The notes under the pieces are model-generated. The model worked only from the letters and a program-made list of their open reading frames with translations, did no database searches and had not been told where the DNA came from. Of a DNA stretch of 45,690 bases, positions 1 to 45,690 are shown in pieces; within the stretch, counting starts at the first letter, position 1, and each line of letters starts with the position of its first letter. The stretch comes from Coriobacteriales bacterium (lineage in GTDB: Bacteria > Actinomycetota > Coriobacteriia > Coriobacteriales > Atopobiaceae), in contig JAUMWN010000009.1 in the NCBI GenBank assembly GCA_030529625.1, positions 1-45,690 on the forward strand, read 5' to 3'. A program made the translations under genes and the position numbers.

Positions 1-31
1 CCCCTAAACACAGGGGACTGTCCCCCCAGTG
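1..31. repeat. Right half of a GTCCCC palindromic repeat, cut by the window edge
   Basis: The first bases read like the right half of the palindrome at 19202-19254: a short linker resembling TGAACAC, then GGGGACTGTCCCC and CAGT. The left half would lie outside the window. It lies just past the 3' end of the minus-strand phosphatase gene, so it may also help end its transcript. Confidence 0.5.
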
Positions 32-38
32 CAAAAGG

Positions 39-1052
39 CTATCCGTTGCCTAGAAGGAAGTGGTGCAGCGCCTCCACGGTGCCGTCGAAGTGCCAACCCT
101 GCATGCCAATGCGTCGCGCTCCTTCCACGTTATGCTCCACGTCGTCCACGAAGAGGCACGTGTTGGGTGCCAGGTCAAAGCGCTCGCACAGGCGCGTGTA
201 GATGCGTGCGTCGGGCTTGAGTACGTGCTCGTAGCACGAGACCACCATGCCGTCAAAGCACTCGTAGGCTGGAAGCCGGTGCTTGTAGTTGTCAAACTCC
301 ACGCCGGCGTTGGAGAGCAGGTAGATGCCGTACCCGGTCGCCTTGAGCTCGCCGATGAGCTCGCCGGTTTGCGGCATAAACGTGCGGTCTTCGTACCAGT
401 GATGCACGAGCTGATCGACCGAGTCGTGCAGCCGTTCGGGCACGCGTGTCTTGGCCATCCATGCCACCGTTTGCGAATCCACCGCATCGGCATCGTGCAA
501 CACCCATTCCGCAGAGCCAAAGACGGCGTTTGCCAGCAGCTCCGCGTCGTCGTCGGTTTCGCAGGTGGCACGTGCCATGGCCAGGGGATGCCATTCCAGC
601 AGCACGCGGCCCATGTCGAACACCACGTTGCGCACGCGAGACGACCCGGCACGCAGTGCATCCACAAGGGTAATTCCCTTTGCCTCCAGCTCGCAGTGGC
701 GCGCGAGTGCCATGAGCGCCTGCGACGCGATCACCACACAGTTCACTCCGTGCTCCGCTCCGTCGGCCACGAGGGACGAGAAGTGCGACGCCATGTCGGC
801 CGTAATGGTTCCGCACGCAAGCTCGTCCTGCACCTGCGCAAGCCATGCACGCTCGTGGGCGGGTGGCGTGAGCACCATGATGCCCCAGCGTGCGATGGTG
901 GTGCGCAAGAACGGCTCCTCCATCGTTACCGGGATGCCGAGGAAGATCACGCGCCGTATGTCGCGCGCTTTGAGCTCCTCGCACAGCAGTTGGGCAAGCT
1001 CAGGCCTTCGCAGGATGGTCTCTTGCTCGTGCACGCCAATGGTCGTTTGCAT
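39..1052 (-). CDS. HAD-superfamily phosphatase fused to a racemase-like N-terminal domain
   Basis: 337 residues. Residues about 140-335 are a HAD subfamily IA hydrolase of the YihX type: the nucleophile motif FDMGR has Asp146, followed by LLSN (motif II), LKPDARIY (motif III lysine) and FVDDVEHNVEGA (motif IV). Residues about 1-130 look like the second half of an aspartate/glutamate racemase (LGIPVTMEEPF, then an ER..v..EL..G stretch), but the place of the catalytic Cys-Thr-Glu reads ASQ, so racemase activity is unlikely. I chose the ATG at 1052 because AGAGGA lies just upstream; the open frame runs further up without a good ribosome site. It is divergent from the GH1 gene at 1232. The substrate is probably a small phosphoester, but this cannot be read from sequence. 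Confidence 0.8.
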   Translation of the reverse strand: MQTTIGVHEQETILRRPELAQLLCEELKARDIRRVIFLGIPVTMEEPFLRTTIARWGIMVLTPPAHERAWLAQVQDELACGTITADMASHFSSLVADGAEHGVNCVVIASQALMALARHCELEAKGITLVDALRAGSSRVRNVVFDMGRVLLEWHPLAMARATCETDDDAELLANAVFGSAEWVLHDADAVDSQTVAWMAKTRVPERLHDSVDQLVHHWYEDRTFMPQTGELIGELKATGYGIYLLSNAGVEFDNYKHRLPAYECFDGMVVSCYEHVLKPDARIYTRLCERFDLAPNTCLFVDDVEHNVEGARRIGMQGWHFDGTVEALHHFLLGNG

Positions 1053-1222
1053 GCTCGTTCCTCTCGTGCGTGTTCTTGCGATTGCGTGAGTCACGACTCC
1101 ATTGTGGCACAACGATACGCACATGCCAGGCTGGGGTGGGAACGACCGCGCTTGCCGATGCGAACGGGTGCGCCTTGGAACGCATGGTATGGTATATGAA
1201 TAAGTTTGTATTACGAAGATAG

Positions 1223-2674
<1,452 letters not shown>

Positions 2675-2682
2675 GGGGGCGA

Positions 2683-2714
2683 CCCCGTTGCGGCCTGGTG
2701 AGGCCACAACGGGG
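2683..2714 (+). terminator. Hairpin after the first GH1 gene
   Basis: CCCCGTTG pairs with CAACGGGG and an inner GGCCT with AGGCC around a GGTG loop, with one C-A mismatch. It sits nine bases past the stop codon. There is no long T-run after it, so it may be an attenuating or RNA-stabilising hairpin, or a weak terminator. Confidence 0.55.
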
Positions 2715-2760
2715 TTGCGGAGTGTGTTGAGTTGGACGGCTTATAACGGGGAGCGGTGCA

Positions 2761-3696
2761 ATGGAGCTCAAGGCATGGGAATACGAGGAGATGCCGGAAT
2801 TCGATGAGTGCGTTGACGGTGCCACATGGCTCAACACGACAGGCGAGGAGCAAGGCGTGTCCTATCTTCCCAACGTCGAGTACGAGTCCGTGGGCGGCGT
2901 GTCGCGCGTCCTTCAAATTCTTATTCCCAACAGCCGTCGCCACAAGGCCCCAAAGCAGGGTCGCGCTGTCTCAAGAGCCTATCCCTGCGTGGTATACGTG
3001 CAGGGCTTCGCTTGGATGACACAGGACGTGTACGCCAATCTCCCGTGCATAGCGCGTCTGGCCGAGCGGGGCTTTGTGGTCGCCATCGTTCAGTATCGCG
3101 AAAGCGGTGTGGGAGTGTTTCCGGATCCGGTGCGCGATACGCGCAACGCCATACGTTTTATGCGTGCGAATGCGGCAGCATATGCCGTCGATCCCACACG
3201 AGTGGCCGTTATGGGCGATTCGTCGGGTGGGCATACGGCGGCCTATGCCGGCATTCTGCACGACGATGACACGGAGTTCAACCTGTTCATCGGGGTGTCG
3301 GCAGAGGTTGGCTGCATTGTCAACTACTATGGGTCGACGGACTTCACGTTTGAGGACGCCAATCCATCCACACCGAGCCATAACCTCCCTGAGTCTCCCG
3401 AGGGCATGATTATGGGCGGAATTAACCTTCGGGAAGATCGTGCGGCACGTGAGCTGCTCACCGTAAAGTGCAACATAGACAAGACGACCGACGTCGCGCC
3501 AATGCTCATTGTGCATGGGACGAAGGATCGTATCGTTAACACGCGTTGCAGCGTAAACCTGTACGAGCGTTTGCGCAAGACCGGGCATGCGTGCCAGCTG
3601 TACCTGCTGCGCGGTGCCGATCATGGTGGCCCTGAGTTCTGGACGGACCAAGTGCTCGACATCGTTGAGACCTTCCTGCGACAGCACCTTGGCTAG
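2761..3696 (+). CDS. Alpha/beta-hydrolase esterase, probably acting on acylated carbohydrate
   Basis: 311 residues. The nucleophile elbow GDSSGGH gives Ser154; HGTKDRIV gives Asp256 and ADHGG gives His288, a complete triad in the order of esterase/lipase and BD-FAE-like hydrolases. The usual oxyanion HGGG segment is replaced by VYVQGFAW (around residue 80). No signal peptide, so cytoplasmic. It follows the GH1 gene in the same direction by 86 bases, with GGGGAG upstream of the ATG, so it may share its transcript past the hairpin. Inferred role: removing acetyl or aryl ester groups from imported glycosides. A peptidase-like S9 relative cannot be excluded, but the length fits an esterase better. 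Confidence 0.75.
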   Translation: MELKAWEYEEMPEFDECVDGATWLNTTGEEQGVSYLPNVEYESVGGVSRVLQILIPNSRRHKAPKQGRAVSRAYPCVVYVQGFAWMTQDVYANLPCIARLAERGFVVAIVQYRESGVGVFPDPVRDTRNAIRFMRANAAAYAVDPTRVAVMGDSSGGHTAAYAGILHDDDTEFNLFIGVSAEVGCIVNYYGSTDFTFEDANPSTPSHNLPESPEGMIMGGINLREDRAARELLTVKCNIDKTTDVAPMLIVHGTKDRIVNTRCSVNLYERLRKTGHACQLYLLRGADHGGPEFWTDQVLDIVETFLRQHLG

Positions 3697-3726
3697 ACCC
3701 ACCAGTTTTGTCTCTGGCAAACAGAG

Positions 3727-3760
3727 GGCGAACTCCAGGGCCGTGGCTCAGGAGTTCGCC
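3727..3760. terminator. Hairpin downstream of the esterase gene
   Basis: A perfect 10-bp inverted repeat, GGCGAACTCC and GGAGTTCGCC, with a 14-base loop lies 30 bases after the esterase stop codon. No T-run follows. It could be a terminator or one of the small palindromes that fill this gap. Confidence 0.4.
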
Positions 3761-3941
3761 AAACCGTTTATGTGGCGTTCGGCGGCCGACGATTGTGGCG
3801 AACTCGTGCCACGATTGCACCTCCCCGGCGCTGTCTGCGGGGCAGGGGCGTCGCGGGGGAGTGGTAATGTTTAACTGTCCATGTTTTTGTCTATGCGGGC
3901 GGGGCCCGCGGGAGGGAGCGGCTCATGAGAAGTGCGAAGTG

Positions 3942-4003
3942 CCGTGTACCGAACGGTACGCACGGTGGTGTGGGAGGACGGCGCGCCGACTAACGGCGCG
4001 CCT
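3942..4003. repeat. Two short hairpins in the 3.7-4.5 kb gap
   Basis: The first (3942-3965) pairs CCGTG and TACC with GGTA and CACGG around GAAC. The second (about 3976-4003) has two copies of GGCGCGCC that pair across GACTAA, extended by GGAGG and CCTCC. The region has no gene-like reading frame. Confidence 0.4.
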
Positions 4004-4033
4004 CCTACCCGATCTTTCCTCTTCCCATCGTTC

Positions 4034-4131
4034 ACCGCGTACACTAATCGCCCGAGAAAACCCCACCGTGTACACTAATCCGCAATTAGTGTACACGGTG
4101 GGGGTTTTCTCGGGCGATTAGTGTACGCGGT
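4034..4131. repeat. Long nested inverted repeat with four GTACACTAAT sites
   Basis: Arms of 46 (4034-4079) and 47 bases (4085-4131) are perfect complements except for one extra G, with a five-base loop. Inside each arm the block ACCGYGTACACTAATC occurs twice, so the decamer GTACACTAAT is present four times, two on each strand. It could be a decayed transposable element, a REP-like element or a binding site array. No gene lies within 330 bases upstream or 420 downstream. Confidence 0.7.
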
Positions 4132-4175
4132 AATCAGGCCCCTCCCCGGGCGCCTGCCCACGTCGCGCGGTCCCG

Positions 4176-4372
4176 GGCGGTTTTCTCAGACACCAGTTCA
4201 CTCGCGAGATGGGGGTGAGTGTCTGGTTTTTGTGGCTCGTAAATTGGGGGTCTGCGTTTTCGGTCTCCTGACCTACTGTTTTGCGGGGCTCGTTTCCGCC
4301 CTACGGAGGAAAGAGCCTCAGATTTCAAACACTTGCCCTATTACGCGAGTGAACGGGCCGCCAAGAAAACCG
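4176..4372. other. Structured non-coding stretch, possible small element with inverted ends
   Basis: The two ends share CGGTTTTCT, a ten-base spacer and GTTCACTCGCG in opposite orientation (GTTCACTCGCG at 4196-4206, CGCGAGTGAAC at 4344-4354). Inside are a CAGACAC/GTGTCTG hairpin (4187-4225) followed by five T, and a stem GGCTC-TTTCC with GGAAA-GAGCC around 4288-4317. This could be a small non-autonomous element or an RNA; I cannot name it. Confidence 0.35.
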
Positions 4373-4389
4373 CGGGTGCCAAGGTGTCC

Positions 4390-4460
4390 GGACAAAGGTG
4401 ACGGGGACGTTTGTCCTGCGTCCGTGTCAAGTGGGACAAACGTCCCCGTCACCTTTGTCC
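4390..4460. repeat. 27-bp perfect inverted repeat (copy 1 of GACAAAGGTGACGGGGAC family)
   Basis: Bases 4390-4416 and 4434-4460 are exact complements, with a 17-base loop. The same right arm recurs at 39480-39506, and a variant of the left arm at 39403-39429. It lies about 95 bases before the DUF1349 gene. Confidence 0.8.
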
Positions 4461-4511
4461 CGGGTCAACATATCAACGCAGGTCGCAAGAAGTCCATTTT
4501 GCCCATCAGCC

Positions 4512-4517
4512 TATAAT
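4512..4517 (+). promoter_or_regulatory. Possible -10 element for the DUF1349 gene
   Basis: TATAAT lies 39 bases before the ATG at 4556. I see no convincing -35 box at the expected distance, so this rests on the -10 alone. Confidence 0.35.
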
Positions 4518-4555
4518 CAATCACGGGCGACTGGCACCAATGAGGGAGAACTACA

Positions 4556-5173
4556 ATGACATCGTTTAACGATATGGTATGGACACGCGAACCCAAGGAG
4601 TGGCGCCTGGAGAGCGATACGCTCCTTGTGACCACCGAGCCAGGGACGGACCTGTGGCAGAGGACGTACTACCACTTCCGTAACGACAACGCGCCGGCGC
4701 TGCAGCTCTCGACCGACGAGCAGTTTTTCTCGCTGGTTGTGCGTACGGACTTTTCGGGCGCGGCGCACCGCTTTGACCAGTGTGGCGTGGTGATGTACCT
4801 GGACTCCGAGAATTGGATCAAGGGCTCGGTGGAGTACGAGGATGGTGCGATTCAGCACCTGGGAAGCGTCGTGACCAATCATGGCTACAGTGACTGGGCC
4901 ACAACGGAGATACCTGCCGATATACGCCACATGTGGTACCGCCTGAGCCGTCGAGAGGACGATTATCGCATCGATTGCTCCGAAGACGGCGAGGTCTGGC
5001 ACCAGATGCGCGTGTGTCATCTGCACGAGGGTGCGGGAACGGTGCGCGTGGGCGTGTACGCTTGCTCACCGGAGGACTCGTCCTTTACTGCGCGATTCGA
5101 TCATCTGGAGCTTGGACCCTGTGTCTGGGCGGCACATGACGGCCAGCAGCCAGACGAGGAAATCACTGCGTGA
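4556..5173 (+). CDS. DUF1349 family protein (concanavalin-like fold)
   Basis: 205 residues, close to the family's usual length. The pattern of W-rich beta strands (LWQRTYYHFRNDNAPAL, FSLVVRTDF, QCGVVMYLDSENWIKGSVEYEDG, MWYRLSRREDDYRIDCSEDGEVW, VRVGVYACSPEDSSFTARFDHLELG) matches DUF1349, whose fold resembles concanavalin-type lectins and glucanases. No signal peptide. GAGGGAG precedes the start. The next gene, 136 bases on, is a GH1 enzyme in the same direction, which suggests sugar binding or handling, but the function of DUF1349 proteins is not established. Confidence 0.75.
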   Translation: MTSFNDMVWTREPKEWRLESDTLLVTTEPGTDLWQRTYYHFRNDNAPALQLSTDEQFFSLVVRTDFSGAAHRFDQCGVVMYLDSENWIKGSVEYEDGAIQHLGSVVTNHGYSDWATTEIPADIRHMWYRLSRREDDYRIDCSEDGEVWHQMRVCHLHEGAGTVRVGVYACSPEDSSFTARFDHLELGPCVWAAHDGQQPDEEITA

Positions 5174-5288
5174 TATGCGTCTCGGTTGCGTGTGGCAGCC
5201 AGTGTTTGGCAGGCCTCGCTCCTTTTGCCGACGTCACGATAGGGGAATCCACGGTTGCAGTGATAATGATGGTGAGTTATGCACATAA

Positions 5289-6767
<1,479 letters not shown>

Positions 6768-6774
6768 GATCTCT

Positions 6775-6893
6775 GGCCCGCAAACGCTGACTCTGGGGCC
6801 TATCCTTCTCAAACTGCTACCGTTTGCCAACGTTGGGAGCGTTATGAGAAGGATGGGCCCAACTTTTGCCCCTATCCTTCTCAAACTGCTACC
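6775..6893. repeat. Left flanking repeat of the toxin-antitoxin pair
   Basis: It begins with GGCC-GCAAACGCT-ACTCTGGGG (6775-6798), continues into a hairpin whose arms GGGCCTATCCTTCTC (6796-6810) and GAGAAGGATGGGCCC (6846-6860) pair with one mismatch, then a linker and the first half of a second hairpin (6869-6893). A matching element with both hairpins complete lies at 7824-7986 in the same orientation. The second hairpin here is broken off where the antitoxin's 3' end begins. Confidence 0.75.
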
Positions 6894-6901
6894 ACTTGCC
6901 G

Positions 6902-7204
6902 CTATAGCAGCGTCACCCTTCCTGTGGGCAGTTCTGCGATGAGGGAGACCTTGCCGCCCAGCGCCTCGACGTAGCGCCGAATGGTGTCGAGGCTCATCGT
7001 CGACAGGTCGCCGCGCTCCATGCGTGACACGCGGTTCTGCGACACGCCCATGGCCTGGGCGAGCTGAGTCTGTGTCATGCCGCCCTCGTTTCGGGCCTCC
7101 CGTAGCACGTAGGCGTCGATATACGCTTGGGTGGTAGCCCTTGCCTGGTTCATCTGTTCTTCTGTGATGCCCCGCTTCGCGAGGTACTCGTTCAACTCAC
7201 TCAT
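6902..7204 (-). CDS. HTH antitoxin of a HigBA-type toxin-antitoxin pair
   Basis: 100 residues. Residues about 40-95 are an XRE-type helix-turn-helix: MTQTQLAQAMGVSQNRVSRMERGDLSTMSLDTIRRYVEALGG. The N-terminal 35 residues (ELNEYLAKRGITEEQMNQA) fit antitoxins of this family. The ATG at 7204 overlaps the toxin's stop by eight bases and has GGAGGGACG upstream, so the two are translationally coupled, with the toxin first, as in HigBA. It should neutralise the toxin and repress the promoter of the pair. Its stop codon lies within the edge of the left flanking repeat. Confidence 0.85.
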   Translation of the reverse strand: MSELNEYLAKRGITEEQMNQARATTQAYIDAYVLREARNEGGMTQTQLAQAMGVSQNRVSRMERGDLSTMSLDTIRRYVEALGGKVSLIAELPTGRVTLL

Positions 7205-7569
7205 CTCGTCCCTCCAGCTTCGCCAGGTGCAGCCTGTAGATCCTCTCCGCCTCGGGAATTGCCTTCTTGTACCATCCTGACCATCTCTGCTTCCCGCTCT
7301 TGCCCATCGACTTATCGCCCGCGAGCAACATGACTGCCTGTCTCGTCGGATCGAAGGCAAAGAGAATTCTGACTTCGGAACTGCCCGAAGAGGCGGGTCT
7401 GAGCTCCTTCATGTTTCTCAAGCTCGAGCCCGTGATGGTGTCCACGAGCGGTCTTCCCAGACTTGGCCCCACGTCGCGCAGCACCTCAAGCGCCGCGAAA
7501 ACGAGGGCGACGGTCTCATCGTCCTGAGTGTCGAGCCAGTCCTCGATGTATTCATAACATATCTTTCAC
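7197..7569 (-). pseudogene. RelE/HigB-like toxin gene with a frameshift right after its start
   Basis: The body (GRPLVDTITGSSLRNMKELRPASSGSSEVRILFAFDPTRQAVMLLAGDKS) is a Gp49/HigB-like toxin that would cleave mRNA. The only well-placed start is GTG at 7569, six bases after GGAGG, but that frame stops after five codons. The toxin frame itself has no start codon until a GTG at 7484, well inside the domain. Removing one T near 7555 joins the two into a 123-residue protein starting VKDMYEYIEDWLDTQDDE, the usual length for the family. So the gene carries a one-base insertion, or the sequence has an error. Starting at 7484 would give a 95-residue protein lacking the first helix. Confidence 0.75.
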
Positions 7570-7775
7570 GTCGTTCCTCCCGAAGACCATGATATAGCCT
7601 ACAGGGTTTATCTGCAAGCGGCTAGCCATGTACAAGACTGGCGACGAGGAGCCTGGAGAGACGCCTGAAACCCTCAAGAGGAGATGTACTGCGAAGAGAC
7701 GACTTGTTCCCTGGCATCTCCGCATCGTTGGTCCAAAACGAAGACACGCATCCTGCTCTGCTTGGGCGGGCGCAT

Positions 7776-7810
7776 CAATGAGAAAAGGGGTTTGGCCCCT
7801 TTTCTCATTG
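7776..7810. terminator. Strong 15-bp hairpin in the gap between toxin and HAD lipoprotein genes
   Basis: A perfect 15-bp stem, left arm 7776-7790 and right arm 7796-7810, closes on TTTGG. T and A runs are inside the stem. No T-run follows on either strand. The stretch 7570-8003 otherwise holds only this hairpin and the repeat at 7824-7986; I see no gene in it. Confidence 0.5.
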
Positions 7811-7823
7811 GGTTAGGCGCTCA

Positions 7824-7986
7824 GGCCTGCAAACGCTTACTCTGGGGGTCTATCTTTCTTAATCCGACGTTACCACCGCTTATGGACGTTGGTAGTGTTT
7901 TGAGAAGGATAGGCCCCGTTTTGACCCCTATCTTTCTCAAATTGCTACCGTTCGCCAACGTTGGTAGTGGTTTGAGAAAGATAGGG
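7824..7986. repeat. Right flanking repeat of the toxin-antitoxin pair, two hairpins
   Basis: It starts with GGCCTGCAAACGCTTACTCTGGGG (24 bases, nearly identical to 6775-6798), followed by an imperfect hairpin (7845-7917) and a perfect 16-bp hairpin with arms 7926-7941 and 7971-7986 and an inner CTACC/GGTAG. The last hairpin lies 17 bases past the stop of the minus-strand gene at 8004 and may end that transcript. Confidence 0.75.
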
Positions 7987-8003
7987 TCCCACCAGGCAAG
8001 CCG

Positions 8004-9158
8004 CTAGGCCTGTGGCTTCTTGGTCACGCCGTCACCGTAGATGGTCGCAAAGTCGTCGTGCATGGAGAACACCGTATAGCCCAGGTCCTCCCACTCCGTG
8101 CGCTTCTTGCTTGCAGAGTCGGAATCTCCGTATTCCCGTTCCGCGTCGTCGGCCAGCACCATGAATGCGGCGCTGGGGTGGGGGTTTTGCGAGAGGGTGT
8201 ACGAGAGCATGGCCACGTCTCCCGACGAGTTGCCAAAGGCCAGGACGGGTTGCTTGCCAATCTCGCGCACCATCGCGTCAACCTTGCTCATCTTGGCGTT
8301 CTCGCCCTCATAGCTCCCGTCGAACACGACCTTGTCGCCGTCCTTAAACGTATAGTCGCCGTCGGCCGTGTCCCCCTGGCCCGTGGCCTCATAGCCGTAC
8401 TCGGTGCCAATCACGTGCGAGGGCTCGATGTTGAGCGTATCTGCCACGATGGCGCGCACGACGTTTCGCTCGGTGGCGGTAACCACGTAGACGTCGAACC
8501 CGTTGGCCTGCAGGTATGTCACGACCTCGGTCATGGGCTTGTACCATGCCTCACCCCGCGTCATGCCCTCAAATCCCTCGGCCTTGGATTGCTTGAACTT
8601 GGTGCAGTAGTCCTCGAGCTCCTGTGGGGTAAGACCCGCATAGGCGATGGCGGCCGCCTGCGCCTGGCGTGTGCTCATACCCTCGGGCTTCTTGCCCCAC
8701 GCGGAGTCCACGATCTCATGCGCCACAGCCGCAATGTCCTCGGGTGCCTGGTAGTTGGGGTTGTTGAGCGCGTAGTCGGCAAACACCATGTACTCAAAAC
8801 ACCAGGGGAACGTCTCGCACATGAGGGTCCCGTCCAGGTCGAAGACCGCGATGCGGTCCTGCGGTGCAATGTAGTCCGGGCTTTCCTCGTTCGTCACCGC
8901 TTCCACGTAGCCGGTGAGCTTTTTGAGCGAAGCACTGTCCTTGCTCCACGACGCTAGCGAGACATCCGTCTTGGCATCGGCTTGATCCGTTGCGGCCGAT
9001 TCCGTCGCGGCTGGCGCCGACTCCGCCTTTGGCTGCTCCTGTGTGGACGGTGCATTCTGGCCGCAGCCAACCACGGAGAGCGCCAGGACGAGGGCGGCCA
9101 CGATCGCGAGGGACCGCGTCAAGGCTTTTTCAAAGAGCGGGTGCATGGTGGACTTCAT
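8004..9158 (-). CDS. HAD-superfamily phosphatase lipoprotein
   Basis: 384 residues. The N-terminus has a signal peptide ending in a lipobox, SVVGC with Cys32, then a 45-residue Ala/Thr/Gln-rich linker, so it should be anchored outside the membrane. The HAD domain has FDLDGTLMCET (Asp107 nucleophile, Asp109), VVTATER (motif II), Lys in ENAKMSKVDAM, and FGNSSGDVAML (motif IV), close to phosphoserine phosphatase-like HAD enzymes. The cap region lies between motifs I and II. The ATG at 9158 has GGAGGAG upstream; an in-frame codon run further up lacks a ribosome site. It likely dephosphorylates nutrients at the cell surface; the substrate is unknown. Next gene upstream is co-directional but separated by 80 bases. 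Confidence 0.85.
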   Translation of the reverse strand: MKSTMHPLFEKALTRSLAIVAALVLALSVVGCGQNAPSTQEQPKAESAPAATESAATDQADAKTDVSLASWSKDSASLKKLTGYVEAVTNEESPDYIAPQDRIAVFDLDGTLMCETFPWCFEYMVFADYALNNPNYQAPEDIAAVAHEIVDSAWGKKPEGMSTRQAQAAAIAYAGLTPQELEDYCTKFKQSKAEGFEGMTRGEAWYKPMTEVVTYLQANGFDVYVVTATERNVVRAIVADTLNIEPSHVIGTEYGYEATGQGDTADGDYTFKDGDKVVFDGSYEGENAKMSKVDAMVREIGKQPVLAFGNSSGDVAMLSYTLSQNPHPSAAFMVLADDAEREYGDSDSASKKRTEWEDLGYTVFSMHDDFATIYGDGVTKKPQA

Positions 9159-9239
9159 GGCTTCTCCTCCTTGGGACTGCATTGCGTTGGCTGCATCAAT
9201 TGTAACCTCAGAAACCACCTTTGGTGTCGCCAGTGGCGG

Positions 9240-10991
9240 TTAGGCGCGGGGAATCTCGGTCCAGTCGGCGCCGGGGTCAAACCCGCCCGAGCCACCAATA
9301 ACGTCGCCTGCCTGGTTCTCGTATGCGCGGTCGGCCGACACATCCAGCTCCACCTCACGCCCGTCGGAGGTCACAAACGTGTTCACGCCGCGGATGGCCT
9401 CCGAGAAGTCGGGCGGCGCGCTGCCGCCATACCCGTCGTTAAACTGCGCGTTGGTCTGGGCGCGAAACGCCGCATGGTGCGCGTCGCTGTTTGCGTGCCA
9501 CGACGCGAGCTGCGCGTCGAAGGCGGCCTGTCGCTGGCGGTCGGCGGCAAGTGCCGCTTGCGTTTGTGCGTTCATGCGGGCTATCTGCGCGTTCGTCGCC
9601 TGTTGAACGCTTGCGGCGTACTGGCGCCCCGCCTCGCCCGAAAGCCCTAGGACGTCCTGGTGTATTTGATAGGTACGAACCAAAGGCAGGAAGACCTGCT
9701 CGAAGCACTGGTCAAACGTGTCCCTACGTGTGACGAGGGCGGAGAGCCCCTGCACGCTCCAGTAGATGGTGCCGCCCTTTATATAGTCATCGAAGCTGGG
9801 GACGCACCATGCGGGTGCGTCTGCCGTGCGAACCGGGCCGGACGGGGCGGTGCCTTGCGCGGGGGACTTGGAGCGCTTGCGGGCGATCGCGTTGCCAATG
9901 GCCCCGCCAATGGCACCTCCCAGCGACCCCGCAAGGCCTACGGGCATGAGGTCGATGCCCGAGGCGTCCTTGATGGCGAACAGTCGCACGTACACGGCCG
10001 CGCTTCGCGGCACGCCGGCATACTCAAACTCGTAGATGCGCACGAACTCGGCCGCAAACGGGCTCTTGAGCAGCGCCGGACCCGTTGCCTGCGCCGCCGC
10101 GCGAAACATGCTCTGTGCCTGCTGCTGGCGCATCTGGAGGTCGGGACTGCCCCATTCCCGCGCAAGGCACAGGCCGGTTGCCTGCACGCTCTGCGTCACC
10201 TTGAGTATGTGGTCGTCAGCAAGGCGCAGCGGATGGGGCATGCGCGCATAGTTGGTGCGGTCCAGCGCTGCGATTGCCGATCCGTAAGTGCGCATAACGG
10301 CCTTCATACCATCGCTCATCTGCGTTCCCGCGTCGTCAACGCGTAGTGTGATCATGTTACCGGCCCCGTCCGAGAAGCTCGCAAAGGGCCTGTAGGGATG
10401 TGAGGCGGAGTCCACGCGACCAAGCCGGGTCTCGCCGACCTTCCAGGTCGTGGGAAGCGTCACCACAAAAAGGCCGCGTCCCGTTGCCGTGTCGCGCACC
10501 GTCGCGTCATGGCGGTACGTAACGGGTTGCGGCGCCTGTGCCTGCCTTTGTGCCTGCGCCCGTTGTGTGGCCTCCTGGGCGGCGCGATGCTCTGTGGCCG
10601 CCTTGGCCGCACGCTCCTGCGCGGCTCGCTGTTCGGCGGCCCGACGCTCCTGCGCGAATCGTTCCTGTGTCGCGCGTTGCTCCGCTGCCCGGCGCTCCTC
10701 CTCCATGGCCGCCTGTTCTGCGGCAAAGGCCGCCGCCTGCTCGGCGGCCTGCCGCTTGGACTCCTCGGCTGCCTGCTGTGCCGTGATGGAGGCCTGCTGC
10801 GCACGACGTGCTGTCTCCTGGGCAACGCGGGCCGTTTCCTGTGCCGAGCGGAGCATTTCCTCCAAGGCCCGGGCCTGTGCTATGTCAACCGGCTTGCCGC
10901 AGTGGGGGCAAAAGCAGCGCGGGGAGGACTGCGGCGGCACAAAGGAATCGCCGCATGCCGGGCACATGAGGGAATCGCTCGTCTTGGCCAC
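9240..10991 (-). CDS. Zinc-ribbon and coiled-coil protein of unknown function
   Basis: 583 residues. It opens with a double-CxxC zinc ribbon (CPACGDSF at about residue 8, CFCPHCGKPVD at about 25). Residues about 38-150 are an Ala/Glu/Gln/Arg-rich heptad-like coiled coil. Then comes a globular region (LFVVTLPTTWKVGETRLG onward) with a glycine-rich hydrophobic stretch LAGSLGGAIGGAIGNAIA, and a second Gln/Ala-rich helix before an acidic C-terminus. No signal peptide. GTG start at 10991 has AGGGAC upstream; an ATG 21 codons earlier lacks a site. I do not recognise the globular part. It is divergent from the diguanylate cyclase at 11193. It could be a scaffold or a membrane-associated regulator; this is speculation. 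Confidence 0.75.
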   Translation of the reverse strand: MAKTSDSLMCPACGDSFVPPQSSPRCFCPHCGKPVDIAQARALEEMLRSAQETARVAQETARRAQQASITAQQAAEESKRQAAEQAAAFAAEQAAMEEERRAAEQRATQERFAQERRAAEQRAAQERAAKAATEHRAAQEATQRAQAQRQAQAPQPVTYRHDATVRDTATGRGLFVVTLPTTWKVGETRLGRVDSASHPYRPFASFSDGAGNMITLRVDDAGTQMSDGMKAVMRTYGSAIAALDRTNYARMPHPLRLADDHILKVTQSVQATGLCLAREWGSPDLQMRQQQAQSMFRAAAQATGPALLKSPFAAEFVRIYEFEYAGVPRSAAVYVRLFAIKDASGIDLMPVGLAGSLGGAIGGAIGNAIARKRSKSPAQGTAPSGPVRTADAPAWCVPSFDDYIKGGTIYWSVQGLSALVTRRDTFDQCFEQVFLPLVRTYQIHQDVLGLSGEAGRQYAASVQQATNAQIARMNAQTQAALAADRQRQAAFDAQLASWHANSDAHHAAFRAQTNAQFNDGYGGSAPPDFSEAIRGVNTFVTSDGREVELDVSADRAYENQAGDVIGGSGGFDPGADWTEIPRA

Positions 10992-11133
10992 TTGTCGTCC
11001 CTTTCGATTCTTCTGGGCGGATGGTTTGTGCCCTATGGTATCACCCCAAGCCACTGGTATACTCTTGGGGAACGGACTGGAACAAGAGGCGCTTAAAGAT
11101 GGGCGGGACGTTTATCCATAATATAGAGGGCGG

Positions 11134-11170
11134 CCAAAGGACTGCCCGTATGGTGGAGCTCATCCTTTGG
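11134..11170 (+). promoter_or_regulatory. Inverted repeat in the leader of the first diguanylate cyclase gene
   Basis: CCAAAGGA (11134-11141) and TCCTTTGG (11163-11170) flank 21 bases just before the ribosome site of the gene at 11193. An AT-rich ATAATATA stretch lies 15 bases upstream and may hold the -10. It could be an operator or a leader hairpin. It does not look like a cyclic di-GMP riboswitch. Confidence 0.3.
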
Positions 11171-11192
11171 GGCGTGGGGCGGTGATGTGGCC

Positions 11193-12812
11193 ATGCGATC
11201 CCTAAGAACCCGCATGACGCTGTTTACCGTGTGCGTAATCCTTATTACCGTTACGAGCATGGCGCTTCTCAGCGTGCTGTTCATTCGCCGCACGGAGCAG
11301 CAAGAGTCCAACCAACTCCTCCTGCTCTTATGCGAGACGGGAGAGAAGAACCTCGACTACTACTTTAACAGCGTGCAGAAGTCGGTGAGCAAGGTCGCGT
11401 CCTTTGTGGAGTCGGACTTAGACGGACTGGGAGACGAGCAGCTCGCGAGCCACATGCAGCGTGTGCAGAAGCAGTTTGACGAGATGGCCTCAAAGACCAA
11501 CGGCGTCCTCACGTATTACTACCGCATCGACCCGGAGGTCTCCAAGAAGGTGAAGGGCTTTTGGTACACCGACCTCGACGGAGAGGGGTTCGTGGAGCAC
11601 GAGGTTACCGACATCAGCCAATACGACACGAAAGACACGACCAAGCTGGTGTGGTTTACCGTTCCCAAAAACGAGGGCAATCCCGTTTGGCTTCCGCCCT
11701 ACGTTACCGACAACCTGGACAAGCGCGTGATCTCCTACAACGTTCCCATCTACTGGCGTGGCGAGTTCGTGGGCGTCGTTGGCATAGAGATCGACTACTC
11801 AACCATGGCGGAGCAGGTGGAGAGCATCCGGCTCTACAACAATGGCTATGCGTACCTGTGCGACGAGGAGGGACACCTGTTCTTCCATCCACGCATCGAC
11901 GTGAGCAAGCTCTCGGCCGACGAAGTTCCTCAGATTCCCCAGGGGGCGGTGGACAAGAGCACCTTTGTGCGTTACACCTACGACGGCGTGGACAAGATAG
12001 CCGCATGGCTGCCTCTGAGCAACGGCATGCGCCTCAATGTTGCGGTGCCGGTAGTGGAGACCGAGGGCGACTGGCCCATGCTTATAGGCAACACCGTGCT
12101 TTATGCCGGCATCGTGCTGGCGGTGGCGAGTACGATTACCATGCTGTACGCCAGGCGCATAACCAAACCCCTGGAGGAGCTCACCGAGGCCGCCGACCAG
12201 GTGGACCGGGGCAACTACGACGTCGACCTCGCCTACGATCGAGACGACGAGGTGGGCCGTCTTACCAACACCTTCAAGCGGTTGGCCGGTCACATGAAGG
12301 ACCACATAAACGACCTCAACAAGCGCGTGTACGTGGACTCGCTCACCTCCGTGCGAAACAAGGGCGCGTACTCCACCTTCCTGGACGAGCTGCAGGAACG
12401 TATGGATGATGGGGACCAGACGGTGGCGTTTGCGGTTGGCATATTCGACTGCGACAACCTCAAGTACATCAACGACAGGTACGGTCACGAGAAGGGAGAC
12501 GTGTACCTGCAGACGGCATGCCGCCTCATCTGCCGCGTCTTCCAGCACAGTCCCGTCTTTAGGATTGGCGGCGACGAGTTCTCGGTCGTGCTCCAAAACG
12601 ACGACCTGCGCAACAGGGACACGCTCGCCCAACAATTCTCTGCCGCCATGAGCGACATTAGCGACTCGGCGCGCAACGAGTGGGAGCAGGTGCACGTGTC
12701 CATGGGAATCGCGGTGTACGACGCGCAGCACGATCGTGGCGTGAACGACGTCTTGCGCCGGGCTGACGAGCTCATGTACGAGAACAAGCGCAAAAGAAAG
12801 ATGGGGAGGTAG
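11193..12812 (+). CDS. Cache-HAMP-GGDEF diguanylate cyclase
   Basis: 539 residues: membrane helix 1 (about 9-30), extracytoplasmic double-Cache sensor (about 40-290), membrane helix 2 (about 300-325), HAMP (about 328-380), GGDEF domain (about 385-539). The active site is canonical, FRIGGDEF (GGDEF at 459-463), with FDCDNLKYIND upstream, so it should make cyclic di-GMP from GTP. The product-inhibition RxxD motif before GGDEF is absent. I chose the ATG at 11193 over the GTG two codons earlier because the paralogue at 20877 starts at the same place (MRSI) and because of its distance from GGGGCGG. It is followed 30 bases on by the double binding-domain sensor gene, so they are probably co-transcribed. 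The ligand of the Cache domain is unknown. Confidence 0.9.
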   Translation: MRSLRTRMTLFTVCVILITVTSMALLSVLFIRRTEQQESNQLLLLLCETGEKNLDYYFNSVQKSVSKVASFVESDLDGLGDEQLASHMQRVQKQFDEMASKTNGVLTYYYRIDPEVSKKVKGFWYTDLDGEGFVEHEVTDISQYDTKDTTKLVWFTVPKNEGNPVWLPPYVTDNLDKRVISYNVPIYWRGEFVGVVGIEIDYSTMAEQVESIRLYNNGYAYLCDEEGHLFFHPRIDVSKLSADEVPQIPQGAVDKSTFVRYTYDGVDKIAAWLPLSNGMRLNVAVPVVETEGDWPMLIGNTVLYAGIVLAVASTITMLYARRITKPLEELTEAADQVDRGNYDVDLAYDRDDEVGRLTNTFKRLAGHMKDHINDLNKRVYVDSLTSVRNKGAYSTFLDELQERMDDGDQTVAFAVGIFDCDNLKYINDRYGHEKGDVYLQTACRLICRVFQHSPVFRIGGDEFSVVLQNDDLRNRDTLAQQFSAAMSDISDSARNEWEQVHVSMGIAVYDAQHDRGVNDVLRRADELMYENKRKRKMGR

Positions 12813-12842
12813 GGTGCGTCCCTGCACGCCTGGAGGTTGAAG

Positions 12843-14843
12843 ATGAGCCCAACAGCACGGAATCGTTGTCTTGTCCACACGGCGCTCGTGCTCGTCCTCA
12901 TGCTGCTGTTGTCTGCGCTGCGGCCGAGTGTCGCCCAGGCACAGGGGAAGCAGAGAATCGTGCGCGTTGGCTGGTTCGAGTCTCCGTTCAACATCATCGA
13001 TGAGCAGGGACGGCGTTCGGGCTATGCCTACGACTACCAGCAGGAAATCGCGGCATACACGGGCTGGACCTATGAGTACGTGGAGGGTAGCTGGTCGGAT
13101 CTGCTCAAGATGCTGGCCGACGGAAAGATTGACCTACTCAGCGACGTCTCCTACACGGACGAGCGAGCCCAGCACATGCTGTTCTCATCCCTTCCCATGG
13201 GCACGGAGAAGTACTACCTGTATGCCGACCCGCAAAACAAGGAGGTCAACCCGGAGGACTATGCCACGTTCAACGGCAAGAAGGTGGGTGCGAACGAGGG
13301 GAGCGTACAGGTTGGCCTGTTCCAGGAATGGGCCAAGGCCAACGGCGTGAAGGCGGAGGTCGTGGAGCTCTCGGGCTCGGAGAAGCAGAATCTTGAGAAG
13401 CTCTCACGGGGAGACATAGACCTGTATTTGTCGATGGAGGGCTTCTTTAGCGCGGACGCTGCCGTGCCGGTGTGCCAGATTGGCACCTCCGACTACTTCT
13501 TTGCGGTGAGCAAGTCACAGCCCGAGCTCTTGGTGGAGCTCAACAACGCAATGGGCAGGATTCACGACGACGATCAGTACCTCAACCAGCAACTCTATGC
13601 CAAGTACTTGCAGTCCTCTGGCATGAGCACGCGCCTAAACGCCACCGAGAAGGCATGGCTGGACTCTCATGGTGCGATCAGGGTGGCCTATCAGGACAAC
13701 TACCTTGCCTTTTGTGCGACGGACCCAGACTCTGGGGAGCTTACCGGGGCCCTCAAGGATTACCTGGAGGTCGCCTCGAACTGCATGGAGAACGCCACGC
13801 TGGACTTTACGGCCATTGGCTACCCAACGGCCGCCGCCGCCATGGACGCGCTCGCGAACGGTGAGGTGGACTGCGTGTTCCCCGCAAACCTCACCGCCTA
13901 CGACGGCGAGACGCACGGGGTGTTTGTGACGCCGGCCCTCATGCGCACCGACATGTCCGCAGTCGTGCGCGAGGCGGACCAGAAGAGCTTTGCGCAGAAG
14001 GACCGGGTGGCGGTCGCGGTCAACGTGGACAACCCCAACTATGACCTGTTCCTGCAGGATCACTTTCCCGACTGGCGCCCAATCTACTTTGTCAACACGC
14101 AGGAGTGCCTTAAGGCCGTTGCGGACGGGCAGGCGGACTGCCTGCTCATCAGCAACTATCGCTACAACAACATCGCAAAGCTGTGCGAGAAGTATGGCCT
14201 CACCACGCTGTCCACCGGCATAGGGATGGACTACTGCATGGCGGTCAATCGCGAGGACACCGTCCTGTACTCCACCCTTTCCAAGGCCATAGGCGCCGTG
14301 CCTGACTCGACCGTAAATGCGGCGCTCTCTCATTACTACACGGAGGATGCCAGAACGGGCGTGATGGATTCCCTCAACCAGAACTTGCTTAGGGTTGCGG
14401 TGATCGTGCTCGTTGTGGTGGCGCTCATCCTGCTGTTTATGCTGCTGCGTGGCATCCTTTCGTCGAGGGAAAAGAAGGACCGCAAGCAGCGTACCGTCTC
14501 CAAAGAGGACTTCGCGCTCTTTGACGACCTGCCCATCTCCTACAGCGTGTACCACGTCTCGCACGTTGAGCACAGCGAGCTGTACGATGCCCAGATCATC
14601 TATGTCAACCGCATGTTTCAAGAGTATGGCGGGTTGCCGGAGGAGGCGACCGTGGGGCGTCGGGTACGGGAGCTCTTCCCCTACACTGGTGAGGAATGGT
14701 TCGCACACGCCAAGCGCGCGGCCCTGGATGGGCAAACGGTGGAGTACGACTACGACGATCCGCTGACCATGAAGACCTACCATGCCACCGTAAGGCAGGT
14801 TATCGCCCCCGGATACTGCGCCATCACCTATCAGAGGGCGTAG
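12843..14843 (+). CDS. Membrane sensor: two periplasmic binding domains, one helix, PAS
   Basis: 666 residues. A signal peptide or anchor (to about 34) precedes two tandem family 3 solute-binding domains (about 36-262, starting RIVRVGWFESPFNIID, and about 275-505, starting GAIRVAYQDNYLAFC). A membrane helix (about 515-538) leads to a cytoplasmic PAS-like domain (about 555-666). The layout is that of BvgS/EvgS-type sensors and of Coriobacteria proteins where PAS is followed by a GGDEF, but here the protein ends after PAS with no kinase or GGDEF. ATG at 12843 has GGAGG six bases upstream; a TTG two codons earlier is less likely. Inference: it binds an amino acid or similar and passes the signal to the co-directional diguanylate cyclase upstream. 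Confidence 0.8.
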   Translation: MSPTARNRCLVHTALVLVLMLLLSALRPSVAQAQGKQRIVRVGWFESPFNIIDEQGRRSGYAYDYQQEIAAYTGWTYEYVEGSWSDLLKMLADGKIDLLSDVSYTDERAQHMLFSSLPMGTEKYYLYADPQNKEVNPEDYATFNGKKVGANEGSVQVGLFQEWAKANGVKAEVVELSGSEKQNLEKLSRGDIDLYLSMEGFFSADAAVPVCQIGTSDYFFAVSKSQPELLVELNNAMGRIHDDDQYLNQQLYAKYLQSSGMSTRLNATEKAWLDSHGAIRVAYQDNYLAFCATDPDSGELTGALKDYLEVASNCMENATLDFTAIGYPTAAAAMDALANGEVDCVFPANLTAYDGETHGVFVTPALMRTDMSAVVREADQKSFAQKDRVAVAVNVDNPNYDLFLQDHFPDWRPIYFVNTQECLKAVADGQADCLLISNYRYNNIAKLCEKYGLTTLSTGIGMDYCMAVNREDTVLYSTLSKAIGAVPDSTVNAALSHYYTEDARTGVMDSLNQNLLRVAVIVLVVVALILLFMLLRGILSSREKKDRKQRTVSKEDFALFDDLPISYSVYHVSHVEHSELYDAQIIYVNRMFQEYGGLPEEATVGRRVRELFPYTGEEWFAHAKRAALDGQTVEYDYDDPLTMKTYHATVRQVIAPGYCAITYQRA

Positions 14844-14869
14844 GGTCGTCCGTGCCTGTCTGGCGTGCG

Positions 14870-15985
14870 TCACTTCGAACGGTGGTGCTCCTCCTTCATG
14901 CCATACATCTTGTTGTCCATACCCCTCATAAAGGCGTCTATGTCGTTGGATCCGTAGCGACTCATGCCCCAAGACAGGGAGAGCTCATACGTGCCAGCTG
15001 TCTTGTTGCGCTCCTGCAGGGTCTTCTCGACCCTGCTCATGTATGCAGCGAGCTCATCTGTTGACGAGCTCATCTGCAGTACCACAAACTCGTCTCCGGC
15101 AAAGCGAAACACCCACTCGCCGTCTACGCGTGCCCCTTTGAGAACGTCTGCCACCGTCTTGAGCGCCTTGTCACCCTCGCTGTGACCGTAGTCATCGTTG
15201 ATTGCCTTAAAACGGTCCACGTCGATCATCACGCCGCAAAAGTCGATGCTGCGGCCTACCCATGCCGTGAGTATGTGGTTGAGGTATTGCCGGTTGTAGG
15301 TGTCGGTGAGCACGTCCACAAACGCCATTTCGTTTTGCTGCATCATGTACAGGCCGGTCAGGCCAATGGCCGCGGAGAGCCAGGCGAGCGACAGGCCGTA
15401 GAACATAAACTGCAGTCCCGCACCAACAAGAATGGGCAGCAGGAACATATGAATGCTAAAGAAGGCTTTGGCGCCATTTTCCTTCTCGTAGCGGCTGGTC
15501 ACGACCATGGCGCTTATGCAGTAGTACAGAATCACGATGTAGTACACATAGCTAAACGGCCTGCGCTCGTATACGTTCTGGGGAGAGATGTAGTACGAGA
15601 TGGGAATAAAGAAGTTGATTGCATTGGCTGCAAACATAGCGATGCCAATAATAATCTGGGGCTTGTAGCACCTCCAAATGCGCTTGGTGTCCCCGCACAG
15701 ACCGAGGTCCACGTAGGCCAGCACTGCAAAGGGCAAGAGCAGGTTCACCGAGTAAAGATAGGTGTTGGCTATGTAGTTGAGCAGTTTGGCGCCCGGAAAG
15801 AGCCTGCCGTCGAGGGCGTAGGAGGACGCCTCCATCACGCATGCCAGCATGACGCCAAACACCATGAACGAGTACAGCCGGTCCTCGGCACGGTTCATTA
15901 TGATTTTGGCTCGTGACACGTACAGCAGCATGAGCAGAATAAACACGCCCACGCCATTTGATATGAATATCGAGCGTAAGTCCAT
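14870..15985 (-). CDS. Membrane-bound GGDEF diguanylate cyclase
   Basis: 371 residues. About seven hydrophobic helices (residues about 8-215) form an integral membrane sensor region, followed by a GGDEF domain (about 220-371). The signature reads FAGDEF; an AGDEF variant is known in active cyclases, and the metal residues (MIDVDRFKAINDDYGHSEGD) are intact, so activity is likely. No RxxD inhibitory site before it. It is convergent with the sensor gene at 12843, with 26 bases between stops, and does not share the Cache sensor of the other two cyclases. The signal is unknown. Confidence 0.85.
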   Translation of the reverse strand: MDLRSIFISNGVGVFILLMLLYVSRAKIIMNRAEDRLYSFMVFGVMLACVMEASSYALDGRLFPGAKLLNYIANTYLYSVNLLLPFAVLAYVDLGLCGDTKRIWRCYKPQIIIGIAMFAANAINFFIPISYYISPQNVYERRPFSYVYYIVILYYCISAMVVTSRYEKENGAKAFFSIHMFLLPILVGAGLQFMFYGLSLAWLSAAIGLTGLYMMQQNEMAFVDVLTDTYNRQYLNHILTAWVGRSIDFCGVMIDVDRFKAINDDYGHSEGDKALKTVADVLKGARVDGEWVFRFAGDEFVVLQMSSSTDELAAYMSRVEKTLQERNKTAGTYELSLSWGMSRYGSNDIDAFMRGMDNKMYGMKEEHHRSK

Positions 15986-16087
15986 GGAGGGCTCCCAAAA
16001 ACGTAATCAACGGACAGCATTCTACGCGTATCGGCCATCCATGTACCCACGAATACCCAAACGGTCTCTTTGCGTCCCTATGGGGCG

Positions 16088-16516
16088 CTATCCCCGAAGC
16101 TGCTCGCGCGCCATCACGAGGCGCGGCCTAAAGAGACCCAGATACAGCATAATGCGAAAGCTCATCTGCGGCTGGAAGAGATCTTCTCCGCTTGCCAGGT
16201 TAATGCCAAGAATCTGCCGAATGCGGTTGAGACGATACAGCAGCGTGTTCTTGTGCAGCGTGAGCATCTGAGCGGCGCGTGTGGTTGGTCCGGCCACCTG
16301 CAGGTAGCAGTACTGCGTGTCCATGAGGTCACCGCCATGCTGTTCGTCGTAGTCACGCAAGGCCCGCAGGGCCTGTAGGTATGCGGCACGCGTGCGCACC
16401 ACGCGATCGTAGGTGCTGGAGATGCCACAGGAAAGCCCGTTGAGGGCGGCGATCTCTTCCAGGAGCTGCTCGCCGTAGTCCCCCACGCCATGCACGTCGT
16501 CACGCGATATAAGAAG
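16088..16516 (-). pseudogene. C-terminal remnant of a PucR/CdaR-type regulator
   Basis: About 140 residues of coding sequence: ALLISRDDVHGVGDYGEQLL leads into the PucR C-terminal helix-turn-helix (LVAGPTTRAAQML-TLHKNTLLYRLNRIRQILG), ending MAREQLRG before the stop. A whole member has 400 or more residues. The 5' part, including the ligand or GGDEF-like portion, is missing: the reading frame runs into the repeat at 16519 and meets a stop with no proper start. A GTG at 16495 could start a 135-residue DNA-binding protein but has no clear ribosome site. The break coincides exactly with the repeat edge. Confidence 0.8.
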
Positions 16517-16518
16517 AG

Positions 16519-16680
16519 CGTGAACGGGGGACGGGTTTGACGTTCACGCCCGTCTCCCCTCAGTCTATGGTGATAGCGCGTATGAACGGGGGACGGGTTT
16601 GACGTTCACGCCCGTCTCCCCTCAGTCTATAGTCATTTGGAAGCATGGCGTGAACAACAAACCCGTCCCCCGTTCACGTT
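16519..16680. repeat. Tandem 48-bp repeat plus an inverted copy, at a gene-gene breakpoint
   Basis: Bases 16521-16568 and 16583-16630 are identical 48-mers, starting TGAACGGGGGACGGGTTTGA and ending CAGTCTAT, spaced 62 bases apart. A third, inverted copy of GTGAACGGGGGACGGGTTT ends at about 16679. The outer edges abut the broken 5' ends of the PucR-like and acyl carrier protein fragments. Confidence 0.85.
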
Positions 16681-16899
16681 GAGCAGCTTGCGGGTTTTGC
16701 GAAGACCGCCTACCAGTACGACGGCGGAATTACCGCCGACACCACCTTTGACGAGCTGGGCAAGGGCTCGATGAGGATGATCGCCCTCACCTCCACCATC
16801 GAGAACGAGCTTGACGCTGAGGTCACCATCCACGAGGTCATGAAGATGAAGACCTTTGGCGAGCTCGTCGAGCGCGTTGAGGAGGAGCTGAACGAGTAG
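16681..16899 (+). pseudogene. 5'-truncated acyl carrier protein gene
   Basis: The 72 codons read EQLAGFAKTAYQYDGG, TFDELGKGSMRMIAL, TSTIENELDAEVTIHEVMKM, then KTFGELVERVEEELNE and a stop. This matches the region from helix I to helix IV of acyl carrier proteins; the serine in GKGSMRM is in the place of the phosphopantetheine serine, though the usual Asp before it is Gly. There is no start codon: upstream the frame runs through the repeat to a stop at 16651. It is thus a fragment that lost its 5' end. It is not similar in detail to the DltC at 41137. Confidence 0.7.
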
Positions 16900-16930
16900 C
16901 GTCTCCACCTCATACCGTAGTTGACGAAGC

Positions 16931-16966
16931 GCCTCCCCTGCGTGCCGCTTGGTGCGCAGGGAAGGC
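16931..16966 (+). terminator. Hairpin after the acyl carrier protein fragment
   Basis: GCCTCCCCTGCG (16931-16942) pairs with CGCAGGGAAGGC (16955-16966) with one mismatch, 31 bases after the stop codon of the fragment. No T-run follows. Confidence 0.4.
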
Positions 16967-17099
16967 ATCGCTCGTATTTGGACAGCTCCGCGTGCTACAT
17001 AGGGGATTCTCCCTTATGCGAGTGCACGGATGGGACGGGTCGGGGACTGAGAAGGGCATGGGGGAGTACAATGCAAGGTAGGGCGAGCGAAGGGATGGG

Positions 17100-18308
17100 A
17101 TGATGGCCGACATCGACGAGCTCCTGCGGCAGCAGAGCGCACTGTATGATGACGTGTTCAATAGGCATCAGCTCATTGTGGTGGGCAATGGGTTCGACCT
17201 TGCCTGCGGGCTCAAGTCCAAGTACTTCGACTTCTTTGGAAGCAGACTGCTGCAGATCGACCAGATTGTCGACTATGGGAGGCAGGCATGGTGCGATGCC
17301 GTCCGAGAGGCCGACCTCACGCTGTGGGACTTCCTCCTGCGCATGGAGCGGGGATCCAACTGGTGTCAGGTGGAGGAGACTATGGCACGCTGGGTGCTGC
17401 CCGCAACGTGCGACGGTGCCAAAGACAGCTACCTTGAGCGCACCCTGCAAAAAGTGCGACACTACCCCTTTGCCGACCCCAACGCCGAGCAGGCAACCTG
17501 CGACGGTCGGCTGGAGGACGAACAGGGCGACGAGGAATACATGCTCGGCAACGTAGCCCGGTTTGTGTGGATGACGCAGGGGAGAAGAGCTGCCGTTCGC
17601 ATGGACAGGATTGGGCTGCTGGCCCTGCTGCACGCCGAGTTGCGGCGCCTTGAGCGGCTCTTCTCAGCGTTTTTGGCCAAACAGGTGGCCCATACCAGCA
17701 CATACTTTGCCGATGCGTCCGCGCTGCTCGCAAAGCTGCGCGACGATGAGACCCCATGGGGAGGGTCGGGCGAGGGCGAGACGTCGCTGCTCACCTTTAA
17801 CTACACCCAGCCGTTTGCGCACCTGGATTGTGGAATCGCCGAGGACAACATGGTAAACATCCACGGCAATCTGGATGGCGAGGTGGTGTTTGGCATTGAT
17901 GGCACGGAGTGTATGGGTGACCTAGACGTCCTGCCGTTTACCAAGACGTATCGCGTGGCATCCATGGGAACTAAGATGAGCAAGGCCATATACGATACGG
18001 CTGCCGGTGGAATCGGCTTCTCTAGGACGAGCGCCATCAAGTTCTTTGGCCACTCGCTGGGGGTGGCCGACTATGCATACTTCCAGTCCATCTTTGACGG
18101 GGTCAACCTGTATGGCGGAAACACGAAACTCATCTTTTATTATCGATCATGGCAGGGCGTTACCCAGGAGGAGGTACGCGCCGACATGGTGCGTCGCGTG
18201 TCCAAGCTCCTTGCTACCTACGGCAAGACACTGGACAACAAGGATCACGGCAAGAACCTCATGCACAAGCTGTTGCTGGAGGGACGCATCTCGGTACGGG
18301 GGATATAG
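17100..18308 (+). CDS. AbiH-like phage abortive infection protein
   Basis: 402 residues. The N-terminal LIVVGNGFDLACGLKSKYFDFF (GNGFD at 29-33) is the hallmark of the AbiH family (PF14253). Later marks of the family are LLTFNYTQPF, VNIHGNLDG and FFGHSLGVADYAYFQSIF. AbiH was described in Lactococcus as a single-gene abortive infection determinant; its mechanism is not known. Two ATG codons (17100, 17103) follow AGGGATGGG; either may serve. It stands alone rather than in a defence island and lies between a rearrangement junction and a SpoVA-like gene 26 bases downstream, which may be co-transcribed. Function as phage defence is by family only. Confidence 0.8.
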   Translation: MMADIDELLRQQSALYDDVFNRHQLIVVGNGFDLACGLKSKYFDFFGSRLLQIDQIVDYGRQAWCDAVREADLTLWDFLLRMERGSNWCQVEETMARWVLPATCDGAKDSYLERTLQKVRHYPFADPNAEQATCDGRLEDEQGDEEYMLGNVARFVWMTQGRRAAVRMDRIGLLALLHAELRRLERLFSAFLAKQVAHTSTYFADASALLAKLRDDETPWGGSGEGETSLLTFNYTQPFAHLDCGIAEDNMVNIHGNLDGEVVFGIDGTECMGDLDVLPFTKTYRVASMGTKMSKAIYDTAAGGIGFSRTSAIKFFGHSLGVADYAYFQSIFDGVNLYGGNTKLIFYYRSWQGVTQEEVRADMVRRVSKLLATYGKTLDNKDHGKNLMHKLLLEGRISVRGI

Positions 18309-18334
18309 GATAGCGATTGAGGAAGGAACCAAAC

Positions 18335-19126
18335 ATGGAGCGAAGTGTTGGGCAAAAGCTTGTCGGGGCTTTCGTTGTAGGCGGCCTTATCGCGTCGTTT
18401 ATGCAATGCATCATGACAGTGGTGCGCATGGTCTTGCCTGTCCCCGCCCTTGTGTCTCCCGTGTCGCTGGCACTTTTGGGCCTCGTTGGCATGGTACTGG
18501 TGCTTAACGGCTCCTACCGGAAACTCGAAGAGATTGGCGGCTTTGGTGCGGGTATCATGTTTTGCGGCATCGTGGATGCCGTCTCTGGCGCCTTTATGCG
18601 TGGCGCTATGGAGGAAGGCGGTACTCCCGGTTCCGGCACCAAAGCTGCCTGCAGGTTTGCGGCGGTCATGCTTGGGTCGTTCGTGGTGTTGGGCATCGTG
18701 CTCGGTCTGCTGCTGGCCCGTACTCCTGGTGTGCTCGCCTCGATGAATGTTGTGGCAGCAAACAGCCTCGATCCCGGCCCGATAGTCTTCCTGTATGCCT
18801 TCCTTGTAGGTGGTCTTTTCTCAGCTGAGGGCCAGGCCCTGATTGAGCTTACTCCGTTGCCCATGCCTGCGGTACTGCTGGGCCATGCGGCATTGGGCAT
18901 GCTGCTTGCAATTCTTGGTGTGTCGACCCCGTTTGAGGTGATTGCGGGCGCTGGTCTGTGCGCCACTATCGTGGACGCAGGTGCCGGTGCCGTCCTGAGC
19001 GGAGCTGCCATCGTGCTTTCCGGCACGCCCATGCGTGCGATCGTCTTTGTCCTGCTGATGGTCCTCGTGGTGGTCATGGGCATCATCTGCGGCAATGTTG
19101 TGCTCAAGCGCGTCAAGGGCGCGTAG
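18335..19126 (+). CDS. SpoVA-like integral membrane protein, internally duplicated
   Basis: 263 residues, strongly hydrophobic with about six to eight helices. Two halves resemble each other and the SpoVAC/SpoVAE family: AFVVGGLIASFMQ at about residue 11 and AFLVGGLFSAEGQALIEL at about 150, each followed by a helix and a G-rich stretch (YRKLEEIGGFGAGI; FEVIAGAGLCATIVDAGAG). SpoVA proteins move dipicolinic acid in spore formers, but nothing else here points to sporulation, so the role must differ. ATG at 18335 has AGGAAGGA upstream, 26 bases after the AbiH stop. A GC-rich hairpin follows. Identification rests on motif resemblance by eye. Confidence 0.6.
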   Translation: MERSVGQKLVGAFVVGGLIASFMQCIMTVVRMVLPVPALVSPVSLALLGLVGMVLVLNGSYRKLEEIGGFGAGIMFCGIVDAVSGAFMRGAMEEGGTPGSGTKAACRFAAVMLGSFVVLGIVLGLLLARTPGVLASMNVVAANSLDPGPIVFLYAFLVGGLFSAEGQALIELTPLPMPAVLLGHAALGMLLAILGVSTPFEVIAGAGLCATIVDAGAGAVLSGAAIVLSGTPMRAIVFVLLMVLVVVMGIICGNVVLKRVKGA

Positions 19127-19160
19127 TCTGAGCGAAGGGTTGGGATAGTTCGTCGGCGGT

Positions 19161-19192
19161 GGCCGGGCAGGGGATTGTTCCTCTGCCCGGCC
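19161..19192 (+). terminator. GC-rich hairpin after the SpoVA-like gene
   Basis: GGCCGGGCAGGGG (19161-19173) pairs with CCTCTGCCCGGCC (19180-19192) with one mismatch and a six-base loop, 34 bases past the stop codon. No long T-run follows, as is common in high-GC genomes. Confidence 0.6.
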
Positions 19193-19201
19193 GTCCCATA
19201 T

Positions 19202-19254
19202 GTTGTACTGGGGGGACAGTCCCCTGAACACGGGGGACTGTCCCCCAGTACAAC
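19202..19254. repeat. GTCCCC palindrome between SpoVA-like and diguanylate cyclase genes
   Basis: Arms 19202-19224 and 19232-19254 each contain GTTGTACTGGGGG and GACAGTCCCC and pair almost perfectly around a seven-base centre, TGAACAC. Related copies are at both window ends and at 32033-32069. It lies seven bases past the stop of the minus-strand gene, so it may also serve as terminator for both convergent transcripts. Confidence 0.8.
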
Positions 19255-19260
19255 TCAGCG

Positions 19261-20877
19261 TTAGCGCTTGCTCTTGTGACTCCACTTGTCCTCGTACATG
19301 AGCTTGTCGGCGCGGCGCACCACGTCGCTCACCGTGTCGTCCACGTCGGGGTCGTACACCGCAAGGCCACGTGCCACGTCAATGCGCTCCCACGGGTTTT
19401 GAGCCTGCTCCCTGCGCTTGGCGCAGGTCTCGTCGAACAGCTCAATGAGGTAGTCTCGATTGCCAAAGTCGCTGCCGCGCAGGATCACGACGAACTCGTC
19501 CCCGCCCAGGCGGAAGACGGGGCTATGGTCGAACACGTCGCAAATGATGGCGCAGGCGCCCTTGAGGTAGAGGTCTCCCTTGTCGTGTCCGTCCTGGTCG
19601 TTTATTGTCTTGAGGTCGTTGCAGTCAAAGATGCACACGCCAAACTCCTTGGGCTCCTCCGTCTGCTCATGTAGGCTGGCTTGGAGGTCCTGTATAAACA
19701 CGTCGTAGGCACCCTTGTTGCGCACTGACGTGAGCGCGTCCGCGTAGGCGCGGTCGTTGAGGTCCTTAATGTACACGCCCAGATGTGACATGAGCTTTTT
19801 GAACGCGGCGGTGAGGGTGCCAATCTCGTCGTCTCTGTTGTAGGAGAGCTCGCAGCTGTAGTCGCCCTCGTTCACGTGCTCCGCGACCTCGGTGAGCTCC
19901 TGCAGAGGCTTGGTTATGCGCTTGGTAAAGCCGATGGTTATAAAGATAAACACGAGCAGCAGCACGACCGATGCTATGCACACTCGCCAGATGAGGCGCA
20001 CCCAGGCGGCGTCGACCTCGGCGACCGGCACCGATACATACAGGCGCATGCCATTGCTCAGCGGCAGCCACACGGCCACCTTCTTCACGCCCTCGTAGAC
20101 GTAGCGGATGTGGGAGTTCTCGCTCATCAGCTCGGGTGGCACCTCAACGGGTTCGTCCAAGGCCGTGAAATCAATGAGCGGGTGGTAGACGAGCTTGCCC
20201 GTCTCGTCTACCAGGAACGCGTACCCGTTCTCGTACAGCGTTATGTTGCGCACCTGAGTGGCCACGGTGGCGTAGTCTATCTCGATGCCGATCACGCCAA
20301 TAAAGCGACCTCTCCAGTAAACGGGAACGTTGTACGAGATTACGCGTGTGCCCAGGTTCTCGGTAATGTAGGGAGACAACCACACAGGCTCTCCCGTGCT
20401 CTTGGGGACCGTGAACCACACGAGCTTGGTGGTGTCGCTGGTGTCGTATTGCGTGATGTCGGTTACCTCATGCTCCTTGAACCCCTCGTTGTTGGTGTTC
20501 ACGAACCAAAACCCCTTGGATGTGTTGGAGACTTCGGGGTCTATGCGATAGTAGTAGGTGAGCACGCCGTTGGTGCGGTTCGTCATCTTGGTAAAGATGT
20601 CCTTGGCCCGCTCCAGGTGCGCGTCGAGCTGGTTGGGCGCCAGCCCCTCTAGGTCCGACTCCACGTATGCCGAGACCATCTGGACCGACTGCGCCACGCT
20701 TTCGAAGTAGGAATCCAGGTTCTTCTCGCCCGACTCGCACAGCAGCGTGAGCAGCTGGTCGGAGTCCGACTTGCCAATGTCTCGTATGGCGACTGCCCCC
20801 ATTATGGTGGCGATGGTGAGTGAGGCGATGACGGCGCATACCGTAAGTAGGGTCGTCTTTGTCTGTATGGATCGCAC
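19261..20877 (-). CDS. Cache-HAMP-GGDEF diguanylate cyclase, second copy
   Basis: 538 residues with the same domain order as the gene at 11193 and very similar sequence throughout the sensor (shared TNGVLTYYYRIDPEVS, SYNVPVYWRG, GVIGIEIDY). Active site FRLGGDEFVVIL is canonical; the RxxD inhibitory motif is absent. The GTG start at 20877 lies one base past the TAA of the EAL gene, with GGGGGTG upstream, so translation is coupled to it. Being last in a probable three-gene unit with an EAL phosphodiesterase puts opposing activities under one promoter. The Cache ligand is unknown. Confidence 0.9.
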   Translation of the reverse strand: MRSIQTKTTLLTVCAVIASLTIATIMGAVAIRDIGKSDSDQLLTLLCESGEKNLDSYFESVAQSVQMVSAYVESDLEGLAPNQLDAHLERAKDIFTKMTNRTNGVLTYYYRIDPEVSNTSKGFWFVNTNNEGFKEHEVTDITQYDTSDTTKLVWFTVPKSTGEPVWLSPYITENLGTRVISYNVPVYWRGRFIGVIGIEIDYATVATQVRNITLYENGYAFLVDETGKLVYHPLIDFTALDEPVEVPPELMSENSHIRYVYEGVKKVAVWLPLSNGMRLYVSVPVAEVDAAWVRLIWRVCIASVVLLLVFIFITIGFTKRITKPLQELTEVAEHVNEGDYSCELSYNRDDEIGTLTAAFKKLMSHLGVYIKDLNDRAYADALTSVRNKGAYDVFIQDLQASLHEQTEEPKEFGVCIFDCNDLKTINDQDGHDKGDLYLKGACAIICDVFDHSPVFRLGGDEFVVILRGSDFGNRDYLIELFDETCAKRREQAQNPWERIDVARGLAVYDPDVDDTVSDVVRRADKLMYEDKWSHKSKR

Positions 20878-20878
20878 G

Positions 20879-23869
20879 TTACGCACCCCCAGCTTCTTGC
20901 CCAAGACTTCGCGCGAGCCCCTCTGCCGGGATTTGCGGCACGGAGGCGTGATTCGCGCGGGATGGTTCGTCAATGGAAAGGACCGCTATGGCGACGGCCG
21001 TGGTGTTGGTAACGGGATTCGTGCGTACGGACCGGGCGAGGAAATGCACCACGTGTCCTTCCGGCATCACCTCGTCAAAGAAGACGAGGCTGTCGGTGTC
21101 ACCGCACGCTTGGACATGCCGGACGAACTGGGACTCCTCCTTGGTAGGGTTGGAGAATACGTCGTGTGCGGGATTGGCGAGGTCGAACCCAAAGTAACGC
21201 ATCACGAAGTCGCGATACGACTGGCTCGTGCGTACGAAGCTCGCCCGGTCTCCCTTGATCTCCATTACGCCCATGGGCAGCGTGTTAAAGATGTTGTGCA
21301 GCGTGCCGTCGTTCTTTTGCACGATAGACGTGAGATCCAACAGGTTCAACTTGCCAATCGCCTCGTAATAGTCTGACTCGGCAGGGTTCTCGTAGCCGAT
21401 TTGGGTGCCGGACCGGTAGCGATCAATAATCTGCGAAAGGGGTATTGCCCTGCAGTAGTAGAATCCCTGCATCTTGGAGCAGCCAATCTCGCGCAGAAAG
21501 CGCACTTGGTCCTGCGTCTCCACGCCTTCGCACAGCGTGTCCACGCCAAGGGCGGTCGCCATCTGCACGAGCTCGGTGAGGATGATCTTGCCGTCGGTCC
21601 CCTCGTCAATCCTGCGCAGGAAGCTCATGTCGAACTTGAGGAGGTCGAACTTGATGCTCTGCAAGAAGTTGAGTGACGAGTAGCCACTGCCAAAGTCGTC
21701 CATCCACACGGGGAACCCAAGGCTCTGGAAGCGCTCCACCTGCTGCTTCATAAACGCAAAGTCGCTGCCAATGATGCTTTCGGTTATCTCTATCGTTATG
21801 CGATCGCGTGAGACGCCTGCTGCGTCCACCCGCCTGCGAATCTCCTCAACCATGTCCAGGGAGTCGAAGTCGGCACGGGACAGGTTGACGGAGTGGGGAA
21901 CGATGGTGAGTCCAGCCTCCTGTTGGCGTTGAATCTTTTCCAGAATCTGGTCGAGTACGTACAGGTCAAGCTTGTAGATGAGACCGGAGTCTTCCAACGC
22001 GGTTATGAACTCGGCAGGTGACAGGTTGCCGCGATTGGGATCGACCCAGCGAGAAAGCGCCTCCTCGTCGCATACCCTGCCGTTGACGGAACGAACGATT
22101 GGCTGGTAGTGAACCTGAATCCATCGCTCGCTCAGGGCTTGGTCCAGGTGGCTGACCACGTAGCGGAAGACCTCTGCCTGCCTGAGCATGCTCTCGTCGA
22201 AGTAGCGGAAGCCGGAATAGTAGGAACCCCTGCGCCTGTCGCATGCATGCTTAGCACGGTCGCATGCCACGCTCACGTCCACGTTGCCCATGCTGTACCG
22301 ATAGATGCCCACGCTCACAGGCGGCATGTTGCCGCCGTTGGCCGAGCTGCACTCGTCAAACACCTCGTAGAGTCGCTCCTCAAGGCGGTCGTCGCTGGTG
22401 ATGACGGCAAAATGGTCTTGCCCAAAGCGGCTTGCGTGCTGCTCGCCAAAATGGCGGGCCAGGATGCGCGCGACCTTGCGGATGGTTCGGTCCCCCTCCT
22501 CGAACCCAAACTGTCTGTTGAACTGCTTCATGCCCACGAGGTTAAAGTACAAGAGCACCGGGCTTTCCCCGTTGTCCAGCAATAGCCGCAGCTCGTCTGC
22601 GGCAAGCTCAAAGAAGTGCCTCTGGTTGGGCAGGCCCGTGAGGTCGTCGGTCTGTGCCCTCTGGTTGAGGTCGGCGATATAGGTCTGTAGTTGGTTGCGC
22701 ATGCGCTGGAAGGCGTCAGTGAGTGCGCCAACCTCGTCGTGACCCCGGTAGCCCAGCTCCACGTCGTAGTCTGCCTCGGCCAGTCTGCGGGAGGCTGCCG
22801 TGAGGCTTTGGAGCGGACTGGTCACGTGGCGCATGGCCAGGAAGGTGAGACAGGCGAACAGGATGATGACGATTGCCGCTATGGGCGGGATCACGTGTGT
22901 GAGTCGCACAGACGATGCGTAGACCTCCGAGGTTGGCGCCACAATAACGAGCTTCATGCCTGTGGCGAGCGTGGTAAACGACATCTGGTACTCCACGTCG
23001 TCACGCACAGAGCGAATAAGCGCGTCACCATTGTCCTCCTGGCGCAGCACCTCCTCGTCGATGGGCAACTTTAGGGTGCCGCCTGGCGCAAGGCCGGGGT
23101 AGTAGAGGACTTGTCCGTTCTTGTCCAGCAGACAGGCGAATCCCGTATTGTACACGTGGATGGAGCTCACGAGTGACACGAACTCCTCCACGGGGATGTC
23201 CATCCCCAGCACGCCAATAAACGTGCCGGACTTGTATATGGGTACGACGTATGAACACACGGGTTCGTAACCCAAAAACCTCGCCTCGTAGGGGCCTACC
23301 CACGCTGGCGACCCGGCCTTGATGGGCGTGTAGTACCACGTATCGTGATTCGGATCGCTGGGGTCGAGTCTGTTTGCGTCCAAGGGTTCCTGTTCGCTAA
23401 ATCCCGACCTTCCAGCTCGCGAATAGAAGAAACCGTGTTCGGTTGTACTCACGCCGGGGCTAATGCAGTAGTAGTACGAGATGGCACCGTTTGTTCGACT
23501 GGCCACTGACGAGAACTCAGCTTGGATCGCGTTGGTGTATTCGGCCAGATAGGTATCCAAGTGTTCCACTTGCTCTGGGGTTCGCTCGGCCTGATTGCCA
23601 TTGGCGCCAACCACGCCGTCTCGTGCGAGCACCACACTGTCGAGCATGTCTACCGCACGGTTGGAGGTAATCTGCACCGATTGCACGATGCCGTCCGTGT
23701 ATTTTTCGATGGACTTGCGAGAGTCTTGGGCGATGAGGTTCATCATCTCCACAGAGCGATTTTCGATTTCGGTCTGTATGATGAGAAAGCTTGCCACAGA
23801 CACGCTGAGGACGGCCGTGAGGACCGCAGCAATGGTGATTGCGATTGCCTTGAAGCGGATGGAATGCAC
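20879..23869 (-). CDS. Cache-HAMP-GGDEF-EAL cyclic di-GMP phosphodiesterase with C-terminal PAS-like domain
   Basis: 996 residues: helix 1 (about 7-30), Cache sensor (31-330, related to those of the two cyclases), helix 2 (about 335-357), HAMP, GGDEF (about 412-575), EAL (about 580-830) and a C-terminal PAS-like region (about 850-960). The GGDEF signature is GQDHF (483-487), so no cyclase activity is expected. The EAL domain is intact: EALSRW (Glu603), NLSRADF, TIEITES, DDFGSGYSS (Asp724-Asp725), LKFDMSF, EGVET and QGFYY. It should hydrolyse cyclic di-GMP to pGpG. GTG start with AGGAG eight bases upstream. It sits 18 bases after the peptide-binding lipoprotein gene and overlaps the ribosome site of the next cyclase. 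Confidence 0.9.
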   Translation of the reverse strand: MHSIRFKAIAITIAAVLTAVLSVSVASFLIIQTEIENRSVEMMNLIAQDSRKSIEKYTDGIVQSVQITSNRAVDMLDSVVLARDGVVGANGNQAERTPEQVEHLDTYLAEYTNAIQAEFSSVASRTNGAISYYYCISPGVSTTEHGFFYSRAGRSGFSEQEPLDANRLDPSDPNHDTWYYTPIKAGSPAWVGPYEARFLGYEPVCSYVVPIYKSGTFIGVLGMDIPVEEFVSLVSSIHVYNTGFACLLDKNGQVLYYPGLAPGGTLKLPIDEEVLRQEDNGDALIRSVRDDVEYQMSFTTLATGMKLVIVAPTSEVYASSVRLTHVIPPIAAIVIILFACLTFLAMRHVTSPLQSLTAASRRLAEADYDVELGYRGHDEVGALTDAFQRMRNQLQTYIADLNQRAQTDDLTGLPNQRHFFELAADELRLLLDNGESPVLLYFNLVGMKQFNRQFGFEEGDRTIRKVARILARHFGEQHASRFGQDHFAVITSDDRLEERLYEVFDECSSANGGNMPPVSVGIYRYSMGNVDVSVACDRAKHACDRRRGSYYSGFRYFDESMLRQAEVFRYVVSHLDQALSERWIQVHYQPIVRSVNGRVCDEEALSRWVDPNRGNLSPAEFITALEDSGLIYKLDLYVLDQILEKIQRQQEAGLTIVPHSVNLSRADFDSLDMVEEIRRRVDAAGVSRDRITIEITESIIGSDFAFMKQQVERFQSLGFPVWMDDFGSGYSSLNFLQSIKFDLLKFDMSFLRRIDEGTDGKIILTELVQMATALGVDTLCEGVETQDQVRFLREIGCSKMQGFYYCRAIPLSQIIDRYRSGTQIGYENPAESDYYEAIGKLNLLDLTSIVQKNDGTLHNIFNTLPMGVMEIKGDRASFVRTSQSYRDFVMRYFGFDLANPAHDVFSNPTKEESQFVRHVQACGDTDSLVFFDEVMPEGHVVHFLARSVRTNPVTNTTAVAIAVLSIDEPSRANHASVPQIPAEGLARSLGQEAGGA

Positions 23870-23887
23870 GGACGTCGCTCCTTGCCG

Positions 23888-25549
23888 CTAGGGTTGCTCT
23901 TGGATTGACATCTTGCTGTACACGTTCTTTACCGAGCCGTTCCACGCATGCTGGAAGTTTTGCAGGCGCTTGGAAGTTACGTACAGGCGCGTTCGGGAGA
24001 ACAACGGAATCCAGGCGGCATCGTCTTGGATAATGGTCTTTTCCAGGTCTTGGTACTCGTCGATGCGCGCTGTGGGGTCGATGATGCCGCGCGCTTTGCG
24101 GACGCGAGCCATGACGTCTTCTGCGGGATAGCACAGGCTGCGGAAGGTCGTGTTTTCCTTGTTGCCAAAGAAGGTGTAGATGTAGTTGTCGGGATCGTTG
24201 TAGTCGGCGGTCCATGTGGCCGTGTAGCAGGCGAGCTTGCTGCTCTTGCGCTGGGACATGAACTCGCTCTCGTCCAAGACCTTCACGGACGTGTGGACGC
24301 CGATGTCCTCCCACATGTCGGCAGCCTCATTGGCCAGCGTGAGCTCCCACTGCGTGGAGGACGACTTCACGCTAAACGTGAGGTCGAATCCCTTTTCGTA
24401 GCCAGCCTCCTTGAGGAGCTTCTTTGCCTCGTCCACGTCGTGGGGTATGGCTGGCAGGTTGGGGTTGAAGCCGTACAGGCCATGCGAGAATATGCCGTTC
24501 TCAAGAAGACCGCGACCACTGTAGACGGCATAGAGCAGCACGTCACGGTCCAAGGCAAGCTGCAGCGCCTTACGAACGCGCACGTCGCTCAGCGGGGTCT
24601 GCGACTCGTTGAGCGCTATGTAGGTGATGCCAATCTGGGGGACCTCTTGGATCCTGTCCCGGTATGCGTTGCCATGGATGTAGTTCTCGGCGGAACTGTC
24701 CTGATCGTCTAGGTCCAGTATGTCGAGCTCCCCGTTCTCGAAGAGCGCGCGAATCTCGGCGGCATCTGTAATAAAGCGCAGGTTGAGCCCCTTGTTCTTG
24801 GGGCCCCCATCCCAGCAGTCCTTGTTTGCGACCAGCACCATCCCCTTGCCGCGTTCCCACTCGGTGAGCACGTACGAGCCGGTGCCAATGGTACACGAGG
24901 GGTCCGTCCCAAAGAGATCGCCAGCTTCGCTTGTGGTCTCCTCGTCCAGTATTGAGGCGCCGGGCATGGACAGGCATGCCAAGAAGGCCTCGAAGGGTTC
25001 CTCCAGGGTGATGGAGAAGGTGTGGTCGTCGAGGACCTTGAACCCCTCCAACTCCTTGGCCTTGCCCTTCTCGAGCTGTGATGCCCCCACGATGACCTCT
25101 GCAATGTCCTGGTTGCAGGAGTCCGGGTGCGTGAGCAGTCGGGTAAACGAGTAACGAACGTCGGATGCGGTAAGCGGAGAGCCGTTGCTATAGGTTACGC
25201 CCTCGCGAAGGTGGAAGGTGTAGGTCCTTCCGTCATCGGACTCCTCCCACGACTTGGCCAGGGAGGGGGTGATTTGGGACTTTCCATCCTCGCTATTCTC
25301 CATTTCCACCAGTCGGTTAAAGACGTTGGTGGCGATGGTGTAGTGGATGGAGGTGCATTGGAAGTCCACCGTGTCGGGCTCCTCCTCTATGGCAGTGAGG
25401 AACTGGGAGGTGTCTGGCGTGGCAGTCTTCGCCTGATCGGTGTTCGTGGCGCTCGTGGATACGCTTGCCTCACCACAAGCCGAGCACAATAATGCCATGG
25501 GAACGAGTGCCAAAAGAAGCAATAGACGCAGCCGTTTTGAGAATGCCAT
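23888..25549 (-). CDS. Oligopeptide-binding lipoprotein (ABC substrate-binding family 5)
   Basis: 553 residues. Signal peptide ending LLCSAC (Cys25), an imperfect lipobox, then a family 5 extracellular solute-binding domain: EEEPDTVDFQCTSIHYTIATNVFNRL near the start, LAKSWEESDDGRTYTFHLREGVTYSNGSPLTASDV, and the C-terminal YQDLEKTIIQDDAAWIPLF. Such proteins normally feed a dipeptide/oligopeptide ABC importer, but no permease or ATPase gene of that kind is in the window. Instead the next genes are the Cache-EAL and Cache-GGDEF proteins. Inference: it may serve as a ligand-presenting partner in sensing. ATG at 25549 has GGAGG five bases upstream, preferred to a start 12 codons earlier. Confidence 0.85.
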   Translation of the reverse strand: MAFSKRLRLLLLLALVPMALLCSACGEASVSTSATNTDQAKTATPDTSQFLTAIEEEPDTVDFQCTSIHYTIATNVFNRLVEMENSEDGKSQITPSLAKSWEESDDGRTYTFHLREGVTYSNGSPLTASDVRYSFTRLLTHPDSCNQDIAEVIVGASQLEKGKAKELEGFKVLDDHTFSITLEEPFEAFLACLSMPGASILDEETTSEAGDLFGTDPSCTIGTGSYVLTEWERGKGMVLVANKDCWDGGPKNKGLNLRFITDAAEIRALFENGELDILDLDDQDSSAENYIHGNAYRDRIQEVPQIGITYIALNESQTPLSDVRVRKALQLALDRDVLLYAVYSGRGLLENGIFSHGLYGFNPNLPAIPHDVDEAKKLLKEAGYEKGFDLTFSVKSSSTQWELTLANEAADMWEDIGVHTSVKVLDESEFMSQRKSSKLACYTATWTADYNDPDNYIYTFFGNKENTTFRSLCYPAEDVMARVRKARGIIDPTARIDEYQDLEKTIIQDDAAWIPLFSRTRLYVTSKRLQNFQHAWNGSVKNVYSKMSIQEQP

Positions 25550-25583
25550 GTTGCCTCCGCTCATGCTTGCCCGATATTGGTCC

Positions 25584-25589
25584 ATTGTA
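25584..25589 (-). promoter_or_regulatory. Possible -10 element of the lipoprotein-EAL-GGDEF unit
   Basis: On the minus strand TACAAT lies about 35 bases before the ATG at 25549. No clear -35 box was found, so this is weak. Confidence 0.3.
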
Positions 25590-25642
25590 CATGAGAACGG
25601 TGCGTCTATTCTCCATGCACCGGGGGAACGGCACGACGTATT

Positions 25643-25693
25643 GCCTGCAACGTGACACTGGGGGGAGCATCACCCCAGTGTCACGTTGCAGGC
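25643..25693. repeat. 21-bp perfect inverted repeat, probable terminator
   Basis: GCCTGCAACGTGACACTGGGG (arm 25643-25663) is exactly complemented by 25673-25693, with a nine-base loop. It lies six bases after the stop of the minus-strand HD-GYP gene and before the lipoprotein gene in the same direction, so it would separate the two transcripts. No T-run follows. Confidence 0.7.
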
Positions 25694-25698
25694 GCCGC

Positions 25699-27762
25699 CT
25701 ACTTCTGGTTCTTGCGGATGTTGTCGATGTCCTCGGTCGTGCCGCCGCCGGTGTCGTTGGGGTCGCGGAACTCGCCCTTGTCCACCAGGCGCAGGAACGC
25801 GTCCACCACGTCCTCGGTAAGCTGCGTACCACGCACCTCTCGGATGATGGACACGGCCTTGTCAAAGTTCATGCGCTTGCGATAGGGGCGGTCGGAGTAC
25901 ATGGCATCGAACGTGTCAGCCACGGCAATGATTTGAGCAACGCGGGGAATCTCGTCGCCCGTGAGGCCACGCGGGTATCCCTTGCCGTCGGGTCGCTCGT
26001 GGTGCGCGCCCGCGCCAATGGCGAGCTCGGGCATGATGCTGATGTCTTTGAGCGTGCGATAGCCCAGCGACGAATGCGACTTGATGATGTTGAACTCATG
26101 GTCGGTGAGCTTGCCGGGCTTGTTGAGCACCTCGGCCGGCACACCAATCTTGCCAATGTCGTGCAGCAGCGCGATGTTGTAGTAGCGCTCCACCATGTCG
26201 TCGTCGTAGCCAAGCTCGCGCGTGAGCATGGCCGTGTAGTCTGCCACGCGCGTCGAGTGGCCGTTGGTGTACTTGTCCTTCATGTCGATGACCTTTGCGA
26301 ACGCCTGGGTCATCTCGCGGATGAAGAGGCGGTCTTCCTGCTCCTTCTTGAGCAGCGCCTTGGTCTTCCTGCGGTAGATCCACCGGGTGATGAGAAAAAC
26401 CACGAGTGCGAGCACTGCAAGCGAGAGGATGCGGAACCACCACGTCTCTATGGGTGCCTTGCGCTTTACGATGCGCACCGACATCTCCTTGTTGCCGTGC
26501 CCCATGGCGTCGTGAATCTGCATGTTGAAGTGGTACGTGCCGCCCACCAGGTTCGTGTAGTCGATGGGCGCCAGCTCCGAGCGCCGCACGCTTGTCTCGC
26601 CTTGGTCGAACCCCTCAAGGCTGTAGCTCACCTGCGGGTTGAGCAGGGCATAGGTAAAGACGAACGGGTGGATGGTGAGCTTGGACACGGAGGCTGGGAC
26701 GTAGATGGTGCCCTCGGCGTCGGGGTACAGCATCTCTCCGTCCGCCTCCACGAAGGGGACGGCCATCTTTATGTCGTCGACGCTCTCAAACGGCACGTCG
26801 ATGTTGACCTTGGCGACGCCGGTCGTGCCGGCAAGGTACAGGTCGCCGTCTGGCGTGAGCTCGCTAAAGGAGTTTGCCGTGGCGATGCATGGCAGACCGT
26901 TGTCTCGACCGTAGTAGACGGGTGTGATGGAGCCGTTCTTGAGCAGCTCGTCCACGGTTACCACGTGGATGCCGTTGCTGCTGAGCACCCACATCTCGCT
27001 TGCCTTGTTCTCGTACAGGTCGAAGTTGTTGGAGTACGGGAAGTTGTTGATCGTGGTCACGTGGTAGTTGGCGTCCATGTAGGCAAGGGAGTTGCTGGTC
27101 ACAATCCAAAAGAGGTCTCGGGATGGGTCCTTCTTGATGCGCATTACCACGTCCGACCGCAGTCCGGACTTCGTGTCCACCGAGCTCACGGACCTCGATC
27201 CCCGCTTACCCTGCACCACAAAGATACCGCCTCCGTCAGATCCCACGACTATGTCGCCGTTGTCCGCCTCAGCCACCGTGAGGATCTCGGTGTTGTGCAG
27301 GCCGTCGTCCTCGCCCAGCACCTCTACGACGCGGTCCCCGTCAATGCACGCGAGCCCGCCCGTGCAGGCGACTAGCATGGTGCCGTCGCTCTTTTGGAAG
27401 GTGGTGCGCACGCGGTCGGAGGGGAGACCGTCTGCGTTGGTGAAGCAGGTTACCTTGCCGTCCTCGTAGCGGATGAGCCCGTAGTCGCCGTAGGTGGCAA
27501 ACCACAGGCGATTCTGATCGTCGCGCATTATGGAGCGAATGCGCACGTCCGTGAGCATGGACACGAGGTCCTTTTGGCCAAGGTCTTTGCCCGACGCGGT
27601 CCTGGCCGAGGAAAGGGGCATGCTCGACACGACGCTCTTGTCATCGACCACGCACAGCCCCGTGTCGGTTCCAATGTAGAGCTTGCCATCCAGGCTGCAC
27701 GTGGAATTGACTACGGCCTCCGGCAGGCCATAGCGCTCGAAGACGTTTGAGAACTGGTAGGG
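25699..27762 (-). CDS. HD-GYP phosphodiesterase with propeller sensor, 3' part of a frameshifted gene
   Basis: 687 residues in the frame downstream of the shift. It begins in the middle of the sensor propeller (YQFSNVFERYGLPEAVVNST), continues through further Reg_prop blades and a Y_Y_Y-type beta domain (FDQGETSVRRSELAPIDYTNLVGGTYHF), a membrane helix (WWFRILSLAVLALVVFLITR) and an HD-GYP domain. All metal and signature residues are present: HDIGKIGVP, HSSLGY, HHERPDGKGYP, VADTFDAM. It should degrade cyclic di-GMP if made. It has no credible start of its own; it joins the part at 27711-28778 if one C is restored in the CCC run at 27760-27762, giving 1026 residues. Confidence 0.85.
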   Translation of the reverse strand, partial: PYQFSNVFERYGLPEAVVNSTCSLDGKLYIGTDTGLCVVDDKSVVSSMPLSSARTASGKDLGQKDLVSMLTDVRIRSIMRDDQNRLWFATYGDYGLIRYEDGKVTCFTNADGLPSDRVRTTFQKSDGTMLVACTGGLACIDGDRVVEVLGEDDGLHNTEILTVAEADNGDIVVGSDGGGIFVVQGKRGSRSVSSVDTKSGLRSDVVMRIKKDPSRDLFWIVTSNSLAYMDANYHVTTINNFPYSNNFDLYENKASEMWVLSSNGIHVVTVDELLKNGSITPVYYGRDNGLPCIATANSFSELTPDGDLYLAGTTGVAKVNIDVPFESVDDIKMAVPFVEADGEMLYPDAEGTIYVPASVSKLTIHPFVFTYALLNPQVSYSLEGFDQGETSVRRSELAPIDYTNLVGGTYHFNMQIHDAMGHGNKEMSVRIVKRKAPIETWWFRILSLAVLALVVFLITRWIYRRKTKALLKKEQEDRLFIREMTQAFAKVIDMKDKYTNGHSTRVADYTAMLTRELGYDDDMVERYYNIALLHDIGKIGVPAEVLNKPGKLTDHEFNIIKSHSSLGYRTLKDISIMPELAIGAGAHHERPDGKGYPRGLTGDEIPRVAQIIAVADTFDAMYSDRPYRKRMNFDKAVSIIREVRGTQLTEDVVDAFLRLVDKGEFRDPNDTGGGTTEDIDNIRKNQK

Positions 27763-28778
27763 ACGATCTTCATCACCCCCTGGCGCGACGAGGTGAACCA
27801 CAGGTTTCCTTCGTAATCTTGCGCCACGTGGTCGATGGAGTTGTTGAGCGGGACGTTTTGCACCTGGTGGACATGGTCGCCCTCCATAAAGCCAATGCCG
27901 TTGTCCGCGCATATCCACAGTCGGTCGCCAAACAGCGCGAGGCTCTTGATCGACGAGAGGGGAGAGACGTCGATTCGCTTGGGGTTGGCAAAGCCGTCCT
28001 CGAGGTTTCCGTAGTATACGCTGGACTCCTTGGTGCCCAGGTACACGTATCCGTCCCTGTTGGGGTCGGGAAGCACCGAGATCACGCTGGGGATGCCCAG
28101 CTGCTCGCTGGTATAGAAGTCACGCAGGGCCTCGCCCTTGATGGAGAACACCTCGCCTTCCATGGTGACGCCATACAGGACGCCCTTGGAGTCGGGCAAC
28201 AGGTCGCGCACGTACGACTCGTCGACGCGCGGGTCGTGCATGGGCACGATTCTGCCGTCCTGGCTTACCAGGGTGATGCCTTCTGTGGTAGCCACAAAGA
28301 TGTTGCCAATCCCGTCCTCCGCAACGGCGCGTACCGATGCCGAGGTGAGCCCGTCCTCCATGGTGATAAAGCGGAACTCGCCGTCCTCAAGCACGGCCAC
28401 GCCGCTGTCGTTGGTGCCAACCCACAGCCGGTCCGTGCTGTCGACAAACAGACTCACCACGCTGGCGACGCCGGTGGTGGAGCCCATACGCTCAAAGGTG
28501 TTGCCGTCGTAGCGGATCAGGCCGCTGTAGCTGCCAATCCAAATGAAGCCCTCCTTGGTCTCCACGATGTCGTTGGCCTCGGATGTGGGCAGGCCGTTGG
28601 TGTTGTCGTAGAGCACCGCCGAGTATCCCTCGTCGTTTGATGCGAGGTCTACCGAGAGCTCGGGCTGCTCGGTGGTGGACTCTTGGGCGCATGTCGTGTG
28701 AGGAGGGGCCACAAGACCCACCGTCAGGACGAGAAGTGCAATAAGCCACAGTCTGGTCACCATATGTCGCTTTGCCAT
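27711..28778 (-). CDS. Propeller sensor, 5' part of the frameshifted HD-GYP gene
   Basis: 355 residues. A signal peptide (MAKRHMVTRLWLIALLVL, cleavage near CAQES) exports a two-component-regulator-type beta propeller with repeats such as GFIWIGSYSGLIRYDG, DRLWVGTNDSGVAVLEDGEF and GNIFVATTEGITLVSQDG. The frame ends with ... RQGVMKIVPTSSQTSSSAMACRRP, whereas the other frame continues the propeller at the same point, so the last 14 residues are out of frame. ATG at 28778 has AGGAG five bases upstream; the longer open frame upstream has no site. As it stands this piece would be a secreted, incomplete propeller. Confidence 0.85.
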   Translation of the reverse strand: MAKRHMVTRLWLIALLVLTVGLVAPPHTTCAQESTTEQPELSVDLASNDEGYSAVLYDNTNGLPTSEANDIVETKEGFIWIGSYSGLIRYDGNTFERMGSTTGVASVVSLFVDSTDRLWVGTNDSGVAVLEDGEFRFITMEDGLTSASVRAVAEDGIGNIFVATTEGITLVSQDGRIVPMHDPRVDESYVRDLLPDSKGVLYGVTMEGEVFSIKGEALRDFYTSEQLGIPSVISVLPDPNRDGYVYLGTKESSVYYGNLEDGFANPKRIDVSPLSSIKSLALFGDRLWICADNGIGFMEGDHVHQVQNVPLNNSIDHVAQDYEGNLWFTSSRQGVMKIVPTSSQTSSSAMACRRP

Positions 28779-28817
28779 ACGGGCTCCTAATCCACAAGAA
28801 AGACGCTCGGTGCCCAT

Positions 28818-28823
28818 AGTATA
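28818..28823 (-). promoter_or_regulatory. Possible -10 element of the propeller-HD-GYP gene
   Basis: TATACT on the minus strand lies 39 bases before the ATG at 28778, preceded by TGGGT. No good -35 box. On the plus strand TATGAT at 28923-28928 may serve the divergent gene at 28964. Confidence 0.3.
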
Positions 28824-28963
28824 ACCCACGGCACTTGATGCCACGCTTCATGCAAGCGGACACCATTGCCTTGGCCAGCCGATATTCGAGAACGGGGGCG
28901 CGATACTGAGACCAAAAGGTGGTATGATTTCGGCTTGCGCATGTGTTGCGGATTGGAGGCATG

Positions 28964-29404
28964 ATGGAACGCACGAAATACCAAAAGGCACTCATGGTGA
29001 TCTCCATCATCAACATCGTGTTTGGTGTGTTTGGCCTCTTGGGTGGCATCCTGTTTGGCATGCTGGGAAGCGTCGCCGCGTCCTCAACGATCGAAGGCAT
29101 GAGTGCTAGCGAGCAGACGATGGGTGCCGTCGGACTGGGCGTAACCGCTGGTGTCTCGATCGTTGCGGGCATCGTGAGCGTGGTGGGAGGCATCCTGGGC
29201 ATCCGTGCCGCAAAGGACGCCCAAAAGATTACGCCGGCGTGGATTCTCTCGTTTGCGGGTATTTCCTTGAGCGTTATTCAGCTCGTTATGAGCATTGCCG
29301 GCGGCAGTTTTGGCATTCTCAGCCTGGTCCCGCTCGTCGTTCCGGGACTCACGTTTTGGTTTGCCAACGGCGTAAAGGAGGAGTCGGAAGACAACCTGCG
29401 GTGA
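28964..29404 (+). CDS. Small membrane protein of unknown function
   Basis: 146 residues with four hydrophobic helices (about 8-36, 53-82, 92-112, 115-135) rich in Gly and Val, and a short acidic tail (KEESEDNLR). It resembles the DUF4064/DUF308-like small membrane proteins in general look, but I cannot assign it to a family. ATG at 28964 is four bases after GGAGG; a second ATG one codon earlier is too close. The stop codon overlaps the start of the MBL gene by one base (TGATG), so the two are translationally coupled. Confidence 0.75.
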   Translation: MERTKYQKALMVISIINIVFGVFGLLGGILFGMLGSVAASSTIEGMSASEQTMGAVGLGVTAGVSIVAGIVSVVGGILGIRAAKDAQKITPAWILSFAGISLSVIQLVMSIAGGSFGILSLVPLVVPGLTFWFANGVKEESEDNLR

Positions 29405-30258
29405 TGGGCGTGACGACCAATACCTATACGTTACGGATGGCAGAGCCAAACATCTGGCAGATTCAGGATGTCCTTGGCGACTGCGCATATGTGGTGGTGG
29501 GCGAGCGTGCCGCGGCGCTGGTGGACACCACCATCGGCTACGGCGACCTAAAGTCTGCGGTAAGGCGCGTTACCACGCTGCCGCTCACGATTCTGCTCAC
29601 CCACAATCACTACGACCATTCGGGCGGGACGGGCTGGTTTAGTGAGGTGCATGCGGCTCCCGAGGAGGCCGCCCTGTTGGCGCGGGACGCGCAACGTGGT
29701 AGCCGCGTGCATGAGAAACTGATGCGCAATGGTGAGTTGAGCGAGGGAGTGCCCTTCGCGCTAAGAGACGGGTGTGCACCGCGTGTTTTGCCTCTTGCGG
29801 AAGGTGACCGCTTTGAGTTGGGCGGCCTAACGCTTGAGGCCGTGGCGCTTCCCGGGCATACCGCGGGCTCCATGGGCTTTTTGGTGCAGGAGAGATCGGT
29901 GCTGCTCTCGGGCGATGCGGTAACGCCGGTGATGTGCCTGTTCCTGGAGGAGAGCCTGGGCATTACCGAGTACCGGCAGACGCTGGCCAAGATGCGCACG
30001 CTGGACTTCGAGCGATTCTATACGGGACACCATGCCGTGGCGTTTACAAAGCGTGACCTCCAAAGCTTCGACGCGTGCGCCCAGTATGCGCAAACGGCTC
30101 GCGGCATCACCTGGCGCCACACCTTGCTGTCGGAGTTCGTGGGGACGGCATACCTGCCGCCATGCGAGACGGCTGACGCCAACTCGCCTGACTTCCGCGC
30201 GCTCATTGGACCCTACGTTCCCAAGAAGCGTGGCGTCCGCTCCGGTGGGGCGCGCTAG
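29404..30258 (+). CDS. MBL-fold metallo-hydrolase
   Basis: 284 residues. The zinc motif THNHYDH supplies His67, His69, Asp71 and His72; further ligands are in LPGHTAGSMGF, LSGDAVTP and YTGHHA. This is the general metallo-beta-lactamase fold of glyoxalase II-like hydrolases. No signal peptide. The C-terminal 60 residues (ITWRHTLLSEFVGTAYLPP onward) are not typical of glyoxalase II, so the substrate is open. Start overlaps the stop of the membrane protein gene. Confidence 0.85.
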   Translation: MGVTTNTYTLRMAEPNIWQIQDVLGDCAYVVVGERAAALVDTTIGYGDLKSAVRRVTTLPLTILLTHNHYDHSGGTGWFSEVHAAPEEAALLARDAQRGSRVHEKLMRNGELSEGVPFALRDGCAPRVLPLAEGDRFELGGLTLEAVALPGHTAGSMGFLVQERSVLLSGDAVTPVMCLFLEESLGITEYRQTLAKMRTLDFERFYTGHHAVAFTKRDLQSFDACAQYAQTARGITWRHTLLSEFVGTAYLPPCETADANSPDFRALIGPYVPKKRGVRSGGAR

Positions 30259-30374
30259 CTCTGCAGCGAGTCGCCGCCCGGTGCTTTGTCCGTCACGCGT
30301 TATGCCCAAAGTCGACAATCGTGTAAGATACGTCTTGCCAAACAGCTGAGCAAGGTTCGAGTGGGGGAGGGAAG

Positions 30375-32027
30375 ATGCCGTCGATCTTCAGGAAACCGCA
30401 GGTCGAGGAGCAGGAGGAGCTTACCGAGGCCGAGAAGCGCATGCAGATGCTCGATGAGGCCGAGCAGGCCATCGATGCCGCGTTCTCAACGGGCAAGGCG
30501 GACCGCGCGGAGATTACCAGAGTGGCCCAGGAGAATGCCCAAGACGCCGTAAAGATCGTGGGCGAGGCCATGGAGGCCGATGAGCAGGCGGATGAGATGA
30601 ACCGCCTCGCGGTGATTGCCGAGAACATGGGAGACCGCGAGAAGACCAAGGAAGTGCGCAAGCGTGCGAGGGCCGCGCGACGCGAGGCGAAGAAAGCGCA
30701 CAAGGAGGCGACGAAGGCAGCGAAGACCGCCTACGACGCCATTAAGTTTAGCCAACCAGGCAAGCTGGGCTTCCTGCGCGTGGTGCAGGTAATCTACATC
30801 ATAAACATTGCCATGACCTTGGCAACGTTGCTGCTCACCTCACGCGACTCCATCGTGTACAACTCGATGACCATCTTCAGCTGGATAACGATCATCCTCC
30901 AGGGCGTGGGCTTCTGGTTCTTTATCAACTACTTTAAGAGGGCCAAGGAGTGCGTGATCATCACCTCGGCCTTCTGCCTGGTCACCTATATCGTGAGCTG
31001 GTTCCTGTCCGGGAAGACCACCTCAGTGGAGTTCTTTGGCATTGGTGTGTGGAACGTCTTCCTCATCCTGTACTTTGCGCTCTCCAGCCGCATAGACGCC
31101 GTGTTCGTAAACGACTTCTCCAGCTTCAAGCCGCGCACGCAGACCGAGATCAAGCGTAGCGGCTGGCCGTTTGTGCGCAACCTCATCATCTACTTTATTG
31201 TGTTCTCGGTGCTGGGTCATTGGATGGAGGCCGGGCTGTGCCAGTTTATTCGCCTGGGCTGGGTGCAGGGCGAGTACGATCCCTCCAACACCATGCTGTG
31301 GCGCGACTGGCTCTATCCCTATCCCATGGAGGGCGCGGCCGTCGTGGTTATCGCTCTGGCGCTCTACCCGTTGTGGCAGTTCCTGCTCAAGCGTTTTAAA
31401 CCCGCCATTGCCTACACCCTGAGCTTTGTGGCCAACGCGATCACCTGCGGTGCCATCGAGTTCTTTATGGGACTTATCGTCAACTCCAACTATCAGCTCT
31501 GGGACTACCGTGAGAACTTTGGCAACCTCATGGGGCAGGTGTGCCTGCAAAATATGCTCGCCTTTGGCGTGGCGGCATCCATAATCGCTTGGATTGTATA
31601 CCCGCTGCTCGAGCGTCTTATCGCGCAGGTTCCCCGAGACACCATGAACATAATATTTGTGGTGATTGCGGTTATTGGCGGCATCCTGTGGTCGCTCTAC
31701 CTCATCGATCCCCCCGAGTCGCTCGAGGTGTCGCAGGATGCCGCGACCGAGCAGACGGCTGAGGCGGGAACGTCCACGGAGGACTCCACCGAGCTGTCGG
31801 ATGAGGATGCGCTCAAGGTTGGAGCCACCTTGGTGAGCAACCTGCTCAAGTCGGACGGAGAGCTGTCACAGGAAGACCGCGAGGTCTTGGCCGAGTTGGA
31901 AGCCACGATCAAGCAGCAGGCAAGCGACGCCACCACAGGGGACGAGCAGTCCGGCGACTCCAGCTCTGGCGATGAGGAAAGCCAGACTGACGGCGAGGAA
32001 GACGAGTCCGTCGCCGAGGCCGCATAG
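30375..32027 (+). CDS. CmpB-type putative ABC transporter membrane protein with coiled-coil N-terminus
   Basis: 550 residues. Residues about 8-125 are a charged Ala/Glu/Lys/Arg coiled coil with no membrane segment. Then come about ten membrane helices. The segment FSVLGHWMEAGLCQFIRLG to NYQLWDYRENFGNLMGQVCLQNM, with Ile/Pro-rich flanks, fits the putative ABC transporter type IV family (ABC_trans_CmpB, PF06541), normally about 200-250 residues. The C-terminal 110 residues are an acidic Ser/Thr/Glu/Gln-rich tail. GGGGGAGGGAAG precedes the ATG. No ATPase partner is adjacent; the next genes are the nucleoside importer. The role of this family is not established. Confidence 0.7.
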   Translation: MPSIFRKPQVEEQEELTEAEKRMQMLDEAEQAIDAAFSTGKADRAEITRVAQENAQDAVKIVGEAMEADEQADEMNRLAVIAENMGDREKTKEVRKRARAARREAKKAHKEATKAAKTAYDAIKFSQPGKLGFLRVVQVIYIINIAMTLATLLLTSRDSIVYNSMTIFSWITIILQGVGFWFFINYFKRAKECVIITSAFCLVTYIVSWFLSGKTTSVEFFGIGVWNVFLILYFALSSRIDAVFVNDFSSFKPRTQTEIKRSGWPFVRNLIIYFIVFSVLGHWMEAGLCQFIRLGWVQGEYDPSNTMLWRDWLYPYPMEGAAVVVIALALYPLWQFLLKRFKPAIAYTLSFVANAITCGAIEFFMGLIVNSNYQLWDYRENFGNLMGQVCLQNMLAFGVAASIIAWIVYPLLERLIAQVPRDTMNIIFVVIAVIGGILWSLYLIDPPESLEVSQDAATEQTAEAGTSTEDSTELSDEDALKVGATLVSNLLKSDGELSQEDREVLAELEATIKQQASDATTGDEQSGDSSSGDEESQTDGEEDESVAEAA

Positions 32028-32032
32028 CCCCA

Positions 32033-32069
32033 AACCTGCACTCGGGGGACAGTCCCCCGAGTGCAGGTT
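32033..32069. repeat. Perfect 18-bp palindrome with GGGGGAC core, probable terminator
   Basis: Arms 32033-32050 and 32052-32069 pair completely around one central A; the core is GGGGGAC-A-GTCCCCC. It starts six bases after the CmpB-type stop codon. The core is shared with the palindromes at 19202-19254 and the window ends, but the outer arms differ. Confidence 0.75.
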
Positions 32070-32165
32070 GTGACGGCAGACGCCCACCTTTTGTCGGATA
32101 GACGGGTTACGGAAACATTGATGCAGTAGACTAGACCCATGAAGACCGCTTTAGAAAGGGGTGAC

Positions 32166-33230
32166 ATGGGGAAGGTGCAGTTAACGCGTCGAACGCTGCT
32201 CATTGGCGCGGGCATGGGTGCGCTATCGCTGGTGGGTTGCGGAAAAGGTGGCGCGACGGACGGAGGTGCCAACGGCACCCGCAAGGTCGTGATGGTAACC
32301 AACGTGGGAGGCATCAACGACCAGGGCTTTTGCGAGCTCTCGTGGAAGGGCCTCCAACGATTGCGCGACGAGCTGGGCTACGACGTGTCCTACATCGAGT
32401 CCAGGCTCGACTCAGACTACGCCACCAACATCGACAAGGCCATCGACTACGGGGCCGACTTCGTGTGGGCCATTGGGTTTGCCATGTACGACGCGGTGTC
32501 CTTCGCGGCAAAGATCAACCCCGACCTGGACGTGAAGTTTGGCATAGTCGACGCCGGCACCAGCGGCTCGTCCAACCTTACCGGCGTGCTCTTCGCAGCG
32601 CAGGAGCCCTCGTTCGTGGTGGGCTACATCGCCGGCAGGACCACACAAACGGACCAGGTGGGGTTCGTGGGAGGCATCGAGTCCGACAACATCTACGCCT
32701 TCGAGTATGGGTACCTGGGTGGTGTGGCATATGCCGCCCATGAGCTGGGAAAGCACATCGAGGTTCCGCGCCAGTATGCGCAGTCCTTTACTGACAACGC
32801 AAAGGGCAAGTCCATCGCTCAAAAGATGTTCGCAAAAGGTGTGGACGTGGTGTACCACGCGGCCGGCAGCACGGGTGTGGGCGTGATTGAGGCGGCACAG
32901 GAGGCGAACAAGTTTGCCATAGGCGTGGACATGGATCAGTCCTACTTGGCTCCCAACAACGTGCTCACCTCGGCAATAAAGCGCGTTGACACCGCGCTGT
33001 TCGACCTCACGCCCCAGCTCATAGACGGCAAGATAGCCGGTGGCCAGGACCTCGTGCTTACGCTTGCCGAAGGCGAGTACATGGGCATTGCCGAGGAGCA
33101 CAGCCTCATGGACCCGCAGGTGTACGAAGACGCACTTGCCCTCATCGACAGGATCAAGGAGGGTGACGTGGTGGCACCCGCGTCCAACGAGGAGTACGAG
33201 AAGTTCGTGTCCGGGCTGGGCATGGCCTAG
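32166..33230 (+). CDS. Nucleoside-binding lipoprotein (BMP family)
   Basis: 354 residues. The N-terminus LTRRTLLIGAGMGALSLVGC has a twin-arginine-like pair and a lipobox (Cys25). The domain is of the BMP/PnrA/NupN type: VVMVTNVGGINDQGFCELSWKGLQRL, IDYGADFVWAIGFAMYDA, GYIAGRTTQTDQVGFVGGIES and KGVDVVYHAAGSTGVGVIEAAQE. Such lipoproteins bind purine or pyrimidine nucleosides outside the membrane and feed the transporter encoded next. ATG at 32166 has AAAGGGG upstream; a start nine codons earlier is weaker. First gene of a four-gene operon with the ATPase 30 bases on. Confidence 0.9.
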   Translation: MGKVQLTRRTLLIGAGMGALSLVGCGKGGATDGGANGTRKVVMVTNVGGINDQGFCELSWKGLQRLRDELGYDVSYIESRLDSDYATNIDKAIDYGADFVWAIGFAMYDAVSFAAKINPDLDVKFGIVDAGTSGSSNLTGVLFAAQEPSFVVGYIAGRTTQTDQVGFVGGIESDNIYAFEYGYLGGVAYAAHELGKHIEVPRQYAQSFTDNAKGKSIAQKMFAKGVDVVYHAAGSTGVGVIEAAQEANKFAIGVDMDQSYLAPNNVLTSAIKRVDTALFDLTPQLIDGKIAGGQDLVLTLAEGEYMGIAEEHSLMDPQVYEDALALIDRIKEGDVVAPASNEEYEKFVSGLGMA

Positions 33231-33260
33231 TCACCAAGCATAGAGCGAAAGGAGGGACGC

Positions 33261-34790
33261 ATGGAGCAAGACGAGACCTACGCGGTAAAAATGTGCGACA
33301 TCGTAAAGCGCTTTGGCGCGTTTACGGCGCTAGACCACATGAACCTGGCCGTGCGCAAGCAAACGGTCCACGCCATCCTGGGCGAGAACGGTGCGGGCAA
33401 GACCACGCTCATGAACATCCTCTATGGTCTGTACCGGGCCGACGAGGGGCAGACCTACCTCAACGGAGAGCTGGTGGACATATCCAGCCCCACCGAGGCG
33501 ATCAAACGTGGCGTTGGCATGGTGCATCAGCACTTTATGCTCGTGGAGAACTTTACCGTTACCCAAAACATCATTCTGGGCGACGAAGTGTGCGGCGCGG
33601 CGGGCATCCTGGATATGCGCAAGGCACGCCAGGAGGTGGTGCACCTGGTCGAGCAGTATGGCTTTGACGTGGACCCCGATGCCAGGATAGAGGACATCTC
33701 CGTTGGCATGCAGCAGCGCGTAGAGATTCTCAAGGCGTTGTACCGCGGGGCCCAGATCCTCATCCTAGACGAGCCCACGGCGGTGCTCACCCCCCAGGAG
33801 ATCGACAAGCTCATCCAAATAATGGAGGACCTCACCTCTGCGGGCAAGACGATCATCATCATCACCCACAAGCTCAAGGAGATCCTGCGCGCGGCCGACG
33901 AGTGCACCATCATCCGCCGCGGCGCCTACATGGGCACGGTGGACGTGTCGCAAACCGACGAGAACGACCTGGCGTCCAGAATGGTGGGCCGCAACGTCAC
34001 GCTCAAGGTGGAGAAGACCCCGGCGCATCCCGGCGAGCCGGTCCTGTCCATCCGTGACCTGCACGTTAAGGACGAGCGCGGCATCGAGCAGGTGGGCGGC
34101 CTGGACCTGGACGTGCGCGCGGGCGAGATCGTGGGCATCGCGGGCGTGGACGGCAACGGTCAGCACGAGCTGGTGGACGCCATCATGTGCATGGCGCGCG
34201 CCCAGTCGGGCACCATCTCTGTGGACGGCTCGCAGGTGCAAAACACCACACCGCGCAACGTGATCGAGCAGGGCGTGACGACCATTCCCTCCGACCGGCA
34301 TCGCTGGGGCCTGGTCCTGCCCATGATGGTGTGCGAGAACTCGGTACTCGAGCATCACAACAACGACGAGTTTGGACAGGGCCTGATGCTGGACTACAAC
34401 AGGCTGCATGAGTTCTCTGCGGAGCTCATCGAGAAGTTCGACATCCGGCCCGCCGGTTGCGAGGACGAGCGCATCAGCGGGCTTTCGGGAGGCAACCAGC
34501 AAAAGGTGATCATCGCGCGTGGCGTGGCGCATGCGCCCAAGGTGCTCATCGCGTTCCAGCCAACGCGTGGCCTGGACGTGGGTGCCATCGAGTTCATCCA
34601 CAAGACGCTCATAGCCGAACGCGATCGCGGTGCGGCCATACTGCTCATCTCTTACGAGCTGGACGAGGTGATGGACGTGTCCGACACGATTGCGGTTATC
34701 TATCACGGCAAGATTGTGGGCGAGTTTGCCCAGGGAACGGTGGACGAGGAGCGGCTTGGCCTGCTCATGGCAGGAGGTGAGGGCAAGTGA
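33261..34790 (+). CDS. Nucleoside ABC transporter ATP-binding protein, two ABC domains
   Basis: 509 residues. The first ABC domain has Walker A GENGAGKTT, signature SVGMQQRVEILKAL and Walker B LILDEPTAVLTPQE. The second has a degenerate Walker A, GVDGNGQHELV, signature LSGGNQQKVIIARGV and a Walker B AFQPTRGLDVGAIE, where the usual Asp-Glu is replaced, as is common in this family. This is the architecture of sugar and nucleoside importers of the RbsA/NupA kind. GGAGGG precedes the ATG. The gene overlaps the next permease gene by four bases. Confidence 0.92.
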   Translation: MEQDETYAVKMCDIVKRFGAFTALDHMNLAVRKQTVHAILGENGAGKTTLMNILYGLYRADEGQTYLNGELVDISSPTEAIKRGVGMVHQHFMLVENFTVTQNIILGDEVCGAAGILDMRKARQEVVHLVEQYGFDVDPDARIEDISVGMQQRVEILKALYRGAQILILDEPTAVLTPQEIDKLIQIMEDLTSAGKTIIIITHKLKEILRAADECTIIRRGAYMGTVDVSQTDENDLASRMVGRNVTLKVEKTPAHPGEPVLSIRDLHVKDERGIEQVGGLDLDVRAGEIVGIAGVDGNGQHELVDAIMCMARAQSGTISVDGSQVQNTTPRNVIEQGVTTIPSDRHRWGLVLPMMVCENSVLEHHNNDEFGQGLMLDYNRLHEFSAELIEKFDIRPAGCEDERISGLSGGNQQKVIIARGVAHAPKVLIAFQPTRGLDVGAIEFIHKTLIAERDRGAAILLISYELDEVMDVSDTIAVIYHGKIVGEFAQGTVDEERLGLLMAGGEGK

Positions 34791-35944
34791 GGGGCATGAT
34801 TCGCTTCTTTAGACGACCGTATGCGAACACCCTTATTGCTGTGCTCGTGGGGCTTGTGGTTGCTGCCGTGGTCGTGGCCGCGACTGGCTACAACCCGTTC
34901 GAGACGTTCGCCACGCTGCTCTATGGTGCCTTTGGCAAGCCCAAGTACCTTGCCAACGTGATCATCAAGTCAACGCCCATACTCCTTACCGGTGTTGCGG
35001 TCTCGTTTGCGTTCAAGACCGGCCTCTTTAACATTGGTGCGGAAGGACAATATATCGCGGGCACCATATGCGCCACCATGGTAGGCGTGCTCTGCGACTT
35101 TCCCGCCATCATCCAGGTGCCGCTCGTGGTGCTTGCCGGTATCGTTGGAGGCGCCCTGCTGGGGGCTTTCATCGGCTTTCTCAAGGCACGCTTGGGCATC
35201 CACGAGGTGATCACCTCCATCATGACCAACTGGATCATGCTATACCTGTGCAACTTCGTGGTGCAGTCCAATACGTTCCACAACCCCAACTCAAACACGG
35301 CGCTGCCCATTCACGCGCAGAGCTACACGATGATCCTGCCGCAATGGAAGATGTCGGACGAAGGCATCGCGTACCTGGTGCAACGCCCTTGGCTGCGCGA
35401 CATCCTGCTCAAGACCGATCTTAACCTGGGGTTTGTCGTGGCCGTGCTCGTGGCGATTCTCGTGAGCGTGCTGCTGGCAAAGACCAAGTTGGGATATGAG
35501 CTGCGTGCGGTGGGCTACAACAAGGACGCCGCGCAGTTCTCGGGCATTGGCGTGGAGCGCAGCGTGGTGCTGTGCATGCTTATCTCGGGCGCCATCTGCG
35601 GCCTTGCCGGCGCGCTCAACATCACGGGCATCTCGCCCCACACGTTGGCAACGCTCGGCGCGCAGGAGGGCTACGGGTTCAACGGCCTCGCGGTGGCCTT
35701 TATTGCCGGGTGCTCCGCGCTGGGATGCATACCGGCGAGCATTCTGTTTGCGGGCCTGGTGTATGGCGGCATGACGGTGCAGCAGATCGTGGGCGTGCCT
35801 TCGGAGGTAATAAACATCATGATTGGCACGATCGTGTTCTTTACGGCACTTCCCGGCATGGCGCCCAAGGTTGCCAGATGGCTGGAGAAAAGGTCCAAGA
35901 GGAACGATTCCAAGAACGCTGACGTAACGCAAGGGGAGGCATAG
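34787..35944 (+). CDS. Nucleoside ABC transporter permease 1
   Basis: 385 residues, about nine membrane helices, of the BPD_transp_2 family (LivM/RbsC-like; NupB/YufP type). Typical marks are FAFKTGLFNIGAEGQYIAG and YGFNGLAVAFIAGCSALGCIPASILFAGLVYGG. GTG start overlaps the ATPase stop (GTGA); an ATG three codons in is an alternative. A short basic tail (KRSKRNDSK) ends in the cytoplasm. Confidence 0.92.
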   Translation: MRGMIRFFRRPYANTLIAVLVGLVVAAVVVAATGYNPFETFATLLYGAFGKPKYLANVIIKSTPILLTGVAVSFAFKTGLFNIGAEGQYIAGTICATMVGVLCDFPAIIQVPLVVLAGIVGGALLGAFIGFLKARLGIHEVITSIMTNWIMLYLCNFVVQSNTFHNPNSNTALPIHAQSYTMILPQWKMSDEGIAYLVQRPWLRDILLKTDLNLGFVVAVLVAILVSVLLAKTKLGYELRAVGYNKDAAQFSGIGVERSVVLCMLISGAICGLAGALNITGISPHTLATLGAQEGYGFNGLAVAFIAGCSALGCIPASILFAGLVYGGMTVQQIVGVPSEVINIMIGTIVFFTALPGMAPKVARWLEKRSKRNDSKNADVTQGEA

Positions 35945-35945
35945 C

Positions 35946-36863
35946 ATGAACAACGTCATTCTACTTTTGGGCATAACCCTCATGTATGCAACCCCGCTGG
36001 TGTATGGTGCGTTAGGCGGCGTGATATCGGAGCGTTCCGGCGTCACCAACATAGGCATCGAGGGTATGATGGTGATTGGTGCCGTTGCAGCCGCGGCAAC
36101 GAGCTACTTTACGGGCAACCCTTGGATTGCCTTTATCGTCGCGGGGCTGTGCGGGGCGCTCATGGCGCTTCCGCATGCCATCGCGTCCATAACGTTTGCG
36201 GCCGACCAAACCGTGTCGGGAGTGGCCATCAACCTGCTGGCCCCCGGCATTGCCCTGTTTGCATGCCGCAGCCTCTTCTCGGGCGCGGCCATGACGCCGG
36301 TGGTAGCCAAGCTGCCCAAGATCTTTGGGGACGGCTGGATGGCCAACACGGTGTGGGCCAACCTCAACGTGAACGTGACCACCGTAATCGCGCTGCTGCT
36401 TACCGTTGTCGCCTGGTTCGTGATGTATCGCACCAAGTGGGGCCTGCGCATGCGCGCGGTGGGCGAGCATCCTGCCGCAGCCGACACGCTGGGCATCAAC
36501 GTGTACCGGGTGCGCTACGTATGCGTGCTCGTGAGCGGCATGCTCGCTGGGTTTGGCGGCGCGTCCATGACTATCGCCATCATCTCGCAGTTTACTCAAA
36601 CGGCCATATCGGGCCATGGCTTTATTGCGCTTGCAGCCGTGATCTTTGGCAAGTGGACGCCGTTTGGCGCGTACGGCGCATGCACGCTCTTTGGAGCCAC
36701 GCAGGCGCTGGCCATCCTTTTGGGCGGCGGCTCGATTCCCATTCCGCCAAGCGTCCTGTCCATGCTGCCCTACATTATGACCATCGTGGTGCTGGTGCTC
36801 TTTGTTGGTAAGTCCGTTGCGCCCAAGGCAAACGGCATTCCCTATATAAAGGGCAGCAGATAG
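35946..36863 (+). CDS. Nucleoside ABC transporter permease 2
   Basis: 305 residues, about eight helices, BPD_transp_2 family (NupC/YufQ type). Marks: LGGVISERSGVTNIGIEGMMVIGA, WGLRMRAVGEHPAAADTLGI and GHGFIALAAVIFGKWTPFGA. The start lies one base after the preceding stop with AAGGGGAGG upstream. With the other permease it forms the membrane channel of the importer. Confidence 0.92.
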   Translation: MNNVILLLGITLMYATPLVYGALGGVISERSGVTNIGIEGMMVIGAVAAAATSYFTGNPWIAFIVAGLCGALMALPHAIASITFAADQTVSGVAINLLAPGIALFACRSLFSGAAMTPVVAKLPKIFGDGWMANTVWANLNVNVTTVIALLLTVVAWFVMYRTKWGLRMRAVGEHPAAADTLGINVYRVRYVCVLVSGMLAGFGGASMTIAIISQFTQTAISGHGFIALAAVIFGKWTPFGAYGACTLFGATQALAILLGGGSIPIPPSVLSMLPYIMTIVVLVLFVGKSVAPKANGIPYIKGSR

Positions 36864-36870
36864 CTTTTTT

Positions 36871-36901
36871 GGTGCCTGGGGTAGTACTCACCCCAGGCAC
36901 C
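36871..36901 (+). terminator. Terminator of the nucleoside importer operon
   Basis: GGTGCCTGGGGT (36871-36882) and ACCCCAGGCACC (36890-36901) pair perfectly around a seven-base loop, followed by CTTTGTCC and preceded by six T. It lies seven bases after the last stop codon. Confidence 0.7.
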
Positions 36902-37019
36902 TTTGTCCTCAACGTCGCCAAATCCCAGCCTATCTGTGGGCAATATGGGGTAATGCGCCTGTGATGGCGCCAAATTGGGTACCATAGTCGCATGGCTTTA
37001 GTGGAACAGGGGGGATTGA

Positions 37020-37505
37020 ATGAGAACAGCGGTCGTGTACTATTCGTTGTCGGGCAACACCCATCTGGTCGCTCGTCAGATCGAGGACGAGCTGCCTGCC
37101 GACCTGGTGCGCATCACCCCCACTAAGGAATATCCCAACAGGGGAGCGCGCAAGTTTCTGTGGGGCGGAGCAGGCGTAATCATGGGTAGTACGCCCCAGC
37201 TTGAGCCCTACGAGTTCGATGCTGCGGCATACGATCGCATTATCGTGGGCACGCCGCTTTGGGCTGGCAGTTTTGCCCCGCCCATTCGCACGTTTGCCAA
37301 CGAACAACGCGAGGCCCTTGCCAACAAGCGCATCGCGGCCTTCGTGTGCAGCTCATCGGGCAATGCGGACAAGTGCTTTGGCAAGATTGCCGAGCTCTTT
37401 GGGACCGACCAGCTCGAGGCGCAGCTCTCGCTCGTGGACCCCAAACAGACGCGCAGGCGTGAGGACGACCTGGCCATCCAGGCCTTTTGCTCGCAGCTGG
37501 GATAG
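37020..37505 (+). CDS. Flavodoxin-fold protein
   Basis: 161 residues. The N-terminal YYSLSGNTHLVARQI is the FMN phosphate-binding loop; YDRIIVGTPLWAGSFAPPIRTF and FVCSSSGNADKCFGKIAELF are the later FMN-contacting loops. It should be an electron carrier or small quinone/thiol reductase. The next gene, 26 bases on, is glutaredoxin-like, suggesting a shared redox role. GGGGGGATTGA precedes the ATG. Confidence 0.88.
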   Translation: MRTAVVYYSLSGNTHLVARQIEDELPADLVRITPTKEYPNRGARKFLWGGAGVIMGSTPQLEPYEFDAAAYDRIIVGTPLWAGSFAPPIRTFANEQREALANKRIAAFVCSSSGNADKCFGKIAELFGTDQLEAQLSLVDPKQTRRREDDLAIQAFCSQLG

Positions 37506-37531
37506 CGATTCCATCAATCGAGGAGAATACC

Positions 37532-37777
37532 ATGGATAAGCAGCTTGACCTGTATTACTACGACGCATGTCCCTACTGCCAAAAGGTCCTGCGTGCCATG
37601 AGGCAGCTGGGCATCCAGGACAAGATTACGCTCAAGAACATCCTCACCAGCCAGCAGAACGCCAAAACGCTGGTGCGAGTGGGTGGCAAGCGCCAGGTGC
37701 CCTGCCTGTTCATAGATGGGGTGCCCATGTACGAGAGCGACGACATTGTGGCCTATCTCACGCGGGTGTTTGGGTAA
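37532..37777 (+). CDS. Glutaredoxin-like (GST N-terminal) thiol-redox protein
   Basis: 81 residues. The active site CPYC is at residues 13-16, the cis-proline at QVPCLF, and the C-terminal helix GVPMYESDDIVAYL fits glutaredoxin and GST N-terminal domains. The ATG at 37532 has GAGGAG upstream; the frame extends upstream without a site. Probably co-transcribed with the flavodoxin. Confidence 0.88.
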   Translation: MDKQLDLYYYDACPYCQKVLRAMRQLGIQDKITLKNILTSQQNAKTLVRVGGKRQVPCLFIDGVPMYESDDIVAYLTRVFG

Positions 37778-37843
37778 TTCGGGCGGAATCGTCTGGCGAC
37801 GCGCACCCGTTATCTCTATCAAATCTAGTATCAGGGGTATTGC

Positions 37844-39379
37844 ATGAGCATTCTTGAGGCGATCGCTTCTAACGTGCAGGCGCATCCAGAGCGCCTGGCG
37901 TATGTGGTAAACACGCGCGAGGGCAGCCAGTCCCTCACCTGGCGCCAGTTGGGCGAGCAGTCCGATCGCCTGGCGACCTACATTTCCCAGTACGTGCCGG
38001 GCAACGTGCCCGTCGTGGTGTACGGGCACAAGGACCCGCTCATGATCGTCTCGTTTTTAGCCTGCTCCAAGTCAGGCCGCGCTTACTGTCCGGTGGACAC
38101 CTCGGTTCCCGCCGGACGTCTGCAGGACATCGTGCGCGAGGTCGTTCCTAGCCTGGTGATTGCCGCAGAGCCGCTTCCGGAGGTGTCGTGCGGCAACGCT
38201 CTCGTGTTGGATAAGTGCGACCTGGAGCGTATCGTGGCGCAGGACGGGGCCGCAAGCACGCAGTCCTTGTGGCTTGGCCCAGACGACGTGTACTACATCA
38301 TCTTCACCTCGGGCAGCACGGGCAAGCCCAAGGGCGTGCAGATTACACGCGACTGCTTGGACAACTTTGTGGCGTGGGGGCAGACGCTGTGCGCGAATGC
38401 CGCAGAGCAGGGCTATGTGTTCGTGAATCAGGCGCCGTACTCCTTTGATCTCTCGGTGATGGACCTGTACCTGTCCCTAAGCCTGGGCGGTACCGAGTTC
38501 GCGCTGGAGAAGAAGCTGCTGGAGTCCATGGCCACCCTGTTCGAGCGCCTGCACACGTCGGGTGCCACGGTGTGGGTGTCCACGCCCTCGTTTGCCGAGA
38601 TGTGCCTGGCCGACCCGTCCTTTAGCCAGGAGCTGCTGCCCTCCATGCGCGCCATGCTCTTTTGCGGGGAGACGCTCACCAACCGCTGCGCTGAGCGCCT
38701 CTTGGAGGCGTTTCCACAGGCGGAGGTGTACAATACCTACGGTCCCACCGAGTCCACCGTGGCGGTAACCGGCGTGCGGGTGACCAGGGACGTGTCGCAG
38801 GCCTTTGTGCCACTTCCCGTGGGGACGCCAAAGCCCGGAACCTCCATTCGCATCGTGGACGCAGACGGCAATGAGGTCGCGCCCGGCCAGAAGGGCGAGA
38901 TTCAAATCGTGGGCGACAGCGTGAGCGTGGGATACTTCCACGATCACGAGCGCACGGCCAAGGCCTTCTCTACACATGAGCTCAACGGCCAGACGATGCG
39001 TGCCTATCGCACGGGCGACGAGGGATACCTGCAGGACGGCATGCTGTTTTACAGCGGCAGGATCGACCTGCAGATAAAGATGAACGGTTACCGCATCGAG
39101 CTGGAGGACATCGAAGCCAACATCGCCAAGATCGCCGGCGTGGTGCGCGTGTGCGTGTTGCCTGTGCGTCGTCCCGACGGGTCGGTGCGCAGCCTTACCG
39201 CCTACCTGGTGATGGACCGGCCTGCCAGCTCGTACTCCTCCAAGGAGCTGCGCGGACTGCGCAAGGAGTTGGCGAGCGATCTGCCCGCGTATATGATTCC
39301 CAAGCGCCTGCGCGTGATGGACGACCTGCCGGTAACCAACAACGGCAAGGTGGACCGCAAGGCCCTGGCCGCGCTGTAG
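37844..39379 (+). CDS. dltA: D-alanine--D-alanyl carrier protein ligase DltA
   Basis: 511 residues, usual length. An adenylate-forming enzyme with TSGSTGKPKGV at 156-165, YNTYGPTESTV, YRTGDEGYLQDG, GRIDLQIKMNGYRIE and the C-terminal lysine motif NNGKVDRKAL. It activates D-alanine with ATP and loads it on DltC. First gene of the dlt operon. AGGGG lies ahead of the ATG. The last seven bases of sense codons plus the stop are duplicated 146 bases downstream as part of a 20-bp direct repeat. Confidence 0.93.
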   Translation: MSILEAIASNVQAHPERLAYVVNTREGSQSLTWRQLGEQSDRLATYISQYVPGNVPVVVYGHKDPLMIVSFLACSKSGRAYCPVDTSVPAGRLQDIVREVVPSLVIAAEPLPEVSCGNALVLDKCDLERIVAQDGAASTQSLWLGPDDVYYIIFTSGSTGKPKGVQITRDCLDNFVAWGQTLCANAAEQGYVFVNQAPYSFDLSVMDLYLSLSLGGTEFALEKKLLESMATLFERLHTSGATVWVSTPSFAEMCLADPSFSQELLPSMRAMLFCGETLTNRCAERLLEAFPQAEVYNTYGPTESTVAVTGVRVTRDVSQAFVPLPVGTPKPGTSIRIVDADGNEVAPGQKGEIQIVGDSVSVGYFHDHERTAKAFSTHELNGQTMRAYRTGDEGYLQDGMLFYSGRIDLQIKMNGYRIELEDIEANIAKIAGVVRVCVLPVRRPDGSVRSLTAYLVMDRPASSYSSKELRGLRKELASDLPAYMIPKRLRVMDDLPVTNNGKVDRKALAAL

Positions 39380-39531
39380 GAAGCGTGTAACGTGCGCGAC
39401 CCGGACATAGGTGACGGGGACAATTGTCCCGAGAGCACGGACCCACAGGTGGGGAATGACCGCCTGCGTCCCGTTAGTGGGACAAACGTCCCCGTCACCT
39501 TTGTCCCGTCTTGGCCGCGCTGTAGGAAGCG
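39366..39531. repeat. Palindromic element inserted at the dltA 3' end with a 20-bp direct duplication
   Basis: Bases 39366-39385 and 39512-39531 are identical 20-mers, which include the last codons and stop of dltA. Between them is a 126-base insert containing an inverted repeat with arms 39403-39429 and 39480-39506, the latter identical to 4434-4460. This looks like insertion of a GACAAAGGTGACGGGGAC element with a target-site duplication. The gap 39380-39662 otherwise holds only the leader of the next gene. Confidence 0.8.
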
Positions 39532-39662
39532 AGCGCAAGTGCGTCCCTGCCACCTGCATTTTGACCGTTTTTGTGGGACGGGCACACTCTTGCGTATGGT
39601 CCAAGGGCCGTGTGGTAGAGTAGCATTTCAACTGTGGACGCAAGCATACGGAGGCATCTGTT

Positions 39663-39836
39663 ATGAGCAAACGCCTTTCTTCTCTTATCCCCATCCTGTT
39701 GGCCGTCGTTCTCGCGCTTGGCTCCCTCACGCTGGTGGGCTGCGGCGGCTCGAGCGACGACTCGAGCAAGGCCGATGCCAACACCACCGAACAGGACAAC
39801 TGCTACGGTGACGACATGCCGGTGATCAACGAGTAG
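39663..39836 (+). CDS. Small lipoprotein inside the dlt operon
   Basis: 57 residues. Signal peptide MSKRLSSLIPILLAVVLALG ending in a lipobox, LTLVGC (Cys27), then a Gly/Ser/Asp-rich 30-residue tail ending MPVINE. CGGAGG lies ahead of the ATG. It lies between dltA and dltB in the same direction. It has no recognised domain and does not look like DltX, which is at 42570. It could be an accessory factor on the outer face of the membrane; unknown. Confidence 0.75.
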   Translation: MSKRLSSLIPILLAVVLALGSLTLVGCGGSSDDSSKADANTTEQDNCYGDDMPVINE

Positions 39837-39905
39837 CCAAATCGTCTGTTGGCACTTGGTGGCAGGCTCTGACGGCTAGGTAACGAACCGGTTGGGACGG
39901 CAGGC

Positions 39906-41081
39906 GTGGACTTCTACGTAGAACCATCATTCTTTGTGCTGTGCGTGCCCATTGTGCTGGGCGCGCTGGTGCTTGGGCTGCGCGAGCGGCCGCTTGGTCG
40001 CTATGGCCTCGTGGCCTCGGCGATCATGCTCTTCCTGCTGTTCTTTAGGTCCATTCCTACGCTCATCTACGTATGTGCCTACCTAGCCGTCTCGCTGCTG
40101 CTGTTTGCATGGGTGCGGTCGCTGTTCGCACGCGACGACCCCAAGGCGGTGACGTGGTATCGGGTGGCGTTGGCCGCACAGATCGCACCCTTGGCCATCT
40201 ACAAGGTGGGCGTGGTGTTCAACCCCCACTTCCTGGGCTTCTTGGGTATCTCCTACATTACCTTTAAGGCCGTGCAGGTGCTGATAGAGGTGCGTGACGG
40301 CCTGATTCGGGACATGACGGTCGTGGAGTACCTCAGCTTCCTGTGCTTCTTCACGCCGTTCACCTCCGGTCCCATCATGCGCAGCAGGAGCTTTGTGGAG
40401 GACCTGCGCACGCCCCTGTCGCGTGACGCATACCTCGAGCGCCTGTACCGGGGCATGGGCTGGTTCGTGCTGGGTGCCGTGTACAAGTTCGTGGGCTCGG
40501 CGCTGGCCAAGTGGGCCATGTGGATGATCGGCAGCACGGTGCACGTTGCGGCGCTGTCGTGGATGGGCACGGTGCCCTTCTTTGGCATCGACCTGTTCTT
40601 TGACTTCGCCGGCTATTCCAACATGGCGATGGGTCTGGGACTCATGCTGGGCGTGGAGGTGCCCCGCAACTTTAGGGCCCCCTTCCTGGCGAAGGACATC
40701 AAGGAGTTTTGGGATCGGTGGCACATCTCGCTGTCCACATGGCTGCGTGACTTCGTGTTTATGCGCTTCTCCCAGTTTGCCATCTCGCGCAAGCTCTTCT
40801 CATCCAGGATAACCACGGCCTGCGTTGGCTTTATGCTCAACATGGTCCTCATGGGCGTGTGGCATGGCCTTACGTGGGACTACGTGGCTTACGGCGTATA
40901 TCACGGCGCCCTGCTTGCGGGGTGCCACTGCATGCAAAAGAAGTGGAAGTTCTACAAGAAGCACAAGCGCGACACGTGGTTTGGCATCGCGTCGTGGGTG
41001 GTAACCATGGTGGCCGTATTCTTTGGCTTCGCGTTGTTTGGCGGGTATGTGGTAACGCCGCTTTTGGGTGGCGGCCGCTAG
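39906..41081 (+). CDS. dltB: D-alanyl transfer protein DltB (MBOAT)
   Basis: 391 residues, about ten helices, MBOAT family. Marks: PFTSGPIMRSRSF, WDRWHISLSTWLRDFVF and the catalytic histidine in MGVWHGLTWDYVAYG (His320). It forms the membrane channel where D-alanine passes from DltC towards the outer face. GTG start with GGGACGGCAGG ahead. Next gene dltC starts 55 bases on. Confidence 0.93.
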   Translation: MDFYVEPSFFVLCVPIVLGALVLGLRERPLGRYGLVASAIMLFLLFFRSIPTLIYVCAYLAVSLLLFAWVRSLFARDDPKAVTWYRVALAAQIAPLAIYKVGVVFNPHFLGFLGISYITFKAVQVLIEVRDGLIRDMTVVEYLSFLCFFTPFTSGPIMRSRSFVEDLRTPLSRDAYLERLYRGMGWFVLGAVYKFVGSALAKWAMWMIGSTVHVAALSWMGTVPFFGIDLFFDFAGYSNMAMGLGLMLGVEVPRNFRAPFLAKDIKEFWDRWHISLSTWLRDFVFMRFSQFAISRKLFSSRITTACVGFMLNMVLMGVWHGLTWDYVAYGVYHGALLAGCHCMQKKWKFYKKHKRDTWFGIASWVVTMVAVFFGFALFGGYVVTPLLGGGR

Positions 41082-41136
41082 ACCAACACGTACCATACTA
41101 GGTGCAAGACGACGGCAACACAGAAGGGATGCTGCA

Positions 41137-41376
41137 ATGAGTAACGTAAGCGAGCAGATCGTGGACCTCGTGGTGGAGATAACCGGCGAGGACGAGGTGG
41201 CCGACGAGCGCGACATGGACCTGTTCGAGGAGGAGTATCTGGACTCCATGGCCGCCATCGAGCTTTTGGTGGCGATTAAGGATACCTTTGGCGTCTCGAT
41301 CGCCCCTACCGAGTTCGAGCGTGACGAGATGAACACCGTAAACAAGATCATTGCACGCGTGCAAGAGCGCATGTAG
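41137..41376 (+). CDS. dltC: D-alanyl carrier protein DltC
   Basis: 79 residues, usual length. The phosphopantetheine serine is Ser37 in EEEYLDSMAAIELL. AAGGGA lies ahead of the ATG; a longer frame upstream lacks a site. It carries D-alanine from DltA to DltB. Unlike the fragment at 16681 it keeps the Asp before the serine. Confidence 0.93.
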   Translation: MSNVSEQIVDLVVEITGEDEVADERDMDLFEEEYLDSMAAIELLVAIKDTFGVSIAPTEFERDEMNTVNKIIARVQERM

Positions 41377-41403
41377 CAGGTGACGGGGAGCGCAGGTGGC
41401 CTG

Positions 41404-42567
41404 ATGGAGGCGCACACGCTACATAGGCGCCTTTTGGCGATGCTGGCTGGCCTCGCGGTTGCCGCGGGCGTGGTGGCGGCGACGTTTGCGCTGCTGCCCG
41501 CGCAGGCCGCGCACGACGATGCGCTGGACTTTGGCTACGTGTATTCGGGAGCCAAGTCCTCCAGCGTGGACTTCGTGCGTGCCAACCTCGCTCAGGACCG
41601 CCTGCTGGTGCTGGGGTCGTCTGAGTTTTCCACGCCTGCCAGTATCGTGCCCCAGGTGCCGTCGCAAACGTTTGGCACGCACAACTACGGGCTGCAGCTC
41701 ATGTTGGTGGGCGAGGCCTTCGACCAGTGCCTGTGGCACACCATGGCGTTGGGTGCGTTGGCAGACGGCGGACTTCCCCGCAACAAGGTCGCTCTCATCG
41801 TGGGGTTGGGGCAGTACACCGACGGCGGCTTGGATGCCAGCACGTTCTCGTCGCGCTTCTCGTACACGCTGTACCGGGGCTTTTGCGCAAACCCCTCCAT
41901 ACCGCAGGACCTGCGCGACCGAGTGCGGCATCGTCTGGAGGAGCAGGGGGTTGACCAGACTACGTTACGTGGGGCAGATCCCAAGCTTGCCCTGGACGCG
42001 GTGGACGGCCTGGTGCTGGGGGCCATGGACGACCTCAAGCTGCGCAACGACTTGGGAGAGGTGCGCAAGCGCGGCATGGCGTGGCCGGACGAGGCCACCC
42101 ACGATCCCGACTGGGACGAGCTGCGTGCACAGGCGCTGGCAGATGCCAAGCGCATGAGCACCACCAACGAGTGGGGCGTGGAGGACGCGTTCTACACCAA
42201 GCAGCTCGCGCCGGCCTTGGGGTCGCTCTCGGGTGCACGTGCCGCAGAGACCTACACCAACACGCCGGAGTACGACGACCTCGACCTGTTCCTGAGCGTG
42301 TGTGATGCCTGTGGCGTGGAGCCACTGATAATCGTGGAGCCGGTCCTCGGTCCTTACTACGACTACATTGGCATTGACGGCAGCACGCGCGAGGCCGCCT
42401 ACCAAAGGATTCGTGACGTGGTGGCGCGGCATTCGTCGGCACAGCTTGCGGACTTCTCGAACAAGGAGTACGAGAAGTACTACCTGTTTGACATCGTACA
42501 CTTTGGCTGGACGGGCTGGATCGATGCGGAACAGGCGCTGTATGAGTTTGCCAAGGAGGGCGCATAG
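41404..42567 (+). CDS. dltD: D-alanyl transfer protein DltD
   Basis: 387 residues from ATG 41404; a GTG at 41380 is an alternative. An N-terminal membrane anchor (about 9-30) precedes an SGNH-like extracellular domain: LVLGSSEFSTP (Ser72/Ser73), and near the end FDIVHFGWTGW with His366, the usual DltD pair. It moves D-alanine on to teichoic acid outside the cell. Unusual insertions lie in the middle (residues about 150-230). The downstream dltX-like gene starts two bases after its stop. Confidence 0.92.
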   Translation: MEAHTLHRRLLAMLAGLAVAAGVVAATFALLPAQAAHDDALDFGYVYSGAKSSSVDFVRANLAQDRLLVLGSSEFSTPASIVPQVPSQTFGTHNYGLQLMLVGEAFDQCLWHTMALGALADGGLPRNKVALIVGLGQYTDGGLDASTFSSRFSYTLYRGFCANPSIPQDLRDRVRHRLEEQGVDQTTLRGADPKLALDAVDGLVLGAMDDLKLRNDLGEVRKRGMAWPDEATHDPDWDELRAQALADAKRMSTTNEWGVEDAFYTKQLAPALGSLSGARAAETYTNTPEYDDLDLFLSVCDACGVEPLIIVEPVLGPYYDYIGIDGSTREAAYQRIRDVVARHSSAQLADFSNKEYEKYYLFDIVHFGWTGWIDAEQALYEFAKEGA

Positions 42568-42569
42568 CG

Positions 42570-42749
42570 ATGGCACGAAAGAAGAGACAGACCCTGCGCG
42601 ACAGGTACGATCAATGGCTTTGCAACCATCCCGTTGCGGCATACGCAATCGTGGGCGTGAGCATGGCCGCTGCCGTGGTGGTCATCTTCCTCTTTGTGAC
42701 GTTCTCGGGCTTCGGTTCGTCGGCAGAGTTTATCTATAATCAGTTCTAA
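42570..42749 (+). CDS. dltX: DltX-like D-alanylation peptide
   Basis: 59 residues: a basic N-terminus (MARKKRQTLRDRYDQW), one membrane helix (about 24-45) and a short tail ending FIYNQF. DltX proteins are about 50 residues, single-helix, with a conserved C-terminal motif close to FIYNEF; a tyrosine in this motif is reported to carry D-alanine across. In Firmicutes dltX usually lies ahead of dltA; here it is the last gene, two bases after dltD. Ribosome site GGAGGGCG at the dltD end. It is too short to be found by simple length cut-offs. Identification rests on length, helix, tail and position. Confidence 0.8.
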   Translation: MARKKRQTLRDRYDQWLCNHPVAAYAIVGVSMAAAVVVIFLFVTFSGFGSSAEFIYNQF

Positions 42750-42806
42750 TCAGCGTGATTCATCCTAATAGGAGCTACGCAAACACGCAGTATGGGGGTG
42801 ATGCCC

Positions 42807-43829
42807 ATGAGCGACGATATGGGCCAGACGGCGTCCCGCAAGCCCATTCAGCAGGAGCGTCGGGCACGACAGACGGATAGGCCGGTGAGCGGTGTTCCCC
42901 AGGCACCGCGCCGCGCGCAGGGACAGGGGCAGCAGCGCGCCAGGCAGGGCCAGCATGCGGCACAAAAGTCGCGCGGTGGCTCGCAGCAGCGCAGGACGCA
43001 GAGCTCAAACGTGCCGCAGCGTCGCAGGCGCAGCAGTGTGCCGGCACGGCATGCCAGCCCGCCCAGCCAGCAGAGGCAACGGGCAAAGAAGCCTGGCGTG
43101 CGCGTGCCGCTCGCCCTGTTTGTGGTGGCGCTGGTGCTGTGCGTGGTGGGCTCGGTGCTCATAACCCGCGCCATCATGATTGGTGAGGTGCGCGAGGCCC
43201 GAAGCGAGGCCACCGCGGCACAGAACAAGGTTACCTCGCTCGCCAACGAGCTCGAGCAGGAGCGCAAGAACGCCAAGGCGACAAGCGCTACCGGCACGAC
43301 CACGACGGAGGCGGACGGCAAGAAGGACACCGCGACTGGAGAGGGAGTGGAGAGTCCCTGGATTACCGACGGCAAGTTCTCCTCGGGCGACGCCACGCTC
43401 GACGAGGAGGTAAAGGCGTACGTGGACGGCATCGTGGACTCGTCCATGGACGTGGACTCCGCGGCGTTTGAAATGTACAAGTCCATCGCGTGGTCCAACT
43501 ACGTGGAGCGCGACAGCGCCCAAAAGCCGTCCGGCAAGGACTGGCGTACGCAGTTCGCGCGTCAGTACTACGAGAACGACTGCAGCGGCAACTGCTACGA
43601 GTTCTCGGCGTTCCTCTCGTACTGCCTGCGCTACATGGGCTATGCCGACGCCAAGGCGGAGGGGGCCGAGATAGAGCTGCAGAGCGGCAACTGGGGAGAC
43701 CACGCCATCGTGTATGTGACCAACAAGGACGGCAGCTCCTGCATCTGCGACACCGCGCGCGGCACCAACGCTTGGATGATTCCGTCCACGTCGTACAACC
43801 TTAAGATCGTCGACTTTGAGAATGCCTAG
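42807..43829 (+). CDS. Membrane-anchored transglutaminase-like protein
   Basis: 340 residues. Residues 1-85 are Gln/Arg/Ser-rich and disordered, then a single membrane helix (about 92-115), a coiled segment (EVREARSEATAAQNKVTSLANELEQE), and a C-terminal transglutaminase-like domain: Cys263 in SGNCYEFSAFLSYCLRYMGY, His299 in GDHAIVY and Asp315 in CDTARG, a complete triad. The domain is outside the membrane. It may act as a peptidase or cross-linker on the cell wall. ATG at 42807 with GGGGGTG ahead was preferred to the ATG at 42792. It directly follows the dlt genes in the same direction. Confidence 0.8.
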   Translation: MSDDMGQTASRKPIQQERRARQTDRPVSGVPQAPRRAQGQGQQRARQGQHAAQKSRGGSQQRRTQSSNVPQRRRRSSVPARHASPPSQQRQRAKKPGVRVPLALFVVALVLCVVGSVLITRAIMIGEVREARSEATAAQNKVTSLANELEQERKNAKATSATGTTTTEADGKKDTATGEGVESPWITDGKFSSGDATLDEEVKAYVDGIVDSSMDVDSAAFEMYKSIAWSNYVERDSAQKPSGKDWRTQFARQYYENDCSGNCYEFSAFLSYCLRYMGYADAKAEGAEIELQSGNWGDHAIVYVTNKDGSSCICDTARGTNAWMIPSTSYNLKIVDFENA

Positions 43830-43845
43830 TGAGGGGAGAGGGACC

Positions 43846-44475
43846 ATGGACGCAAACACGTTTAAGCGCAACGAGCTCTTGGCACAAAAGGTAATAAAGG
43901 GCCTGTCCACGCGCAACATGACCGGCTACTACGCTGCCAGCAAGGAGGAGGCGCTTGCCTGCGCGCTCTCGCTCATCGACGAGGGTGCCAGCGTTACCAT
44001 GGGTGGCGGCGAGAGCGTGCATGCGATTGGCCTGCCCAAGGTGCTCAAGGAGGGCAACTACAGCTTTATCGACCGCGACGACTACGAGGACAAGCGCAAG
44101 GCGATGCTGCTTGCCTACGATGCCGACGTGTTCCTGTCCAGCGCCAACGCCATGACCGAGGACGGGGTGCTCATCAACATAGACGGCAACGCCAACCGCG
44201 TCTCGGCCATTGCGCAGGGTCCCAAAAAGGTGATCTTTGTGGTGGGCATGAACAAGGTGTGCAAGGATGTTGACAGCGCGCTCAAGCGGGCGCGAAACGT
44301 GGCGGCACCCATCAACGTGCAACGTTTTGGCCTCAACACGCCCTGCTCCAAGACGGGCTCGTGTGTGGACTGCAAGTCGCCCGACACCATCTGCTGCCAG
44401 TTCCTGCTCACGCGCTACTCGCGCCACGAGGGCAGGATTCACGTGATTCTGGTAAACGACAACCTGGGGTTCTAA
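43846..44475 (+). CDS. LUD-domain (lactate utilisation-like) protein
   Basis: 209 residues. The LUD (DUF162) fold is marked by VTMGGGESVHAIGL, FLSSANAMTEDGVLINIDGNANRVSAIAQGP and VIFVVGMNKVCKDVDSALKRARNVAAP, with a Cys-rich end (CSKTGSCVDCKSPDTICCQF). LutC in lactate oxidation has this fold, but the LutA and LutB partners are absent here, and the stand-alone LUD proteins with this Cys motif are common in anaerobes. GGGGAGAGGG lies ahead of the ATG. Function is open. Confidence 0.85.
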   Translation: MDANTFKRNELLAQKVIKGLSTRNMTGYYAASKEEALACALSLIDEGASVTMGGGESVHAIGLPKVLKEGNYSFIDRDDYEDKRKAMLLAYDADVFLSSANAMTEDGVLINIDGNANRVSAIAQGPKKVIFVVGMNKVCKDVDSALKRARNVAAPINVQRFGLNTPCSKTGSCVDCKSPDTICCQFLLTRYSRHEGRIHVILVNDNLGF

Positions 44476-44511
44476 AAGGCCAGTCCTCTGGACAGGATCA
44501 GTTATGAAGAA

Positions 44512-44540
44512 CGGGCGCGGGAGGTTGTCTCCCGCGCCCG
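44512..44540. terminator. Bidirectional terminator between LUD and cysteine synthase genes
   Basis: CGGGCGCGGGAG (44512-44523) and CTCCCGCGCCCG (44529-44540) form a perfect 12-bp stem with loop GTTGT, in the 87-base gap between the two convergent genes. GTTGTCTCTT follows on the plus strand. Confidence 0.75.
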
Positions 44541-44562
44541 GTTGTCTCTTCCGCCTCGTCTG

Positions 44563-45510
44563 CTAGAACGTCAGCCCCTCCTCGCCGCAAAACAGCTTGG
44601 TGGAGATGTAGCGCTCGCCGGTGTCGGGCAGGACGGTCACCACGGTCTTGCCGGGACCAAGCTCGCGTGCGAGGCGCACGGCCGCGACCACGTTGGTGCC
44701 GCTGGAGATACCGCACATGAGCCCCTCCTCGCGGGCAAGCCGGCGCGACATCTCCATCGCCTCTATGTCGGTGACGATGCAGATGTCCTCGTACACGCTG
44801 GTGTCCAGGATGGCGGGAACGATGCCGTCGCCAATGCCCATCTGCAGGTGGGTTCCCACGGCCCCGCCCGAGAGAATCGCGGCGTTCTGGGGCTCGACGG
44901 CCCAAATGCGAACGTTGGGGTTTGCTTCCTTGAGCACGCGTCCAATGCCGGTGATGGTTCCGCCAGTACCCACGCCCGAGCAGAAGCCGTCGATGGCAGA
45001 GTCCACGTCGGCCAGGATCTCGGCTGCCGTGTGCTCGGCCTGTGCCGCAAGGTTGTCCCGGTTCTCGAACTGCTGGGGCACGTACACCCTGGGGTCCTGG
45101 CGAGCCATGCGCTCAGCCCGTTGAATGCAGCGCTCCACGCAGGCGCCAATGTCGCCGTCATCGTGCTCAAGCAGGACGTCGGCACCGTAGTGCACCACCA
45201 GCTTGCGCCGCTCCACCGACACCGAGTCGGGCATGATTATCTTTGCCCTATAGCCCAGCACCGCGGCCACCAGGGCAAGCCCGATGCCTTGGTTTCCGCT
45301 GGTAGGCTCAACGATTATGGAGTCGGGCCGCAGGTCCCCGCGCCTTTGGGCCGCCTGTATCATCTGCAGCGCCGTGCGGGTCTTGATGGAGCCGCCCACG
45401 TTGGTGGCCTCGAACTTTACGAGTATGCGGGCGCAGTCTTGCGAGGGGATGCGCTGGAGCCGCACGAGTGGCGTGTGCCCAACAGCCTCCAGGATGTTTT
45501 GGTAAACCAT
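44563..45510 (-). CDS. cysK: Cysteine synthase family PLP enzyme
   Basis: 316 residues. The PLP lysine is Lys43 in TNVGGSIKTRTAL; phosphate-binding GTGGTITGIGRVLKE, substrate loop TSGNQGIGLA and CGISSGTN fit O-acetylserine sulfhydrylase. The usual NPxGSxKDR around the lysine reads NVGGSIKTR, and TSGNT reads TSGNQ, as in some cysteine synthase relatives of anaerobes, so a different amino acceptor is possible. ATG at 45510 with GGAGGC ahead; a longer frame lacks a site. Confidence 0.85.
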   Translation of the reverse strand: MVYQNILEAVGHTPLVRLQRIPSQDCARILVKFEATNVGGSIKTRTALQMIQAAQRRGDLRPDSIIVEPTSGNQGIGLALVAAVLGYRAKIIMPDSVSVERRKLVVHYGADVLLEHDDGDIGACVERCIQRAERMARQDPRVYVPQQFENRDNLAAQAEHTAAEILADVDSAIDGFCSGVGTGGTITGIGRVLKEANPNVRIWAVEPQNAAILSGGAVGTHLQMGIGDGIVPAILDTSVYEDICIVTDIEAMEMSRRLAREEGLMCGISSGTNVVAAVRLARELGPGKTVVTVLPDTGERYISTKLFCGEEGLTF

Positions 45511-45599
45511 GCATGCCTCCCATGAATAGGCAACACGATAGATTCTACCAAACGCAGGCCGTGGTGGGCCCAAAGCGGGCAAAGAACATCCCAGCCGTG

Positions 45600-45664
45600 C
45601 TTAGGGGACTGTCCCAGTACGGAGGTGTGTCCCCCGAACACGGGGGACTGTCCCCTGAGTACGA
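45600..45664. repeat. GTCCCC palindromic repeats near the right window end
   Basis: Two overlapping units: AGGGGACTGTCCC with GTAC, then TGTCCCCCGAACACGGGGGACTGTCCCC with GAGTAC. The GAACACGGGGGACTGTCCCC core matches the right arm of the element at 19202-19254. The stretch from 45511 to the end has no gene. Confidence 0.7.
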
Positions 45665-45690
45665 CATGTGGTGGAAGAAAAAGGACGGGC

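Follow-up and report, generated by a model that had tools for sequence, protein, structure and literature searches.

The signals of most membrane c-di-GMP enzymes are unknown. One of the closest described systems is NspS-MbaA, in which the binding protein NspS binds MbaA, encoded immediately downstream, and controls this HAMP-SGDEF-EAL receptor (PMC8079147, PMC9993111). Another is the sensing of L-arginine in Salmonella, for which both ArtI and the dCache_1 diguanylate cyclase STM1987 are required, as cited in a review (PMC8846402); the same review names SBP_bac_3 as the only family within the periplasmic-binding-protein clan to have been studied in c-di-GMP networks. Here we describe a locus in which a solute-binding lipoprotein of family 5 (SBP_bac_5) is encoded directly upstream of a Cache-domain c-di-GMP enzyme, and we propose that the two probably form an extracytoplasmic c-di-GMP sensor, the ligand-loaded lipoprotein regulating the enzyme encoded downstream of it.

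The locus lies in the window (the whole stretch of DNA analysed, 45,690 nucleotides) and comprises three genes on the minus strand, with strong inverted repeats flanking the unit on both sides:

23888–25549, minus strand: family-5 (Dpp/Opp-type) orphan solute-binding lipoprotein, 553 aa (SBP_bac_5, 2e-92; lipobox LLCSAC)
23870–23887, minus strand: 18-bp junction with ribosome-binding site AAGGAG ahead of GTG 23869 (from the sequence)
20879–23869, minus strand: dCache_1-HAMP-degenerate GGDEF (GQDHF)-EAL protein, 996 aa (Pfam), predicted c-di-GMP phosphodiesterase
19261–20877, minus strand: dCache_1-HAMP-GGDEF protein, 538 aa, with intact RLGGDEF (Pfam and motif), predicted diguanylate cyclase
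25643–25693, no strand: inverted repeat with 24-nt arms upstream of the lipoprotein gene (repeat search), possible unit boundary
19202–19254, no strand: palindromic repeat just past the cyclase stop, one of several GGGGGACAGTCCCC copies, possible unit boundary

The lipoprotein gene starts at ATG 25549, with GGAGG five bases upstream, and stops at 23888. The EAL gene runs from GTG 23869 to its stop at 20879 (EAL domain match E 1e-63, Pfam), and the cyclase gene follows after a single base (20878), from GTG 20877 to its stop at 19261. This agrees exactly with the order given in the initial annotation (lipoprotein, 18 bp, dCache-HAMP-GGDEF-EAL, 1 bp, dCache-HAMP-GGDEF), which had also reported that no peptide permease or ATPase is present; none lies beside the lipoprotein gene in the window, and among the ABC genes at 32–35 kb are those for a binding protein of the Bmp/PnrA type and for an ABC ATPase. 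A scan for promoters and terminators returned matches near chance level. The palindromic repeat around GGGGGACAGTCCCC has 11 matches in the window compared to 0.44 expected by chance, with copies at 12–26, 19202–19254, 32044–32058 and 45604–45656. Upstream of the unit, at 25699–28844 (minus strand), two overlapping frames encode a two-component-regulator beta-propeller (Reg_prop) and an HD-GYP-type domain; they probably represent a single sensor gene whose frame shifts near 27.7–27.9 kb, either genuinely or through an assembly error. This HD-GYP gene was considered as a member of the unit and rejected, as it has no homologue at any other locus examined and the inverted repeat intervenes. At the other end, an AbiH-like gene (17100–18308, plus strand) is followed directly by a gene for a SpoVAC/SpoVAEB-like membrane protein (18317–19126, plus strand), and this pair ends beside the c-di-GMP unit on the opposite strand. 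Another dCache-HAMP-GGDEF cyclase without a lipoprotein, 54% identical to the unit's third gene, is encoded at 11187–12812 (plus strand).

The genome as a whole encodes five SBP_bac_5 proteins, three of which (on contigs C162, C98 and C95) adjoin permease genes. The remaining two, in the window and on contig C166, have no permease beside them and a Cache-GGDEF-EAL gene directly downstream of each, the lipoprotein and enzyme genes of the C166 copy overlapping by 4 bp (ATGA). The two copies are similarly diverged (60% identity between the lipoproteins, 58% between the enzymes), which suggests that lipoprotein and enzyme were duplicated together. Domains of c-di-GMP metabolism are abundant in this genome, with 53 GGDEF and 24 EAL matches, some of which are pieces of one domain. 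On contig C82 there is an amino-acid-type ABC transporter with its binding domains fused to the permease (L050, 1139–4794), and divergent from it lies a gene resembling a LacI-type periplasmic-binding fold plus GGDEF, followed by an EAL gene.

A profile built from these two lipoproteins identified the orphan type in all 16 genomes of the genus, at 25 loci. Every one of the 25 has a Cache c-di-GMP enzyme directly downstream and none has a permease; the gaps range from 2 to 32 bp to the homologous start, apart from the single 4-bp overlap on C166. Conservation of the pairing in 16/16 genomes excludes chance association. It also bears on the possibility that the genes were joined by an error in a metagenome-derived assembly, through contamination or misassembly, since our assembly is in 194 contigs with 7.5% estimated contamination; the same junction recurs in every genome of the genus, several of which have few contigs and a completeness of 98% or more, and we regard an artefact as refuted by these independent assemblies and thus extremely improbable.

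Among 140 genomes of the family, the orphan type was otherwise found only in G125, a match in G019 being a permease-linked OppA. A class-wide search with the Cache region of the module uncovered a further orphan pair in G349, which belongs to another family. In G349 (L170, 6569–9473) the Cache-EAL partner gene is split by a frame change and the lipoprotein gene is intact. G345 (L171), a genome of the same genus as G349, encodes the same long Cache type with a GGDEF domain and has no lipoprotein upstream. A scan of genome contigs using just the lipoprotein as query yielded only a distant protein from Fredinandcohnia.

Overall, 27/27 orphan lipoproteins (25 in the genus, plus G125 and G349) are paired with a Cache c-di-GMP enzyme, and no ABC permease or ATPase genes were found at these 27 loci. 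The partner is of the EAL type at 20 loci (including G125, L172), is a GGDEF-only enzyme with intact motif and no EAL domain at four (L101, L103, L104 and L106), and is cut by contig ends at three. For comparison we examined 60 SBP_bac_5 loci in other genomes of the phylum, drawn from the best-scoring matches listed and therefore not random. Among these, 53/60 have an Opp-type permease or ATPase nearby and none has a lipoprotein gene followed by such an enzyme gene; at one locus GGDEF is matched weakly, on the other strand and next to a complete Opp operon.

As evidence against its reading the initial annotation had named a permease set, elsewhere in the genome, to which this lipoprotein clearly belongs, combined with absence of the lipoprotein next to the EAL gene at related loci; we find the contrary on both counts, as the related loci keep the pair and the three permease sets of the genome each have their own family-5 protein. 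Its picture of two opposing enzymes does not hold as a general rule. The third gene, encoding the Cache-GGDEF cyclase, is present only at the window, L084 and L086 loci, and most orphan loci encode a single enzyme, either phosphodiesterase or cyclase. We therefore rejected the third gene as a core component, the core consisting of two genes.

In a maximum-likelihood tree of 44 proteins, the 24 orphan lipoproteins included form a single clade (98/91), sister to the OppA proteins of the genus that are encoded with OppBCDF. The permease-linked OppA proteins of the same genomes, with OppB, OppC, OppD and OppF adjacent, form a separate group about 37–40% identical to the orphans, and about 17 fixed positions distinguish the orphans from OppA. 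These data bear on an alternative in which the lipoprotein is a further receptor for an OppBCDF transporter encoded elsewhere, sharing a promoter with the c-di-GMP genes for co-regulation only. There are precedents in AliA and AliB, which feed Ami in streptococci, and PrgZ, which feeds the host Opp; the genome does carry OppBCDF genes, on C162, the nearest relative of the orphan lipoprotein is the OppA that belongs to this set (37% identity), and the Asp that anchors the peptide N-terminus is kept. However, the pairing with a c-di-GMP enzyme is exclusive (27/27 loci), and persists through duplication and in another family, and AliA and AliB are close to AmiA, unlike the orphan lipoproteins with their fixed differences and low identity to OppA. 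We consider this alternative unlikely, and the lipoprotein is probably a dedicated outside sensor and not an importer.

The lipoproteins with cyclase-type partners (L104; L101 and L103) branch outside the clade of all those with EAL-type partners (100/99), which indicates that the output has been exchanged. The window, L084, L085 and L086 lipoproteins form one group (98/89), with the third gene present at all three loci whose contig reaches far enough. A possible history, to which we would give slightly less than an even chance, is that one lineage of OppA-type lipoproteins switched once from transport to signalling and became the component that senses ligand in a modular c-di-GMP receptor, the output being exchanged from synthesis in basal members to degradation in derived ones, with a second cyclase added later to make an opposed pair. 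Distances among lipoproteins and among their Cache domains are correlated (r 0.89, 16 pairs, 0/2000 permutations), which is consistent with contact between the two, although shared descent would by itself make them diverge together to some extent.

The lipobox of the lipoprotein ends at Cys25, and the sole Pfam family matched is SBP_bac_5, at 310 bits against a curated cut-off of 32.4. The best PDB matches of its AlphaFold model (pLDDT 81.9) are DppA, OppA, GbpA, NikZ and AapF, with Z of 33–37 over about 470 residues. Since these matches are so varied, the fold alone does not fix the ligand, and family 5 also takes in nickel-, haem- and opine-binding proteins. In DppA, D408 anchors the peptide N-terminus and R355 anchors the dipeptide carboxylate. 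The equivalent of D408, Asp449, is invariant in 22/22 lipoproteins. There is no equivalent of R355 in a Ser/Ala/Thr region at residues 396–400 of the window protein, nor in the sister OppA, and a simple dipeptide is therefore an unlikely ligand. A peptide or peptide-like ligand is likely, and the residues favour one whose amino end is free and which is not a simple dipeptide.

In the EAL-bearing enzyme, the catalytic EAL residues that bind metal and substrate, E603, N662, E694, D724, D725, K745, E781 and Q801, are invariant in 18/18 orthologues, and in the same 18 the GGDEF motif is degenerate (GQD[HQ]F, with the first G replaced by A once; RFGQDHF in the window). These proteins are therefore predicted phosphodiesterases, and that of the window probably has this activity only. 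Its degenerate GGDEF domain may still bind GTP, as an analogy with CC3396 suggests (PMC8079147). The motif is intact in the third-gene cyclase and in the basal partner enzymes, and the four basal loci apparently encode an active cyclase. At about residues 840–967 the EAL protein has a C-terminal domain that matches no Pfam family and is predicted to be alpha/beta and possibly PAS-like; the domain occurs in some orthologues and is missing from others, L088, L099 and L100 among them. A model of the full-length EAL protein (pTM 0.39, distal Cache pLDDT below 50) was too weak for fold work.

Among solved structures the Cache domain is most closely related to 9HVJ (E 3e-52), a Roseburia sensor of uracil and acetate (PMC12415202), and the distal pocket retains W178, D224, an aromatic residue at 148 and Y/F194. 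Because these residues are kept, the Cache domain may bind a small ligand directly, the lipoprotein serving as a modulator. An alternative to the two-protein sensor goes further and has the Cache domain sense a small molecule by itself, while the lipoprotein either has something else to sense or deliver, or raises the ligand concentration for the Cache pocket without docking. The solved relative and the conserved aromatics and Asp agree with this, as does the occurrence in these genomes of Cache-GGDEF proteins without a lipoprotein, that of G345 being of the same long type. However, a uracil sensor was rejected because the four residues R116, T145, N178 and N180 of 9HVJ are replaced by C135, L163, A196 and F198 in the window protein (across orthologues C; L/F/I/P/V; mostly A; and mostly F/S), an amino-acid sensor of the dCache_1AA type because the column of PctA R126 holds T/Y/S/D/N/F/V and no Arg, and an acetate sensor because the site is incomplete in the window protein. 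Of the amine motif of dCache_1AM sensors, which also takes in the R103/D133 pair of PctD, the part covered by the alignment (the common aromatics and Asp) is present. The long Cache type with an N-terminal extension is almost always paired with a lipoprotein. We therefore doubt that the Cache domain acts alone, and hold this to be about as improbable as the supply of ligand to OppBCDF.

In the two-protein sensor that we prefer, an OppA-related family-5 lipoprotein would no longer serve an adjacent ABC transporter; once loaded with ligand, most likely a peptide or a similar compound, it would close and dock onto the dCache domain of the enzyme encoded immediately downstream, from which the signal would travel via HAMP to the cytoplasmic output domain. 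In the window this output would be the phosphodiesterase activity of the EAL domain, the GGDEF domain being non-catalytic, and in basal members an active GGDEF cyclase; the unit of the window's subclade would have gained a further Cache-GGDEF cyclase. Since that unit encodes both activities, a single input could set the balance of phosphodiesterase and cyclase in this subclade only. Cotranscription, physical contact, the class of ligand and the sign of the c-di-GMP response are parts of this scheme that we infer. Of the peptide-sensing module put forward in the initial annotation, the orphan, sensory-type partnership is upheld by pairing that is exclusive at 27/27 loci, by co-duplication and by co-divergence, and the peptide ligand is plausible only. 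If the scheme is correct, peptides would be sensed here by a c-di-GMP system whose combination of parts is absent from the literature searched. The same input would also have been naturally coupled to different outputs, a cyclase in some species and a phosphodiesterase in others. As the genes for binding protein and enzyme come in pairs, binding assays on a single soluble protein can be used to look for the ligand.

The suggestion that no system of exactly this make-up had been described stands in so far as no description of a family-5 member paired with a c-di-GMP enzyme was found in the literature searched, the coverage of which was incomplete; it needs qualifying in that NspS-MbaA is a system of the same kind with a binding protein of another family. 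The lipoprotein shares fold and family with OppA/DppA and the orphan proteins AliA/AliB and PrgZ, together with the Asp matching the N-terminus anchor of DppA, and differs from them in its lack of permease genes, its exclusive link to c-di-GMP enzymes and the non-conservation of DppA R355. The Cache domain has its closest solved structure among the dCache_1UR sensors (9HVJ) and partly shares their pocket, but the four residues specific for uracil are all replaced. ArtI is a component of an arginine ABC transporter. As with ArtI and STM1987, a binding protein is teamed here with a dCache_1 enzyme; unlike ArtI, the lipoprotein is of another family, is dedicated, and is encoded with its enzyme.

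The likeness to NspS-MbaA of Vibrio cholerae and Sinorhizobium meliloti lies in a binding-protein gene directly upstream of or overlapping the receptor gene (here at 27/27 loci), and in a receptor composed of an extracytoplasmic sensor, HAMP, an altered GGDEF and EAL (20 loci here, with four basal ones lacking EAL). Co-sensing of the NspS-MbaA kind is the explanation of the present pairing with the best support. However, NspS is a PotD-like polyamine binder of proteobacteria, whereas the present lineage is a different one and its binding protein is a lipoprotein of family 5 (Dpp/Opp type); the altered motif is SGDEF in MbaA and GQD[HQ]F here; and, unlike in NspS-MbaA, the partner of some members is a cyclase only and one subclade has a third gene. 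As its binding protein comes from another family, the present system is not a member of the NspS-MbaA family, and it would extend the NspS-MbaA principle to a large peptide-binding family and a different bacterial lineage.
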